Below, piece after piece: positions 1 to 64,000 of a DNA stretch of 64,000 nt. Within the stretch, counting starts at the first letter, position 1; every line of letters starts with the position of its first letter. A model generated the notes under the pieces. The model saw nothing but the letters and a program-made list of their open reading frames with translations, did no database searches and was not told the origin of the DNA. Made by a program: the position numbers and the translations under genes. Origin of the DNA: Phycisphaerae bacterium (lineage in GTDB: Bacteria; Planctomycetota; Phycisphaerae; UBA1845; UTPLA1); assembly GCA_023150615.1 (NCBI GenBank), contig JAKLKO010000003.1, positions 62,001 through 126,000 of the forward strand, in the 5' to 3' direction.

Positions 1-1858
1 GCTGACCGTCACCACCTGCCCGCGATTCGCCGCCGCGCAGCCGAAGCCGACCGAATCGACGACGGCCATCCCCACGCGCGACCGGATCGCCGCCGAGCAC
101 ACCTGGAACCTCGACGACCTGTTCAAGTCGGAGGCCGACTGGGAAGCGGCGTTCACACGCGCGCAGGAGATGGTGCAGAAGTGCAAGTCGATGAAGGGCA
201 TGGCCGCCAAGTCCGGCGCGGACCTGCTGGCCGTGCTGAAGCATCGCGACGAGACCTACCTTCAGGTCGATCGGCTGGCGGTGTACGCATCGCTGCGGCA
301 GGACGAAGACCTGAACAACAAGTCGAACCAGGCGCGCTTCAACCGCGCGTCGGAGCTTTACAACAAGTTCGGCGAGTCGCTGGCATGGTTCGAGCCGGAG
401 GTGCTCCAGATCCCGGCCGAGACGCTGCACTCCTGGCTGGAAAAGGACAGGTCGCTGGCCGTCTACCGCCACGCGCTGGACAACATCCAGCGCATGCGTC
501 CGCACACGCTGTCGCCGAGCGAGGAAGAGCTGCTCGCCATGTCGCGCGACATGTCCGACGGCATGCAGCGGACGTTTTCGCTGCTGTCGAACGCCGATCT
601 GAAGTTCCCGACGATCAAGAACGAGAAGGGCGAGGACCTCGAGCTGTCGTCGGCCCGCTACATGGGCCTGATCTACTCGCCGGATCGGCGCGTGCGGCGC
701 GACGCGTTCCTCGGTCTGCACCAGACCTTCGAGAAGTTCGAGAACACGATCGGCTCGCTGCTGACCTTCCAAATCAAGCGCGCCGTCTTCTACGCCCGCG
801 CTCGCAAGTACAACTCCGCCATCGAGGCGGCGCTGGACGGCGACAACGTGCCGGTGGCGGTTTATGACCACCTGATTGCGGCGGTGCACGAGGCCTTCCC
901 GCTGATGCACCGCTACATGGCGATGCGCAAGAAGCTGCTCAAGCTCGACGAACTGCATCCGTACGATCTGTACGTGCCGATGATCGCAGCGAGCCAGGAG
1001 AAGATCGAGTACGACCGGGCCGTCGAGACGATCATCGAGGCCCTCGGCGTGCTCGGGGGCGAGTACGTCGAACCGATGAAGCAGGGCTTCTCCTCGCGCT
1101 GGATCGACGTCTACGCCACGCGCGGCAAGCGCAGCGGCGCGTACTGCTCCGGCACGTACTCGGTGCACCCGTACCTGCTGCTCAACTATGAAGGCACGGC
1201 CAACGACCGCTCGACCGTCGCGCACGAGATGGGCCATGCGATGCACACGTGGTTCAGCACGCACCACCAGCCGGTCATCTACGGCGATTACAGCATCTTC
1301 TGCGCCGAGGTGGCCTCGACCGTCAACGAGGTGATCCTCAACCACCATCTCATGCAGAAGGCGACGACGAAGCAGCAGCGGCTGGAACTCGTCAACTCCC
1401 TGCTGGAAAACATCCGCACGACCGTCTTCCGACAGACGCTCTTCGCGGAGTTCGAGCGCATCACGCACAAGATGGTCGAGGAGGGCAAGCCGCTCACGCC
1501 CGACATCCTCCAGCAGATCTACCGCGACCTGAACCGCCAGTATTACGGCGAAGGCGTCGTTATGGACTCCGAATGGGATTCCGAATGCCTGCGGATCCCG
1601 CACTTCTACAGCAACTTCTACGTCTACAAGTATGCGACGAGCTACTCGGCCGCGTCGGACATCGGCCGGCGGATCATCGCCGGCGAGCCGGGCGCGCGGG
1701 ACGGACTGCTGAAGTTCCTCAAGGCCGGCAGCAGCGTGTATCCGATCGACTGCCTGAAGCTGGCGGGCGTGGACATGACAACGCCCGAGCCGGTTCGGAA
1801 CTGCATGAAGCTGTTCGGCGAAAAGCTCGACGAGATGGAGCGCCTGCTGGCGCAGTAG
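1..1858 (+). CDS. pepF: Oligoendopeptidase F-like M3 metallopeptidase (5' end outside window)
   Basis: A zinc endopeptidase that cleaves oligopeptides. The frame is open from base 2, so the start lies before the window. The first residues look like the end of an exported leader (CPRFAAAQPKP), followed by the family's usual N-terminal opening EHTWNLDDLF. The zinc site HEMGH is at 1223-1237, and the downstream FCAEVASTVNE segment carries the third ligand expected in M3 enzymes. The 562-residue stretch from the first internal ATG (170) is not the true start, because the coding match continues upstream of it. A leader on PepF would imply a periplasmic or lipoprotein form, whereas the usual bacterial enzyme is cytoplasmic; this is inferred from a partial N-terminus. 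The next gene starts 16 bases downstream on the same strand. Confidence 0.9.
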   Translation, partial: LTVTTCPRFAAAQPKPTESTTAIPTRDRIAAEHTWNLDDLFKSEADWEAAFTRAQEMVQKCKSMKGMAAKSGADLLAVLKHRDETYLQVDRLAVYASLRQDEDLNNKSNQARFNRASELYNKFGESLAWFEPEVLQIPAETLHSWLEKDRSLAVYRHALDNIQRMRPHTLSPSEEELLAMSRDMSDGMQRTFSLLSNADLKFPTIKNEKGEDLELSSARYMGLIYSPDRRVRRDAFLGLHQTFEKFENTIGSLLTFQIKRAVFYARARKYNSAIEAALDGDNVPVAVYDHLIAAVHEAFPLMHRYMAMRKKLLKLDELHPYDLYVPMIAASQEKIEYDRAVETIIEALGVLGGEYVEPMKQGFSSRWIDVYATRGKRSGAYCSGTYSVHPYLLLNYEGTANDRSTVAHEMGHAMHTWFSTHHQPVIYGDYSIFCAEVASTVNEVILNHHLMQKATTKQQRLELVNSLLENIRTTVFRQTLFAEFERITHKMVEEGKPLTPDILQQIYRDLNRQYYGEGVVMDSEWDSECLRIPHFYSNFYVYKYATSYSAASDIGRRIIAGEPGARDGLLKFLKAGSSVYPIDCLKLAGVDMTTPEPVRNCMKLFGEKLDEMERLLAQ

Positions 1859-1874
1859 TGTTTCCCGAGGTCGC

Positions 1875-4043
1875 ATGCCGCGCCGAGACGGTCCCTCCAA
1901 CCGCGCCGCCGAGACCGTGGACCGCCCCGGCGCGCCGGGCGCGACGATCGCGTTGGGGCTGCTCGTCGCGGTCGTCACCTTCGCGGCGTTCGCCCCGGCG
2001 CTGCGGCACGGCTACGTCAACTGGGACGACCCCGCCAACATCCTGCAGAACCGCCATTACCGCGGATTCTCCGCCGAGAACCTGCGCTGGATGTTCACCA
2101 CATTCCTGCTCGGGCCGTACCAGCCGCTGAGCTGGATGTCGCTCGCGCTCGACTACGTGCTCTGGGGCGATTCGCCCGCCGGACACCACTTCGGCAACGT
2201 GCTCTACCACACCCTCGCGGCGGTCGCGTTTTACCTCGCCGCGTCGCGGCTCTTCTCGCGCGCGTTCGACATGCCACGCTCGGGCGTGACCTGCCGAATC
2301 GCCGCCGCGGCGGCCGCGCTGCTCTTCGCCGCGCATCCGCTCCGCGTCGAGTCCGTCGCGTGGGTTACGGAGCGCCGCGACTGCCTCTCCGGCTTCCTCT
2401 TCGCCGTCACGATGCTGCTGTATCTTCGCGCGCTGGAGACGCAGGGCACGCGACGGTTCCTCCGAACGTGGCTCGCGATCATCGCCTTCGCGCTCTGCCT
2501 GCTCGCCAAGGCGACGGCGATGCTCACGCCCCTCGTCCTCCTGCTGATCGACGCCTGGCCCCTGAGGCGATTCCGACGCGACAGCGGCGAGCCGCCCGCC
2601 GCCATCCTGGCCGAGAAGATCCCGTTCTTCGTGCTGGCGGCGGCCGCGGCGATCATCGCGGTCTTCGGGCAGTCGATAAACGCCGGCATGCGGACGCTGG
2701 AACAGATCGACCTGTTGACCCGCGTTCAGGTCGCCGCGTACGGGACGTGCTTTTATGTCTGGAAGTCCATCGTCCCCGCCGGGCTGATCCCGCTTTACCT
2801 CATTCCCGTCGGCAACAAGCTGCACGGCTGGCAGTACGCCGCGCCGGTGATCGTCGTGATCGCGGTGTCGATCGCCGCGCTGCTCCTGCGCAGGCGGCAT
2901 CCGTGGATCGCCGTCGCGTGGTTCAGCTACCTGCTCCTGCTCGCGCCGGTCTCCGGGCTTGCGCAATCCGGACCGCAGATCGCCGCCGATCGATATTCGT
3001 ACCTGCCCGGCATGGTCTTCGGCACGGTCGCCGGCGGCGCCATGCTCGCGCTCGCGCGATCCGCCGCGCGCGGAGTCCGCTCGCCGCACGCCTGGAACGC
3101 CTCCGTTGTCGCCGCCGCCGCGGCGATCTCGCTGCTGGCGGTTCGCGCCGCCGGGCAGACCCACTTGTGGAAGGACTCGGAGACCCTCTGGCGTTACACG
3201 CTCGAGCACGATCCGACCAACGCCATTGCATACGGCAACTTGGGCGACTACTGGTTCGATCAGGGCGACTACGAACGCGCCCGCGAGTACTTCGAGGCTG
3301 CGGCCCGGTTCAATCCGACCCTCGCCGATCATCACTTCAACCTCGCGGCCGTCTACGACAAGCTCAAGCGCACGGACGACGCCGTCGCCGCCGCGCGGCG
3401 CGCGCTGGAGCTGAATCCCGACATCCCGCTCGGACACTACCAGCTCGGCTCGCAGCTCCTCATCAAACGCGACTACGAGGCGGCCGCAAATGAACTGCGC
3501 ATCGCCGTCGAGAAGAACCCCGACTACCCCGGCGCGCACATGAACCTCGGCCAGGCCCTCATCCGGCTCGGACGATTCGAGGAAGGCGACCCGCACGTTC
3601 AGCAGGCCATCCGGCTCACGCCGCGCGATCCCGAACTTTACCTCAAAGGCTCGCGCTTCTACGGCCAGATCGGGCGCGTCGCCGACGCGATCGGCCTCGC
3701 GCGGGCCGGCGTCGAGGCCGTGCCGACGAACGCGGAACTCGTGCAGCGGCTCGCGTGGCTGCTTTCGACGTCGACGCTGTACAGCGAGCGGAACGGCGCG
3801 GAGGCCCTGATGCTGGCCGACCAGCTCTGCGCCGCGACGAACTTCGCCGATCCGATGGCGCTGGCGACGCGCGCGGCCGCGCTGGCCGAGTCCGGCCGCT
3901 ACCAGGAAGCGCACGAAGTGATCCTCGATGCCATCCGCCGCTGCCCGCCCGACTTCCCGAAGGCGACGCTCCTGCGATTCGAGATGATGGAGAAGTTCTT
4001 TTCCGCCGATCCGCCCCGGCCGTTCATCGACGCCGACTACTAG
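1875..4043 (+). CDS. Membrane TPR protein, Tmtc/PMT-like glycosyltransferase-related
   Basis: A 722-residue protein. The N-terminal two thirds is hydrophobic, with about ten membrane spans beginning near residue 23. It contains the motif YVNWDDPANI near residue 48, followed by a segment where an Arg/Glu pair and ADRYSYLPG occur; this arrangement is typical of the Tmtc-like TPR membrane proteins common in planctomycetes and acidobacteria. From about residue 445 there are four to five tetratricopeptide repeats. The substrate is unknown. Related eukaryotic TMTC proteins O-mannosylate proteins, so a lipid-linked-sugar transferase role is possible but is inference. It closely follows the peptidase gene and may be co-transcribed. 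The start ATG at 1875 gives a short charged cytoplasmic N-terminus before the first span. Confidence 0.8.
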   Translation: MPRRDGPSNRAAETVDRPGAPGATIALGLLVAVVTFAAFAPALRHGYVNWDDPANILQNRHYRGFSAENLRWMFTTFLLGPYQPLSWMSLALDYVLWGDSPAGHHFGNVLYHTLAAVAFYLAASRLFSRAFDMPRSGVTCRIAAAAAALLFAAHPLRVESVAWVTERRDCLSGFLFAVTMLLYLRALETQGTRRFLRTWLAIIAFALCLLAKATAMLTPLVLLLIDAWPLRRFRRDSGEPPAAILAEKIPFFVLAAAAAIIAVFGQSINAGMRTLEQIDLLTRVQVAAYGTCFYVWKSIVPAGLIPLYLIPVGNKLHGWQYAAPVIVVIAVSIAALLLRRRHPWIAVAWFSYLLLLAPVSGLAQSGPQIAADRYSYLPGMVFGTVAGGAMLALARSAARGVRSPHAWNASVVAAAAAISLLAVRAAGQTHLWKDSETLWRYTLEHDPTNAIAYGNLGDYWFDQGDYERAREYFEAAARFNPTLADHHFNLAAVYDKLKRTDDAVAAARRALELNPDIPLGHYQLGSQLLIKRDYEAAANELRIAVEKNPDYPGAHMNLGQALIRLGRFEEGDPHVQQAIRLTPRDPELYLKGSRFYGQIGRVADAIGLARAGVEAVPTNAELVQRLAWLLSTSTLYSERNGAEALMLADQLCAATNFADPMALATRAAALAESGRYQEAHEVILDAIRRCPPDFPKATLLRFEMMEKFFSADPPRPFIDADY

Positions 4044-4117
4044 CGCGCGGCGCCGGGCGGGAACCGGCACGCGCCCGGGCATGTACCCGGATCGGCGCGG
4101 CGGTATCATCGCCCGCG

Positions 4118-4804
4118 ATGCACGTCGCCTGCGTCCACTATCGCCGAAGCGATCACGCCGGACTCGGTCGACGCCTCGCCGCACTGGCGATCGACGCCGC
4201 CGTGCTCGTTGGTGTCCTGCTCATCACGAACAGCGTGCTCGATCGCGTGAACGCCAGCCTCGATCGGCAGGCCCTCGCCCGCGTCAAGCAGCCGTTCGTA
4301 CTCGGCTGGCTGATGCTCTTCGTGCTCTACCACGTCGGACTGCGCCGCACGCACGGCGGGACGCTCGGGTATCGAGCCGCCGGCATCCGGCTCGAGTCGA
4401 TCCACGGCGGGCCGCCGCCGATCAGCGCGATCGTCAAGCGATTCGTGCTCTCGATCCTCGGTCCGGCGGCGCTGACCGCGCTGCTCGTCGCCGCGATGCT
4501 CAACCGCCCCGCGACCTCGACCCGGCCCGTGCCGCCCGGCGGCGGCATGCTCGCGGCGGGCATCGCCTTTCTTTCATTCCTTGCGGCCCTCGCGCTCTTT
4601 TCGTTCTGGCCCGTGGCGTGGGAAGCGCGCCGCCGCGCCCTGCACGACAAGTTCTCCGCCTGCTGGATGGTCCGACGCGACGCCGTTCCCATTGGCGCGG
4701 CCGCTCCGGCGCTCAAGCCGCTGATGCTCGGACCGTTCATGCTGCCCTACTGGGACGTCGAACCGCTCGAGGCGTCGACCGCCGCGCGGCGCGACGCCGG
4801 TTGA
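4118..4804 (+). CDS. RDD family membrane protein
   Basis: A 228-residue protein starting at ATG 4118. The RDD signature is visible: [16 protein letters not shown] holds the conserved Arg and Asp pair at the start of the first span, followed by a second span, the TLGYRAAGIRL segment, then two further spans and a final RRALHDKFSACWMV segment that matches the end of the domain. RDD proteins are small multi-span proteins of mostly unknown role; some behave as ion antiporters. The last 45 residues, after the domain, are Pro/Ala-rich. The gene overlaps nothing and lies 74 bases after the TPR membrane gene. An in-frame extension upstream of 4118 is open but lacks RDD similarity. Confidence 0.8.
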   Translation: MHVACVHYRRSDHAGLGRRLAALAIDAAVLVGVLLITNSVLDRVNASLDRQALARVKQPFVLGWLMLFVLYHVGLRRTHGGTLGYRAAGIRLESIHGGPPPISAIVKRFVLSILGPAALTALLVAAMLNRPATSTRPVPPGGGMLAAGIAFLSFLAALALFSFWPVAWEARRRALHDKFSACWMVRRDAVPIGAAAPALKPLMLGPFMLPYWDVEPLEASTAARRDAG

Positions 4805-4873
4805 CGTTCGCCGTCGCTCGGACGACGATGTCCGTTCGAAATCGGGCCGGATGCTGAACCCGTTGCAATCGCC

Positions 4874-6091
4874 ATGAAGGTCTTCATCGCCGATAAGTTC
4901 GAATCGAGCGGCATCGCCGACCTCCAGTCCGCCGGCTTCGAGGTCGTCTCCGAGCCGGGAAAGAAAGGCGCCGAACTTGCCGCCGCGCTGCGCACCGCCG
5001 CGGCCGAAGTCCTCGTCGTCCGTTCCACCAAGGTGACGCGCGAAATCCTCGAGGCCGCCGACGCCCTCGGCCTGATCGTCCGCGCCGGCGCGGGCGTCGA
5101 CAACATCGACGTCCCCGCCGCCAGCGAGCGCGGCATCCTCGTCGCCAACTGCCCCGGCATGAACTCCGTCGCCGTGGCCGAACTGACGCTCGCGCTGATC
5201 CTCGCCCTCGATCGACGCGTCCCCGACGCCGTACGCGACCTCCGCGCCGGCAAGTGGGACAAGGCTGAGTACGGAAAGGCCCGCGGACTCAAGGGCCGCT
5301 CGCTCGGGCTGATCGGTCTGGGACCGATCGGCCGCGCGGTTGCGCAGCGGGCCATCGCGTTCGAAATGAAGGTCGTCGCGTGGTCCCGCTCGCTCACGAC
5401 CGGCGCCGCCGCGCCGGCCGGCGTGACGGCCTGCACCGCGCCGATCGATGTCGCGCGGCAGTCGGACATCGTCAGCATCCACGTCGCATCGACGCCCGAC
5501 ACGAAGCGCTTCATCGGCAGGCCGTTCTTCGAGGCCATGCGCGAGGGCGCGTACTTCATCAACACGAGCCGCGGAGACGTCGTCGACGCCGACGCCCTCG
5601 CGTGGGCGATTCAGCATCGCCGCCTTCGCGCCGGACTCGATGTCTACGCCTCCGAGCCGCCGACCCCGACCGCCGAATTCCGCGACCCGCTCTTCGCGCT
5701 CGACGGCGTCGTCTACGGCACGCCGCACATTGCCGCATCCACCGACCAGGCCCAGTCGGCCATCGCCGCGGAGACCGTCCGCCTGGTCCGGCTGTTCCGC
5801 GATTCCGGCCGCGTCGAGAACTGCGTCAATCTCTGTCCGAGATCCAGCGCCGAGCGTATGCTCGTCGTCCGCCATCGCAATCAGCCCGGCGTCCTGGCGC
5901 ACGTGCTGTCGCACGTCAGCGGCGCGGGCATCAACGTCGAAGAGATGGAAAACGTCATCCTCGGCGACGGCCGGACGGCCATCGCCCGCATCCTGCTCGG
6001 CTCGGCGCCGACTCCCGAGACGCTGGCGACGATCCGATCGGGCTGCGCGGCGATCCTGTCGATGTCGCTTCTGCCGGTCGCGAACCGCTGA
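4874..6091 (+). CDS. serA: D-3-phosphoglycerate dehydrogenase
   Basis: Catalyses the first step of serine synthesis, oxidising 3-phosphoglycerate with NAD. The 405-residue product has the 2-hydroxyacid dehydrogenase fold: RAGAGVDNIDV near residue 75, the NAD-binding glycine motif GLIGLGPIGRAV near 150, the catalytic Arg in INTSRGDVVD, and the catalytic His in GTPHIAAST near residue 285. Residues about 329-405 form an ACT domain (NQPGVLAHVLSHVSGAGINV), so serine feedback control is likely. It lacks the longer ASB domain of the 520-residue form. It stands alone, convergent with the DAHP synthase gene 100 bases away; a weak 6-bp inverted repeat (6156-6161/6171-6176) is the only terminator-like structure between them. 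Confidence 0.92.
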   Translation: MKVFIADKFESSGIADLQSAGFEVVSEPGKKGAELAAALRTAAAEVLVVRSTKVTREILEAADALGLIVRAGAGVDNIDVPAASERGILVANCPGMNSVAVAELTLALILALDRRVPDAVRDLRAGKWDKAEYGKARGLKGRSLGLIGLGPIGRAVAQRAIAFEMKVVAWSRSLTTGAAAPAGVTACTAPIDVARQSDIVSIHVASTPDTKRFIGRPFFEAMREGAYFINTSRGDVVDADALAWAIQHRRLRAGLDVYASEPPTPTAEFRDPLFALDGVVYGTPHIAASTDQAQSAIAAETVRLVRLFRDSGRVENCVNLCPRSSAERMLVVRHRNQPGVLAHVLSHVSGAGINVEEMENVILGDGRTAIARILLGSAPTPETLATIRSGCAAILSMSLLPVANR

Positions 6092-6191
6092 CACACGACG
6101 GCCTCGCGCGGACGCGCAACGTACGAAGGGCATGCTGTCAGGAGCGGACGATTGCGGGCTGAGTGGAAACCAGCCCTGCCCGTCCGATGTG

Positions 6192-7214
6192 TCACAGCGA
6201 CCGTCCCACCGCCGCGGCGATCTTCTCCACCTCCGCGATGGTCTGGTGCAGGACCTGCGGCGTAATCGACTGCGCGCCGTCGGTCAGGGCATGCTGCGGA
6301 TCGGGATGCACCTCGATGATCAACCCATCCGCGCCCGCCGCGATGGCCGCGCGGCACATCGCGGGCACCATGTACGCGTGGCCGGTCCCCTGCGAGGGAT
6401 CGACTACGATCGGCAGGTGGCTCTCGCGCTTGATGGCGGGAATGACGCCGAGCGCGAGCGTGTTGCGCACGTAGGTCTCAAACGTGCGGATGCCGCGCTC
6501 GCAGAGGATGACCTGCTTGTTGCCCGCGTGGATGATGTACTCGGCCGCGAGCAGGAACTCCTCCAGCGTCGCACTCCAGCCGCGCTTCAGCAGCACGGGT
6601 TTGCCCGCCTCGCCGCACGCGCAGAGAAGGTTGAAGTTGTGCATGTTCCGCGTGCCGATCTGGAAAACGTCCGCGTAGCGCGCCACGACGTCGACCTGCT
6701 CGATCGACATCACCTCGGTCACGATCGCCAGGCCCGTCCGCTCGCGCGCCTCGGCGAGATACTCCAGCCCTTTTTCACCCAGGCCCTGGAACTGGTACGG
6801 ACTCGTCCGCGGCTTGAACGCCCCGCCGCGCAGCGCCACCGCGCCCGCCTCGCTCACCGCGCTCGCCACCTCCAGGATCTGCTCCCGGCTCTCGACGCTG
6901 CACGGCCCGGCGATCACCGCCACCTTCGGCCCGCCCACGACGCCGCCGCGCCGACCGCCCAGCGGGACCAGCGACGGCTCGGCCTGCACCTCCTTGCTTG
7001 CGACCTTGTACGGCGCAAGGATCGGCACGATCCGTTCCACGCCTTCGACGTTCTCAATCGCCCCCTTGTCCAGAAACCGGTCGTCGCCGATCGCCGCAAT
7101 CACGAACCGATGCGTCCCCTCGATGATGTGGTCTTTCAGCCCCATCTCGCGGATGAGCTGCGCCACGCGCTCCGCGTTCTCGCGCGTCGCTCCGTGCTGC
7201 ATCACGACGATCAT
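6192..7214 (-). CDS. aroF: 3-deoxy-7-phosphoheptulonate synthase (type I-beta DAHP synthase)
   Basis: Joins phosphoenolpyruvate and erythrose 4-phosphate, the entry step to aromatic amino acids. The 340-residue protein has the short N-terminal ferredoxin-like regulatory domain (about residues 1-70) seen in Thermotoga-type enzymes. The catalytic barrel follows, with the motifs AGPCSVESREQI, LRGGAFKPRTSPY, IGTRNMHN, LLKRGWSAT and VDPSQGTGH. No chorismate mutase domain is fused. The ATG at 7214 has GGAAGG upstream. A TAAGAT hexamer on the minus strand near 7254-7259 is a possible -10 element. Confidence 0.95.
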   Translation of the reverse strand: MIVVMQHGATRENAERVAQLIREMGLKDHIIEGTHRFVIAAIGDDRFLDKGAIENVEGVERIVPILAPYKVASKEVQAEPSLVPLGGRRGGVVGGPKVAVIAGPCSVESREQILEVASAVSEAGAVALRGGAFKPRTSPYQFQGLGEKGLEYLAEARERTGLAIVTEVMSIEQVDVVARYADVFQIGTRNMHNFNLLCACGEAGKPVLLKRGWSATLEEFLLAAEYIIHAGNKQVILCERGIRTFETYVRNTLALGVIPAIKRESHLPIVVDPSQGTGHAYMVPAMCRAAIAAGADGLIIEVHPDPQHALTDGAQSITPQVLHQTIAEVEKIAAAVGRSL

Positions 7215-7389
7215 GGAACAACGCCTTCCCGCACGGGCCGTCCGTGCCCCACTATCTTAACATCCGCATGCCCGCGTTGACGCCCCCGGCACGCTCTGGA
7301 CGAGCGGCGGGGCATTCGTTAGGCTCGTCCTGCCCGGCGCGGTCGACCGAAAACCTCGTCGCGCCGCACGTGAATGGAGAGGACCGCTT

Positions 7390-7743
7390 ATGACTCACAT
7401 CGTTACCGGTCGTTGCGTGGACTGCCGCTATACCGATTGCTGCGCCGTGTGTCCCGTGGACTGCTTCTACGAGACCACCAACCCGGCCATGCTGGTTATT
7501 GACCCTGACACCTGCATCGACTGCGGACTTTGCATTCCGGAATGTCCGATTCACGCGATCTATCCGCAGGACGAGGTCCCCGAGCCCTACCGCGAATGGA
7601 TCGACAAGAACAAGGAGCTGTTCAGCGCCGGCACGAACATCACGTCCAAGAAGGACGCGCTGCCGGGCGCGCTGTCGCTCGAGCAGATTCAGCAGAAGGA
7701 AAAGAGCATGGGCTGGGACATCAGCGAGCCGACCGGCGCTTGA
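7390..7743 (+). CDS. fdxA: 7Fe ferredoxin (FdxA type)
   Basis: A 117-residue electron carrier. The first cysteine cluster reads CVDCRYTDCCAVCPVDC and the second CIDCGLCIPECP, as in bacterial ferredoxins with one [3Fe-4S] and one [4Fe-4S] cluster. The C-terminal half (EWIDKNKEL onward) matches the long-tailed subgroup. The start is set by a strong GGAGAGG site ending eight bases before ATG 7390. It is monocistronic: the DAHP synthase gene is divergent on the left and priA is convergent on the right, ending 30 bases downstream. The redox partner cannot be deduced from the context. Confidence 0.93.
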   Translation: MTHIVTGRCVDCRYTDCCAVCPVDCFYETTNPAMLVIDPDTCIDCGLCIPECPIHAIYPQDEVPEPYREWIDKNKELFSAGTNITSKKDALPGALSLEQIQQKEKSMGWDISEPTGA

Positions 7744-7773
7744 CGGGTCCGCGACGCCGACGGTCCATTCTCA

Positions 7774-10041
7774 CTACTGAAAGGCGACCGGGTCCACGTC
7801 GACGATGATCGATTGCACCTGCGCCCGCCAGGCGCCTTCGGCGCGGAGGAGGTCCAGCGCCCGCAGCATCGTCGCGCCATCGGGGAACCGCAGCAGCAGG
7901 TCGTAACGATAGCGGTTGCGCAGCCGCGCGATCGGACTCGGCGCGGGGTTGAGCACCTCGGCGCTCAGGCCGTGGCGCGCCAGTGCCGCGCGGCAGCGCT
8001 GCGCGACGGCCTCCGCCTCGCGCGAAAGCGGACTCAGTCGCGCGTCCGACAGTACCAGCCGCACGAGCCGCGAATGCGGCGGCCAGCGAACGCGCTGCCG
8101 CGCGCGCAGCTCCTCGGCCGCGAACCCCTCGTAATCGTGCCGCACCGCGCGGCGGATCGCCGACACGTCGCTCGCGAACGTCTGCACCACCACCTGCCCG
8201 CCGATGTCCGACCGGCCGCTCCGACCCGCCACCTGCAACACGAGCTGAAACGTCCGCTCCGCCGCGCGGAAGTCCGGCAGGCCCAGCGCCGTATCGGCGC
8301 TGACGATCCCGACGAATGACACGAACGGGAAGTCCAGCCCCTTGGCGATCATCTGCGTGCCGACGAGCACGTCGATCCGCCGCGCCTCGAACTCGCCAAG
8401 CACCCGCGCGTAGTCGTCCGGGTGCTTCATCGCGTCGCTGTCGAGCCGCTCCAGCCGCATCGACGGGAACTTGCCCCGCAATTCGGCCTCGACCCGCTGC
8501 GTGCCCATGCCGAATCGCACCAGCGTTCCGCCGCAGCCGGCCATCGCGCAGCGCGTCGGAACCACGAGCCGTTCGCGGCAGTAATGGCACAGCGCCACGT
8601 TCGACTCCGAATGAAAGACCATGTGCACCTGGCAATTCGGGCAGACGATCGGCGTGCGGCATCTGGGGCAGAACAGGAAGCTCGCATAGCCGCGCCGGTT
8701 CAGCAGCAGCACGGCCTGCTCCCCGCGCTCCAGCACGCGCTGCAGGTGCTCCTCCATCATGCGCGACAGCAGGTGCACGCCCGGCCGCGACCGGTGCTCC
8801 TCGCGCATGTCGACGAGCTTCACCGTCGGCAGCGGCAATCCCGCAACGCGCCGCGGGAGCCGGATCAGTTCGTAGTGCGGCTGCTGCTCGACGTTTCGCC
8901 ACGTCTCCAGCGACGGCGTCGCCGAACCGAGCACGACCGGAATCCCCTCGAGCTGTCCGCGTTTGATCGCCACGTCGCGCGTGTGATAGCGCGGCGACGC
9001 CTGGTTCTTGAAGCTCGGCTCCGGCTCCTCGTCAACGATGATCAGCCCCGGCCGCGGACACGGCGAAAAAACCGCCGAGCGCGTCCCGATGACCACCGAC
9101 ACCCGCCCGTCGGCAATCGCCGACCAGAGCCGCGACCGTTCCGCGTCGCGCAGCCCGCTGTGGATCACCGCGACGCGGTCGAAGCGCTGCGCCAGCCGCT
9201 GAAGCGTCTGCGTCGTCAGCGCGATCTCCGGCACGAGCATGATCACCTGCCGGCCCGACTCGATCGCCGTGCGCATCCCGCGGACGTAGCACTCGGTCTT
9301 TCCGCTCCCCGTGACGCCAAAGAGCACAAGCACGACGAATCGAACGGCACGAACCGCGTCGTCGATCCGCCGGACCGCCGCCGCCTGGTCGCTGTTCAAC
9401 GCGAAGCCCGGCTCGTGGCGCTCGCCGACGTACCACGCCGGCTCGGGCGTCTCGTGCCGTACCTCGATCTCGACGTGCCCGGCGGCCGCCAGCGTCCGGA
9501 TCGTCGCGGCGGCGCAGTGCGCCGCCTTCGTCAACTCTGCCAGCGCCAGCGTCCCGCCGCGGGACGCGAGCACGTCCAGCACCCGCGCCTGGCGCGGCGT
9601 CAGTCGCGACGTGCCGCCCTCCAGTCGACGCACGTACCGCACCGCGCGTCGACCCGCGCCGCGCCGCCGGCCCGCCGGCACCATCGCATGAAGCGTGTAT
9701 CCGAGCGGACACGCGTAGTAGCGCGCAATCCACGCCCCGAGCTCGAGCAGCGCCGGGCTGAGCAGCGGCGCATCGTCCTCGATCGAATCGATCGGCCGCA
9801 GCGTGCTTTCCCACGGACCCTCGCTGATCGCCGTGCAGAAACCGAGCTGCGGCTTGCGCGCGGCGCCGATCCGCACGCGCACGCGACAGCCCGCGCGCAG
9901 CCGCTCCGCCAGATCGTCGGGAACGGTGTATGAGTACGTCTGGTCGATCGGCGCAAGCGGCGCGACGGTCGCGATCAAGCCGCGTCGCACCGTCGGCGCG
10001 GCCGCCGCATCCGCCGTCGTCGCACCCTGTGCCGTCGCCAT
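7774..10041 (-). CDS. priA: Primosomal replication restart helicase PriA, with variant motif II
   Basis: Reloads the replisome at stalled forks. The 755-residue product has an N-terminal DNA-binding domain (IDQTYSYTVPDDL), Walker A motif FGVTGSGKTECY near residue 242, and a zinc-binding insertion with eight cysteines between about residues 455 and 500 (CPRCRTPIVCPNC and later pairs). The helicase C-terminal part includes VGTQMIAKGLDFPFVSFVGI and QVAGRSGR. Motif II reads VDEEPEPSF where the family has DEEH, so the box histidine is replaced by proline. I chose ATG 10041 rather than an upstream ATG at 10128 because family similarity begins there and a TATAAT element lies 40 bases upstream. It is divergent from the ABC transporter operon. 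Confidence 0.93.
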   Translation of the reverse strand: MATAQGATTADAAAAPTVRRGLIATVAPLAPIDQTYSYTVPDDLAERLRAGCRVRVRIGAARKPQLGFCTAISEGPWESTLRPIDSIEDDAPLLSPALLELGAWIARYYACPLGYTLHAMVPAGRRRGAGRRAVRYVRRLEGGTSRLTPRQARVLDVLASRGGTLALAELTKAAHCAAATIRTLAAAGHVEIEVRHETPEPAWYVGERHEPGFALNSDQAAAVRRIDDAVRAVRFVVLVLFGVTGSGKTECYVRGMRTAIESGRQVIMLVPEIALTTQTLQRLAQRFDRVAVIHSGLRDAERSRLWSAIADGRVSVVIGTRSAVFSPCPRPGLIIVDEEPEPSFKNQASPRYHTRDVAIKRGQLEGIPVVLGSATPSLETWRNVEQQPHYELIRLPRRVAGLPLPTVKLVDMREEHRSRPGVHLLSRMMEEHLQRVLERGEQAVLLLNRRGYASFLFCPRCRTPIVCPNCQVHMVFHSESNVALCHYCRERLVVPTRCAMAGCGGTLVRFGMGTQRVEAELRGKFPSMRLERLDSDAMKHPDDYARVLGEFEARRIDVLVGTQMIAKGLDFPFVSFVGIVSADTALGLPDFRAAERTFQLVLQVAGRSGRSDIGGQVVVQTFASDVSAIRRAVRHDYEGFAAEELRARQRVRWPPHSRLVRLVLSDARLSPLSREAEAVAQRCRAALARHGLSAEVLNPAPSPIARLRNRYRYDLLLRFPDGATMLRALDLLRAEGAWRAQVQSIIVDVDPVAFQ

Positions 10042-10080
10042 CACACGCTCGCCGTCACGAATCGTCCCGCGAATTCCGCC

Positions 10081-10086
10081 ATTATA
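10081..10086 (-). promoter_or_regulatory. Putative -10 element for priA (TATAAT)
   Basis: The plus strand reads ATTATA here, giving a consensus TATAAT on the minus strand about 40 bases before the priA start. No convincing -35 hexamer is seen at 16-18 bases spacing. The element stands out in GC-rich surroundings. Confidence 0.45.
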
Positions 10087-10154
10087 GATCGCGGCGCGCC
10101 CGCCGCATCGCGCCGCGTTGCGTCGCACCGCCGATCCCGTACAGTAGCCGCCGC

Positions 10155-10937
10155 ATGGTCGACGTGCGAAACCTCGTCAAGGTCTTCCCCACAACCGAAG
10201 GCGGCGAAAAGCGCGCCGTCGACGATGTGACGTTTCACGTCGGCCGCGGCGAGATCTTCGGCCTGCTCGGCCCGAACGGCGCGGGCAAGACGACCACGCT
10301 TCGCATCCTCAGCGGATTGATCTCCGCAACCTCCGGCTCGGTCCGCATCGCCGGCCACGACGTCCGCGCCGACCGTGACGCCGCCAAGCGGGCCATCGGC
10401 TACCTCACCGCCTCGACCGGCCTCTACCAGCGCCTCACGCCGCGCGAACTGCTCACCTACTTCGGGCATCTCCACGGCCTGGACCCGGCCGACATTCGAG
10501 GCCGCATCGACGAACTCGTCGACTGGCTCGACATGCACGAATTCGAAAATCTCCGCTGCGGCGGGCTGTCGACCGGCCAGAAGCAGCGGACGAGCATCGC
10601 CCGGGCCCTCATCGCCGATCCACCGGTGCTGATCCTCGACGAGCCGACACTCGGACTCGACGTCATCACGAACCGGCTGATCCTCGAGTTCATCCGCGCC
10701 GAGGGCGCCCGCGGCAAGACCATTCTCCTCTCCACGCACTACCTCGACGAGGCCGAGACCATCTGCCAGCGCTTCGGACTGCTGCACGAGGGCCGCCTGA
10801 TCGCCAGCGACACGCTCGATCGCCTTCAGGCCGCGTCCGGGCAGCGCCGACTCAGCGACATCTTCCTGGCCCTTTGCGGCGAATCCGGTCCGGTCCTTGT
10901 GGACGCCGCGGCAGGCCCGCCGGGCGGGAGAGCATAA
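10155..10937 (+). CDS. ABC transporter ATP-binding protein, NatA-like
   Basis: The 260-residue ATPase of an exporter. Walker A LLGPNGAGKTTT is near residue 38, the signature GLSTGQKQRTSIARAL near 137, and Walker B VLILDEPTLGLD near 157, followed by the switch histidine in LLSTHYLDEAE. This set is typical of the NatA/drug-export class. ATG 10155 is chosen because the domain begins at once (VDVRNLVKVF) and the frame upstream lacks similarity. The partner permease begins five bases after the stop, so the two are one operon. The closest named relatives are the NatAB sodium exporters, but the substrate here is unknown. Confidence 0.9.
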   Translation: MVDVRNLVKVFPTTEGGEKRAVDDVTFHVGRGEIFGLLGPNGAGKTTTLRILSGLISATSGSVRIAGHDVRADRDAAKRAIGYLTASTGLYQRLTPRELLTYFGHLHGLDPADIRGRIDELVDWLDMHEFENLRCGGLSTGQKQRTSIARALIADPPVLILDEPTLGLDVITNRLILEFIRAEGARGKTILLSTHYLDEAETICQRFGLLHEGRLIASDTLDRLQAASGQRRLSDIFLALCGESGPVLVDAAAGPPGGRA

Positions 10938-10942
10938 TCACC

Positions 10943-13057
10943 ATGTGGCGCCGAACGTGGATCATCTATCGCAAGGAACTGATCGAGTCGCTCCGCGACC
11001 GGCGCACGCTCATTGCGATGCTCCTCGTCCCCCTGCTGCTCTATCCGGTCCTCATGATCATCATCATCCAGGCGCTGCAGGTCGAAAAAGGCCGGCGCGA
11101 ACGGGACGTGTACAAGATCGCTCTTCCGAACGAAGCGCACGAGCGCTGGCTCCGGGCGATCCTCGAAGCCGACACGGAGGAAGAAAAATCGCGCGCGAGC
11201 CAGACGCGGCCCGCCGGCTCGATCCGTCCTGACATCACCGCACAGCAGTTCCGCATCATCGTGACGCATCGCGCGCTCGAGGACGCCGTGCGCGGAGGCG
11301 ACGCGGCCGTCGCCGTGCAGCTCGATCCACCGCCGGGCGAGACGCTCGACGCGAATGGCGAAAACCGGCAGGCCATCGTCTATTACGACCCCGCCGAATA
11401 CCTCAGCGAGGTCGCGTTTCGCGCCTTTGCGCGGATGCTTGACCGGCACCGAGACCGCGTCGTGCTCGACCGGCTTCGCCGCGTCGGGCTAACCGCCGAC
11501 ACGCTCTCGCCGCTCCAAATCGTCGAGCGGTCCGTCGCCTCGCCGCAGAAGCTCGGCGGGGCGTTGCTCGGACAGATCCTCCCGTTCCTGCTCGTCGTCA
11601 TGACCGCCACCGGCGCGATCTATCCCGCGATCGACCTCACCGCCGGCGAGCGCGAGCGCGGCACGCTCGAAACGCTCATGGTCACGCCCGTTCCCATCGC
11701 ACAGATCGTCGCCGGGAAATTCCTCGTCGTCGTCACCATTGCGATCCTCTCCACGCTGCTCAACCTCGCGTCCATGGGCGCGACCATCCGCTTCGGCGGC
11801 ATCGGCCAGGCCATCGCGCAGTCCGCCCCGGCCGCCGGACAGATCGAGATCCCCTTCCGCGTACTGCCGATCGTCCTCGTCGTCATGGTGCCGTTCGCCG
11901 TCCTCTTCTCGGCCGTCATGCTCGCCGTGTGCAGCTTCGCACGGACCTTCAAGGAAGCGCAGAACTACATGACTCCGGTCATCATCGCCGCGATGGTCCC
12001 GGCGATGCTCGTCTCGTACATGCCCAGCATCCGACTCGTCGGCGCCTGGACCGTCCTGCCCGTCGCCAACGTCGTCGTCCTGCTGCGCGAACTGTTCCTC
12101 GAACACTACGACGTCCCCGCCATGCTGCTCGCCTTCACCGCCACCACCCTCTATGCCGCCACCGCCGTCGTCATCGCCACGCGCCTCTACGGACAGGAGG
12201 CCGTGCTCTTCAGCGACGTCGGAAGCTACAAGACGCTCCTGCGGCGACGGCTCTTCCGCCCCGCGCCCACGCCGAGCGTCAGCACCGCACTCTTCCTCGT
12301 GGCCGTCGTCTTCCCCCTGAGCTTCTACTGGCAGACCACGTTCGCGACGCCCGCCATGTCCGCGGAACGCCTGCGGTTCATGACCATCGTCCTCATGCTC
12401 GCCTGCTTCCTTGCCCCGCCGATCGCCCTGGCGTGGTACCTCAAGCTCGATCCGCGCGAAACCTTCGCCCTTCGACCGCCGTCGAGCCGCGCCATGCTCG
12501 CCGCCGTGCTCATCGCCGTCGCCGCGCCGATCCTCGCGCTGACGCTCGCCCGCGCGCAGCAGCGGCTGTTCCCGCCCTCCGACGAGATGATCCGCGCGCT
12601 GGCCGATCAGCAGACGCTCATGCTCGAGCTGCCGATCGGAAGCGTCCTGCTGACGTTCGCGATCCTCCCCGGCCTGTGTGAAGAAGTGCTCTTCCGCGGC
12701 TGGCTGCTCGCCGGACTGCGAAACGTCCTGCATCCGGCGACCCGCTGCATCATCGTCGGGCTCGTCTTCGGACTCTTCCATACCGATCTCTATCGAATCC
12801 TGTCGACCAGCCTGATCGGAATGTTGCTCGCCTACGTCGTCACCGCGAGCGGCTCGCTGCTGCCGGCCATCATCATCCACGCCGGCCACAACGGCCTGGC
12901 ATTGCTCGTGGCCAAGCACGAACCGTTCGCGCACTGGATGGGAGTGGCGGACGATTCCCCCGCCTGGATCGTCCCCGCCGCGGCGATCGTCGCCGTCATC
13001 GGACTGGCACTCATCCGCTCCGCACGGCCGCCGGCGGATTCCGCGCCGACCGCCTGA
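10943..13057 (+). CDS. ABC-2 permease fused to a CPBP intramembrane protease domain
   Basis: A 704-residue membrane protein starting at ATG 10943. Residues 1 to about 410 form an ABC-2 (NatB-like) permease: a first span after the RKELIESLRDRRT segment, a large extracytoplasmic loop, then five or so spans with AGERERGTLETLMVTP. Residues about 480-700 form a second multi-span domain carrying the CPBP/Abi motifs: EEVLFRGW near residue 578, an FGLFHTD segment, and HAGHN. CPBP proteins are Rce1-like membrane metalloproteases, so the glutamates and histidines could be catalytic. The fusion suggests that export and membrane proteolysis are coupled. I recall similar fusions being annotated in planctomycetes, but this is from memory. 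Confidence 0.88.
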   Translation: MWRRTWIIYRKELIESLRDRRTLIAMLLVPLLLYPVLMIIIIQALQVEKGRRERDVYKIALPNEAHERWLRAILEADTEEEKSRASQTRPAGSIRPDITAQQFRIIVTHRALEDAVRGGDAAVAVQLDPPPGETLDANGENRQAIVYYDPAEYLSEVAFRAFARMLDRHRDRVVLDRLRRVGLTADTLSPLQIVERSVASPQKLGGALLGQILPFLLVVMTATGAIYPAIDLTAGERERGTLETLMVTPVPIAQIVAGKFLVVVTIAILSTLLNLASMGATIRFGGIGQAIAQSAPAAGQIEIPFRVLPIVLVVMVPFAVLFSAVMLAVCSFARTFKEAQNYMTPVIIAAMVPAMLVSYMPSIRLVGAWTVLPVANVVVLLRELFLEHYDVPAMLLAFTATTLYAATAVVIATRLYGQEAVLFSDVGSYKTLLRRRLFRPAPTPSVSTALFLVAVVFPLSFYWQTTFATPAMSAERLRFMTIVLMLACFLAPPIALAWYLKLDPRETFALRPPSSRAMLAAVLIAVAAPILALTLARAQQRLFPPSDEMIRALADQQTLMLELPIGSVLLTFAILPGLCEEVLFRGWLLAGLRNVLHPATRCIIVGLVFGLFHTDLYRILSTSLIGMLLAYVVTASGSLLPAIIIHAGHNGLALLVAKHEPFAHWMGVADDSPAWIVPAAAIVAVIGLALIRSARPPADSAPTA

Positions 13058-13205
13058 TGTGCACTACGGTGACTCACGAGATCGCCTCTCGTTGTCCGGG
13101 AGGGCGAGCCTGCAGGCGGACCGGGACATGGGTCCGCCGTCCGTGTCCGAACCACGGCTCTTCAGAAGCCTCGCCCTCCGGCGCCGCAATGTCGCGAATA
13201 CCCGG

Positions 13206-13239
13206 AAAGAAAAAGGCCCGGCGAGCCTGTCGCCGGGCC
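13206..13239 (-). terminator. Rho-independent terminator
   Basis: A perfect 10-bp stem (13215-13224 with 13230-13239) closes a five-base loop. Read on the minus strand, it is followed directly by TTTTTCTTT. It lies 31 bases past the stop of the small secreted-protein gene at 13270-13818 and should end that transcript. Confidence 0.85.
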
Positions 13240-13269
13240 ATGAAGTTCCCGTTCCGCTGATCGACTTCG

Positions 13270-13818
13270 CTACGGCAATGGAACGACGTCACCAGTCGGA
13301 GTCGTCGTCTGGTTGTCCAACGGATCGCCCACGATGATCGTCCCCGGACCGAAGATCGGCGCGGTGCCCAGCGCCGTTCCGAGGATCTGCGCCAGTCCGG
13401 TCTGGATCGACTGGAGGATCGTCTCGAGGAGGTCAAAGCCCGCCTGGCGTATGAAGCTCGGCTCTTCAAACTGGTCCGCGTCGCCCGCGATCTCCAACTG
13501 TCCCGTGTGCTCCGCGATCCCGGCCTGAACGTAGCGGCCGGGCGCGCGATCCTGCAGCGATCCGAGCGTCACATTGTTCAAGCCGGTCGTGATCGGCTCT
13601 CGCGCGCCATCCGTCGCGCCGCCGCCGCCATCGTCCGGTGGAGTCGGCTGGGTCGTGGTTCCGGTGTCGGTTCCGGTCAGACCGATCTGCTGGATGAGGT
13701 CCTGAATCCCATCCGTCGTTGTGGTCTGGGCGTGGGCGTAGGAGACGAGCGCAAACGCCGTCGCGGCCAGCGCAAAAGCAAGCATGACCGAGTAGAGGAA
13801 ACGCCGAACGCAAGCCAT
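13270..13818 (-). CDS. Small secreted protein of unknown function
   Basis: A 182-residue protein. It has a clear signal peptide of about 30 residues, with a hydrophobic core and an AHA-Q cleavage site. A low-complexity Thr/Pro/Gly linker (TTQPTPPDDGGGG) follows, then a roughly 110-residue region rich in Gly, Asp and Gln without a recognised domain. No cysteines, membrane anchor or sorting tail are seen after the signal. The gene is flanked by a TATAAT element upstream and a strong terminator downstream, so it looks like a separately transcribed gene. The product is presumably exported or attached to the cell surface; no function can be assigned. Confidence 0.7.
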   Translation of the reverse strand: MACVRRFLYSVMLAFALAATAFALVSYAHAQTTTTDGIQDLIQQIGLTGTDTGTTTQPTPPDDGGGGATDGAREPITTGLNNVTLGSLQDRAPGRYVQAGIAEHTGQLEIAGDADQFEEPSFIRQAGFDLLETILQSIQTGLAQILGTALGTAPIFGPGTIIVGDPLDNQTTTPTGDVVPLP

Positions 13819-13861
13819 GTCGGATTCTCCTTCGCCCCGCGAGTGATCGCCGGCTCTGACT

Positions 13862-13867
13862 ATTATA
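13862..13867 (-). promoter_or_regulatory. Putative -10 element (TATAAT)
   Basis: ATTATA on the plus strand gives TATAAT on the minus strand, about 45 bases before ATG 13818. No clear -35 is seen. Confidence 0.45.
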
Positions 13868-13988
13868 CGGCTCGGCCGCCGTCGTGGTCGCAGTCGCGCA
13901 CCCGGCCCAGCGGCATCCAGTAATCATCGGCGATCCAGCGCCGACGACTTAATCCCCAAAACGAGCGCAAATCCGTCCCGGGAAGGAA

Positions 13989-14951
13989 CTAATGGCTCTC
14001 GTCCGACTCTGGCCGACGCGCATCGAGCCGCCGACGCAACTCCGCCGCACGCTCGAAATCCTCCCGCCGAACGGCCTCCTCGATCTGCTCCCGCAGCGTG
14101 TGCTGAATCCCGTGCTGGGCCCGAATCTGGTCGATCAGCGAGTTCAACTGCGCCACCCACTGCGCCACATCCGGCAAGTCGCCGACGTCGGAAACCGACG
14201 AATCCTCGTCCTCCTCCGGCTCGTCGGCGGAAAGGTCCGCATCATCGAGCAGCGAGGCATCGAGGCCCGCGTCGAAGCCCTCCTCCTCAGATTCCTCGAT
14301 CTCCGTCTCTTCCGGTTCGTCCTCATCCAGGTCGTCGTCCGCGCCGACGGCGTCCTCGTCCGGCTCCGTCGGCGTCGATGACGCAAGGATCGCCGCGACG
14401 CCCTCGCGCGTGCTGTCAATCGCTTCCTCGTAATCTCGTCGCAGCAGCGCCATCTGCACCCGCGCCAGCGTGCGATGAAACAGAACAAATGGCCGCGTCT
14501 GGTCGTGCGTCGCCAGGAAATCGGGATCGTTCGACCGCTGCCGCACGAATTCCATCAGCGCCAGGTTGTGCTCCGCGTCGTCACACGCGCGGCGGAAGCA
14601 CTCCATCGCCTGGTCGTGATAGCCTTCCGACTGCGCCCCGCTCCCGACCGCCAGCAGGCAGATCCGCCGGTGCGCGTACTGCGTCAACTCGCGGTCCACC
14701 TCGCTGCAATCCGTCTCGGCCAGGACCCGCTCCGCCTCGTCCGGGGTGAGGCTCCCGAGATAATCCAGAAGCGATGGGAATCCGTGCGGCCGATCGCCGT
14801 CCGGCCGGCCATCCATCTCCATCTGAAGCAGGCCCATGCTGACGCGCATCTGGAGCAGCGGCCGCCCGTCGTCTCCGCGGATCATCCGCGCCGCCACGCG
14901 GTCCCCGCGGATGCGGAACGACTTGAGGATGTCGCTGATGTCCAGGCCCAC
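13989..14951 (-). CDS. UvrB/UvrC-motif protein with a conserved N-terminal domain (paralogue A)
   Basis: A 320-residue protein. The N-terminal 70 residues share a domain with the gene at 36568-37353: both have ILK/ILD near the start, then QMR, GL-QME, GRPDG-RPHG and SLL. The middle is helical, followed by a very acidic Glu/Asp linker (about residues 185-255). The C-terminal UVR motif (LREQIEEAVRREDFERAAEL) resembles the UvrB-UvrC interaction helix pair. This motif also occurs in McsA-type adaptors and many small planctomycete proteins. DNA repair is therefore not implied; an adaptor role is equally possible. It follows yajC by 12 bases in the same direction, so it is probably in the tgt-yajC transcript. 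Confidence 0.8.
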   Translation of the reverse strand: MGLDISDILKSFRIRGDRVAARMIRGDDGRPLLQMRVSMGLLQMEMDGRPDGDRPHGFPSLLDYLGSLTPDEAERVLAETDCSEVDRELTQYAHRRICLLAVGSGAQSEGYHDQAMECFRRACDDAEHNLALMEFVRQRSNDPDFLATHDQTRPFVLFHRTLARVQMALLRRDYEEAIDSTREGVAAILASSTPTEPDEDAVGADDDLDEDEPEETEIEESEEEGFDAGLDASLLDDADLSADEPEEDEDSSVSDVGDLPDVAQWVAQLNSLIDQIRAQHGIQHTLREQIEEAVRREDFERAAELRRRLDARRPESDESH

Positions 14952-14963
14952 GGTTGCGGCTTT

Positions 14964-15224
14964 CTACGAGGGCTTCGACTCGCCGGGCGCAACGGCGATC
15001 ACCGACTTGATCGCGCTGCGCAGAAACGTCACCTTCGTGTTCGTCGATTCGTCGATCTTCAGCGTGACTTCGTCGTCCTTGACCGCCACGACCGTCCCGA
15101 GCATTCCGCCGATCGTCACAACCCGGTCGTTCTTCTTCAGCGCGCCGATCATCGACCGGTGCTTCTGCTCTTCCACCCGCCGCGGCCGCAGGATCAGCAG
15201 GTAGAACAACCCGATGATCAGCAC
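14964..15224 (-). CDS. yajC: Preprotein translocase accessory subunit YajC (start uncertain)
   Basis: YajC binds SecDF at the Sec translocon. The core is clear: a membrane span running into LLILRPRR, then [16 protein letters not shown] and a beta-rich tail. The only standard start codon in this frame is GTG 15224, which would cut the membrane helix in half. The same frame stays open upstream and encodes a typical YajC N-terminus ([15 protein letters not shown], then [10 protein letters not shown]), but without ATG, GTG or TTG in at least 130 bases. Either a non-standard start is used, or one base is in error in the G-rich run near 15290-15300. The true gene probably begins near 15297, inside the tgt reading frame. 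Confidence 0.8.
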
Positions 15225-16429
15225 CCACGGAAGCAGCAGCGTCGAAAGGCCCGGACCCGATCCGGTCGGTTGCGTCGTCTGCGCCAGCGCCCACGCCCAC
15301 GTCCTAGCGAGTCCTCGTCGTCCGAGCGCGTCGAGGCCGCCTCGACTTGCGCCGCCAACTCCGCCAGTCGACCGTCGCGGATCGCCGCCCGGATTCTCTG
15401 CATCAGGCGCTGATAGTACGTGAGATTATGCAGCGACACCAGTATCGGCCCCAGCATCTCGCCCGACAAGAACAGGTGCCGCAGGTAGCCGCGCGAAAAA
15501 TGCCCGCACGCGTAGCAGTCGCAGTCCTCCTGCAGCGGTCGCGTCGAGCGCTTGTGCGATTCGTTTCGCAACTTGACCGTTCCCCGATCCGTGAACGCCG
15601 ATGAATTCCGCCCGTTCCGCGTCGGCAGAACGCAATCGAACATGTCCATTCCGCACATCACCGCGCGAACGACATCGATCGGCCGCCCCACGCCCATCAG
15701 GTATCGCGGTCGATCGGCCGGCAGGCCGGGCGCGAACGCCCCCAGCAGCTCGATCATCGCGTCCGGCGACTCGCCCACCGACAGCCCGCCCACCGCGTAG
15801 CCCGCAAAGTCCAACTCGCGCAGCGCCGCCAGACACCGCTGCCGGATCTCCAGCTCCAGCCCGCCCTGCACGATGCCGAACAGCGCCTGGTCCCCGCGAC
15901 GATGCGCCGCCTTGCACGCCGCCGCCCAGCGAATCGTGCGATCGACCGCGGCCTCGATCTCCTCGCGCGACGCCGGCAGGTGCGGACACTGGTCGAAGCA
16001 CATGATGATGTCCGCCCCGAGGTCGTTCTGAATCCGGATCGCCGATTCCGGATCGAGCCGCAGCGGCCGGCCGTCGATGTGCGACCGGAACGTCACGCCG
16101 GATTCGTCCACCTCGCGCAGCGCCGCAAGCGAGAACACCTGAAACCCGCCGCTGTCGGTCAGGATCGGACCCTCCCATCCCATCAACTCGTGCAGCCCGC
16201 CGAGCGCCGCGACTACGTCCGCGCCGGGACGCAGCGCCAGGTGGTACGTGTTCGCCAGCACGATCTGCGCGCCGCACTCCCGGAGCTGCGCCGGCGTCAC
16301 GCCGCGGACCGTGCCGCGCGTGCCGACCGGCATAAACGCCGGAAGATCGAACGCACCATGCGGCGTGTTGAACGTGCCGAATCGCGCGTGGCAGGACGGA
16401 TCAGTCGCGAGCAATGTGTATTCGAACAT
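15218..16429 (-). CDS. tgt: Queuine tRNA-ribosyltransferase
   Basis: Exchanges guanine-34 of GUN tRNAs for preQ1. The 403-residue product has [14 protein letters not shown], the substrate-site motif [29 protein letters not shown], and the C-terminal zinc site [17 protein letters not shown] ending at the histidine in [11 protein letters not shown] 16429 is preferred over one six codons upstream because the family starts at FEYTLLATD. The last 30 residues (an Arg-rich tail after DDEDS) are unlike the family and coincide with the likely start of yajC, so the reading frame may really end earlier. It is divergent from maf. Confidence 0.93.
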
Positions 16430-16576
16430 CGGACCCCGCGCGGGCATCGGCCGACCACGCGGACCGGCCCGCGGATCGAGTCCGCGATTCTCAGCGCCCG
16501 CCGCCAACCCGTCAAAACCCCCAGTTCGTCCGACGCGCCGATCCGCGGTACAATGCCCGCGACTGGATCGCACGTC

Positions 16577-17185
16577 ATGCCGACCCCCGCGCAGCCTCGC
16601 CCCCTCATCCTCGCCTCCGCCAGTCCGCGCCGCGCCGAGCTGCTCCGTGAGGCCGGCTACGAATTCCGAGTCGTGACGCCGCCGCTGCACGAGCCGGACC
16701 CCGCGCACCCGCACGTCGACCCGCTCCTGCACGCCGAGGCCCTCGCCTACTTCAAGGCCCGCGCCGTCGCCACCGACCACCCCGGCGCCGTCGTCCTCGG
16801 CGCCGACACGATCGTCGTCGTCGAGCACGACGTGATCGGCAAGCCTGAAGACCGCGCCGACGCCGGACGAATCCTCCGCCGCCTCGCCGGAACCACGCAC
16901 CGCGTTATCACCGGCGTCGCGCTCGTGCACCTGGCCGAATCACGCCGCGTGCTGCGCCACGACGCAACCTCCGTCGTCATGCGTCCGCTCACCGACGCGG
17001 ACATCGAGACCTACCTCGATTCAGGCGAATGGCAGGGCAAGGCCGGCGCCTACGGCATCCAGGACCACGGCGACGCCTTCGTCGAGCGCATCGAAGGCAG
17101 CTACACCAACGTCGTCGGACTGCCCGTCGATATCGTCGGCCTCCTGCTCGAACGCTGGTCCCGCACGCCCCAGCCCGCCCCCTGA
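16577..17185 (+). CDS. maf: Maf-family nucleoside triphosphate pyrophosphatase
   Basis: A 202-residue house-cleaning enzyme that hydrolyses non-canonical or methylated nucleotides. It shows the P-loop-like [13 protein letters not shown] near residue 11, [16 protein letters not shown] near 73, [10 protein letters not shown], and [14 protein letters not shown] near 155, ending in [11 protein letters not shown]. These are the full set of Maf motifs. The subgroup (dTTP/UTP or m7GTP) cannot be separated with confidence. ATG 16577 is the natural start. It lies alone between divergent tgt and the DUF444 gene. Confidence 0.92.
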
Positions 17186-17314
17186 GTCCGGGCCGCCGAG
17201 ACCGTTCGCGCACCGATAATCCAGGCGGCCGGACCGTCCGAACGCCGATGTAGGAAGGGCAGCAGGACGTATCGGAACGGTTCGGTTCGTCCGACGACCG
17301 CCCATGTTCGAATG

Positions 17315-17320
17315 TATAAT
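17315..17320 (+). promoter_or_regulatory. Putative -10 element for the DUF444-SpoVR operon (TATAAT)
   Basis: A perfect TATAAT preceded directly by TG, about 75 bases before the TTG start at 17397. No clear -35 is visible, but the A/T-rich hexamer is isolated within GC-rich sequence. Confidence 0.5.
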
Positions 17321-17396
17321 ACGTTGAGCAACCTTCGACCCCGGATCGGTCCGAGCGAACCCGGTTGCGAACCCGCATGAGCCGGAGGCGGACTCG

Positions 17397-18491
17397 TTGA
17401 AGATCGAGAAGGACCACCAGCGCTTCCGCCAGATCGTCCGCGGCAAGATCCGCGATGACCTGCGCCGCTTCCTCACCCGCGGCGAGTTGATCGGCAAGGA
17501 AGGCAAGCACCTCATCAGCATCCCCGTGCGCGGCATCGAGTTGCCGCACTTCCGCTACGGCGACAACAACGACGGCGGCGTGGGTGCGGGTGATGGGAGC
17601 GTCGGCGATTCGCTCGACCCCAACGGCGACGGCACTGGTCCGGGAGGCACCGCCCCGGGCGCCCACATCCTCGAAGTCGAGGTCTCCCTCGACGAGCTGG
17701 CCGACATCCTCGCCGAGGAACTCCAGCTCCCGCGGATCCAGCCCAAGGGCATGCACCAGATCACCACCCGCCGCGACCGCTACAGCGGGCTGCGCCAGTC
17801 CGGACCCGAATCGCTGCGGCATTTCAAGCGGACCTTCCGCCAGGCCCTGCGACGGCAGCTCATGACCGGCAGCTACGATCCGGCCAATCCGCGGATCGTG
17901 CCCATCCGAAGCGACAAGCGCTACCGGAGCTGGAAGACCGTCCTCAAGCCGCAGTCGAACGCGGTGATTGTCTACATGATGGACGTGTCCGGCTCGATGG
18001 GCGACGAGCAGAAGGAGCTCGTGCGCCTCGAGGCCTTCTGGATCGACGCCTGGCTGCGGCGCAATTACGAGGGGATCGAGAACCGGTACATCGTCCACGA
18101 CGTCCGCGCGCAGGAGGTCGACCGCGACACCTTCTATCACCTCCGCGAGGACGGCGGCACGAAGATCTCCAGCGCCTTCAAGCTCGCCAAGCAGATCATG
18201 GACCAGCACTACCGCCCCGAGGAGTGGAACATCTACCTCTTCCACTTCTCCGACGGCGACAACTCCAGCGAGACCGACTCGCGCGAGTGCTGCCGCATCC
18301 TCCGCGAGCAGATCCTGCCGCACATCAACCTCTTCGGCTACTGCCAGGTCGCCAGCGCCTACGGCAGCGGCAACTTCATCAACGTCGTCCACGAGTACCT
18401 CGATGACGTCGACTGCGTCCTCACCAGCAAAGTCAACAGCAAGGACGACATCTACGACAGCCTCAAGACGTTCTTCGCCAAGGGCAAATAA
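17397..18491 (+). CDS. yeaH: DUF444 / YeaH-YhbH family protein with a VWA-like site
   Basis: A 364-residue protein of the family that accompanies PrkA serine kinase and SpoVR in stress and sporulation operons. Motifs: EKDHQRFRQIVRGKIRDDL at the start, HILEVEVSLDELADILAEEL, and the MIDAS-like MMDVSGSMG near residue 197. The start is TTG 17397, supported by GGAGG at 17384-17388. An ATG at 17377 opens a seven-codon frame whose TGA overlaps this TTG, so translational coupling is possible. SpoVR follows five bases after the stop. The expected prkA partner is not within the window. Confidence 0.88.
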   Translation: MKIEKDHQRFRQIVRGKIRDDLRRFLTRGELIGKEGKHLISIPVRGIELPHFRYGDNNDGGVGAGDGSVGDSLDPNGDGTGPGGTAPGAHILEVEVSLDELADILAEELQLPRIQPKGMHQITTRRDRYSGLRQSGPESLRHFKRTFRQALRRQLMTGSYDPANPRIVPIRSDKRYRSWKTVLKPQSNAVIVYMMDVSGSMGDEQKELVRLEAFWIDAWLRRNYEGIENRYIVHDVRAQEVDRDTFYHLREDGGTKISSAFKLAKQIMDQHYRPEEWNIYLFHFSDGDNSSETDSRECCRILREQILPHINLFGYCQVASAYGSGNFINVVHEYLDDVDCVLTSKVNSKDDIYDSLKTFFAKGK

Positions 18492-18496
18492 CGCCG

Positions 18497-20032
<1,536 letters not shown>

Positions 20033-20524
20033 GCAATCCCGTGCACGCGCAGCCTGCGTCCAAGCAGGATGCGAGAAAAGCGATTCCCGACTTGTCTGTC
20101 CGGTAGTCCGTGCCATACCGAAAGTGCGGGCACGAGGAGTCCGTCCCGCCTTCGGACGGATTGGAAGGGAGGGCGTGCGCATGGAGCGAGGGAATGTTCA
20201 GCTCATTTCAGCTTGTTCAGCATCTTTTTCTTGAAGCCGTCATGACCGACGAACTCAACCCCGCTTCACCGGCCACGTCCATCGACTCGCACGCCACTCG
20301 GCGCGAAGGACTCGACCCCTCGACCCGCGACCGCATCGAGCCGCGCTGCGCACCGCCGCCGTGCCGCGCGAGATTTCACCGAATACCGGACAATCTCACG
20401 TGCCCGAAACCCGACTCCGTTCCCCGCCCCATGCAGCCCCCGGATTTTCCCCTTGACACGTCGTGTATACTCCCCGGCGGCTTCGGGCCACGCCGAACGC
20501 CGGCCCGCATCTCGGAGAACGCCC
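20033..20524 (+). other. Intergenic region before pyrG with hairpin, hexamer repeats and possible promoter
   Basis: No gene is supported. The region holds a 7-bp hairpin at 20140-20160, three TTCAGC hexamers at 20197, 20207 and 20216 (spacing 10 and 9 bases), and a TATACT hexamer at 20466-20471 that could be the pyrG -10. An 11-base palindrome ACACGTCGTGT (20456-20466) abuts it and could be an operator. TTGACA at 20453 is only seven bases from the TATACT, so the two do not form one promoter. Confidence 0.4.
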
Positions 20525-22291
<1,767 letters not shown>

Positions 22292-22369
22292 TCGCATCAA
22301 AAACCCGCGCGGCCTCCCATCGGCCATCGTCGCCTTGACATCCAACGCGCTGCACCGTTTCCTGCACGC

Positions 22370-23290
22370 ATGAACGCGCCGTCCGCCGGCTGGCCCGACA
22401 TCGATTCCACCACGCGCATCGGCTGGATCGGCGCGGGCGTCATGGGCCGCTCGATGTGCGGACACGTCCTGGCGCGCGGACACCGCGTCACCGTCTTCAG
22501 CCGCACGCGCGACAAGGCCGCGCCGCTGCTCGACCGCGGCGCGCGATGGGCCGACCGTCCGGCCGATGTGGCGCGGACCTCGGATGTCGTCGTCTCGATG
22601 GTCGGATTCCCCGATGACGTCCGCGCGGTCTATCTCGGCGACGAAGGACTCCTCTCCGCAGCGCGGACCGGCATGATCCTGATCGACATGACCACCGCGC
22701 CGCCGTCGCTGGCGATCGAGATCGACGCGGCCGCCGCGCCGCGCGGCATCGGCACACTCGACGCGCCCGTCTCCGGCGGAGACGTCGGCGCCCGCAACGC
22801 CACGCTTTCGATCATGGTCGGCGGCGACCGCGCCGTCTTCGACGCCGCCCGGCCGCTCTTCGAATGCCTCGGGAAGACGATCGTCTACCAGGGTCCGGCC
22901 GGCGCGGGCCAGCACGCCAAGATGTGCAACCAGATCGTCATCGCCGGCACGATGATCGGCGTCTGCGAGAGCCTGCTCTACGCCGCGCGGGCCGGATTGG
23001 ACCTCGAGACGATGCTCGCCGCCATCCGCGGCGGCGCGGCCGGCTGCTGGACGCTCGACAACCTCGCTCCGCGAATCCTCAAGCGGAACTTCGACCCCGG
23101 CTTCTTCGTCGATCACTTCGTCAAGGACATGGGCATCGCCCTCGACGAGGCCGAGCGGATGAAGCTCTCGCTTCCCGGACTCGCGCTCGCGCGGGAGTTG
23201 TACCGCTCGGTTCAGGCCCTCGGCCACGGCCGCTGCGGCACGCACGCCCTGATCCTCGCCCTCGAACACATGGCCGCGCTTGCCGACTGA
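22370..23290 (+). CDS. NAD(P)-dependent beta-hydroxyacid dehydrogenase family protein
   Basis: A 306-residue oxidoreductase of the 3-hydroxyisobutyrate/tartronate-semialdehyde reductase family. The dinucleotide motif [12 protein letters not shown] is near residue 22, the substrate-binding signature [12 protein letters not shown] near 125, and the catalytic lysine in [12 protein letters not shown] near 180. The C-terminal helical domain runs to AALAD. The family reduces or oxidises short beta-hydroxyacids; the exact substrate is not evident, and glyoxylate or succinic-semialdehyde reductase activity is also possible. It lies 78 bases after pyrG in the same direction and before the stator genes, with no functional link to either. 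Confidence 0.88.
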
Positions 23291-23507
23291 AAGGAACCCG
23301 CCCCTCCCGGCCGATACGTCCGAGATCGCGCAACGTCCGCGAACGCGGGATCGCACCCGCCGCCGGACCATTCGCTCGCCGCACCGGAATCCCGTCGCGA
23401 CGCAGGTGAAGCCCCGCGCCCGTCGCGCCGATGATGGATTGGAATTACGTCAACCCGGGGGATCCGGCACGGTCGCGCCGCAGCGAACGTGCCCATGGGC
23501 GGGACCA

Positions 23508-24290
23508 ATGGACATCTCCAGTCTCATCGGCGTCGTCATCGGCCTGATCTGCCTCGGCCTCGTCGGCTATCACTCGTCGCACGGGCACTGGGCCATGTAC
23601 TACTCGCAGGAAGGCGTGCTGATGGTCTTCGGCGGAAGCCTCAGCGTGCTCTTCATGGCCATGCCGCTCGAAAAGGTGAAATGCGTCATCGGCTTCCTGC
23701 GCCGCTTCATGTTCAACAACAAGTCGAGCAACCCGGTCGAGACGATCAAGCTCCTCGGCAGGCTCGGCGAGAAGGCCCGCCGCGAAGGCATCCTCTCGCT
23801 CCAGCCGGACATCGAGAAGATCACCGATCCGTTCCTCAAGAACGGACTGACGATGGCGCTGGACGGCGTCGACCCCAACGACATCGAATCGACGCTGCGC
23901 ATGGAGATCATGGCCATGCAGGAGCGCCACAAGGCCGGAAAGAAGTTCTTCGACCTCGTGAAGCTCTACGGCCCCGGCTGGGGACTGGTCGGCACGCTCA
24001 TCGGGCAGATCGGCATGTTCGGTCAGCTCGGCGGCAGCGTCGAGGCGATGGGCAAGAGCCTCGCCGTCGCGGTCGTCGCGACCATGTACGGCACGATCGT
24101 CGCGAACGCCATCGCCGGACCGATCGGCGACAAGCTCGGCCTCCGCTCGTCGGAGGAGATCCTCAACCGCGAGATGATCGTGCAGGGCGTCCTGTCGATT
24201 CAGGCCGGCGACAACCCGCGCGTCACCCTCGAGAAGATGATGGCGTTCATCCCCAACAACTCGCGTGTCCAACTGAAGGCCGCCGCGTAA
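23508..24290 (+). CDS. motA: MotA-like stator protein (MotA/TolQ/ExbB class)
   Basis: A 260-residue inner-membrane protein forming the ion channel of a flagellar-type stator. There are four spans: two near the N-terminus (MDISSLIGVVIGLICLG and GVLMVFGGSLSVLFMAMPL), a long cytoplasmic loop with EGILSLQPDIEKI, then two more. The third span carries YGPGWGLVGTLIG and the fourth AVVATMYGTIVANAIAGPIGDKL, with the conserved prolines. ATG 23508 is used because the domain starts immediately. The motB-like gene starts 39 bases downstream. No other flagellar gene is in the window. Confidence 0.88.
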   Translation: MDISSLIGVVIGLICLGLVGYHSSHGHWAMYYSQEGVLMVFGGSLSVLFMAMPLEKVKCVIGFLRRFMFNNKSSNPVETIKLLGRLGEKARREGILSLQPDIEKITDPFLKNGLTMALDGVDPNDIESTLRMEIMAMQERHKAGKKFFDLVKLYGPGWGLVGTLIGQIGMFGQLGGSVEAMGKSLAVAVVATMYGTIVANAIAGPIGDKLGLRSSEEILNREMIVQGVLSIQAGDNPRVTLEKMMAFIPNNSRVQLKAAA

Positions 24291-24329
24291 GCAACCGACC
24301 GCGCGGCGCCCGGGAGCGCATCGCCCGAC

Positions 24330-25193
24330 ATGTCCGCCACCGAACACGATGAGAAGTCCAGGTCGCACGGCCACCGGCACGGTGGCCAGCACGCCGGCGG
24401 ACACGGACACGAGGAGGCGCACGAAGGCGCCCCCGAGTGGCTGATCTCCTTCGCCGACAACGTCACGCTGATGATGGGTTTCTTCGTCATCCTCCTGGCG
24501 ATGAACCTGAAGCCCGCCGCCGGCGGCAGCGGCAACGGTCAGGGCGGATCGGCCGGCAGCAACCCGCCGCCGCCCGAACTGCTCGACAGCGCCATCGCCA
24601 TCCGCGAGGCGTTCCACAACCCCGTCAACCTCAACTCGATGGACCCGAACGACCAGCCGCTCATCCGGCGACTGCTCGAACGCCGCGGCAAGGCCACGGT
24701 CGAATCCGACGGACCGCGCGGCGATGCGCACAAGGTTCAGTCGATCCGCCCGAGCGACTACCAGGGCCTGTGCGCGTCAATCTCCTTCGAGCGCGCATCG
24801 AGCACCGTCTTGCCGGACGGACATCGCGCGATCCGCGACACCGCCGCGCACGTCCGTGGACTGCGCTTCATCATCGAGATCCGCGGGCACGTCTCGGCCC
24901 TCGAGGCAGACAGCGACCCGCAGCGCGGCATGCCGCTCTGCTTCGAACGCGCCAAGGCCGTCGCCACCGCCCTGGCCGCCGAGGGCATCCCCTGGGCGCG
25001 AATGAGGCTCGTCGCCTCCGCCGACAACGACCGCGTCAACCCCGTCGCCTACAGCACCGTCGGCCAGAAGCGCAACGAGCGCGTCGAGATCATCGCGACC
25101 GAGTTCGTCCTGCCCGACTACCTCCAGTCCGAGCAGCCGGCCGCGCCGCCCAGCGCCGCGTCACAGCCCGTCGGCGGCAACCCGGGCGCTTGA
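24330..25193 (+). CDS. motB: MotB-like stator protein with His-rich N-terminus
   Basis: A 287-residue protein. The cytoplasmic N-terminus (residues about 8-32) is strikingly rich in His and Gly. PEWLISFADNVTLMMGFF follows, with the ion-carrying Asp of MotB at the start of the single membrane span. After a Gly/Asn linker comes an OmpA-type peptidoglycan-binding domain (ISFERASSTVLPDG, FIIEIRGHVSALE, FERAKAVATALAAEGI, RNERVEII). The C-terminal tail is Pro/Ala/Ser-rich. It is operonic with motA. Its last 33 bases overlap the 3' end of the opposing flavoprotein gene. Confidence 0.88.
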   Translation: MSATEHDEKSRSHGHRHGGQHAGGHGHEEAHEGAPEWLISFADNVTLMMGFFVILLAMNLKPAAGGSGNGQGGSAGSNPPPPELLDSAIAIREAFHNPVNLNSMDPNDQPLIRRLLERRGKATVESDGPRGDAHKVQSIRPSDYQGLCASISFERASSTVLPDGHRAIRDTAAHVRGLRFIIEIRGHVSALEADSDPQRGMPLCFERAKAVATALAAEGIPWARMRLVASADNDRVNPVAYSTVGQKRNERVEIIATEFVLPDYLQSEQPAAPPSAASQPVGGNPGA

Positions 25194-26393
25194 CCACGAC
25201 CACTGAAAATTGAATCCGCCGATCCGGCCATCGACGTCGAGGATCTCTCCGACCAGATGCAGGCCGGGGCAGATCCGGGACTGCATCGACGCCGAGTCGA
25301 TTTCGTCGAGCGGCACGCCGCCGGCCGTCACCTCCGCGTAGCCGAACCCGCGGCTGTCGCGGACCGCTACCTCGAACTCGAGCAAGGCGCGCAGCAGCCG
25401 GCGTCGGTCCTCGCGGCTAACGTGCGCGAGCGGGATCGCCGGCGCGACGCACGCAACCGACAGAAGCGCGTCCGCCACCCGCGCCGGCAGCCACTCGGCA
25501 GCGAGCGTTCGTACGTGCGCCTTCGGCCGCCTCGATGCGTGCGACATCCACGCGCGCTCGGCGGACTCGAAGGCATGTCCGGGAAGGAAATTCACCGCGA
25601 CGCGCATGGTGCGCTGCTCGAGCCGCGCCCGATGCCAGTGCCGCGAGAGGTCCATCACGACCGGCCCGCTCGCGCCGAAGTGCGTCCAGAGCATCGCGCC
25701 GCGCATGCGGACCATCTTGCCGCCCTCGATCCGCAGGATCCACTCGGCCTCGTGCGAGACGCCGGCCAGCGAGGCGTGAAAGTCCCCCTCCAACACGAGC
25801 GGCACGAGCGCCGGCGTCGGGGTCACGATCGAATGGCCGAGCGACCGCGCCAGCTCGTACCCGCCGCCGTCGCTGCCGGTCTTGGGCAGCGACAGGCCGC
25901 CGGTTGCAAGCACGACGCGCCGCGCGCCGAGGACCCCGCGGGCCGTCTCGATGAGAAAGCCGTCGCCGCGCCGCTCGATCCGCCGAACGCGGTGATCGGT
26001 GCGCAGCTCGACGCCGCGGCGGCGACACTCGCCCAGAAGCGCGTCGAGCACCGTGCTCGCGCGGTTCGAATCGGGGAACAGCTTGCCATGCTCCTCCTCG
26101 TGCAGCGACACCCCCAGCTCGCGGAAGAACACGATTGTCTCCGCGACCGTTAGGCGCGAGAGCACGCGCCGGATCGTGTTCCGGCTGCCGCCGAAATAAT
26201 CCGACGGCGTGACCGCCGCGTTCGTCACGTTGCAGCGGCCGCCGCCGCTCACGAGGATCTTCGCGCCGAGTCTCTTCGCGCCATCGAGCGCGACGACCGT
26301 CACATCCGGCGATCGCCGCGCGGCGAAGATCGACGTCGCCAATCCCGCCGCGCCGGCCCCGATAACGACCACGTCAAACCGCGTCGAGTCCAC
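25161..26393 (-). CDS. HI0933/YhiN-type NAD(P)/FAD-dependent oxidoreductase
   Basis: A 410-residue flavoprotein of unknown substrate. The FAD-binding VVIGAGAAGLATSIFAA lies at residue 10, followed by GGGRCNVTN near 50, LATGGLSLPKTGSDGGGY near 160, and the family's closing segment GRIGGFNFQWSWSSARVA. This combination defines the HI0933 (YhiN) group, sometimes annotated aminoacetone oxidase. The length is normal. The 3' end overlaps motB tail to tail by 33 bases, and the family end motif is intact, so the overlap is genuine. Confidence 0.9.
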   Translation of the reverse strand: MDSTRFDVVVIGAGAAGLATSIFAARRSPDVTVVALDGAKRLGAKILVSGGGRCNVTNAAVTPSDYFGGSRNTIRRVLSRLTVAETIVFFRELGVSLHEEEHGKLFPDSNRASTVLDALLGECRRRGVELRTDHRVRRIERRGDGFLIETARGVLGARRVVLATGGLSLPKTGSDGGGYELARSLGHSIVTPTPALVPLVLEGDFHASLAGVSHEAEWILRIEGGKMVRMRGAMLWTHFGASGPVVMDLSRHWHRARLEQRTMRVAVNFLPGHAFESAERAWMSHASRRPKAHVRTLAAEWLPARVADALLSVACVAPAIPLAHVSREDRRRLLRALLEFEVAVRDSRGFGYAEVTAGGVPLDEIDSASMQSRICPGLHLVGEILDVDGRIGGFNFQWSWSSARVAADGL

Positions 26394-26447
26394 CGCGGTC
26401 GCATCCTAACGGGCCGGTCCGCGACCGCCGATCGCGAGCCGCGCGCC

Positions 26448-26476
26448 TTTACCTATCTGGCGAATTACCGTATGAT
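26448..26476 (+). promoter_or_regulatory. Sigma70-like promoter of the secreted M1 aminopeptidase
   Basis: TTTACC (26448-26453) and TATGAT (26471-26476) are separated by 17 bases. Transcription would begin near 26483, about 105 bases before ATG 26588. The surrounding 30 bases are visibly more A/T-rich than the flanks. Confidence 0.6.
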
Positions 26477-26587
26477 ATGGCAACGGAAGGCCTTATAGCG
26501 CTTCCTGCCCCGACGGCGAGCCGACGGAGGGGTTTGGCGAACGCCGCAACTCGTTCCGCGCTGGATTCACCCGTTCTTGGAGTGCGC

Positions 26588-28960
26588 ATGTATTTCGGGA
26601 TTCGCTCGTCGCGTTATTTCGCTCTCGTCGTCTCATGCCTCGCGTTCATCGCATGGAATTCAACCACCCGGGCGGACGGCCCGGCAGGGCACGTGGACGA
26701 GCCGTTCGTTGGCTGCGGCAAGGCCCACGCGCTGGCACGGCATTTCGTCGCCGAGGAAGACGCCCTCGGCGCCCAGCTCACGCGCGAGGCGGCCGGGGAC
26801 ACGGACGTGCTGCAATACGACCTCGACATCGAGGTCTCGAACCTCAACACCGCGTCCAACACCTGCACGATCACCGGCCGTAGCGTGATGACGATCAAAA
26901 GCCTCTCGCCTTCGCTGACGCAGTTCACGTTCCGCCTGCGGAACCAGTACACGATCACCAGCGCCACCGTGACCGACGGCAACGGCACGCGGTCGGTGAC
27001 GATCTCGACGCCGAGCACGACGACCCGCGTCGCGTCGCTCGCCCCGGCGACCTACGGCGTCAACGACGTCTTCACGCTCACGATCGACTACACCGGTGCG
27101 TCGGTGTCGCGTGGCTTCGGATCGATCGACGTCGGCACGCAGGGAGGCACGCCCGTCGTCGCCACGCTGAGCGAGGCCTACTACGCCTACACCTGGTGGC
27201 CGTGCAAGGACGGCGACGTCGGCGAGCCGGGTGACAACGGCGACAAGGCGATCGTCAACTTCTGGCTGACCGCGCCGAACAACTACGTCGTGCCGTCGAA
27301 CGGATCGCTACAGGGCGTCGATACGTTGTCGGGCAGCCGCAAGCGCTATCGCTGGGCCTCCAACTATCCGATCGCGACGTACCTCGTCAGCTTTGCCGCG
27401 ACGAACTACAACACTTGGACGCAGACCTATGCGTATCCCGGCGGAAGCATGCCGGTCGAGTTCTACATCTATCCGGGTAACGACACGCCGTCGAACCGCA
27501 CGGCGTGGGGGCGGTGCGTTGATATGCTGGCCATCTTTCGGCCCTTCTATGGCGAGTACCCGTTCATCAACGAAAAGTACGGCATCTACAACTTCAACTT
27601 CGGCGGCGGCATGGAGCACCAGACCATGACCGGTCAGGGCACGTTCGCGGAATCGGTGACGGCCCACGAGCTCGCCCACCAGTGGTGGGGCGACATGGTG
27701 ACGTGCCGCACATGGCGCGACATCTGGCTCAACGAGGGGTTTGCGACGTTCAGCGAGTGCCTGTGGGAGGAGTACAAGTCGGGCAGCCAGAACCAGAGCG
27801 CGTATTTCGCGGCGATCAACAGCCGCAAGCCATCGACGTACAACGACTCGGTCTATTGCTACAACACGGCGGACATGAACCGCATCTTCAGCTCGAACTT
27901 CAGCTACCGGAAGGCCGCCTGGGTGCTGCACATGTTGCGACACGTCGTCGGCAATGTCACGTTCTTCAATATCCTGAACGACTACCGCAATCTCCACGAG
28001 TACTCCGCCGCCACGACCGACGACTTCATCGCCGTCGCCGAAACTACCTCGGGACGCGACCTTTCCACGTTCTTCGATCAGTGGGTCTACAACATGGGCG
28101 CGCCGACCTACCAGTACGCGTGGGCGACGACGAACGTGAGCGGCCAGGATTACCTGCTGGCGCGAATCACGCAAACGCACTCATCGACCAGCGGCAGCCC
28201 GCCGCAGATCCCCAACGTCTTCGTCATGCCGGTCGATCTTCGCGTCACCATCGGCGGCGTGCAATCCAACATCACCGTGCAGAACGATGCCCGCACCGAG
28301 TGGTTTGTCGTCCCCACGTCCGGACCGGTCACCGCGCTGCTCTTCGACCCCAGCCCATGGATCCTGAGGTCCGGCGCGACGCTCGTCTCCTATTCCCCCG
28401 GACCGCCGAAGATCATCCAGTCGTATCCGACGCCCGGCGCGAGCTTGCAGTCCGCCGCTCTCGGCACGCAGCTCTCCGTGACCTTCCACACGCCGATCGA
28501 CGCCGCCGCCGGCGCGTTCACGCTTGTCGGCGACTCAACCGGCGCCCACGCCGTCTCCATCGTTTCCGGCGCGAACGTCAACCCGGTCCTGCTCGACCTG
28601 GCCGAACCGCTGCCGCCCGACACGTACACACTGACGGCGGTGGCGTCGAACGTCACGGCCAACAACAGCGGCCAGACGCTCGATGGCGAGATGACCGATC
28701 CGACAAGCCCGGCGTCGTATCCCTCGGGCGACGGCGTGGCGGGCGGCGATGCGCAGATTCGCTTCACGCTCGTGCCCACGATCGGCGACATCGACGCCGA
28801 TGGTGACGTCGATGACGACGACCGGCTGCTGCTGATCGACATCCTGCTCGCCACGCAGTCGTTCGATCCGCAGATGCTCCAGCGCGCCGACATCGATGGC
28901 AGCGGCGGTCCGGACGGCCGGGACATCCAGGAGTTCGTCGAGGTCTATCCCGGCTTCTGA
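26588..28960 (+). CDS. Secreted M1 family metalloaminopeptidase with dockerin-like C-terminus
   Basis: A 790-residue exported peptidase. A signal peptide (YFALVVSCLAFIAWNSTTRA) precedes the M1 N-terminal beta domain. The substrate motif GAMEN is replaced by GGMEH within FGGGMEHQTM. The zinc site HELAHQWWGD with the distal ligand in NEGFATF is complete, and the helical domain follows. Near residue 640 an Ig-like segment begins (PPKIIQSYPTPG), then two Ca-binding dockerin-type loops (GDIDADGDVDDDDRLLLIDI and RADIDGSGGPDGRD). ATG 26588 is chosen for the signal peptide and a TTGGAG ribosome site; an in-frame ATG at 26477 would lie on the promoter. Confidence 0.9.
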   Translation: MYFGIRSSRYFALVVSCLAFIAWNSTTRADGPAGHVDEPFVGCGKAHALARHFVAEEDALGAQLTREAAGDTDVLQYDLDIEVSNLNTASNTCTITGRSVMTIKSLSPSLTQFTFRLRNQYTITSATVTDGNGTRSVTISTPSTTTRVASLAPATYGVNDVFTLTIDYTGASVSRGFGSIDVGTQGGTPVVATLSEAYYAYTWWPCKDGDVGEPGDNGDKAIVNFWLTAPNNYVVPSNGSLQGVDTLSGSRKRYRWASNYPIATYLVSFAATNYNTWTQTYAYPGGSMPVEFYIYPGNDTPSNRTAWGRCVDMLAIFRPFYGEYPFINEKYGIYNFNFGGGMEHQTMTGQGTFAESVTAHELAHQWWGDMVTCRTWRDIWLNEGFATFSECLWEEYKSGSQNQSAYFAAINSRKPSTYNDSVYCYNTADMNRIFSSNFSYRKAAWVLHMLRHVVGNVTFFNILNDYRNLHEYSAATTDDFIAVAETTSGRDLSTFFDQWVYNMGAPTYQYAWATTNVSGQDYLLARITQTHSSTSGSPPQIPNVFVMPVDLRVTIGGVQSNITVQNDARTEWFVVPTSGPVTALLFDPSPWILRSGATLVSYSPGPPKIIQSYPTPGASLQSAALGTQLSVTFHTPIDAAAGAFTLVGDSTGAHAVSIVSGANVNPVLLDLAEPLPPDTYTLTAVASNVTANNSGQTLDGEMTDPTSPASYPSGDGVAGGDAQIRFTLVPTIGDIDADGDVDDDDRLLLIDILLATQSFDPQMLQRADIDGSGGPDGRDIQEFVEVYPGF

Positions 28961-28986
28961 CCTGCGCCACTCATCGCGAGAAACAC

Positions 28987-29022
28987 GCACGGCATCGTGA
29001 TTCGATGATCGCGACGCCGTGC
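28987..29022. repeat. Inverted repeat between convergent genes
   Basis: GCACGGC (28987-28993) pairs with GCCGTGC (29016-29022) across a 22-base loop. It lies between two convergent stops and lacks a T-run on either side, so it is a weak candidate for a bidirectional terminator. Confidence 0.35.
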
Positions 29023-29062
29023 CGCTGCTTCGATTCCCGCGTTTGCATCGCGCGGTGGCCCA

Positions 29063-29668
29063 TCACCGGCCATACGCGTCCCGGACGAATCGTGCCCAGG
29101 CCTGTTGTCCAGGAGGTTCGGTCCGCCGAACGCCGCCGGGCGTCCGAAGCTCGAGGAAGAGCGGCGATAACTCCATGTGGACGGGGGTGAAGTCGAGCTC
29201 GCCACCGTCCAGACGGCTGGCGCGCAGATCGCCGACCATGTTCGAGTACGGAACCGATGCGCCGCCGCCGAACATGCCGGCCCGGCCGATGGCGCGAAAT
29301 GTCGCGGCGAGGTACCAGCGCTGACCGAGCGCATCGGGTCGGGAGTAGTCCGTCTCGCTCATCGTCGCGATCTTGCGGCGCTGCAGGTGAGCAATGGTCC
29401 CGTTCAGTGTGGCGTGGAACGTGTTCTGGTCGGTCGAGCCTGCCCGAACCAGGCACGACATGTCGACATCATCGTCGCGGGATGGCTGCGCGGGATCGAT
29501 GACGCGCCGCGAGCCATCGTCGCGGTGGTCGACCGCGTTCGGACCGCCGCCGACGTTTCCGTTCATGTCGCCGTGCACCGGGCTGGTGCAAGGGAGCTGC
29601 GCGCGGGCGGGCCCGCCGCACATCATGAACGCCAGGACACCGATGGCAAGGATGGACGATCGCTGCAT
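29063..29668 (-). CDS. Small exported protein of unknown function
   Basis: A 201-residue protein with a signal peptide (SSILAIGVLAFMMCGGPARA, cleaved before QLPC). After it comes GDMNGNVGGGPNAVDHRDD, which has the spacing of a Ca-binding loop, and then a mixed region without a recognised domain. Two Cys remain in the mature chain. The start is well supported by a GGAGGAGA site immediately before ATG 29668. It converges with the M1 aminopeptidase gene. Codon use resembles its neighbours. No function can be assigned. Confidence 0.6.
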   Translation of the reverse strand: MQRSSILAIGVLAFMMCGGPARAQLPCTSPVHGDMNGNVGGGPNAVDHRDDGSRRVIDPAQPSRDDDVDMSCLVRAGSTDQNTFHATLNGTIAHLQRRKIATMSETDYSRPDALGQRWYLAATFRAIGRAGMFGGGASVPYSNMVGDLRASRLDGGELDFTPVHMELSPLFLELRTPGGVRRTEPPGQQAWARFVRDAYGR

Positions 29669-29976
29669 GATTCTCCTCCGATGGGCGAATCAGTTGCCGG
29701 AGAGTGCGACAGCGGATGGGTCCGCCGTATCATCACGCCTGGTCCGGGAAAACGGCGCGGGACCGTTTCGCATCGACTGCTCGATGCCGCGATGTGCAAT
29801 CCCCCCAGATGACGCGGAGTCCGTCACGTGCGGACCTGCCGCGGCGATCGCGCGCTGCGCGACGCAATAGCAACATTCAACACAAACACGATGGAGTCGA
29901 ACGGCAGATTGCAGAAACGCCCGCGCGCCAATCAGGTGTGCGTGGCCGCACGGGATTATCGGCGCGCTGCGGAGAA
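29669..29976. other. Intergenic stretch without a supported gene
   Basis: Open frames cross it, but none shows a domain or a credible ribosome site. It holds the upstream region of the 29063-29668 gene and the downstream end of the zinc-ribbon gene. Nothing else is seen. Confidence 0.4.
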
Positions 29977-30234
29977 TCAACGCGCCCGGAAAAAGCGCGC
30001 CTCGGTCCCATCCGCATCGACCCGGACCCGGACGCGCCGCGCGCAGCGCGGACAGAACCCCTCGTAAGCCGTGCCGGAGGGCAGTCGATAAATCCGCGCA
30101 TAGACGCCGCAACATTCGAAGTGCACGCCGATCCAGCGCCGCGCCGGCGGCGTCGACTCCGAGGCATCGGGCCCATCCGGCCCACCAGCCGATCCGCTCG
30201 AGAGGTCCAGCAAGTAATCGGGGTCGCCGGCCAT
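29977..30234 (-). CDS. Small zinc-ribbon-like protein
   Basis: An 85-residue protein. The C-terminal 50 residues read as a compact metal-binding unit: GVHFECCGVYARIYR, then GTAYEGFCPRCARRVRVRV and GTEARFFRAR. The CC and CPRC pairs would form a zinc ribbon. I recall a family of very similar short proteins in planctomycetes, often annotated hypothetical, ending in GTDARFF. ATG 30234 has GGAGTG just upstream. The N-terminal 30 residues are low complexity (Ser/Gly/Asp/Pro). It lies 106 bases after the response regulator gene. A role in RNA or protein binding is a guess. Confidence 0.65.
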   Translation of the reverse strand: MAGDPDYLLDLSSGSAGGPDGPDASESTPPARRWIGVHFECCGVYARIYRLPSGTAYEGFCPRCARRVRVRVDADGTEARFFRAR

Positions 30235-30340
30235 TCACTCCGCATATCGGCGGGAACGTCCCGTCGTAATGAGCGATCGGAGGGATCGGTCCATGACGGC
30301 CGTGCGAACGGTCCGGCCGCCGCGAACATGGAGGGACCAC

Positions 30341-30775
30341 TCAGGGGCCGGCGAGACCGCGCGAATCGATCGTGCGCCGCCGGTCGCGGATCATCCGCTG
30401 CACGCGGGCGACGAGCTCGTTGCGATTGACCGGCTTGCTGAGGAAGTCGTCCGCGCCGCATTCGACGCTGCGCTCGATGTCGGCCGTTTCGTTGAGCGCC
30501 GTCACCATGATGACCGCGATGTCGCGCGTGGCGGGGTCGGACTTGAGCTTTTTGCAGACCTCGAAGCCGCTCATGCGGGGCATCATGATGTCGAGCAGCA
30601 CGACATCGGGGTGATGCTGCGCGACTTGCTGGAGCGCTTCCTCGCCTCCCGTGGCGCGCAGCGTCGTCAGTCCGCCGACGTCCTCCATGTAGGCCTCGAG
30701 CAACTCGAGGTTCTGGAGATTGTCATCGACGACGAGCACCTTACCCTGCACCGGCGGTTGTGCGGCGTCCGACAC
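30341..30775 (-). CDS. Single-domain response regulator (CheY/DivK-like)
   Basis: A 144-residue receiver domain with no output domain. The phospho-acceptor is in VLLDIMMPRMSGFE, the acidic pair in KVLVVDDN, the conserved Thr in IMVTALNE, and the Lys in DDFLSKPVNRNELVARV. I chose GTG 30775: it has GGAGAAG six bases upstream and the domain starts soon after, whereas the ATG at 30838 would sit at the predicted transcription start of a TATAAT element at 30846-30851. No histidine kinase is nearby, so the partner is unknown. It lies downstream of the ROK gene but probably has its own promoter. Confidence 0.88.
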   Translation of the reverse strand: MSDAAQPPVQGKVLVVDDNLQNLELLEAYMEDVGGLTTLRATGGEEALQQVAQHHPDVVLLDIMMPRMSGFEVCKKLKSDPATRDIAVIMVTALNETADIERSVECGADDFLSKPVNRNELVARVQRMIRDRRRTIDSRGLAGP

Positions 30776-30845
30776 GCGAGCTTCTCCGATCGCTGACCGC
30801 CCGACGTCACGCCGCACCTCCCGGCCGCGGTCGAGCATGGCCGGC

Positions 30846-30851
30846 ATTATA
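30846..30851 (-). promoter_or_regulatory. Putative -10 element for the response regulator (TATAAT)
   Basis: ATTATA on the plus strand gives TATAAT on the minus strand, 71 bases before GTG 30775. It lies in the 127-base gap after the ROK gene and argues for separate transcription. No clear -35 is seen. Confidence 0.5.
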
Positions 30852-30902
30852 CGCCGAGACGCCGCTTCCGCAGACGGCTGCACCCGCGCCGCACGACGAC
30901 CG

Positions 30903-31889
30903 CTACGCCACTCCGACGCGCTCCCCGCCTGCGGCCTGCAGCGCCAGGTATGCGCAGCCGATGAAACCGGCGTCGTTGCCCAGTTCCGCCAGGACAAGCT
31001 GCGGTCGATCGCCCACGTCCGGCCACATCAGCCGATCGAAGTGCCGTCGCACACCGTCGAGCAGCGGCACGCCAGCCGCGCTCATGCCACCGGCCAGGAT
31101 GATCCGCTCCAGGTTCAGCACGTGCTGCAGGTTGACGCAGGCGACGGCGAGGTAGCCGCACGTCTCGTCCCAGACCTGCGCCGCCAGCGAATCGCCGGCC
31201 GAGGCGGCCTCGACCACGTCGCGGGCCGTCAGCGCGCCGGCGCGATCGAGAAGGGTCTTGAGCGACGACGCCTCGCCGCGCCAGACGCGATCGGTCGCGC
31301 GGGCGGCCGTCGCGGTCGCGGAGGCGTACGCCTCAAGACAGCCGCGCTGCCCGCACTTGCAGGCCACGCCGTTCATCTCGACGATCATGTGTCCGAATTC
31401 AGCGGCGTTTTCGAAGCGGCCGCGCCAGAGCTGTCCGCCGAGCATCACGCCGCCGCCGATGCCCGTGCCGAGCGTGAGCATGGCGACGTCGTCGCAGTCG
31501 CGCCCCGCGCCGCGCCAGAACTCGCCGAGCACCGCGGCGTTTGCGTCGTTTTCAAGCGAGATGGGAAGGCTGATGGCGCTTCGGACCGGCTCCACGACGG
31601 GCACGCGGTCCCAGCGCGGCAGGTTGGGCGGCGAGACGATCATGCCCTCCCGCGACGAGATCGATCCCGGCGCGCCGATGCCGACGCCGGCCACTTCGAT
31701 GCCGCGCGACGCCGCGGACTCCCGCAGAGATTGGGCGAGCGCGATGATCCGCCCGACGACGTGATCCGGCCCGCCGAACGCCTCCGTCGCGACGATCCGC
31801 CGCTCCAGCACGCGGCCATCATGGGCCACGAGACCGCCCTTGATGTCGGTCCCGCCGAGGTCGATACCTATGACGACGGTCGTGCTCAC
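30903..31889 (-). CDS. ROK family sugar kinase (glucokinase-like)
   Basis: A 328-residue ATP-dependent sugar kinase or N-acetyl-sugar kinase. The phosphate-1 motif VIGIDLGGTDIKGG lies at residue 6, followed by GVGIGAPGSI, the catalytic segment LENDANAAVLGEF, GTGIGGGVML, and the ROK zinc signature GHMIVEMNGVACKCGQRGCLEAYAS. No HTH domain is present, so it is an enzyme and not a ROK repressor. GTG 31889 fits the family start; ATG 31925 in the same frame would add 12 residues but lacks a ribosome site. It follows tatD in the same direction. Confidence 0.9.
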   Translation of the reverse strand: MSTTVVIGIDLGGTDIKGGLVAHDGRVLERRIVATEAFGGPDHVVGRIIALAQSLRESAASRGIEVAGVGIGAPGSISSREGMIVSPPNLPRWDRVPVVEPVRSAISLPISLENDANAAVLGEFWRGAGRDCDDVAMLTLGTGIGGGVMLGGQLWRGRFENAAEFGHMIVEMNGVACKCGQRGCLEAYASATATAARATDRVWRGEASSLKTLLDRAGALTARDVVEAASAGDSLAAQVWDETCGYLAVACVNLQHVLNLERIILAGGMSAAGVPLLDGVRRHFDRLMWPDVGDRPQLVLAELGNDAGFIGCAYLALQAAGGERVGVA

Positions 31890-31970
31890 CCACCCGCCCT
31901 TCGTTCCACCGGAACGATTCAGCATACCCGGAGGCTGCGTTTTTCGCCAATTCGCCGCGGACGCGGCGGG

Positions 31971-32759
31971 CTATTCGGCAGGCGGCGCGACGAGCGTGCG
32001 TCCGAAAAATGCGTTGGTGTTGGCAAGGACGCGGCGGGCGAACTCGATCTCGGATTGCCCGCGCAACTCGGCCAGCACGCGCGCCGTGTGCACCACGTGC
32101 GCCGGCTCGTTCGGCCGACGATGCCGGACCGGCTCGGGCGAGAGATACGGCGCATCGGTCTCGATCATGAAGCGATCGTCAGGCACGGCGCGGGCCACGT
32201 CGCGCAGCGCCGCAGCGTTGCGAAACGTCACGACGCCCGTGAACGAGACGTGGTAGCCGCGGTCAAGGACCGCGCGGGCCTCGTCCAACGTCCCCGTGAA
32301 ACAATGGAAGACGACGCGTCGCGCCGCGGGAAAGGCATCCAGCACGGCCAGTGTATCGGCCTGTGCTTCGCGGCAGTGAATGACGATCGGCTTGTCGCAC
32401 TCGATCGCGAGCGCGACTTGGCGCTCGAAGACCCCCCGCTGCGATTCGCGGCTTGCGAAGTCGTAGTGATAGTCGAGTCCCATCTCCCCGATCGCGACCA
32501 CGCCGGGGTCGCGCGACAGCGCGAGGCACTGCTCGGCCCAGTCCGGCGGCACGCGCTCGGCCTCGTGCGGATGCACCCCGAGCGCCACCGAGACCGCGGG
32601 GCGTTCGCGTGCGATCGACAAGGCGCGCCGCGCATCGTCGGGCATCGTCGCGACCGTGATGACGTGCCGGACGCCCGCGCGAGCGGCGCGATCAAACACG
32701 CCGTCGAGGTCGGCCGCGAGTTCGGGCGAGGTCAGATGGCAGTGCGAGTCGATCCACAT
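31971..32759 (-). CDS. tatD: TatD family metal-dependent deoxyribonuclease
   Basis: A 262-residue TIM-barrel hydrolase. The metal ligands are visible in order: IDSHCHLTSPE near residue 3, GEMGLDYHYDF near 95, VIHCREA near 130, FHCFTG near 155, and the Asp in IETDAPYLSPEP near 205. The family acts as a 3'-5' DNA or RNA exonuclease in repair and possibly apoptosis-like DNA degradation. The length is normal. It starts five bases after the stop of yraN, so it belongs to the rpsP-trmD-rplS-yraN run. Confidence 0.93.
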   Translation of the reverse strand: MWIDSHCHLTSPELAADLDGVFDRAARAGVRHVITVATMPDDARRALSIARERPAVSVALGVHPHEAERVPPDWAEQCLALSRDPGVVAIGEMGLDYHYDFASRESQRGVFERQVALAIECDKPIVIHCREAQADTLAVLDAFPAARRVVFHCFTGTLDEARAVLDRGYHVSFTGVVTFRNAAALRDVARAVPDDRFMIETDAPYLSPEPVRHRRPNEPAHVVHTARVLAELRGQSEIEFARRVLANTNAFFGRTLVAPPAE

Positions 32760-32764
32760 GAACG

Positions 32765-33142
32765 CTATTCGCGCGCATCGAAGGCGTCACGGATGTGCCG
32801 GATCTCGGGTTCGCCCGATTCCGGCAGGACGATGGCGACGGCGTCGAAGCGATAGGCGCCGGGGGGAAAGCGATGTCGCGCGATGAAATCCCGTGCGGTG
32901 CGGATGAGTTGCGACTGCTTGGCCGGCCCGATGTTCTCTTCGGGATCGGCGTCATCGTCGGCGGCGCGGGTCTTGACCTCGATGAAGACCAACGCGCCCC
33001 CGTCGCGCGCGATCAGGTCGAGTTCGCCCGCAGGGCAGCGGTAGTTTCGTGCAACAATGCGGAAGCCGGCGCGACGCAGAAAACGCTCGGCGAGGTATTC
33101 GCCCCTGGCGCCGAGCATCGCTCGTCGGTCGCGGGCGGACAT
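32765..33142 (-). CDS. yraN: YraN family endonuclease-like protein (UPF0102)
   Basis: A 125-residue protein with the RecB-like nuclease fold of UPF0102. Motifs: ARGEYLAERFLRRAGF, RNYRCPAGELDLIARD and LVFIEVKTRA, holding the catalytic-type E-D-EVK residues, then RFDAVAI. The exact role is unknown; some members are linked to DNA uptake or Holliday junctions. It starts six bases after the rplS stop and precedes tatD. yraN next to rplS is a common arrangement in bacteria. Confidence 0.92.
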   Translation of the reverse strand: MSARDRRAMLGARGEYLAERFLRRAGFRIVARNYRCPAGELDLIARDGGALVFIEVKTRAADDDADPEENIGPAKQSQLIRTARDFIARHRFPPGAYRFDAVAIVLPESGEPEIRHIRDAFDARE

Positions 33143-33148
33143 CGGCGG

Positions 33149-33568
33149 CTAGACGGCGCCGGCCAGCTCGCGCTCGCGGGGCTTGTCGGACGCGGCGCCC
33201 TTCGACTCGTCGGACGCCGACTCGCGGCGCTCGCGGAGGCGGCGCGACTTGCCGACGCGCTCGCGCAGGAAGTAGAGCTTCGCGCGGCGGACCTTCCCGC
33301 GGCGTCGGACCTCGATGCCCGCGATCTTGGGAGAGTGCACCGGAAACGTCCGCTCGACGCCTTCGTTGTTGACGATGCGGCGCACCGTAAACATCTCGCT
33401 CGTCCCCGTGCCGCGGCGGCTGATGACGATCCCGATGAACGGCTGAACTCGCTCCTTGCCGCCCTCCAGGATCCGAACGCCCACGTTGACCTCGTCGCCG
33501 ATGTCGAACGTCGGAATGGTCTTCTTCAGATACGACGCTTCCAGGCTGGTGATATGTCGATTCCGCAT
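33149..33568 (-). CDS. rplS: 50S ribosomal protein L19
   Basis: L19 sits at the 30S-50S interface. The 139-residue protein has [56 protein letters not shown] and [22 protein letters not shown], all standard. The C-terminal 25 residues are an additional charged extension rich in Glu, Ser and Arg. It lies 19 bases after trmD, the conserved order. Confidence 0.97.
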
Positions 33569-33587
33569 GACGCCACGCTCCCGTCTT

Positions 33588-34292
33588 CTATCCCGCGACC
33601 ATCTCCGTCCCGCCGCGTTCCAGCAAGTCGGGCCGTCTCTTCTTCGTCAATTCCAGCGCCGCCGCCCGACGCCATTCGGCGATCTTCCCATGATCGCCGG
33701 CCAACAGCACGTCCGGCACGCTCATGTCCGCGTACTCGCGCGGCCGCGTGTACTGCGGATACTCAAGCAGCCCGTCCGCGAACGACTCCTCGTGCAGCGC
33801 GTCGTCCGCTCCCAGTACGCCCGGAAGCAGCCGCACCACCGCATCCACCAGGACCATCGCCGCCGCCTCGCCGCCCGACAGCACGAAGTCGCCGATCGAG
33901 ATCTCGTGCGGCCGAAGGCCGAGGAAGATCCGCTCGTCGAACCCTTCGTAGTGCCCGGCGATCAGCAGCAGCCGCGGCTCATGCGACAACCGCCGGACCA
34001 GCACCTCTGTCAGCCGCTCCCCTCGTGGCGTCAGCACCACCCGGTGCGCCGGCGCCGCCGACATCCGCTCCACGGCGGCCACCGAGTCGAAGACCGGCTG
34101 GCACTGGAGCACCATGCCCGGTCCGCCGCCGTACGGCCGATCATCCACCTTGCGATGCGGGTCCGAGGAGTAGTCCCGGATATTATGACAATCGATGACG
34201 ACCTGACCGGCCGACCGGGCCCGACCGATGATGCTCGACGAAAAGAACGGCTCGAACACCTCGGGGAATAACGTCAGGACGTCGATTCGCAT
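33588..34292 (-). CDS. trmD: tRNA (guanine-N1)-methyltransferase
   Basis: Methylates G37 of tRNAs reading CNN codons, preventing frameshifts. The 234-residue SPOUT enzyme has [42 protein letters not shown] and the trefoil-knot segment [19 protein letters not shown] 34292 is used because the family begins with RIDVLTLFP; an upstream ATG at 34331 adds unrelated residues. rpsP lies 71 bases upstream. The rimM gene usually between rpsP and trmD is absent here. Confidence 0.96.
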
Positions 34293-34363
34293 GCGGCTGA
34301 ATCCACCGGCGGCCCGTTCACAGGACGACACCGGTGACCGCCGCGCGGCATTCTCCTATCGTC

Positions 34364-34627
34364 TCAGCCCTTCGCCTTCGACACGGTCACGCCGTGCTTC
34401 TTGAGCAGGTTCAAGACGGTCGCCGACGGCTGCGCGCCAACGCCGAGCCAGTACTGAACCCGCTCCTTGTTCACGACGAACTGATCGCTCTTCTTCTCCA
34501 GCGGATCGTATCGGCCCAGCTCCTCCAGCGCCCGCCCGTCCCGGGGGACTCGCCCATCGACGGCCTGAAGTCGGTAATACGCCCGGTGCGAGCGCCCCAT
34601 TCGTTTCAGTCTCAACCGAACCGCCAT
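34364..34627 (-). CDS. rpsP: 30S ribosomal protein S16
   Basis: An 87-residue S16, needed for 30S assembly. It starts MAVRLRLKRMGRSHRAYYR and has PRDGRALEELGRYDPLE and QYWLGVGAQPSATV, all typical. ATG 34627 is the family start; an upstream start at 34693 would add 22 unrelated residues. It heads the minus-strand run to trmD and rplS. A TAAGAT hexamer about 70 bases upstream is a possible -10. Confidence 0.97.
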   Translation of the reverse strand: MAVRLRLKRMGRSHRAYYRLQAVDGRVPRDGRALEELGRYDPLEKKSDQFVVNKERVQYWLGVGAQPSATVLNLLKKHGVTVSKAKG

Positions 34628-34695
34628 AATCCGCCTCGTCCCAGCTCGCATCGCGGCATTCCGGCCACCCCGGATCGCGACGCGGAGAACCACCT

Positions 34696-34701
34696 ATCTT
34701 A
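34696..34701 (-). promoter_or_regulatory. Putative -10 element for the rpsP operon (TAAGAT)
   Basis: Minus-strand TAAGAT about 70 bases before rpsP. The same hexamer occurs at a similar place before the DAHP synthase gene. No clear -35 is seen. Confidence 0.35.
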
Positions 34702-34806
34702 ATCCGATTCCGCGATCCGGCAAGCCCCCGCGGCCCCGGAATCGCCGTCGGCGACGCTCGCGAACCCGCGCCCGGCGCGGTACGATGGCGTCCGGATAAT
34801 CGGATC

Positions 34807-36558
34807 ATGTTACGAGACAACTCGCGAGAGTCGAACCTGCCCCGGACGATCAACGTGGCCGCCGGTCGCGAGCCAGCGGACGTGCTGCTGCGGGGAGGCA
34901 AAGTCGTAAACGTCTTTTCCGGCGAGATTTACGACGCGGACGTCGCCGTCGCCGCCGATCGGATCGTCGGCCTCGGACCCTACGACGCCGCCGAGGTCGT
35001 CGATGTCTCCGGCCAGTTCATCTGTCCCGGCCTCATCGATGCACATGTGCACATCGAGTCGAGCCTGCTGAGCGTGCCAGAGTTCTCGCGCATCGTCGCG
35101 CCGCGCGGCACGACGGCGGTCGTCGCCGATCCGCACGAGTTTGCGAACGTCATGGGCGCGGAGGGGATCCGATTCGTCCTGCGAACCGCGAAGAACGCGC
35201 CGATCAGCGTCTATGTGATGCTAAGCTCCTGCGTGCCGGCCTCGCCGCTCGAAGGCGCGGGCGCCGAACTCGACGCGATCGACCTGCTGCCGTTCCTCAG
35301 CGATCCGTGGGTCCGCGGCATCGCCGAGTTGATGAACTATCCCGGCGTCGTCTCCGCGCAGGACGGCGTGCTCGACAAGATCCGCATCGCCGGCACGCGG
35401 CGCATCGACGGACACGCGCCCGGGTTGAGCGGCCGGCCGCTCATCGCGTACGCCGCCGCCGGCATCGCGAGCGACCACGAGTGCACCTCGCCCGAAGAGG
35501 CCGTCGAGAAGCTCCGCCTCGGTCTGCACATCATGGTCCGCGAGGGCTCCCAGACGCGCAATCTCGACGCCCTGCTGCCGATCATCACGCCGACCAACGC
35601 CGCGCGCTTCATGTTCTGCACCGATGACAAGACGGTCGGCGATCTGCTCGACGAGGGCCACATCGATCACATGATCCGCAAGGCGATCGCCGGCGGCCTG
35701 CATCCGGCGCTGGCTGTCCGCGTCGGCTCCTACAACGCCGCGTCCTACTTCGGTCTCGAGCGAACCGGTGCGATCGCCCCCGGCTGGAAGGCCGATCTGG
35801 CCGTGATCCGCGATTGGAAGTCGGCGCGGGCGTCGCGCGTCTATCGCAACGGGCTGTTGACAGCCGTCGATGGCGCGTGCGTCGCACCGGCGGAGTCGTC
35901 GCGGTCGGCCGTTCTGCTGCGCAGCACGATCAACGTGCAGTGGCTCGAGCCGCATTCCTTCCGCGTTGAGGCCCCGCAGGCCGGCCCGCCGCCGACGATC
36001 CACGTCATCCAGGCAATGGAGAACCGCATCGATACCGAGCGGACGCTCGAGCCGGCCTGCGTGCGGGACGGCGTGCTTGCCGCCGACGTATCGCGCGACC
36101 TGTGCAAGCTGGCCGTCATCGAGCGCCACCGGGCCAGCGGCGAGATCGGGCTGGGATTCGTCCGCGGATTCGGCTTCCAGCGCGGCGCGATCGCCTCGTC
36201 GGTCGCGCACGATGCGCACAACCTGATCGTCGTCGGTGTCGATGACGCCGATCTGCTCGCGGCCGCCGTGCACGTCGTGAAAATGCGCGGCGGGTTGTGC
36301 GTCGTCGAGCGCGGCCAGGTGATCGCCGATCTGCCGCTGCCGATCGCCGGACTCGTCTCCGACGCCCCGGCCGAGCAAGTCGCCTCGCGCTACGCGCACC
36401 TCCTCGACGCCGCGCACTCGCTGGGCGGACACCTGCGGCAGCCGTTCATGGCGCTGTCATTCCTGAGCCTGTCGGTGATCGGAAAGCTGAAGCTGACCAA
36501 CCAGGGATTGGTGGACGTCGAGCGGTTCGAGCGGATCCCGCTGATCGCCCCGGTCTGA
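34807..36558 (+). CDS. ade: Adenine deaminase
   Basis: Converts adenine to hypoxanthine. The 583-residue amidohydrolase shows ADVLLRGGKVVNVFSGEI, the metal motif PGLIDAHVHIESSLL, the PRGTTAVVADPHEFANVMG segment, DGHAPGLSGRPL, and FCTDDKTVGDLLDEGHIDHM with the catalytic Asp. The C-terminal adenine-deaminase domain (residues about 400-580) includes GLGFVRGFGF and RGAIASSVAHDAHN, then the closing LPFMALSFLSL-like segment. The length is normal. The gene is divergent from the rpsP operon and its 3' end lies nine bases from the opposing UVR gene. Confidence 0.95.
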   Translation: MLRDNSRESNLPRTINVAAGREPADVLLRGGKVVNVFSGEIYDADVAVAADRIVGLGPYDAAEVVDVSGQFICPGLIDAHVHIESSLLSVPEFSRIVAPRGTTAVVADPHEFANVMGAEGIRFVLRTAKNAPISVYVMLSSCVPASPLEGAGAELDAIDLLPFLSDPWVRGIAELMNYPGVVSAQDGVLDKIRIAGTRRIDGHAPGLSGRPLIAYAAAGIASDHECTSPEEAVEKLRLGLHIMVREGSQTRNLDALLPIITPTNAARFMFCTDDKTVGDLLDEGHIDHMIRKAIAGGLHPALAVRVGSYNAASYFGLERTGAIAPGWKADLAVIRDWKSARASRVYRNGLLTAVDGACVAPAESSRSAVLLRSTINVQWLEPHSFRVEAPQAGPPPTIHVIQAMENRIDTERTLEPACVRDGVLAADVSRDLCKLAVIERHRASGEIGLGFVRGFGFQRGAIASSVAHDAHNLIVVGVDDADLLAAAVHVVKMRGGLCVVERGQVIADLPLPIAGLVSDAPAEQVASRYAHLLDAAHSLGGHLRQPFMALSFLSLSVIGKLKLTNQGLVDVERFERIPLIAPV

Positions 36559-36567
36559 CGAGCGGAT

Positions 36568-37353
36568 TCAAGCGTCGCGCGATGCGCGGCGTGCCCGAGG
36601 CTTCGCCAGGCGCGCGATCCGGTCGCGGAGCAGCGCCGCATCTTCGTAGCGCTCGTCGGCGACGGCCTTGCGCAGCTCCCCTTCGAGCCGTTCGCGGTTG
36701 CTGCTCGGCAACTTGCCGACGACTTCCTCGCGGAGCTGTTCGAGCACCTGCACCTCGCCCGCCTCGCGATACAGGTTCGCGACGCCCAGCGACTCGAAGA
36801 ACTCGCGGATCGTCCGCAGGCCGCGGTCCACCGACGCCAGCGCCGTCTTGTACGCGCGACGACGAACGGCCTGAAGCGCCTCGGCCCGCGCGTTCATCAT
36901 CACGATGTAAGGGCGATACTGCTCCATCGCGTCGCGATCAGACGGCGACGCCGCGTGGTGCTTGAAGAGGTCGAGCACCGTCAGGTTGCGGGCCGTGTCG
37001 GCCGCAACGCAGGAATAGTCCTCCAATACGAACGCACTGAGGTAGCGGTGGTAGTACATCACCGCCTCGTCGCGCAGCTCGCGGCACTCCGCGCCCGTCA
37101 GCACGAAGCCCAGATCGGTCCCGTTCCGCCGGCGATACTCCTCCAGCCGCGCCGCGTGAAAATGCAGCAGCGACTCGACGCCGTGCGGCCGCTGCCCATC
37201 CGGCCGGCCGACGGTCTCCATCTGGATCAGGCCCAAGTCCAGGCGCATCTGGATTTTCGTCTTGCCGTCGTTCCCGACGATCCGGCGCACAGTGATCTGG
37301 TCGGGATGAAACTCCCAGCCGTCGAGGATGCGCCGCAGATCGTTCGAGGCCAT
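36568..37353 (-). CDS. UvrB/UvrC-motif protein with a conserved N-terminal domain (paralogue B)
   Basis: A 261-residue protein. The N-terminal 70 residues match the protein at 13989-14951: ILDGWEF, then KIQMRLDLGLIQME, VGRPDGQRPHG and ESLL. A long helical middle follows (residues about 80-190), possibly TPR-like. The C-terminal UVR motif reads LRKAVADERYEDAALLRDRI. It lacks the acidic linker of paralogue A. In planctomycetes such proteins are often called UvrB/UvrC-motif or helicase UvrBC, but no nuclease or helicase domain is present. It has its own TATAAT element 30 bases upstream and no operon partners. Confidence 0.8.
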   Translation of the reverse strand: MASNDLRRILDGWEFHPDQITVRRIVGNDGKTKIQMRLDLGLIQMETVGRPDGQRPHGVESLLHFHAARLEEYRRRNGTDLGFVLTGAECRELRDEAVMYYHRYLSAFVLEDYSCVAADTARNLTVLDLFKHHAASPSDRDAMEQYRPYIVMMNARAEALQAVRRRAYKTALASVDRGLRTIREFFESLGVANLYREAGEVQVLEQLREEVVGKLPSSNRERLEGELRKAVADERYEDAALLRDRIARLAKPRARRASRDA

Positions 37354-37382
37354 AGACCCGGCTCCCGCGAGGTGTTCAGCCG

Positions 37383-37388
37383 ATTATA
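37383..37388 (-). promoter_or_regulatory. Putative -10 element for UVR paralogue B (TATAAT)
   Basis: ATTATA on the plus strand gives TATAAT on the minus strand, 30 bases before ATG 37353. The leader would be about 23 bases. No clear -35 is seen. Confidence 0.5.
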
Positions 37389-37702
37389 TGCCTGTAGCGC
37401 CCCCATCCGGCGGACCCGCACGGCGGATTCGCCGGACGCCGCGAACGCTCGATGCGCCGGCGATCGCCCTTCTGCACGAATCATCGGCGGCGTCCGGGCG
37501 GCAGGACAAGCGGACGTGCGGCGCAACCCTCGATCACGACTGTACCTATTTGCGCTCCGGCGAGTCAAGCATCGGCGCCGCGGCGGCCGGTCGCCGAACG
37601 CCGCCGATTCCGGGGCGCGATCTTCTCGGACGGCTGCGCGCGGGCGGCCACCCGCTCGTGCCGGACTTCACGAAGTAATTCGGTGTCGCAATCCCCGCGC
37701 GT

Positions 37703-37736
37703 CCTGCTTCGCGCTGCTGGACGCGCGCGAAGCAGG
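37703..37736. repeat. 12-bp perfect inverted repeat
   Basis: CCTGCTTCGCGC (37703-37714) pairs perfectly with GCGCGAAGCAGG (37725-37736) across a 10-base loop. No T-run follows on either strand. It precedes the DUF3604 remnant and could be a leader hairpin, a protein-binding palindrome or a duplication scar. Confidence 0.5.
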
Positions 37737-37843
37737 GGGATATCGTCCCGCTGACCATCCGACTTCCACCCCGACGGTGGATCGCCATTGCGGAAAACTG
37801 GGACGCTCGCGTTACGCATTCGCCGCTGAACAACTCGCACCTC

Positions 37844-38020
37844 ATCGGTGACACGAAATCGGTCGCCGGTCCGAAGGACCCGCACATCGACCCGAGATGG
37901 CGTGCGTTCAATGACGCCCGCATCGCCGAGATTCCGGCGCCGCGCCAGACCTGCGACGATGCGAAGCGCTTCCGGATCAAGCTCCCGCCCGAAGACCCGA
38001 TGGCGACGCGAGAACGCGCA
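37844..38020 (+). pseudogene. C-terminal remnant of a second DUF3604 gene
   Basis: Read in the frame starting at 37844, this stretch aligns without gaps to the C-terminal part of the intact DUF3604 protein just downstream. By my count 31 of 59 residues are identical, including IGD, KDP, RAF, EIP, DAKRF and the final ERA. The N-terminal body of the gene is missing and the natural stop has been lost; the frame runs on into the intact gene's start codon. It is best explained as the decayed tail of a tandem duplicate. Upstream of 37844 the similarity fades after a short RLPP match. Confidence 0.7.
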
Positions 38021-38086
38021 CGCGTCATTGGTCTGGAATCCTCCGTTAGCGGCCACGAACGAAACCCAACCGAAGGAGACTCTTCC

Positions 38087-40054
38087 ATGAATCACCGTCA
38101 CATGCCTCGAACTTGTGTTGCGCTCTTCGCCCTGGCCGCGACGTGCATGGCACGCGGCCCGGCGACGGCGCAGGAAGCCGCTCATGGGGATGTGGGAGCG
38201 CCCGACAAGGCAGCGCTGAAGAAGTCGCATGCGTCGGCGCCGCCATACTCTCCATACGTCGGACGGAACTTCCCCACCCGCCCCTACTTCGGCGACACGC
38301 ACCTGCACACGGGTTTCTCGTTCGACGCCGGTGCGTTCGGCTGTCGGCTGTCTCCGAGGGATGCCTACCGGTTTGCCAAGGGCCACGAGATCACGACCTC
38401 CACGCGACAACCCGCAAAACTCTCTCGCCCGCTGGATTTCCTCGTCGTCGCGGATCACTCCGACAACATGGGGTTCTTCCCCGACCTGTTCGCCGGAAAG
38501 CCGGAGGTCCTGGCCGATCCGACCGGTCGCAGGTGGCACGACATGATCCATGCCGGTAAAGGGGCTGACGCCGCCATGGAGATCATCATCACGTTTTCCC
38601 AGGGGACTTTTCCCAAGGACCTGATGTACCTGCCGGGGACGGCCGCGTATCGATCGGCGTGGCGCGAGACCATTGCGGCGGCGGAGGAGGCCAATGATCC
38701 CGGCCGTTTTACCGCGTTCATCGGGTTCGAGTGGACGTCCAACACGGGCGGCAACAACCTGCACCGCAACGTCATCTTCCGTGACAACGGCGACAAAGCG
38801 AGCCGGGTCGAACCTTACACGACGCAAAAACCGCTGGGCAGCGACAACCCGATCGATCTCTGGAAATGGATGACGGCCTACGAGGAGAAGACGGGCGGTG
38901 ATGTGCTCGCGATCGCGCACAATGGAAACATGTCGAATGGCCGGATGTTTCCTTTCGTCGAAGCGTTTGGAAAGAAGCTCGACCGCGAATACGCCGAGAC
39001 GCGGGCCAAGTGGGAGCGCCTCTACGAGGCGACGCAGACCAAGGGCGATGGCGAGACGCACCCGTTCCTTTCGCCGAACGATGAGTTTGCGAACTTCGAG
39101 AGGTGGGACAAGTCGAATCTCGATGGGAGCGTTCCGAAGACGAAGGACATGCTGGAGTTCGAGTACGCGCGGTCCGGCCTGAAACTGGGACTCAAACTTG
39201 AGGCCACGCTCGGGGCGAACCCCTACAAGTTCGGAATGATCGGCAGCAGCGATGCGCACACGGGGCTTTCGGCGATGGAAGAGGAGAACTTCTTCGGGAA
39301 AACCTCGCCGCAGGAACCCAGCCCGGAGCGGATGACGAAAGCGTTCTTCAACAACCCCAAGAACGGCGTGACGATCATGGACTGGGAGGTTTCTTCATCC
39401 GGCTACGCGGCGGTGTGGGCCACGGAGAACACGCGCGAAGCGCTCTTTGATGCGATGGAGCGGCGCGAAACGTACGCCACCACCGGACCGCGGATGATCG
39501 TACGGTTCTTCGGCGGCTGGGACTTCGAGCCGAAGGACGCGGGGAGCCGCATGCCGGCGGCCGTCGGCTATGCGAAGGGCGTACCGATGGGCGGCGATCT
39601 GCGCGATGCGCCCGAGGGACGATCGCCGACATTCCTCGTCGCGGCGTTGAAGGACCCGATCGGCGCCAACCTCGATCGCATCCAGATCATCAAGGGCTGG
39701 CTCGATGCGGCGGGCGACGTACACGAGAAAGTGTACGACGTCGCCTGGGGCGACGCGGACCGGCGTCAGCCGGGGGCGGACGGAAGGCTGCCGCCGGTGG
39801 GCAGCACGGTGGATGTCAAAAACGCCGTATGGGCGAACACGATCGGCGACCCGGAGTTGATCGCGGTCTGGAAGGACCCGGAGTTCGACGCGGGGCAACG
39901 TGCGTTTTACTACGCCCGTGTGATCGAGATCCCGACACCGCGATGGACGGCCTACGACGCGAAGCGCTTCGGCATCGAGCCGCTGCCGGAAACGACGATG
40001 ACGCTTCAGGAACGCGCCTACAGCTCGCCCATCTGGTACACGCCGGGCGCGTGA
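38087..40054 (+). CDS. DUF3604 family exported protein
   Basis: A 655-residue protein. A signal peptide (CVALFALAATCMARGPATA) is followed by the DUF3604 start: PTRPYFGDTHLHTGFSFDAG, whose paired histidines resemble a PHP-type metal site. DFLVVADHSDNMGFF, GFEWTS, LAIAHNGN and GMIGSSDAHTGLS supply further His/Asp residues of the same kind. The C-terminal third is beta-rich. The family is common in marine and environmental bacteria and has no established reaction; a metal-dependent hydrolase or phosphoesterase is inferred. ATG 38087 has AAGGAG eight bases upstream. It heads an operon with the PpiC and HupE genes. Confidence 0.88.
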   Translation: MNHRHMPRTCVALFALAATCMARGPATAQEAAHGDVGAPDKAALKKSHASAPPYSPYVGRNFPTRPYFGDTHLHTGFSFDAGAFGCRLSPRDAYRFAKGHEITTSTRQPAKLSRPLDFLVVADHSDNMGFFPDLFAGKPEVLADPTGRRWHDMIHAGKGADAAMEIIITFSQGTFPKDLMYLPGTAAYRSAWRETIAAAEEANDPGRFTAFIGFEWTSNTGGNNLHRNVIFRDNGDKASRVEPYTTQKPLGSDNPIDLWKWMTAYEEKTGGDVLAIAHNGNMSNGRMFPFVEAFGKKLDREYAETRAKWERLYEATQTKGDGETHPFLSPNDEFANFERWDKSNLDGSVPKTKDMLEFEYARSGLKLGLKLEATLGANPYKFGMIGSSDAHTGLSAMEEENFFGKTSPQEPSPERMTKAFFNNPKNGVTIMDWEVSSSGYAAVWATENTREALFDAMERRETYATTGPRMIVRFFGGWDFEPKDAGSRMPAAVGYAKGVPMGGDLRDAPEGRSPTFLVAALKDPIGANLDRIQIIKGWLDAAGDVHEKVYDVAWGDADRRQPGADGRLPPVGSTVDVKNAVWANTIGDPELIAVWKDPEFDAGQRAFYYARVIEIPTPRWTAYDAKRFGIEPLPETTMTLQERAYSSPIWYTPGA

Positions 40055-40067
40055 TCGAGAGGTTTCC

Positions 40068-40943
40068 ATGAAACGCCTGATGCGAGAACCGCTCGTACAT
40101 TTCCTGCTGCTGGGCGCCGCCGTCTTCGGCGCCTATGGGCTGGCGGGCGGGACCCGAACCACGGATCCCGTGCCGATCCTGATCTCGACGGGCCGGATCG
40201 AGAGCCTGGCCACTGCGTTCACACGAACCTGGCAGCGCCCGCCCGCACCGGCCGAGCTCGCCGGGCTGGTCCGGGAGTACGTCCGCGAAGAGGTCTGCGC
40301 GCGTGAGGCGATCGCCCTCGGCCTTCACGAAGACGATCCAATCATCCGGCGGCGCCTGCGACAGAAGTTGGAGTTCGTTTCAGAAGACGCCACCATGGAC
40401 TCGGCGCCGACCGACGGAGAACTTTCCGGATTTCTCGAAGCGCACCCGGATCGATTTCGCGTCGAGGGCCGTCTGAGCTTCGCTCAAGTCTACCTCGACC
40501 CCGATCGTCGCGGCGCTGCCCTGGTGAGCGATGCCGCGGCGATGCTGGCCGCGCTGAATCAGGCCTCGGCGGCGATCGACCCATCGACATGGGGCGATGC
40601 GACGATGCTGGATCGTGAATCCACGGATGTCGCGAAAAGCGACGTGTTGCGACGGTTCGGCCCCGCGTTCGCGGCAAAGCTGGGCGAGTTGCCGATCGGC
40701 CGCTGGCACGGTCCGATCGAGTCCGGCTACGGCGCGCACCTCGTCCTCATTCGCAACCGGTCCGCCGACCGTCTGCCGGCACTGGACGAGATACGTGACG
40801 CGGTCCGCCGCGAGTACGTCGAGGCGCAGCGCCGACAGGCCCGCGAGTCGTTCTACGAAGCGCTGCTTCAGCGATACGCCGTGATCATCGAGTCGCCTGG
40901 ACCGGGCCTGAGCGGGCCGGTGCTCGCGGAAGGACGACCGTGA
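40068..40943 (+). CDS. PpiC-type peptidyl-prolyl isomerase, membrane-anchored
   Basis: A 291-residue protein. It has an uncleaved N-terminal membrane span (PLVHFLLLGAAVFGAYGLAG), a SurA-like helical segment with VREYVREEVCAREAIALGL, and a degraded parvulin domain (FAQVYLDP, FGPAFAAKLGELPIGRW, ESGYGAHLVLI). The catalytic groove is poorly conserved, so it may act mainly as a chaperone. It lies 13 bases after the DUF3604 gene and its TGA overlaps the GTG of hupE. The fixed company suggests that it folds or delivers one of the two partners. Confidence 0.85.
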   Translation: MKRLMREPLVHFLLLGAAVFGAYGLAGGTRTTDPVPILISTGRIESLATAFTRTWQRPPAPAELAGLVREYVREEVCAREAIALGLHEDDPIIRRRLRQKLEFVSEDATMDSAPTDGELSGFLEAHPDRFRVEGRLSFAQVYLDPDRRGAALVSDAAAMLAALNQASAAIDPSTWGDATMLDRESTDVAKSDVLRRFGPAFAAKLGELPIGRWHGPIESGYGAHLVLIRNRSADRLPALDEIRDAVRREYVEAQRRQARESFYEALLQRYAVIIESPGPGLSGPVLAEGRP

Positions 40944-42010
40944 ACCGCGCGATGACCCATCGCGAATGGACGCACACGAGCGCGCGCCGGCCGCGCGGTC
41001 GAGGTTCGCGCTGCTTCGCGCCAATCGTCTGCTTCGGTTCCATGCTGCTGACCACGCTTTTCCCGGCGGTCGCCGCAGCGCACGAGGTTCGCCCGGCCTA
41101 TCTCCAGATCCGGCAGACCGGCGCGGCATCGTACGACATGCTGTGGAAGGTGCCCGGGCGCGGCGAGAACCTGCGGCTCGGCCTTTATGTGAAGCTGCCG
41201 GACGACTGCGCGTCCGTGGCGCCACCGCGCACGGAGTACGCCGACGGCGCGTTCATCGAGCGCTCATCAATCCACCGCGCGGGTGGTTTCGAGGGCGAGG
41301 TCATCTACATTGAGGGCCTGTCGGCCACGATGACCGACGTGCTTGTCCGCATTGAGTGGCTGAACGGCGCGACCGAAACGGCGCGGCTGACGCCCGAATC
41401 GCCGAGCTTCGTCGTCACCGGGAACCCGAGTCAGCTCCGCGTCGCCGCGACCTACCTGCGGATCGGAGTCGAGCACATCTTGCTGGGAATCGACCATCTG
41501 CTCTTCGTGCTCGCGCTCGTCCTGCTGGTGAACGAGTGGCGAACGCTCATCGCAACCATCACGGCGTTCACCGTCGCGCACAGCATCACGCTCGCAGGCG
41601 CGACGCTCGGCTGGGTGCGGGTACCCGGCCCGCCGATCGAGGTCTGCATCGCGCTCAGCATCTTGTTCGTCGCCGCAGAGATTGCGCAACAGCGCCGCGG
41701 CCGGCCGGGTCTCACGGCCCGGCGGCCCTGGTGCGTCGCATTCGCGTTCGGTCTGCTGCACGGATTCGGCTTCGCGAGCGCGCTGGGCGAGGTCGGGCTG
41801 CCGCAAGCGGCCATTCCGCTCGCCCTGCTGTTCTTCAACGCCGGCGTCGAACTTGGGCAGTTGTGCTTCATCGCACTGGTGCAGTCCGTCGTCGTGCTCG
41901 GACGACGGCTGCCGATACCCGCGCCCGCCTGGGCGTGGCGTGTTCCGCCTTATGCCATCGGCAGCACGGCAGCCTTCTGGCTCTTGCAGCGCCTCGAGGC
42001 GTTCGTGTGA
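40940..42010 (+). CDS. HupE/UreJ family membrane protein
   Basis: A 356-residue protein. A signal peptide ends at AAAHEVRPAYLQI, followed by an extracytoplasmic beta-rich domain of about 150 residues. The HupE/UreJ membrane domain then follows: GVEHILLGIDHLLFVLAL near residue 175 with the conserved His/Asp pair, FTVAHSITLAGA, LLHGFGFASALGE and FNAGVELGQL. Single-domain HupE proteins transport nickel or cobalt. The fused N-terminal domain is characteristic of the version linked to DUF3604 and PpiC genes, where the metal is unknown. Start GTG 40940 overlaps the upstream stop (GTGA), so translation is coupled. Confidence 0.87.
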   Translation: MNRAMTHREWTHTSARRPRGRGSRCFAPIVCFGSMLLTTLFPAVAAAHEVRPAYLQIRQTGAASYDMLWKVPGRGENLRLGLYVKLPDDCASVAPPRTEYADGAFIERSSIHRAGGFEGEVIYIEGLSATMTDVLVRIEWLNGATETARLTPESPSFVVTGNPSQLRVAATYLRIGVEHILLGIDHLLFVLALVLLVNEWRTLIATITAFTVAHSITLAGATLGWVRVPGPPIEVCIALSILFVAAEIAQQRRGRPGLTARRPWCVAFAFGLLHGFGFASALGEVGLPQAAIPLALLFFNAGVELGQLCFIALVQSVVVLGRRLPIPAPAWAWRVPPYAIGSTAAFWLLQRLEAFV

Positions 42011-42194
42011 ATTCAACCCGAAGGCGCTCGCAGATTTCCCTTCGGCGGCGTGGCCTTGCGTCAGACTGGAGCGTTCGGCGACGACGACATTCGAGCAGTT
42101 CTTCGTCGGTATTCTGGCGCCGCGGGCGATCGGGCGCAACCTCGTGACAGACCGTTCGTTGCGATGCTGGAGATTCCGGAGACGAAGTGCCGAC

Positions 42195-42268
42195 TGGGCG
42201 TTGCAGGACTCGAACCTGCGACCTCTTCCGTGTGAAGGAAGCGCTCTAGCCAACTGAGCTAAACGCCC
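42195..42268 (-). tRNA. tRNA-Val (anticodon CAC)
   Basis: A complete 74-base cloverleaf on the minus strand. The acceptor GGGCGTT pairs with AACGCCC; the D arm is GCTC/GAGC; the anticodon stem CTTCC/GGAAG closes the loop TTCACAC; the T arm contains GTTCGAGTC. The discriminator is A and CCA is not encoded. A promoter lies just upstream at 42279-42307. Confidence 0.95.
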
Positions 42269-42278
42269 GCGATCCTTC

Positions 42279-42307
42279 ACTATACGTCGCGCCACGCCGC
42301 CCCGCAA
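42279..42307 (-). promoter_or_regulatory. Promoter of tRNA-Val
   Basis: On the minus strand TTGCGG (42302-42307) and TATAGT (42279-42284) are separated by 17 bases. Transcription would begin only a few bases before the tRNA 5' end at 42268. Confidence 0.65.
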
Positions 42308-42805
42308 GACGACCGCGACCGCGCTCGTCATGCCCGACGCAAGTGCATGCCGCTCCAGGACACCGCGCCCCCGGCGCCGCGGTCGGAACGCGAACGAACC
42401 GCCGCATCAAGGTCCCGGCCGGCGCCCATCGCGCCGCGGGGTCGAACCTCGCGCGTACGATCGGCTGGCTCGCCACACCGCCACCCCGGGACGCACGACG
42501 CATACCACGGCCGGCGAAGCCCTGCCCCGCTTGATGCACGCCGCGCTTCGCGGCCGATCAACCTCAGTCCGCGACATGACCCCGCGGGCCGGCAGGCCGC
42601 GCCCGCGTGAAATCGCCCGAATCCGGCCGGAAACCCGCCCGAAACGACGCTCCCTTTACAGAATCCGCACGCGCCGACCATAATCCAGACCGATCGTCGG
42701 CCGCCGAGCGCGGCGGAGGCCGGCAGACGACGGGGCGCGGCCCTCTCGCGGTACGCCCCGGTCGGGCGGGCGGCCCCGGCGTTCGAGCCGATCCGCGGGA
42801 CCACG
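42308..42805. other. Intergenic region between tRNA-Val and the inositol-phosphate synthase gene
   Basis: No supported gene. Several frames are open on both strands, but all look like GC-rich noise dominated by Arg, Pro and Ala. It contains the ino1 promoter at 42655-42684 and a leader of about 115 bases. Confidence 0.5.
42655..42684 (+). promoter_or_regulatory. Sigma70-like promoter of ino1
   Basis: TTTACA (42655-42660) and CATAAT (42679-42684) are separated by 18 bases, about 120 bases before ATG 42806. Confidence 0.55.
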
Positions 42806-43909
42806 ATGAACGAGATACGAACGGCGATCATCGGTGTCGGGAATTGCGCCAGCTCGCTGGTGCAGGGCCGGTACTACTACGCTGACCCGGCGTGCGAGAT
42901 TCCGGGACTGATCACGCGGGAATTCGCCGGCTACCGCGTCTGCGACATCCAGTTCGTCGCGGCCTTCGACGTCGACGATCGGAAGGTCGGCCGCGACCTG
43001 AGCGAAGCCATCTTCGCCCCGCCCAACTGCACGACGGTGTTCCAGCGTCAGATCCCGCGGCTCGATTGTCCGGTCCAGATGGGCTACGTGCTGGACAGCA
43101 TCGCGCCGCACAACGCGCGCTATCCCGAGTCGGCGCGCTTTCGCCCGCTGCCCAATCGCTACGCCTCCGAGAACGAGGCGACGTCGGCGATCGTCGGCGC
43201 CCTGCGGGCCGCGCGGGCGCAGGTCGTCGTCAATTACCTGCCGGTCGGCAGCGAGGAGAACTCGCGCTTCTACGCCGAGTGCGCGCTCGAGGCGGGCTGC
43301 GCGCTCGTGAACGCCGCGCCCGTCTTTCTGTCGCGGTCGCACGGCGGACGGTTCAAGGAGGCGGGCCTGCCGATCCTCGGGGACGACATCAAGTCGCAGG
43401 TCGGGGCGACGATCATCCATCGCGTGCTGACGAAGCTGTTCGAGGATCGCGGGCAGCCGGTCCGCTGCACGTACCAGATCAACGTCGGCGGCAACACGGA
43501 TTTTCTGAACATGCTCGACCGCTCGCGGCTCGAGAGCAAAAAGGCCAGCAAGACCGAGGCCGTGATGAGCCAGACCGGCGAGCATCCGATACCCGACGGG
43601 CAACTGCACATTGGCCCGAGCGACTACGTGCCGTGGCTGCGCGACAACAAGGTGTGCTTCCTGCGGATCGAGGCCGAGCAGTTCGGCGGCGTGCCGATGA
43701 GCCTCGAGCTGCGCCTGTCGGTCGAGGACTCGCCGAACTCCGCCGGCGTCATCGCCGATGCCATCCGCGCGGCGAAGACCGCGCTGGACCGCAGGCTCGC
43801 CGGTCCGATCGTCGAGGCCAGCGCCTACCTGTTCAAGTCGCCCGTGCGGCAGTTCGACGACAGCCAGGCGCGCGAGATGCTGCGGCGCTTCGCGGCCGGC
43901 GCGGAGTAG
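42806..43909 (+). CDS. ino1: Inositol-3-phosphate synthase
   Basis: Converts glucose 6-phosphate to myo-inositol 1-phosphate with NAD as a cycling cofactor. The 367-residue protein is the short prokaryotic form. It has IGVGNCASSLVQG near residue 10, the FVAAFDVDDRKVGRDL segment, VNYLPVGSEENSRFYAECAL near 130, LPILGDDIKSQVGATI near 190, and the closing NSAGVIADAIRAAK. In bacteria the product feeds inositol lipids or compatible solutes such as di-inositol phosphate. It has its own promoter; the next gene starts 47 bases downstream. Confidence 0.93.
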   Translation: MNEIRTAIIGVGNCASSLVQGRYYYADPACEIPGLITREFAGYRVCDIQFVAAFDVDDRKVGRDLSEAIFAPPNCTTVFQRQIPRLDCPVQMGYVLDSIAPHNARYPESARFRPLPNRYASENEATSAIVGALRAARAQVVVNYLPVGSEENSRFYAECALEAGCALVNAAPVFLSRSHGGRFKEAGLPILGDDIKSQVGATIIHRVLTKLFEDRGQPVRCTYQINVGGNTDFLNMLDRSRLESKKASKTEAVMSQTGEHPIPDGQLHIGPSDYVPWLRDNKVCFLRIEAEQFGGVPMSLELRLSVEDSPNSAGVIADAIRAAKTALDRRLAGPIVEASAYLFKSPVRQFDDSQAREMLRRFAAGAE

Positions 43910-43956
43910 CCGGCGCGGGCGCGTCACGGGGCGGCGATGCGCTTGCGGGGGTCTGC

Positions 43957-44601
43957 ATGTCGCTACCCAGTCCGCCGCCGGTTGATCCGAATCCAACGAC
44001 GATCGAGCCGTGGCGGGAATTCGCGCTGGCCTATCTTCGCGAGCAGTTCGGCCCGCACGCCCCAACGGAGTTGGGCCCGCCCGCGCTGTTTCCCCAGTCG
44101 CCGCTCGAAGGCGACGGGGCCGCGTTCGTCTTTCCGTTCATCGCCGCGCCGGGCGGAAACGAGCCACAGGAGTTCGCGGCCGTCGTCGGTCGGACCGAAG
44201 CGAACTACTACCCCGCGGCGTCGCTGAGCCCCGAGCAGCTCTACGACGTCCATCTCGGAACGCGCTTCATGCTCACGGTCGGCATCTCGCAGGCCGACGA
44301 GTCCGAGCGCCGCGCGTACGATCCGACCGACGACGTGACGGCGCTGATACGTCAGGTGGCCCCGGGCGAAGCCGTCGACGGCGTCGCGCTGGAGACGATG
44401 TTCCGCGTCGGGGACGAGCGGCATGCGGTTTGCACGTGCCGCGTGGCGGGCGAAGCCCTCTATATCATGACGCGCGATTGTCCGCCCGGCTTCTATCGCC
44501 TGACGCACCTGCCGCCGCACGTCGTCTACCGACTGCACCTCGGTCAGTTGCTCCGCCAGGAGGCCGCCCACGAGGCCCGCGCGGAGCGCCGCACGACCTG
44601 A
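43957..44601 (+). CDS. Conserved-looking protein of unknown function
   Basis: A 214-residue cytoplasmic protein; no signal peptide or membrane span. It begins with a short Pro-rich segment, then EPWREFALAYLREQF, an alternating hydrophobic central region (AAFVFPFIAAPGG, EFAAVVGRTEANYY, GTRFMLTVGIS) and a C-terminal helix (LHLGQLLRQEAAHEARAE). I do not recognise the family. Codon use matches its neighbours, and the gene fills the space after ino1 in the same direction, so co-transcription is likely. Its stop is six bases from the opposing pilT stop. Confidence 0.65.
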   Translation: MSLPSPPPVDPNPTTIEPWREFALAYLREQFGPHAPTELGPPALFPQSPLEGDGAAFVFPFIAAPGGNEPQEFAAVVGRTEANYYPAASLSPEQLYDVHLGTRFMLTVGISQADESERRAYDPTDDVTALIRQVAPGEAVDGVALETMFRVGDERHAVCTCRVAGEALYIMTRDCPPGFYRLTHLPPHVVYRLHLGQLLRQEAAHEARAERRTT

Positions 44602-44607
44602 ACCGCC

Positions 44608-45711
44608 TCAACGCCCGAGCACGCCGCCGGTCGACGTGCGGATGCCGCGCAGCATGCTCGCCAGCGCGTCCGGGTTGGGCGCGGCCGCCATGGCCGTGTC
44701 GCGAAAGACCATGCCCTCCTGCACGAGACGCGCGAGCGACGTGGTGAACGAGTGCATGCCTTCCTTCTCGCTGGCGGCGATGAGGTTGGGCAACTCGGCG
44801 TCCTGCTCGCGGCGGACCATCTCGCGCATGGTCGAGTTGTTGAGCAGGACCTCGGTGGCGGGCACGAGCGGCAGCTTGACCGGATCGGTTCCGGGCAGGA
44901 GCCGCTGGGCGAAGATCCCGCGGAGACTGTTGGCCAGCGCGCCGCGGATGAACGAGTGTTCCTCGCGCGTGAAGAACTCCAGGATGCGCCCGAACGCCTG
45001 CGCCGCGTCTGCCGTGTGGAGACTGCCGAAGACGAGGTGGCCGGTCTCGGCGGCCTGCAGCGCGGCCGACATCGTGTAATGGTCGCGCATCTCGCCGATG
45101 AAGATGACGTCGGGGTCCTGCCGGACGATGTACTTCAGACCGTGATTGTAATCGGCGATGTCGATGCCGATCTCGCGTTGCGAGATGATCGCCTTGCGCG
45201 GGCGAAAGACGAACTCGACGGGGTCCTCGATCGTGACGATGTGGTCCGGCCGGTGCTGGTTGATCTCCTCGATCATCCGCGCGAGCGTGGTGCTCTTTCC
45301 CGAGCCGGTGATGCCGCAGACGAGGATCAGACCTTCGTAGGTCTTCGCGATCGTCTGGGCGTAGATCGGCGGGAGGTGCAGCTCCTCGAACGAGGGGATT
45401 TCGGAGCGCACGCGTCGCACGGCGGCGTTGAGCTGGCTGCCCGCGCGGAAGACGTTGAAGCGGTAGCGCTGGCCGTCCGGCGTCTGCGCCGAGAAGTCGA
45501 GGTCGCCGCGTTCGTCAAGCTGCGCGCGGCGCGCGGCGGGAATGATCGGCGTCAGCAGCTTGTCGATCTCGTCGCCGGACAGCGCCGGCAGGTCGATCTT
45601 CTTCAGTTCACCGCCGATGCGGTAATACGGCGGAAAGCCGGCCTTCAGGTGCAAGTCGGACGCCAGGTACTGCGCCATGCTCGCCAGGAGCGTGTAGATG
45701 TTCAGGCTCAT
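44608..45711 (-). CDS. pilT: PilT/PilU-type twitching motility ATPase
   Basis: A 367-residue hexameric ATPase that retracts type IV pili. The N-terminal PAS-like part contains ASDLHLKAGFPPYYRIGGEL, Walker A CGITGSGKSTT is near residue 135, the Asp box TIEDPVEFVF follows, then REIGIDIADYNHGLKYIVRQDPD... with Walker B VIFIGEMRD, and the His box FGSLHTADAAQAFGRI. The motif AIRNLIRE of classical PilT is not evident, and the C-terminus after NLIAASEKEGMHSF is longer; it may be PilU. It is the last gene of a minus-strand run, eight bases after miaB. Confidence 0.9.
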   Translation of the reverse strand: MSLNIYTLLASMAQYLASDLHLKAGFPPYYRIGGELKKIDLPALSGDEIDKLLTPIIPAARRAQLDERGDLDFSAQTPDGQRYRFNVFRAGSQLNAAVRRVRSEIPSFEELHLPPIYAQTIAKTYEGLILVCGITGSGKSTTLARMIEEINQHRPDHIVTIEDPVEFVFRPRKAIISQREIGIDIADYNHGLKYIVRQDPDVIFIGEMRDHYTMSAALQAAETGHLVFGSLHTADAAQAFGRILEFFTREEHSFIRGALANSLRGIFAQRLLPGTDPVKLPLVPATEVLLNNSTMREMVRREQDAELPNLIAASEKEGMHSFTTSLARLVQEGMVFRDTAMAAAPNPDALASMLRGIRTSTGGVLGR

Positions 45712-45719
45712 GAGGTTCC

Positions 45720-47309
45720 TTATTCAGCGGCGCACGGCTCGGCGGTCGCCGAACGCTCCGCGAGGATCGGCAGCGCGTGCAGCGCCGGGCGCTCCGCTCG
45801 CGTTTCCGCGACGGCGTCATCGGCCGACGCCTGCATCGGATCGTAGACCCCGTGGAGCGTGTAGGGCGTCGCGGCGACGATCCGGACACTCAGCAGGCGG
45901 CCGATGAGGCTCGACGGCCCGTCGAAGACGACGATCTGATCCCCGCGCGTGCGGCCGACGAGCTGTCCGCCCCGGGGACCGAGCGTCGACGCGGTGCGGT
46001 CGACCTCGTCGCCGCGGTCCTGCTCCGATTCCTGCGCGCGAAGCGCCGCCTTGCTGAAGCCCTCGACGAGGATCTCGACCTCGCGCTCGATCAGCTCACC
46101 GTGGTTCGCGAGATTGATCGCCGACTGCACCGCCAGCAGGTCGTTGTTGCGGCGTCGCTTCACCTCGTCGGGGATGTCGTCGGCGAAGCGCTCGTCGGCG
46201 CGCGTGCCCGGCCGCGGCGAGTACTTGAAGATGAAGCAGTTTTTGTAGCGCGCGGCGCGGAGCAGCTCGATCGACGCCTCGAAGTCGCGCTCGGTCTCGC
46301 CCGGGAACCCGACGATCATGTCGCCCGCCAGCGCGACGTCCGGCATCAACTCCCGGGCGCGCTCCAACAGCGCGAGATACTGCTCGACCGTGTACCCGCG
46401 GTTCATGCGCCGGAGCACCTCGTTGCTGCCGCTCTGCGCGGGCAGGTGCAGGTAGCGACAGATCCGCGGCCGTTCGGCCATGACGCGCAGCGCCTCGTCC
46501 GTGAAGTCGCGCGGAAAGCTCGTCACGAAGCGCAGCCGCGGCAATTGCGGCACCTCGTCGTGCACGCGCCGCAGCAGGTCGGCAAAGCTCGTCTCGCGCC
46601 CGCGGTCATCGACGAATCGATAATGGTTGACGGTCTGCCCCAGCAGCGTGACCTCCATCACGCCGGCGTCCGCCAGACGCCGCACCTCCGCGACGATCCG
46701 CTCCGGCGGTCGATGCACCTCCGATCCGCGCGTCATCGGCACGACGCAAAACGTGCAGAACTTGTTGCAGCCACGGGTGATCCGCACGTAGGCCTGAAAC
46801 CGACCCAGCCCGCCGGTCGCGCGATCGACGCGCGCGTCGTCGACGCGCGACGAGTCGAGTGACTCGAGGTCGTCGTGCGGCGGACGGTGCTGCAGCGCCG
46901 TCGAACGCGCACGCAATCGCCCGCTCAGCGCCGCGGCGCGACGACCTGTGGCTTCGACGTCGCGGATGAGCGCCGGCAGCCGGTGCAGCTCGCCCGGTCC
47001 GCACAGGATGTCCACGCCCGGCATCTTCTTCAGCAGGCCATCGCCGTCGCGCTCCGCCATGCAGCCGATGACGGCGACGATCCGCTCGCGATGGCCGGCC
47101 GCCTTCGACTTGAGCTGACCCAGGCGCGAGTAGACCTTGTCCTCCGCGTGCTGGCGGACCGAGCACGTGTTGAGGATGACCAGGTCGGCCGACAGCATGT
47201 CGTCGCCGCTCCGCCAGCCGGCGCGCAGCAACTCGCCCATGACGAGCTCGCTGTCGAGCACGTTCATCTGGCAGCCCATCGTCTCGAGATAGACCGTCCG
47301 GCCGGTCAT
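45720..47309 (-). CDS. miaB: tRNA-2-methylthio-N6-dimethylallyladenosine synthase
   Basis: A radical SAM enzyme that adds a methylthio group to i6A37 of tRNAs. The 529-residue protein has the N-terminal MTTase domain with three auxiliary-cluster cysteines (TMGCQMN, NTCSVR, IGCMAE), the radical SAM motif CNKFCTFCVVP near residue 185, and the LHLPAQSGSNEVLRRMNRGY segment. A TRAM domain follows near residue 400. It is about 70 residues longer than usual: an insert near residues 125-165 and a low-complexity C-terminal tail of roughly 45 residues. It lies 14 bases after the upstream TPR gene and eight before pilT. Confidence 0.94.
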   Translation of the reverse strand: MTGRTVYLETMGCQMNVLDSELVMGELLRAGWRSGDDMLSADLVILNTCSVRQHAEDKVYSRLGQLKSKAAGHRERIVAVIGCMAERDGDGLLKKMPGVDILCGPGELHRLPALIRDVEATGRRAAALSGRLRARSTALQHRPPHDDLESLDSSRVDDARVDRATGGLGRFQAYVRITRGCNKFCTFCVVPMTRGSEVHRPPERIVAEVRRLADAGVMEVTLLGQTVNHYRFVDDRGRETSFADLLRRVHDEVPQLPRLRFVTSFPRDFTDEALRVMAERPRICRYLHLPAQSGSNEVLRRMNRGYTVEQYLALLERARELMPDVALAGDMIVGFPGETERDFEASIELLRAARYKNCFIFKYSPRPGTRADERFADDIPDEVKRRRNNDLLAVQSAINLANHGELIEREVEILVEGFSKAALRAQESEQDRGDEVDRTASTLGPRGGQLVGRTRGDQIVVFDGPSSLIGRLLSVRIVAATPYTLHGVYDPMQASADDAVAETRAERPALHALPILAERSATAEPCAAE

Positions 47310-47323
47310 CCCACGTCCCCTCG

Positions 47324-48466
47324 TTACGGCGCGTGGCCCGACGTCGCGGCGTTCTCGCCCTTTGCCATCGTCGACAACGCGTCGATCCGCGCCTGCGACT
47401 GCGACTTCTGCTCCGGCGTCGACCGCGCATCGGCCAGCACGCGGCGATAAAGATCGATCGCCTTCTCGACGCGGAAAAGCGCTTCCTGCGACTGTCCCGC
47501 GACGTACAGCGCCGCAGGCACCAGCTCGCTCGTCGGATACTCCAGCACGACCCGCATCGACATCAGCCCGGCCGCACGCGCGTCGCCCTGACGCATCGCG
47601 ACCTCGGCGCGGATCAGATAGAAGCCGTCCGGCCGGCCGATCTCGCGAAGCTTCTCCGCCGCGCCGGTCGCCGCCGGCACATCGTTGCGGGTCAGGGCCT
47701 GCCGCGCGGCGGCGACGGCCTGTTCCACCATGACGGCCGAGGCGGCGGGCGGCTCATCGGCGCGGCGCGTCGTTGTGCCGCGGTTCGGCGATGCGCCGGC
47801 GGTGGTCGTTGTCGGTCGGCGCAGGATCGCATCGCGAAGGCGCTGCAGCGCCTCGACCATCGGCTCGGTCTGCGGTCGCGCCAACCGTGTTTCGATGTCG
47901 CGCAAGACCTGGCGGCATTCCTTCGAATCCGCCCGCGGGATCTTCCGCGGATGCACGTATCGGCACAGCGCCGGGTACTGCGCCGCCAACCGGCAGTACG
48001 CCTGGTACGACTTCGTCAGCGACCCCGTGTCGTCGTGCAGCGCCACAAGCCGCATGTTCGCGTACGCCCGCACCCACGGCCGCGCCGACAGCGCCAGTAC
48101 GCGCTCGTACATCGCCGCGGCCTCACGCCGCTTGTCCTGAAGCCGCAGCAACTCCGCACGCGTCAGTTCATCGGCCGCGCGGTCGTTGCCCGCGGCGATC
48201 TCGATCCGCTTGACCTGGTCCGCCCGACGCTGCAGCGCTCGGCCGTCGTTGAACATGAAGACGAGCTGGTCTTCCTCGATCGCGACGATCGTGACGTGGT
48301 CGTAGACGCCGCGAGAATCCTCGACCGTGTCGGCCCGCAGGCCCCCGGCCGCGAGCCCGGCGACGAGGGCGGCGAGCGCCATCGTCCGACCCCGCACCCG
48401 GCGTGGACGCGCATCGGACGATACGTCGCAACCTACTCCCCGACAAACGGTTGCGATTGTTCGCAT
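47324..48466 (-). CDS. Exported TPR-like repeat protein
   Basis: A 380-residue protein. The N-terminal region (RPRRVRGRTMALAALVAGLAAG, ending GGLRAD) is a signal peptide with a long basic leader. A short beta domain (YDHVTIVAIEEDQLVFMFNDG) follows, then helical repeats with TPR spacing: ELLRLQDKRREAAAMYERVL, and in the C-terminal third AEVAMRQGDARAAG and FRVEKAIDLYRRVLADA. A Thr/Arg/Pro linker separates two repeat groups. An alternative start is ATG 48382, but that leaves no basic residues in front of the signal core. It lies between the beta-propeller lipoprotein gene and miaB. Confidence 0.72.
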   Translation of the reverse strand: MRTIATVCRGVGCDVSSDARPRRVRGRTMALAALVAGLAAGGLRADTVEDSRGVYDHVTIVAIEEDQLVFMFNDGRALQRRADQVKRIEIAAGNDRAADELTRAELLRLQDKRREAAAMYERVLALSARPWVRAYANMRLVALHDDTGSLTKSYQAYCRLAAQYPALCRYVHPRKIPRADSKECRQVLRDIETRLARPQTEPMVEALQRLRDAILRRPTTTTAGASPNRGTTTRRADEPPAASAVMVEQAVAAARQALTRNDVPAATGAAEKLREIGRPDGFYLIRAEVAMRQGDARAAGLMSMRVVLEYPTSELVPAALYVAGQSQEALFRVEKAIDLYRRVLADARSTPEQKSQSQARIDALSTMAKGENAATSGHAP

Positions 48467-48498
48467 CGCGTCGACCCTACCGCCCCCGACAGCATCGG

Positions 48499-51400
48499 TC
48501 AACGACGCGCGACGCGACGGATGCGACGCTGCCCGGCCCAAAGCCCCGCCATCGTCGCCAACGGCATGAGCGCTGCGCCGCCGCCGAGCAGCGCACAGAT
48601 GTCGTCCGTCATTCCGGGGATCGGTCCGCCGCCCGGATTCGGCGTCCCGCCGGGACCGGCCGGCGCGGTCACGACCTCGACTGAGACGCGCGCCGTTCCC
48701 TGGCAGCCGGATCCATCGGTCACCTCTACCTCGGTCTCGTAATTGCCCGGGGCAAACGCCTGGAAGACCGGGTTGCTGGATCGCACGTCGGAAAGCGTGC
48801 CCTGTCCGCCGGGGTTTTGCACGAGATTCCAGAAGTACGCGTACGGCGCCGTACCGCCGACCGCCGTCGGCAGTCCGCCGAGGACGAGCGACTGCCCGAC
48901 GGAGATCGTGCGCGAGACGCCCGGCCGGACGCCGAGCTGCGCGACGCGGACGACGACCTCCTTCGACTGCTCGCACGGGACCGTGCTGCTGTCGCGGACC
49001 ATCAGGCGCACCACGTAATCGTCGGGCACGAGCGACATCACGCGCGGGTTCTCGGCCGTCCGATCGGAGAACGTCAGCTCGCCGATCCCGGTCACCGCGA
49101 ACCACGAGATCGCGTACGGCGGATGGCCGCCGCGGATCAGCGGGAAGCCGCCCAGCGGCGCGGATTCCACGCCGACACACGTCAATCGATCCGACCCGGC
49201 GTCGACGTCCAGCGCCTCGGCCACCGAGACCAGAATCGTGTCCACGCCGCGACATGCGTTTCCGGTCGCATCCGCCACCGAGACTTCGATGACATAGTCG
49301 CCCGCGACCATCGGATCAAAGATCGGCGACGCGGCCGTCGCGTTGACCAGCCCGTCCATCGACGGTCCGGAGACGATGCGCCACTGATACGCGAGCGGCG
49401 CCGTGCCGAACTGCACGGTCGGCGCGGCGATCGCTCGCGGCCCGCCGCCGAGACACATCTTGATGTCGGCCCCGAGCGTCGCACGGAGCGTCGACTCGCA
49501 CGAATCGGGCCGCAGGTTCGCGTTGCAGTCCTGCTCGAGGCCTTGCGCGATCTCGCACGCGTCGAACAACCCGCTCGCATTGCAATCGGAGAGTTGCACG
49601 GGGCTGCTCGTCACCGTGCCGCACACGACGTTGCTGACGCGGACCGAATACGTGCCCAGCGTTGCGGCCGTGGCGGTCGGAAGCACGAGCGTGGACGACG
49701 TCGCGCCGGGCACCGGAATGCCCGAACGGAGCCACTGGTAACTGAGATTGTTGCCGGTCGCCTCGACCCCGAGCACGACCGCCGTGCCGTCGCACGTCGT
49801 CGCCGCGGTCGGCTGCTTCGTGATCTGGATCGCGGGTTCGACCGTCAGAGTCGCCACGTTGGTCAGGACTTCGGCGCACGGCGTCACGACCCGGCACTGG
49901 ATCTGCGCATCGCTATCCGCGGGCGACACGTTGCTCAGGATGAGTTGGTTGGAGTTCTCCCCGACCGGCTGGCCGTTCATGGTCCACTCAAACGTGGCCG
50001 CCGGGCCGTCCGTCACAACGCTGAACGTCGCGGTGCGGCCCTCGCAGGTCAGGAGCGTGGACGGCTGCTGCACGATGCAGGCCCGGGTACAGATCTGCGT
50101 GACGAACGCGCTGCGGCCGTGGGTGAACGCGACCAAGTGCTCCTTGTCAAGCCAGTCGAGCGACTCGACCACCGTGTTCGCGCTGCCCAGGTTCGCCGGG
50201 ATCCACGTCGCGCCTGCGTCGCCGCTGGCGAAGACGCCGAGATCGGTGCCGACGTACAGCGCGTTCGGGTCGCACGGGGCGATCGCCAGCCAGTGCGCCG
50301 GGATGTCCGGGATCATCGTCGCGCCCGATCCATCGCGCCGCGTCCAGTTCGCGCCGCGATTGGTCGTGCGATACACGTGGCCGATGCCGAACGTCGAATA
50401 GGTGACGTAACCCACGTCCGGGTTGGTCGGATCGACCGTCACGCCGCTGGCGTAGCCGCCGCTCGGCAGTCCCGCGCCCGTCCCGTAGGTGATCCACGCC
50501 GGCGACGGCGCCAGCGCGTTGCTCGTCACCGCCACGCTGCCGTTGTTCAGGCCCATGTACACGACGTTGCCGTCGGTCGCGGCGATCGCAATGGCCGAGA
50601 CCATGCCCGAGAAGTTCCCGCCGACCGCCTGCCAGTTCGCCGCACCGTCCGTCGTGCGCCACGGTCGTCGACCGCCGGTCCAGAGGACGTTCGAGTTGAC
50701 CGGGTCCATCGCGACCGGAACGATGAACAGGCCGGAGTCGCTCAGGCCGTTCGACGCGAAGTTGAACGTCTGCCCGCCGTCGACGCTTTTTTCGATCGCG
50801 CCGAAGAACTGCGACTCGGCGTAGATGATGTTGGGGTTGTTGGGATCGATCAGCGTGTAGCCGCCGTCGCCCCCGAGGACCTCCCGCCAGTCGCTCGGCG
50901 CGCTGGATGAATTGACGAGGTTGGTGCCATTGTCCTGCGTGCCGCCGGCAAACCGACCGTTGGCCAGCGCCGATCCCGTACTGGCCACCGCCGAATCACC
51001 GTGGTAGAACTGCGTAACCTGGTAGCCGTTGTTAAGCGACTGCCAGCGCACGTCCGAGAGGTCCTCGACAACGTCCGGACAGGCGTCCGCGGTGACCGCC
51101 GCCCGCGCATCGAGCGTGCGGAACAGGCCGCCGTCCGTGCCGACGTACATCGTCTTGTTCGTCGTGCCGTTGTAGTTCGGATGAAACAGGATGCGATGGA
51201 TGTCGGCGTGCACGTAGCGGTCGCCGGCGTCCGGATCATCCGGCGGCATCCACCAGTAGCTCGCGACGCCCCAGTTCTGCCCGCCGTCGTCGCTGCGGAA
51301 CAGGTCGATGCCGCCGACCCAGACGATGTCGCGATTCAGCGGATCGACCGCGATCACGTTGTCGTACCAGCCCTGCGAGAACTGCTGGCCGAAGCACGCG

Positions 51401-52689
51401 CCGAAGATGGGATTCGAGAGTAGGAACTTTCCCACACCCGTCAGGATCACACGCTGCGTCCAGTTGTTCCCACCGTCCGTCGATCGATACACGCCGACCA
51501 GCCGGCCGGTATCCCCCGTCGCGGTGCCGTTCTCGGCCACGCAGGCGTAGATGGTGTTCGGATCGCTGGGCGCGATCGCCAACGCGATGCGACCCTGCTG
51601 AGACCCGGGCAATCCGGTCGACAATCTCGTCCAGCTCGAACCGCCATCGGTCGAGCGATAGATGCCGTCGGGCGAGAAGCTCCCGAAGGCGGCAAAGATC
51701 ACGTCCGGGTTCTGGTCCGGCCGGATGGCGATGTCCATGCAGCCGGCGTTTGTGCCCGAGTTCGTCGTCGGCCCCGAGCCGGGAAACGACAGGTTCCGCA
51801 GGATCTGGGTCCACGTGCCGCCGGCGTCGTCGCTGCGGAAGACGCCGTAGCGCGTTGCGGCGTAGATGCGATTCGGGTCGTTCCGGCTGATTTCGATGTC
51901 GTTGACGCGGAAGAACGCCCCCTCGTTGCCGCCCGGCGACAGCGTGCCGGTCAGGAAGTTCCACGTCGCACCGCCGTCGGTCGACTTGAAGATGCCCAGG
52001 CCGCGCACGGCGTCGATGTTAAAGTAGCCCTCGCCCGTGCCGGCATAGAGGATCTGCGGATTCGACCAGTCCATCGCCAGCGCGCAGACGGCGAGGTTCG
52101 CCATCATGTCGTCGAGCACGTTCCACGTCGCGCCGCCGTCGGTCGACTTCCAGATGCCCCCGGCCACGCCCGCGGCGTACATGATGTTCGGATTCGTCGG
52201 ATCGATGACCCACGCCCGCGTCCGGCCGCCGACGTTCCCCGGACCGATCGGCTGCCAGCCATACACGCCGCCCGGACCCGGTCCGCCGCGAACCGCGCCC
52301 CGCGCGGCGCGGTCGGCCGCCTCCATCTGCCGGATCTGCTGCCGCGCGATCTCGTAGCGTTCGACCGGCAGGTCCATGCCCGGCGGTACGCGCTGCTGAA
52401 TGTAGTACTCCATCGCCTCGGATGGGTTGTCGTATCGCTTCGGACGCGATTGCTTCTCTTTCAGCTTGGCGACGAGCCGATCGTGATAGCGGCTCAACAG
52501 CGATGCACCGCGCGACGGTGCGTCGGCGACCGGGCCCGCCGGCGTCTCCACCGGCCGCCGCTCCGCCGGTACGCAACCGAGAAACCAGAGCAGACAGACG
52601 ACCCCGATCGCGAAACCGCCCAATCCCCCGGCCGCGACGCATCGCATGCGCCCGTTCGGCCCCGAATTGGAATGGCGTGTGCCGGCCAT
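48499..52689 (-). CDS. Very large secreted BNR/sortilin-type beta-propeller lipoprotein with Ig-like domains
   Basis: A 1396-residue protein, the largest in the window. The signal segment ends FAIGVVCLLWFLGC, a plausible lipobox. About 120 residues of helical linker lead to a long propeller region (residues about 130-890) with at least eight copies of an Asp-box-like motif such as GIWKSTDGGATWN and RSDDAGGTWTQ. Ig-like domains follow (TCEGRTATFSV, TTCDGTAVVLG), then PKD-like repeats, and a C-terminal hydrophobic segment closing with GQRRIRRVARR, a sorting-signal shape. ATG 52689 has GAAGGAGG upstream. The propeller resembles sortilin/Vps10 glycosidase-like repeats; the ligand is unknown. Confidence 0.85.
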   Translation of the reverse strand: MAGTRHSNSGPNGRMRCVAAGGLGGFAIGVVCLLWFLGCVPAERRPVETPAGPVADAPSRGASLLSRYHDRLVAKLKEKQSRPKRYDNPSEAMEYYIQQRVPPGMDLPVERYEIARQQIRQMEAADRAARGAVRGGPGPGGVYGWQPIGPGNVGGRTRAWVIDPTNPNIMYAAGVAGGIWKSTDGGATWNVLDDMMANLAVCALAMDWSNPQILYAGTGEGYFNIDAVRGLGIFKSTDGGATWNFLTGTLSPGGNEGAFFRVNDIEISRNDPNRIYAATRYGVFRSDDAGGTWTQILRNLSFPGSGPTTNSGTNAGCMDIAIRPDQNPDVIFAAFGSFSPDGIYRSTDGGSSWTRLSTGLPGSQQGRIALAIAPSDPNTIYACVAENGTATGDTGRLVGVYRSTDGGNNWTQRVILTGVGKFLLSNPIFGACFGQQFSQGWYDNVIAVDPLNRDIVWVGGIDLFRSDDGGQNWGVASYWWMPPDDPDAGDRYVHADIHRILFHPNYNGTTNKTMYVGTDGGLFRTLDARAAVTADACPDVVEDLSDVRWQSLNNGYQVTQFYHGDSAVASTGSALANGRFAGGTQDNGTNLVNSSSAPSDWREVLGGDGGYTLIDPNNPNIIYAESQFFGAIEKSVDGGQTFNFASNGLSDSGLFIVPVAMDPVNSNVLWTGGRRPWRTTDGAANWQAVGGNFSGMVSAIAIAATDGNVVYMGLNNGSVAVTSNALAPSPAWITYGTGAGLPSGGYASGVTVDPTNPDVGYVTYSTFGIGHVYRTTNRGANWTRRDGSGATMIPDIPAHWLAIAPCDPNALYVGTDLGVFASGDAGATWIPANLGSANTVVESLDWLDKEHLVAFTHGRSAFVTQICTRACIVQQPSTLLTCEGRTATFSVVTDGPAATFEWTMNGQPVGENSNQLILSNVSPADSDAQIQCRVVTPCAEVLTNVATLTVEPAIQITKQPTAATTCDGTAVVLGVEATGNNLSYQWLRSGIPVPGATSSTLVLPTATAATLGTYSVRVSNVVCGTVTSSPVQLSDCNASGLFDACEIAQGLEQDCNANLRPDSCESTLRATLGADIKMCLGGGPRAIAAPTVQFGTAPLAYQWRIVSGPSMDGLVNATAASPIFDPMVAGDYVIEVSVADATGNACRGVDTILVSVAEALDVDAGSDRLTCVGVESAPLGGFPLIRGGHPPYAISWFAVTGIGELTFSDRTAENPRVMSLVPDDYVVRLMVRDSSTVPCEQSKEVVVRVAQLGVRPGVSRTISVGQSLVLGGLPTAVGGTAPYAYFWNLVQNPGGQGTLSDVRSSNPVFQAFAPGNYETEVEVTDGSGCQGTARVSVEVVTAPAGPGGTPNPGGGPIPGMTDDICALLGGGAALMPLATMAGLWAGQRRIRRVARR

Positions 52690-53156
52690 TGCCGCCTCCT
52701 TCTCGATCTGTCTCCGAGGGACCACCCTGACGCGCATTCTAACAGACGCGAACACGCCGTGTCACGTTAACGGCCGGTCCGGGCCCGCTGAATGCCGCGA
52801 ACAACGGACGCCGTGACACGTCCGCGACGACGTCGCATGCACCGACAAATCGGCAATGCCTGGCAGTACATCTCCGGCATCGGGCAACCGGCCTACGGAT
52901 TACGAACTCCTGAACCGGGTTCAGGGGCCCTTGTATTGTCCGTAGGAATGCTGATGGCGCGACGCAGACAGCGCCGACCCGGCCGGAGCGTGTCGTCGAA
53001 GGTCGAGCATCGGTTTGAGGGGTTCGTCGGGCTCGCCGGGACTCCGACGCGGAACGCGACGCTCGCGTCCCCGGGCGTGACTCGCGCAGCTCATCCTGCC
53101 ATCCGCGCCGCGCGGCGACAATCGCGGATTCAGGCGGCCGGCCAGCGCGCCCCGTT
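52690..53156. other. Intergenic region with a nested palindrome
   Basis: No supported gene between the start of the propeller gene and the stop of mqnE. Apart from the nested palindrome at 52892-52946 it shows nothing recognisable. The promoter of the propeller gene is expected in its left part but no clear hexamers were found. Confidence 0.5.
52892..52946. repeat. Nested inverted repeat (cruciform-capable)
   Basis: The outer arms CCTACGGA (52892-52899) and TCCGTAGG (52939-52946) enclose the inner palindrome CCTGAACC-G-GGTTCAGG (52909-52925). Both pairs are perfect. There is no T-run. It could be a structured RNA end, a protein site or a small mobile remnant. Confidence 0.6.
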
Positions 53157-54398
53157 TCAGGCGATGGTCCAATCCGAACCGTTACGCAGCACGCGGCGGT
53201 AGAGCGTGTCGCGCTCGACCGGGATGCAGCCCGCCTCGGCGATCAACCGCTTCAGCCGATCGACGGTCAGCTCCTGGTGTCGACCGCGGCCCTCGCGCTT
53301 CGTGATGTCATACTGGACGACGGTGCCGTCGAAGTCGTCACAGCCCCAGTTGAGCGCGAGCTGCGCCAGCTTCGCCGACTGCATGATCCAGAACGCCTTG
53401 ATGTGTGGCACGTTGTCGAGCATCAGCCGCGAGATCGCCAGCGTCTTCAGGTCATCCAGACCCGTCGGGCCCGGCAGATGCGCCAACGCGCTGCCCTCCG
53501 GGATGAACGACAGCGGAATGCAGCAGTTGAAGTGCGCGGCGCGGCTGCGCAGCGATTCATCCTGATGCTCGCGGAGCTTGACGAGATGCGCGATGCGCTC
53601 CTCCGGCCGCTCGACGTGCCCGTAGAGCATCGTCGCATTGGTAAACAGGCCCATCTCGTGCGCGGTGCGGTGCACGTCGAACCAGCCGCGTTCGCCGACC
53701 TTGGCGGTGAAGGCCTCGTCGTGCACGCGATCGTCGAAGATCTCGGCCCCGCCGCCCGGCAGGCTCGCCAGGCCCGCATCGCGCAGCCCCACCAGCACCT
53801 CGCGAATGCTGCGGCGCGGCCGGCTGATCCGGGTGAAGTGGATGATCTCGATCGCGGTGAAGGCCTTGATGTGCATCCGCGGGCACGCCGCGCGGATGGC
53901 CGCGCACATGTTGGTGTAGTACGAGAACGGCAGCGTCGGGTGCAGGCCGCCGACGATGTGGACCTCCGTCGCGCCGCCCTCGTACGCCTGCCGCGCCTGC
54001 GCGACGATCTCGTCGATCGAAAACTCGTAGGCATCGCGCTCGGCCGCCGCACCGGCCGCATCCATCAGCGGCACGACGAAACCGCCGTCGGCGGTTCGGA
54101 CTTGCGGCGTTGCGGTCCGCGCGCGCTCGTCCGGCGATTTCGGGTAGGGGCGGTAGAACGAGCAGAACTTGCAGCGCAGGATGCAGTAGTTCGTGTAGTT
54201 GATGTGGCGGTTGACGTTGTAGTACGCGATGCGACCGTGCAGACGCTCGCGGACACGATTGGCCATGCGGCCGATGGCGTGAATGTCGTGCGAACGATAA
54301 AGCCGCACGCCGTCTTCGAAGCTGAGGCGCACGCCGGCGTCGATCTTGTCGGCGACGTCGGCGAGCGCGCCGCGCGTCTCGGACGATGCAGTCGTCAT
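53157..54398 (-). CDS. mqnE: Aminodeoxyfutalosine synthase
   Basis: A radical SAM enzyme of the futalosine route to menaquinone; it adds chorismate-derived 3-[(1-carboxyvinyl)oxy]benzoate to SAM. The 413-residue protein has the cluster motif CILRCKFCSFYRPY near residue 75, VHIVGGLHPTLPFSYY near 150, HIKAFTAIEIIHF near 180, SLPGGGAEIFDDRV, and the closing AGCIPVERDTLYRRV. These match MqnE better than MqnC. ATG 54398 fits the family start. Menaquinone made this way is common in planctomycetes. Other mqn genes are not in the window. Confidence 0.93.
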   Translation of the reverse strand: MTTASSETRGALADVADKIDAGVRLSFEDGVRLYRSHDIHAIGRMANRVRERLHGRIAYYNVNRHINYTNYCILRCKFCSFYRPYPKSPDERARTATPQVRTADGGFVVPLMDAAGAAAERDAYEFSIDEIVAQARQAYEGGATEVHIVGGLHPTLPFSYYTNMCAAIRAACPRMHIKAFTAIEIIHFTRISRPRRSIREVLVGLRDAGLASLPGGGAEIFDDRVHDEAFTAKVGERGWFDVHRTAHEMGLFTNATMLYGHVERPEERIAHLVKLREHQDESLRSRAAHFNCCIPLSFIPEGSALAHLPGPTGLDDLKTLAISRLMLDNVPHIKAFWIMQSAKLAQLALNWGCDDFDGTVVQYDITKREGRGRHQELTVDRLKRLIAEAGCIPVERDTLYRRVLRNGSDWTIA

Positions 54399-54471
54399 GG
54401 CCGGCGAGTCCCCACGTGGGTGGATTCCGCCCCGGCGGCCGTGCCGACTCGACTCAGCGTCCGCCAGGCAC

Positions 54472-54545
54472 CGATCCCGAGTGGGCTCGAACCACCAACC
54501 TCCGGCTCCGCAGGCCGACGCTCTATCCAATTGAGCTACGGGATC
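54472..54545 (-). tRNA. tRNA-Arg (anticodon GCG)
   Basis: A full 74-base cloverleaf on the minus strand. The acceptor GATCCCG pairs with CGGGATC; the D arm is GCTC/GAGC; the anticodon stem TCGGC/GCCGG, with one G-U pair, closes the loop CTGCGGA; the T arm has TTCGAGC between GGTGG and CCACT. The anticodon is GCG, reading CGC and CGU. The discriminator is G, as expected in many arginine tRNAs, and CCA is not encoded. A perfect TTGACA lies 34 bases upstream of the 5' end, but no good -10 is seen. Confidence 0.9.
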
Positions 54546-54950
54546 ATTCCGATCGCGACGTGGATCGGCACGCTCTTGTGTCAACGCAGTCTATGAGCGG
54601 ACCGCGCGATGTCAACCCCGGCGCGGGTGCAGCGTGCCGTGCGTTCGCCGAGCAGAATTCTTCGCACCCCGCCCGCTTCGGCGCTGCGCCACCGGATCGC
54701 GTCGATCGTCGCGGGCGGATCGGTGCGTGTCGGTTGGACGGGTTGCACGCGTCGCAACGGCCGAAACGGAGCCGCCCGATTCGCGTAAACCCGACTCGGG
54801 CAACGTGCGTATAATCAATCGAGGACGAAAGTAATGCGATCCGGGAGCCTCGACCCGGCCCGCGAAATAGTCATAACTTGCTGATAATAAACAGCTTATG
54901 GAATATGGCAAAAACTGCTGGACTCAAGTTCCGCTTCGGTCGATAGTTAC

Positions 54951-54978
54951 TTGATAGTAGCGAAGAGCGCTATAATAA
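54951..54978 (+). promoter_or_regulatory. Promoter of the candidate small RNA
   Basis: TATAAT is at 54971-54976. TTGATA at 54951-54956 is 14 bases away, short for sigma70, but 16 bases from the overlapping TAATAA at 54973. The exact pair is uncertain. Confidence 0.5.
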
Positions 54979-54982
54979 TGCT

Positions 54983-55119
54983 AAGAACGGCGATCGAAGG
55001 CCGTCTGATTCATACGGAGGTTCATACGCGGCTCGCGTGACGCGAGCATCAAACAACGGCTTCTTTCCCCTCCGGAAAGCACTAGGATTGCCCTTGAGGC
55101 TCCTGGTGCTTTCTTTTTT
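54983..55119 (+). ncRNA. Candidate small regulatory RNA
   Basis: Expected transcript of about 137 bases from the TATAAT at 54971 to the terminator. Visible structure: an 8-base direct repeat TTCATACG (55009 and 55021), a helix CGGAGG (55015-55020) with CCTCCG (55069-55074) enclosing the perfect hairpin GCTCGCG-TGA-CGCGAGC (55031-55047), a pyrimidine-rich single strand (55061-55073), and the terminator. The CCCCTCC could base-pair with Shine-Dalgarno sequences. A 20-codon frame from ATG 54978 overlaps it but starts almost at the -10, so it is unlikely to be translated. It matches no RNA family I know. Confidence 0.5.
55075..55119 (+). terminator. Rho-independent terminator
   Basis: A 12-bp stem with one G-U pair (55075-55086 with 55102-55113), a 15-base loop and then TTTTTT. 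It is directional: no T-run exists on the minus strand. Confidence 0.85.
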
Positions 55120-55241
55120 GTCCTCGACTCGCACACTTCGCTCCGGCGCAAACCTCGATCGCTGAACACTCAAGTCCGTTTATTCCGCGTAGAGCAGTTG
55201 TTTCGATTCTAAGGGTCGATGGGAAGTTCGGCGCCGCCCGA

Positions 55242-57107
55242 CTAGTTCGCCGCCGGCTTCTCGCGCCCCAATTCCGATGCGCGACTCTGCTGATCCGGCG
55301 GCGCGCCGCCCACGCCCGCAAGCAGATCGGGGAATCGCGCGATCACCGAATTCGGCGGTGCGATCGCCGCCGCGCGCCGGAGGTTCGCCAGTCCGACGTC
55401 GTGCAGCCCGGAGTAATACTCGAGATATCCGAGCAGGAATCGCAGTTCACACGACTCCGACCGGCTGAGCTGCGTTTCGAGATCGGCGCGGCGGAGATCG
55501 AACACGTCCTTCTGCCCGATCAGCGAGACGAGATCAAGCCGGAACGCCGCGATGTCCGGGAAGCGCGCGATGCCGCGCACGAGGTGGTGCACCGCCGACA
55601 TGTATTCGCCCGCGGCCGCCAGCGCGTGGCCCTGGCCCAGCAGCGGCAGCGGGTTCTTCGGATCGATCGTGGCCGCGAGCGAGAAGCGGCTCGCCGCGCG
55701 GTAGTTCTGCCCGACGTGCAGCGCCTCCTCCGCCTCGCGGAGATAGCGGTTCAGCGGATCCCCCCCCGCGCCCGCGAACGTCGTCACCGGCCGCTCCAGC
55801 ATCTCGCGCGCCCAGCGCGCGGCGCGATCCAGGCGCTCGGCGAAGCGGGCCTGCTCGCTGTCGCGCACGTAGCCGTCGCGACCCGTCGCGGACATCTGCG
55901 CCGTTTTCGCCAGCGATGACAGAACCGATTCATCCTTCGCGGCGCCGGGCTGCGGCACAGACGGACCTTCCGGCGCTCCCGGTTGCGGAGGCGTCGGCGC
56001 CGCCGGCGCGCCCGGATCGGCCGATGGAGCCGCCGGCGCTGCGCCGATCGGCGGCAGGAATCGCCGGAAATCCGGCTCGATCGCCGAGGCCTCTCGGACC
56101 GCGGCGAGCAGATCGTCAAACGTGCTCACGCCGCGCTGCGGAGCGGCCTCGGCGGCCGTCGGCGGCGTCACGGTCGCGGCCGGCGTCGTCACAATCTCGC
56201 GCGCCGCCATGCCCGGGCCCGTCGGCGCCGCAGTCGTTGCCCCCGGCTCCGTCGGAAGCGCCGGAGGCTGCGCCGGCGAGCGCACCGCCGGCACGTCGCC
56301 CACGCGGGCCGAATACCGCGGCTGCGTCACGTCGCCGACCGGCACGATCGGCGGCCGATTCGGCCCGAACAGCGGCGACATCATCGCGTTGTTGTACGCC
56401 GAGTCGGCCGCGCTGCCGCCGGCCGTCGCGCCGAGCGGCGCGGTCGGGACCACGGCGCGCTGTCCGGTTCCGAACCGCGGCGCGGTCATCGAGTCGAGCG
56501 GCTGCACGCGACGATCGACCGGATCGTTGATGCCCGTCGGCAGCGGCGTCGGTCGAATGCCGACGGCCGACGGCGTCGCCAGCGACGTGTAGGGCGTCAT
56601 CAGCGTCGGCGAACCCGGGCGATTCAGCCCCTGCCGCAGCGCGCCGACGTTGAGCACCGTGTCCGACGTGCTGTAGTACGGATTCGTCTGGAACATGTTC
56701 TGACCGCCGCCCGCCCCCGGAAGGCTGTCGCTCACGCCGTAGCTGCGACGATCGAAGTACGACAGGTCGGCCGACGGAAGCGATGCGCCGAAGCGGTTCG
56801 GATCGCTCACGAGCGTGCTGCCCAGGCCCGAGATGCCCGTCGTGTTGAACGGATTCGCGACGCCGAACGGCGACGACGAGTGAAACCCGCCCAGGCCGGT
56901 CACGTTGCCCGTCACGATCGCGTTTGCGCTGTTGATCAGCGTGTAGTCCTGCCGCGCCGTGTTGAAGCCGCCCGAGCCGAGCAGCCGGTTCGAATCCCGC
57001 GCATGGCCCGGCAGCGGCCGGCCGGGCTGCACGCGATGATCGACCTGTGCAAGCGCGGACGTCGAAAAAAGCAGAGCGAGCGCAAGCGTGATTCGTGCGG
57101 AGGACAT
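55242..57107 (-). CDS. Exported proline-rich protein with C-terminal TPR-like repeats
   Basis: A 621-residue protein. The signal peptide is ITLALALLFSTSALA, cleaved before QVDHR. The N-terminal 200 residues are rich in Asn, Gly, Ser and Tyr (FNTARQDYTLINSAN), then a long Pro/Ala/Thr-rich linker, and from about residue 430 a helical TPR-like domain (EAEEALHVGQNYRAASRFSLAATID, LGQGHALAAAGEYMSAVHHLVRGI). I do not recognise the family. TPR proteins of this build in planctomycetes are presumed periplasmic scaffolds. ATG 57107 has GGAGGAC immediately upstream and a TATAAT 78 bases before it. Confidence 0.7.
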   Translation of the reverse strand: MSSARITLALALLFSTSALAQVDHRVQPGRPLPGHARDSNRLLGSGGFNTARQDYTLINSANAIVTGNVTGLGGFHSSSPFGVANPFNTTGISGLGSTLVSDPNRFGASLPSADLSYFDRRSYGVSDSLPGAGGGQNMFQTNPYYSTSDTVLNVGALRQGLNRPGSPTLMTPYTSLATPSAVGIRPTPLPTGINDPVDRRVQPLDSMTAPRFGTGQRAVVPTAPLGATAGGSAADSAYNNAMMSPLFGPNRPPIVPVGDVTQPRYSARVGDVPAVRSPAQPPALPTEPGATTAAPTGPGMAAREIVTTPAATVTPPTAAEAAPQRGVSTFDDLLAAVREASAIEPDFRRFLPPIGAAPAAPSADPGAPAAPTPPQPGAPEGPSVPQPGAAKDESVLSSLAKTAQMSATGRDGYVRDSEQARFAERLDRAARWAREMLERPVTTFAGAGGDPLNRYLREAEEALHVGQNYRAASRFSLAATIDPKNPLPLLGQGHALAAAGEYMSAVHHLVRGIARFPDIAAFRLDLVSLIGQKDVFDLRRADLETQLSRSESCELRFLLGYLEYYSGLHDVGLANLRRAAAIAPPNSVIARFPDLLAGVGGAPPDQQSRASELGREKPAAN

Positions 57108-57184
57108 GCGCGGTCTCCAGAGGCGAGAGCAGTGCCGGCCGGGGACCCGACGCATGGGCCGCCGATCACCCCGCCGACATTCGT

Positions 57185-57190
57185 ATTATA
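57185..57190 (-). promoter_or_regulatory. Putative -10 element (TATAAT)
   Basis: ATTATA on the plus strand gives TATAAT on the minus strand, 78 bases before ATG 57107. No clear -35 is seen. Confidence 0.45.
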
Positions 57191-57343
57191 AGCCGCCGCG
57201 GACATCGCCGCCCCGCGACGCGGCCTGCTCATCGAATCGGTCGTCGGCCCGACGGGCGTGAGGACGAGCCGCGCCGACGGACGGCCCGCCCGGGATATCG
57301 GTCCCGAATTGCCGCGTTCGACCCCGCGGACGGATGCGCCGCG

Positions 57344-58456
57344 TCAGCGCGACGACTTCGACGCGCCGGCCGCCTCGCGCTGCGACGCGGTCGGGAGCTG
57401 CTCGATCCGCTCCTTCAGCTCGGCGAACAGTTCGTCCAGCGGCTCGTTGAGCCGGCGCTCCTCGGCCTTGCGTTCGTTCGCGTCCGAGATGCGGGCCAGG
57501 CGCTCGTAGTCCTCCACGTGGCTCTGGCGATACTGCTCCGCGCGCTGCCGCAGCTCCTTCAGGATCGCCTGCGCCTTCGTCGCCTGCGGCGGTTCGAACT
57601 TGTACTTCTGCGCCATCGAGTCGACCAGCTTCGCCCACTCGTCCGGCGGCGGCGCCGGCTGAGGCTTCGGCACGTCGACCGGCTTCGTCTCGCGCTCCGG
57701 CGGCGGGAGCAGCGGCGCCGACTTCGGCTTTGGCGGAGCGGCCGGCGGAGAGACCTGCGGCTTGCCGCCCTGCGGGACGACGATCACCGGCGCTTCGGGC
57801 GGCGTGTACTCCGGCTTCGGCATCGGCTTGCCCTCGGGCGAGACCTCCGCATCGGCGCGGCGATGGGCGTTCATCTCCTCGCGAACCTGCGCCCGGACCA
57901 CCGCCGTGGCGATCTGCTGCGCGTGCTGCTCGGCCTCGTACTGTCGCGCCAGCTCCTCCGCGTGCGCCGCTGCCTCGGCCTCGAGCTGCTTCAGGCGCTC
58001 GCGGCCGAGTTCGGCCGTCTCGGGCGGCAGCTTGCTCTCGACGAAGCGCTGGATCGCCTCGCTCGACAGCGGCATCTTCTCCACCAATTGGTCGTAGTTC
58101 AGGCTCAGCGCCTTGCGCTCCTCCTCGGTCGGCACCCAGTCCTCGCCGTGCTTGGCGACGGCCTCTTCCCACGCCTTGGCCGCCTCCATCGCGGCGGCGC
58201 GGATCTGCCGGTCCAGCTCCATCGCCGCGTCGATCCGCGCCCGCAGGGCGGCCTCGTACTCGGCCCGCTGCTGCTCGGTCAGTTGGTACGCCTTTGAGTA
58301 CCATTCGAGAGTTACTGCGACTTCGGCCTCATACCGCGCCCGCTGCTCCTCCAGGTATCCCGGCGGAACCTGCTCTTCCTCCGCCGAGACGCGGACCCCG
58401 GCGCAGAGCGCCGCCGCTACCAAACACGCCAACCAGGTCCGAGTGATTCGATCCAT
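57344..58456 (-). CDS. Exported coiled-coil protein of unknown function
   Basis: A 370-residue protein. The signal peptide (WLACLVAAALCAGVRVSA) is followed by a Glu/Arg/Ala-rich coiled coil of about 165 residues, a Pro/Lys-rich hinge (PPAAPPKPKSAPLLPPPERE), and a second helical part (ATKAQAILKELRQRAEQYRQ). It contains no catalytic motifs. It is probably periplasmic and structural. Low complexity means that homology would be hard to trust. A TATCAT hexamer on the minus strand near 58565-58570 with GCGACA 17 bases upstream may be its promoter. It lies 236 bases after the TPR protein gene's start. Confidence 0.65.
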   Translation of the reverse strand: MDRITRTWLACLVAAALCAGVRVSAEEEQVPPGYLEEQRARYEAEVAVTLEWYSKAYQLTEQQRAEYEAALRARIDAAMELDRQIRAAAMEAAKAWEEAVAKHGEDWVPTEEERKALSLNYDQLVEKMPLSSEAIQRFVESKLPPETAELGRERLKQLEAEAAAHAEELARQYEAEQHAQQIATAVVRAQVREEMNAHRRADAEVSPEGKPMPKPEYTPPEAPVIVVPQGGKPQVSPPAAPPKPKSAPLLPPPERETKPVDVPKPQPAPPPDEWAKLVDSMAQKYKFEPPQATKAQAILKELRQRAEQYRQSHVEDYERLARISDANERKAEERRLNEPLDELFAELKERIEQLPTASQREAAGASKSSR

Positions 58457-58666
58457 CGCCGCACCTCTCAGTGCTTGGACGCTGATCGTCCGCCGCCGAT
58501 CCCGATTTGATCCGGCCGGGCCGGGCCGCAGCACCCATGGCCGGCCAGGCGGGCACCCTGTGGAATGATACACGATGGACGTGGCGATGTCGCGAGCGGG
58601 CCGGCCGGCACGCCGCCCGAACCCGCCCGGCCGCGGGCTTATCGGAAACGTCGCGTTCGCGGACGC

Positions 58667-59554
58667 TCAGGACCGCCGACAGATCGGGCCGCGCATGCCC
58701 TTGCGGGCCAGCAGCACGCCAATCGAAAGCAGGGCCAGCGTGGAGGGGTCGGGCAGACCGCCGCGGGCCTCGATCCGCAGGTCGGGATGGTCGCTGCGGA
58801 TCCCGCCCCAGTCGTAGGTAAACGGGTAGAAGCCGCCGAGCGGGTGCTCCCACGTGTGCGTCTGGCCGTCGGTGTAGAGCGACGATGTATCCTCGCCGCC
58901 CATGCTGTCCCAGCCGAAGGCCGTGCCGACCTGGTAGCCGTAGTCCGAATCATTACAGGCGAGCGCCGCCCACTGCGGCAATTCTAAGTAAAGGTCAACG
59001 AAGCCGTCGCCGTTGTCGAATAGCGCGCCGGCCGCCTTGCTCAACGACCCGAAGAACAGCAGGAAGATCGGCCCTTCCGGATGGCTTACGTCGGGCACGG
59101 ACGTCAGCGGAAGGCCCTCGGCCGTCTGATACCAGCGCCCGCCCCGACCGGCGTACGCACTCGCATCCGAGACGATGGGGTGGTCCAAGCCCCAACGGCC
59201 GTTCGGGTTGTACACATCCAGCGTTCCGGCGACATTGACCTGGTCGTCCCCCGCCCACAGGTCAAGATCGCCGCCGCCGAGCGCCCACGGGACCAGCGGC
59301 CCGCCCGGCCAGCTCGGAACGACTGGCGGGATCGCGGCGAGGTTGAGCTGGACCCAGATCTGGATGGGGATCTCGGCCGCATCGGCATTCGCGCCGCTGA
59401 TGTACGGGATGACCTTGCTCGTGGCCGCCGCATACGCGTCCTGCGCGCCGGGCTGGGCCAGCGGGCTGGTGATGAAGAAGCGGGCCTGGGCCGCGAGGGC
59501 CGGGGCGCTCAACACAAGGGCCAGAAACGCCGCGAATCGCAGTGGCGTCGACAT
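58667..59554 (-). CDS. PEP-CTERM exported protein (paralogue 1)
   Basis: A 295-residue protein. A signal peptide ends at ALAAQARFF. The mature part is a single domain sharing blocks with the next gene upstream: RFF-TSPLAQP, ISGAN, IP-IW-Q, GPIFL-F-G, SKA-G, GEDTSSLYTDG and DLRIEA. The tail is LPDPSTLALLSIGVLLARKGM, a PEP-CTERM-like signal with PDP in place of PEP, a hydrophobic segment and basic residues. Such tails are recognised by exosortase, which is not in the window. AAGGAG sits just before ATG 59554. The function of the domain is unknown; the family is probably surface-associated. Confidence 0.78.
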   Translation of the reverse strand: MSTPLRFAAFLALVLSAPALAAQARFFITSPLAQPGAQDAYAAATSKVIPYISGANADAAEIPIQIWVQLNLAAIPPVVPSWPGGPLVPWALGGGDLDLWAGDDQVNVAGTLDVYNPNGRWGLDHPIVSDASAYAGRGGRWYQTAEGLPLTSVPDVSHPEGPIFLLFFGSLSKAAGALFDNGDGFVDLYLELPQWAALACNDSDYGYQVGTAFGWDSMGGEDTSSLYTDGQTHTWEHPLGGFYPFTYDWGGIRSDHPDLRIEARGGLPDPSTLALLSIGVLLARKGMRGPICRRS

Positions 59555-59841
59555 GGGTGTGCTCCTTGCCGGTCCGGGGGACGGGCGACCGGCCGCGCGC
59601 GCCGCCGCGACCGCCCGCGCCTTCCTCACGTCGTCATAGACCCGAAACGCGGGGGGATCTTACAGTGGAATCCGGAAAAAAGAGGCCGGCGGCCGGAGGC
59701 TGGAGGGATCGGCAAGGCAAAGCGGGGGTGGAGGCCGAAACACGCGAAGGACAAAACGCCGAAACGCGAGCGCCCTCCCGTTGCGCGGGGCGGGGGTGGG
59801 GTTGGGGGGACAAAGTGGGAGCTTCGTCCTACCCGGTCGGA

Positions 59842-59863
59842 CTGGACCCCGGATCAGGTCCAG
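59842..59863. repeat. REP-like inverted repeat
   Basis: CTGGACC (59842-59848) pairs with GGTCCAG (59857-59863) around CCGGATCA. The wording resembles short palindromes that are abundant between genes in some alphaproteobacteria, recalled from memory. Only one copy was noticed in the window. Confidence 0.4.
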
Positions 59864-59924
59864 GGTGACGGAGGCATGCAGGCGGCTGGGCTCGGGATCG
59901 GGCCCGAGGGAACGGAAGAAAGCT

Positions 59925-59963
59925 GAAAAAAGAAGCGGCCGGGTGGGGTTGCCACCCGGCCGC
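59925..59963 (-). terminator. Rho-independent terminator of the PEP-CTERM paralogue 2 gene
   Basis: A perfect 12-bp stem (59935-59946 with 59952-59963) with a five-base loop. On the minus strand it is followed by TTCTTTTTTC. It lies 32 bases after the stop at 59996. Confidence 0.88.
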
Positions 59964-59995
59964 GGGGATTGACCCAAGTACCGTCGCAGACGCGT

Positions 59996-60841
59996 TTAGC
60001 GGCGGCGGCGGATGAAGAGACCGGCGAGTCCAAGCAGGGCCATCGTGGCAGGTTCCGGGGCCTCGATGCGGAGGTCCGGATTATCGCTGCGGAGATCGCC
60101 CGCGCCGAAGGTGATACCGTAGTAGCCGCCGTTCGGATGCGGGATCGTCGGGGTTACGCCGTCCGTATAGAGCGACGAGGTATCCTCACCACCGGCGTTC
60201 CAGCCGAACACGATGCCGGCCGCGAAGAAGTTCGCCGAATCGTTGTTGCCCATCGCGGCACCGTCCGGCAGCGACAGGAAGACGTCGAAGAAGCCATCGC
60301 CCGGATCGGGGAGCTGGCCCAGCGCCTTGCTGATGTTGCCCGAGAACATGAGGAAGATCGGGCCTTCGGCATGCGCCACGTCGCCGGCCGTGGTCTTCGG
60401 CAGACCCGCCGCGTTCGGATCCCAGCGGCCACCCAAGGCGACTGCAGGTCCTGCCGCGGCCACCATTGTGAATCCACCGGCCCAGCGACCGCCCGGGTTG
60501 TTGAGCGGCCAGCCGCCGGCCGCGGCATTGGCGTCGTTGTTGTCCCCGTAGGCGTCGAGGTTGCCGCCGTACTGTGACCACGTCGTAGGCTGGCCGGTAC
60601 CCGGATCGACGTCCGGCGTATTGGCCGTCACGATCTGCATCCAGATCGAGATGGGGATCGTGTCCAGCAGGGCGTTCGCGCCGCTAATGACCGGGTTCTC
60701 CTTGTTCGTCGCGGCGGCCGCCGCCGTCTGGGCGTTCGGCTGAGCCAGCGGGCTCGTCATGAAGAACCGCAACTCGGCCGCGTTGGCGAGCGTTGCCAGC
60801 CCGACAATCACAATCGCAGCCAGTCCAAATCGCTGCTTCAT
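59996..60841 (-). CDS. PEP-CTERM exported protein (paralogue 2)
   Basis: A 281-residue protein. The signal peptide is FGLAAIVIVGLATLANA. The mature domain is clearly related to the 58667-59554 product through most of its length (LRFFMTSPLAQPNAQ, ENPVISGANA, GEDTSSLYTDGV, LRSDNPDLRIEAPE). It ends with a classical PEP-CTERM tail, APEPATMALLGLAGLFIRRRR. AAGGAG precedes ATG 60841. It has its own promoter (60983-61011) and terminator, so it is a single-gene transcript. The pair is a local gene duplication that has diverged substantially. Confidence 0.85.
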   Translation of the reverse strand: MKQRFGLAAIVIVGLATLANAAELRFFMTSPLAQPNAQTAAAAATNKENPVISGANALLDTIPISIWMQIVTANTPDVDPGTGQPTTWSQYGGNLDAYGDNNDANAAAGGWPLNNPGGRWAGGFTMVAAAGPAVALGGRWDPNAAGLPKTTAGDVAHAEGPIFLMFSGNISKALGQLPDPGDGFFDVFLSLPDGAAMGNNDSANFFAAGIVFGWNAGGEDTSSLYTDGVTPTIPHPNGGYYGITFGAGDLRSDNPDLRIEAPEPATMALLGLAGLFIRRRR

Positions 60842-60982
60842 ATACACACTCCTTCTCAAAAGCTCCCGATTTTCCTGGACTCGCCTGCTTCCGCCCCTCC
60901 ATTCAGAACCGGGAGCGAATCAGGCCCGTGTTATCAATCGCTCAGTTCAGACCATTCCGGCCCGAAACCCCTAAGCGATTCT

Positions 60983-61011
60983 ATCCTACCCGTTTTCGAC
61001 CCCGATTTCAA
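60983..61011 (-). promoter_or_regulatory. Sigma70-like promoter of the PEP-CTERM paralogue 2 gene
   Basis: On the minus strand TTGAAA (61006-61011) and TAGGAT (60983-60988) are 17 bases apart. The leader would be about 135 bases. A 7-bp inverted repeat (60997-61003/61012-61018) overlaps the -35 and could be an operator. Confidence 0.6.
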
Positions 61012-61034
61012 GGGGTCGCCTCGAATTCGCTAAG

Positions 61035-61067
61035 GGCTGGCCACCGCAGGCCTTGCGGTGGCCAGCC
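61035..61067 (-). terminator. Strong hairpin after the 61082-62245 gene
   Basis: A perfect 14-bp stem (61035-61048 with 61054-61067) with a five-base loop, 14 bases after the stop. The T-run is poor (CTTAGCG), so it may work mainly as an mRNA 3' stabiliser. Confidence 0.65.
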
Positions 61068-61081
61068 GCGTGAAACCGTCT

Positions 61082-62245
61082 TTAGGCACCCGGACAGTTG
61101 ACCATCGTGTTTGTAAAATAGGTCTGTCGCGAATAGTACGGCGACGTATCGGACGCGTTGACCGTACCATCGGGACGTCCCTGCGTGACGACCGATCCGA
61201 CAAAGTCGCCGAGCCACTTGTTCAGCGCCGTCGCGCCCGCGTTATTCAGCGTGAGCAAATAGGTCGGATTGTCCGAGGCGTTGACCTGGCCGTTACCCGT
61301 AAAGTCACCCTTGAATCGAACCTCGATATTCGCATCGGCCGTGGCCGAGTCGGTGCCGCTGACGCTGCCGCAGGGGGCGACCGGGCAGCCGGCGTTCGTG
61401 GCCAGTTCCGGAGCGCCGCCGCCGGTGTAGCCGAAGTTCACCGCTTCGTCAGTGATCGCGCCGCCGAAGCTGGGGTTGACCACGCGGGTGATCAGCAGCG
61501 GGCTGACCGAAAGTCGCAGCGCGATCCGCGTCGGCTGCTGGTTGCGGCAGGCTGCGAAAGCGTTGCCGTCCGGCCCGCCGGCCGTGACGAGCAGCGACGA
61601 AACGCGATATGAGCCGCTGCCGGCATTCGGCAGGGCGCCGTTGGCGAAGTCGCCGACGCTGTCGGGGACCGTCACCGCGCGGGCATCGGTCACCGGGGGG
61701 GTGACGATGTTCGTGCCATCCCAGAGGGCCGTGCCGGCCGCGTTGGTGGTCGCCGGCGTGGTGTACTGCGTCAGCGCCAGCGTCACCGTACCGCGGCGAT
61801 TGGCGTTCGGCACCGCGGGGGCCGGGAACTGCGGCGGCGGGACCGAGGCGACCTGCAACGAATTGATGCTGTAGCCGAGCGAGCCGATCAGCTCTTCGCT
61901 GTTCGCGCCCGTGTACTTCTCCGTCACGCGCATCCAGATCTGGAAATTGCGCTGGGCGGTGTTGTGATCGTTCAACGGCGGGTTCGGCGTGCCCTGAAGG
62001 TGCACGTTGCCGGGCATCACCGGCTGGAGGTAGAGGATCGGGTTGTTGGCCGGCAGGAGCGGGTTGCCGATCGTGGCGCCCGTTCCGATGTCGGTGTTGA
62101 CCGAGCCGCCCGAGCCGTTCGTGCGAAATCCGTTCGCGGTCGCGTTGTACTCGCGGCAGGTGAAGAACAGGTGGCTTTCCTGCGCGATGCCTGTGCTGGC
62201 GAGCGTCAGGCAGATGGCCGCCGCCAAGAGCAAGAACTTCTTCAT
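61082..62245 (-). CDS. Exported protein with dockerin-like C-terminal repeats
   Basis: A 387-residue protein. The signal peptide is FLLLAAAICLTLASTGIAQ. The body shares a weak pattern with the PEP-CTERM pair (an aromatic pair early in the mature chain and IWMRV after a beta region), suggesting one structural family. The C-terminal 70 residues have two Ca-binding-type loops, GDFTGNGQVNASDNPTYLL and GRPDGTVNASDTSPYY, spaced as in type I dockerins. There is no PEP-CTERM tail. GGGAG lies upstream of ATG 62245. If the dockerin reading is right, it could bind a cohesin-like partner elsewhere; none is visible here. Confidence 0.75.
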   Translation of the reverse strand: MKKFLLLAAAICLTLASTGIAQESHLFFTCREYNATANGFRTNGSGGSVNTDIGTGATIGNPLLPANNPILYLQPVMPGNVHLQGTPNPPLNDHNTAQRNFQIWMRVTEKYTGANSEELIGSLGYSINSLQVASVPPPQFPAPAVPNANRRGTVTLALTQYTTPATTNAAGTALWDGTNIVTPPVTDARAVTVPDSVGDFANGALPNAGSGSYRVSSLLVTAGGPDGNAFAACRNQQPTRIALRLSVSPLLITRVVNPSFGGAITDEAVNFGYTGGGAPELATNAGCPVAPCGSVSGTDSATADANIEVRFKGDFTGNGQVNASDNPTYLLTLNNAGATALNKWLGDFVGSVVTQGRPDGTVNASDTSPYYSRQTYFTNTMVNCPGA

Positions 62246-62264
62246 AAAACTGGCTCCCTTTTGC

Positions 62265-62284
62265 CTTCGGGCACACGCCCGAAG
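62265..62284 (-). promoter_or_regulatory. Leader hairpin
   Basis: CTTCGGGC pairs with GCCCGAAG around a four-base loop, about 20 bases before the start codon at 62245 and close to its ribosome site. It could stabilise the mRNA or restrict initiation. Confidence 0.45.
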
Positions 62285-62493
62285 CGATTCCTTCGAGTCC
62301 CTTTCGCTCCGAGGAACCTTCGCCCTTACCGGAAGACCAAGGTTGCGCTCTTCAGCGATCCCTTCGAGACGGAACACCCGCTTCGAAGTCGACATCGAAA
62401 GCGTTACCGGCGCTTTCAAACGTCATGAACGCTTTGGCGACTGGCGCCTCTTGCCGTGCCCAGCCGCGAGGGCTTGAACTCCCTCCGCTATGG

Positions 62494-62523
62494 ATCATAC
62501 CGCGGTCGAACCTCGCGATTCAA
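62494..62523 (-). promoter_or_regulatory. Sigma70-like promoter of the 61082-62245 gene
   Basis: On the minus strand TTGAAT (62518-62523) and TATGAT (62494-62499) are 18 bases apart. The leader would be about 240 bases. Confidence 0.5.
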
Positions 62524-62874
62524 GGCATGGACGCCGCGATGCGCGCTTGCAGAACGCCACACGCGGCGGGCGCCCGCGACCCCTCTTGCAAAAAGGCCGC
62601 TTACGCCGCCCGAAACCGCTATTCCACCGTGGCAGACGCCACAGGCATAGCGCGAAACCGCAAACTGCGGCTCCACCCTATACGACGCATGGTATCCGAC
62701 CGGCGGCCATCGTTTCAAGGCCATTCTGCGACCGGACGGGGGGCATTTTACGCGGGCGTAGATGATCTAACTTACTACGGCAACGTTGTTTATGACGCTC
62801 TTGAGGACGCCGCGGTCTGACGTCGCAAAATCTTCCGACAATTCGTTCCGCCGCCCCCACGGCCGGGACCGGGA

Positions 62875-64000
62875 CTATTCGGCGATGCTGAATCCGAGAT
62901 TACGCAGGGCGCGGCGGAGCCACTCGCGGCACGGATTCACGGCCCGGACGGCGCGGAACTCGCGCCGCCCGGCCGTGGCGATCCGCCGGGCGCGATACGC
63001 GTCGCGGCCATCGGCCGTGTCGCGCGCGACGGCGGCGCGGAATTCGGCCGCGTCGCGGCGCGGATCGCAGACGGCGCGGACGCAGCGACGCAGCGCTTCG
63101 GCGTCGTCGAGGCCCGCGAGATCGACGTCGATCGGCGGCGGATCGATGGCCGGCGTGCGCGGATCGGTCGGTGCGCGGCCGAGGAACTCCGCCAGCGCGG
63201 CCGCGACCATCCGCGTTCCGCGTTGCAGGGCGTCGCGCGAGTAGCCGGCGATGTGCGGCGTCATGATCGTGGCCGCGGCGAGCAGGTCGCGATCGACGGC
63301 CGGCTCGCCGGACCAGACATCGACGACGAGTCCGCCGAGTGAGCGTCGCCGCAGGGCGTTGAGCGCGTCGGGCGTGTGCAGCACGCCGCCGCGTGCGGTG
63401 TTGATGAGCAGCGCGCCGGGGCGCATTCTCGCGAGCGCGGCGGAGTCGACGAGGCGATGCGTCGCGTCCGGGCCGGCGTGGAGAAGCGGGACGTGCAGCG
63501 TGACGATGTCGGACTCGGCGAGCAGGCGGTGGAGATCGACGAAGCCCAGGCCGCTTCCGCGACGGGCGAGCGGCGGATCGCAGGTGAGGACGTTGAGTCC
63601 GAGGGCGCGGGCGAAGGCCGCGACGATCGAGCCGACGTGGCCGAGGCCGACGATGCCGAGCGTTCGCCGCGCGAGGCCGACGCCGGCGGCATCGGCCGCG
63701 GCGGAGCGTTCGGCGAAGTCGAGAAGCACGGCGACGACGTACTCGGCGACGGGCCGCGCGTTGCATCCTGGCGCGGCGGCGAAGCGGATATTTGCGCGTG
63801 CGAGGGCGTGGACGTCGACGTGATCGACGCCGCTCGTGGCCGTGCCGACGAAACGGACGCGCGAATCTGCGAGGAGGGCGGCGTCGATCCGCACGCCGGA
63901 GCGGACGATGAGGGCGTCGGCGGCGGCGAGGGACTCGGGGCGGATGTCGGCGGCGTCGAGGCACGTCAGCTCGCCGAGCGGCGCGAGGCAGCGTTCGGCG
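62875..64000 (-). CDS. pdxB: PdxB-like 4-phosphoerythronate / 2-hydroxyacid dehydrogenase (5' end outside window)
   Basis: An NAD-dependent dehydrogenase that matches erythronate-4-phosphate dehydrogenase of pyridoxal phosphate synthesis. The frame is open to the window edge and reads LIVRSGVRIDAALL near the left boundary, so the GTG at 63894 is not the start. Motifs: FVGTATSGVDHVDVHAL, GCNARPVAEYVVAVL, the NAD site GIVGLGHVGSIVAAF, LINTARGGVLHT with the catalytic Arg, and the catalytic His in MTPHIAGYSRDA. The C-terminal region is about 60 residues longer than a minimal hydroxyacid dehydrogenase, as in PdxB. Other 2-hydroxyacid dehydrogenase specificities cannot be excluded. Confidence 0.85.
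   Translation of the reverse strand, partial: AERCLAPLGELTCLDAADIRPESLAAADALIVRSGVRIDAALLADSRVRFVGTATSGVDHVDVHALARANIRFAAAPGCNARPVAEYVVAVLLDFAERSAAADAAGVGLARRTLGIVGLGHVGSIVAAFARALGLNVLTCDPPLARRGSGLGFVDLHRLLAESDIVTLHVPLLHAGPDATHRLVDSAALARMRPGALLINTARGGVLHTPDALNALRRRSLGGLVVDVWSGEPAVDRDLLAAATIMTPHIAGYSRDALQRGTRMVAAALAEFLGRAPTDPRTPAIDPPPIDVDLAGLDDAEALRRCVRAVCDPRRDAAEFRAAVARDTADGRDAYRARRIATAGRREFRAVRAVNPCREWLRRALRNLGFSIAE

Follow-up and report, generated by a model that had tools for sequence, protein, structure and literature searches.

Comparison among genomes indicates that the small RNA predicted in the analyzed window (a stretch of 64,000 nucleotides from a Phycisphaerae bacterium) belongs to a real and previously unlisted RNA family, ordinary in kind, which is spread over the class Phycisphaerae. 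Conservation, invisible to a reader of the sequence alone, is the decisive evidence for the predicted RNA gene. The recurring unit is the last 62 bases of the RNA (55058–55119), which read GGCUUCUUUCCCCUCCGGAAAGCAC-hairpin-GUGCUUUC-U6. In a DNA search, this 3′ part was matched in 58 of 61 related genomes, including all 47 good ones, and the source genome carries three copies. The first-pass annotation, made from the sequence of the window, had described the RNA as an orphan. This description fails, since genomes in the order of the source organism carry between one and three copies, or more, and those of other orders about one.

Extent of the RNA family

A pattern scan was run on a single genome from each species; together with the copies from the relatives, it yielded 109 distinct usable copies, nearly all of them in records labelled Phycisphaerae, Phycisphaerales or Planctomycetota. 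Furthermore, a covariance model built on the core and the terminator was run on 248 Phycisphaerae genomes and matched 135. All listed members of the order but one were positive, often with two or three copies, and so were about 77 genomes from other orders, where a single copy of a diverged form is the usual case. No family in Rfam 15 matched positions 54780–55260 at the gathering threshold or at E ≤ 10, in line with the earlier statement that the locus fits no recognized RNA family, and a search with 14 family loci returned tRNA matches only. The covariance model of 6S RNA (RF00013) matched neither the window locus nor any of these 14 loci.

Several matches were set aside. The 20-mer also gave matches in Bacteroidota, Firmicutes and others, and those that were read look like ABC-ATPase genes, the reverse strand fitting the codons of the SGGE signature. 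Because of this resemblance, matches without a terminator were dropped, and one remaining stray match (L098) was removed by hand. Covariance-model matches outside the class were left uncounted: in those that were read (L160–L162 and L167) the core was absent, and in L163–L166 the terminator part alone matched. A clear copy of the RNA is located behind lpxA in a record labelled Alphaproteobacteria (L092); since its genomic context is like that of Phycisphaerae, the taxon label or the bin may be wrong.

The locus in the window

The RNA locus lies in an A/T-rich island with a G+C content of 46–55%, compared to about 65–75% in the surroundings, and the flanking genes and the tRNA-Arg gene are all on the minus strand. 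Both observations agree with the first-pass annotation, and its proposal that the plus strand encodes a small RNA with a promoter and a terminator of its own was supported. The elements it had listed are present (Table 1): the TATAAT, the perfect 7-bp hairpin, which lies between the strands of a possible helix of CGGAGG and CCTCCG (55069–55074), a pyrimidine-rich stretch that could pair with Shine-Dalgarno sequences, and a textbook terminator, which folds as claimed with the stem 55075–55087/55101–55113 followed by T6. The terminator (55075–55119) was recovered by the fold and was not listed by the consensus scanner.

Table 1. Features of the predicted small RNA locus (window coordinates)
Feature	Position	Strand	Remarks
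GTCGATA box, sigma-28/WhiG −10-like	54939–54945	+	no good −35 in the window copy
−35-like TTGATA	54951–54956	+	TTGATA-17-AATAAT, 10 of 12 consensus positions
−10 TATAAT	54971–54976	+	alternative reading AATAAT, 54974–54979
Predicted small RNA, about 135–138 nt	54983–55119	+	promoter to terminator; start approximate, inferred from the −10
5′ hairpin ACGGC/GCCGT	54987–55004	+	based on the fold alone
TCAT-AC-GGAGG element	55010–55020	+	CGGAGG (55015–55020) is the 5′ strand of the CCTCCG helix
Perfect 7-bp hairpin GCTCGCG-TGA-CGCGAGC	55031–55047	+	fold; sequence unconserved in relatives
Family core, C/U-rich GGCUUCUUUCCCCUCC, proposed antisense seed	55058–55073	+	near-invariant in 109 copies of the order
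Strand a, CTTTCC	55063–55068	+	possible alternative hairpin with GGAAAG (55074–55079); weak
Terminator stem-loop GAAAGCACTAGGA / TCCTGGTGCTTTC	55075–55113	+	covariation
Terminator U tract	55114–55119	+	sequence; T-run kept in relatives

The whole transcript folded better than shuffled sequences (z = −3.1; 1 of 200 as good), but its 5′ part without the terminator did not (z = −1.2; 26 of 200 as good). The excess is thus that of the terminator, and fold energy by itself shows little beyond it. A longer transcript of 299 nt from a TATAAT at 54810 (z = −2.7) was disfavored because this hexamer is at no fixed place in the orthologues.

Conservation of the core and the terminator

In each family member, a C/U-rich stretch (GGCUUCUUUCCCCUCC in the order of the source organism) directly precedes an intrinsic terminator starting with GGAAAGC. 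Across the 109 copies of the order this stretch is nearly invariant, although the search pattern by which they were gathered prescribed part of it; in the other orders, from which the copies were obtained with the covariance model, it reads ..UUUCUCCCCUCC, as (A/G/C)UUUUCUCCCCUCC or CUUUCUCCCCUCC. The stretch is near-fixed while the adjoining stem and the 5′ part drift.

The terminator stem showed covariation. We counted 54 double-change cells in the order (13 in shuffles) and 45 in the class-wide set (12.6 in shuffles), and in both cases none of 500 shuffles reached the observed number. In the order set, 48 G-U cells and 11 A-C cells were found in this stem; the ratio is reversed on the opposite strand, and therefore the plus strand is the paired one. 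The length of the terminator loop varies by single bases among the copies, which, together with the lack of a fixed minus-strand start codon, argues against a coding reading. The hairpins stressed in the first-pass annotation are not the part that the family keeps: the 7-bp hairpin has a sequence found in the source genome only, and the CGGAGG/CCTCCG helix is typical of two paralogue groups. Conservation instead covers the C/U stretch joined to the terminator, together with upstream promoter elements.

Strand b of the terminator, which occurs as GGAAAGC, GGAGAGC, GGAAAAC or GGAAGAC, adjoins the C/U stretch and could form a hairpin of 5–6 bp with it. In most lineages strands a and b change together (CUUUC/GAAAG versus UUUUC/GAAAA, a C-G to U-A replacement). 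Since the pairing is broken in two of the five f15 copies, we regard the alternative a-b hairpin as a weak candidate. In mnmE-linked copies (L028, L032, L043, L047 and others), GGAGAGC faces GCCCUC, and an A-C mismatch is kept in many of them. One change could repair this mismatch, yet it is retained, and strand b of these copies seems to be held by something besides the stem.

Genomic neighborhood and the upstream GGAGG element

The window copy is syntenic in its group (mqnE, tRNA-Arg, TPR gene), the RNA being convergent with the TPR gene. Of 12 relatives, 11 have a tRNA-Arg(gcg) gene adjoining the TPR-group copy; next to the RNA, an mqnE-like protein was recognized in at least five. According to the first-pass annotation, loss of the helices in relatives with syntenic mqnE and tRNA-Arg would speak against the RNA; in these relatives the locus and the terminator helix are kept, and GGAGG is kept in 10 of 13 orthologues.

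Other copies are located behind nrdJ (37 copies), mnmE or lpxA. Because many stand behind genes of the same strand, some may be mere elaborate terminators. A second copy in the source genome (L002 1501–1563, corresponding to C3:24382–24444) lies approximately 95 nt past the stop codon of the B12-dependent ribonucleotide reductase gene nrdJ and has no clear promoter of its own; this copy is possibly a 3′-UTR-derived RNA.

GGAGG was present no more than 90 nt upstream in 35 of the 50 copies of the TPR and nrdJ groups, compared to 8.8% of background windows, and CCTCC was present in none of these 50 regions (within 90 nt). The enrichment of the former and the absence of the latter suggest that the GGAGG/CCTCC helix is probably real in these two groups. 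The more extended TCAT-N1-4-GGAGG was detected in 22 of 111 upstream regions and in 0.2% of the background, an about hundredfold enrichment. Most mnmE-linked copies do not have the upstream GGAGG, nor do the short copies in other orders. Hence, the CGGAGG/CCTCCG helix noted at first reading is typical of the TPR and nrdJ paralogue groups, but it is not family-wide. The energy of the intramolecular duplex between the upstream region and the seed was barely more favorable than that of shuffled sequences; counting the word GGAGG provides the better test of this pairing.

Promoters and sigma factors

The TTGATA-17-AATAAT site of the window copy stands out against an expectation of 0.2 promoter-like sites per whole kilobase. 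Counted from CTTTCC, 12 of 13 syntenic orthologues have a −10-like hexamer at −84 to −98, either TATAAT or a sequence that differs from it by one base; among 20-nt background windows, about 0.1% contain TATAAT itself. In addition, 9 of these 13 orthologues have [CT]CGATA at −120 to −124 by the same count, and G[CT]CGATA is present in 50 of 111 upstream regions, compared to 3.1% of background windows. In three families of other orders (f94, f14 and f10), 15 of 17 copies are preceded by TAAAG-N16-GNCGA[TA], which was found in 1 of 1,396 background windows. The spacing is 16 in 14 of these 15 copies, the motif lies 23–47 nt 5′ of the CCCUCC core, and the predicted RNA is about 75–100 nt long. The motif resembles a sigma-28/WhiG-type promoter.

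A sigma factor of the FliA/WhiG type is encoded in 13 of 13 relatives and in 59 of the 62 class genomes tested. A link to motility was considered and rejected: the RNA and the promoter motif are kept in flagellin-less genomes (e.g., G397 and G434), and a flagellar sigma factor is not required. For the same reason, the sigma that would read the sigma-28-like promoter is more plausibly a WhiG-like factor of a non-flagellar kind.

The flagellin genes of the group (L176–L180, L182, L183, L185, L196 and L201) have a common upstream GAAAG-N15-CCCGATA, which is likely their sigma-28 promoter. In several genomes, csrA is directly 5′ of a flagellin gene. A strong FliA/WhiG-type sigma (about 220–267 bits) is retained in flagellin-less genomes, and a second one (about 190–218 bits) is found mainly in flagellin-bearing genomes.

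Proposed function and alternatives

With moderate confidence, we favor the view that the RNA is a trans-acting, Hfq-independent small RNA with a CCCCUCC seed that blocks ribosome-binding sites. The RNA would be transcribed from the plus strand (54983–55119), the window copy from sigma-70-type promoters and the copies of other orders presumably from sigma-28/WhiG-type ones. Its anti-Shine-Dalgarno-like CCCCUCC would pair with several mRNAs at their ribosome-binding sites and block translation without Hfq. In the paralogue present in the window and in the nrdJ-linked group, the upstream GGAGG may mask the seed inside the RNA. Genome comparison establishes the family, its strand, the predicted terminator structure and the conserved promoter motifs; the antisense mechanism is suggested by the fixed, CCCCUCC-bearing C/U stretch amid drifting stems, a pattern typical of Shine-Dalgarno-blocking small RNAs. 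The 13-nt complements of the seed (DGGAGGGGAAAGA) occurred 31 times in 61 genomes, compared to 12 times for the reversed control. Among 30 such sites that were read, one alone precedes a start codon, and a search covering extended 13-nt matches revealed no long conserved complements in ribosome-binding sites.

It is equally conceivable that the fixed C/U stretch is bound by a protein. The RNA might then serve not as an antisense regulator but as a decoy or substrate, either for CsrA or for some unknown protein with an affinity for C/U-rich RNA. Of 13 genomes (source genome and 12 relatives), 12 encode CsrA and none was found to encode Hfq, GGAGG with an A shortly 5′ of it resembles CsrA sites, and near-fixation of the stretch also suits protein binding. 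However, CsrA decoy RNAs have many GGA motifs in loops, whereas the RNA described here has one or two, in stems, and no upstream GGAGG accompanies the short copies in other orders. We consider this explanation unlikely. Rather less probable is a cis-acting element in which a competing CUUUCC/GGAAAG hairpin decides on read-through of the terminator into the next gene. Strand b is indeed pairable with a or c, strand a covaries with b and c in most lineages, and the location of many copies behind nrdJ, mnmE or lpxA would fit, but the 6-bp hairpin is much weaker than the 12-bp terminator, many copies have their own promoters, and what lies downstream varies from copy to copy and, as at the window locus, is often convergent. 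The broken pairing in the two f15 copies also speaks against it.

We give similarly little credence to an RNA that binds the ribosome or mimics the anti-Shine-Dalgarno tail of the 16S rRNA and thus tunes translation generally instead of acting on chosen mRNAs. CCCCUCC is like this tail, and two groups harbor GGAGG and CCUCC in one RNA; yet a general effect needs no CUUCUUU extension, and this extension is also conserved. Finally, the minus strand of the locus folds at z = −4.9 and its GGAGGGG looks like a Shine-Dalgarno sequence, which could point to a conserved minus-strand transcript with GGAGGGGAAAGAAGCC as a ribosome-binding site or structured leader. This is very improbable in view of the terminator T-run and the promoters, which indicate the plus strand, the G-U count (48 cells on the plus strand versus 11 on the minus strand), and the lack, in all 109 copies, of a start codon at a fixed minus-strand distance.

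Comparison with known small RNAs

RsaE-type C-rich small RNAs of Firmicutes are short and block Shine-Dalgarno sequences with a UCCC-rich single strand; Rfam shows no homology of the Phycisphaerae RNA to them, and promoter and structure differ. In the cyanobacterial Yfr1, the motif is an unpaired pyrimidine-rich stretch. Yfr1 is almost universal in its phylum and very short, with a fixed motif (PMC6778093). The Phycisphaerae RNA is likewise widespread and short with a fixed motif, but motif and structure are different and there is no Rfam match.

The alphaproteobacterial alpha-r14 ("cuckoo") small RNAs, such as NfeR1, act in trans, and their pairing with ribosome-binding sites was tested; CCUCCUCCC stands unpaired in each of their three hairpins (PMC10746234). 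The Phycisphaerae RNA is similar in being short and group-wide, with a C/U-rich anti-Shine-Dalgarno motif that stays the same among its members while the stems vary in sequence. In contrast to alpha-r14, it has a single UUUC(U)CCCCUCC against the terminator instead of three CCUCCUCCC hairpins, shares no sequence with these RNAs and belongs to a different phylum. The sigma-28-dependent small RNAs UhpU, MotR, FliX and FlgO of Escherichia coli are UTR-derived and belong to an organism with Hfq (PMC10578931). The Phycisphaerae RNA resembles them in its apparent sigma-28-type promoter, seen in three families of other orders (the window copy has a −10-like GTCGATA but no good −35), and in the linkage of some copies to 3′ ends of genes; unlike in E. 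coli, Hfq was not found, the RNA is also present in flagellin-less genomes, and there is no common sequence.

No small RNA described for the class Phycisphaerae was found in Rfam or the open literature. The notable points are the spread of the RNA over a whole class without detectable Hfq and its promoter type. A class-wide family of this kind, with a promoter type pointing to one sigma factor, offers a handle on posttranscriptional control in Planctomycetota, and the covariance model built here would annotate the RNA in well over a hundred genomes. A WhiG-like sigma is encoded in nearly all class genomes tested, flagellated or not. As a tentative and rather doubtful extension, the RNA could be part of a class-wide, Hfq-free regulon in which a WhiG-like sigma drives the RNA, which in turn represses mRNAs by anti-Shine-Dalgarno pairing at a change of lifestyle or cell cycle, and which would have been duplicated and GGAGG-locked in one order.

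Elsewhere in the window, the minus strand at 58667–60859 encodes two adjacent paralogous secreted proteins with PEP-CTERM-like tails (EAPEPATMALLGLAGLFIRRRR in one of them).
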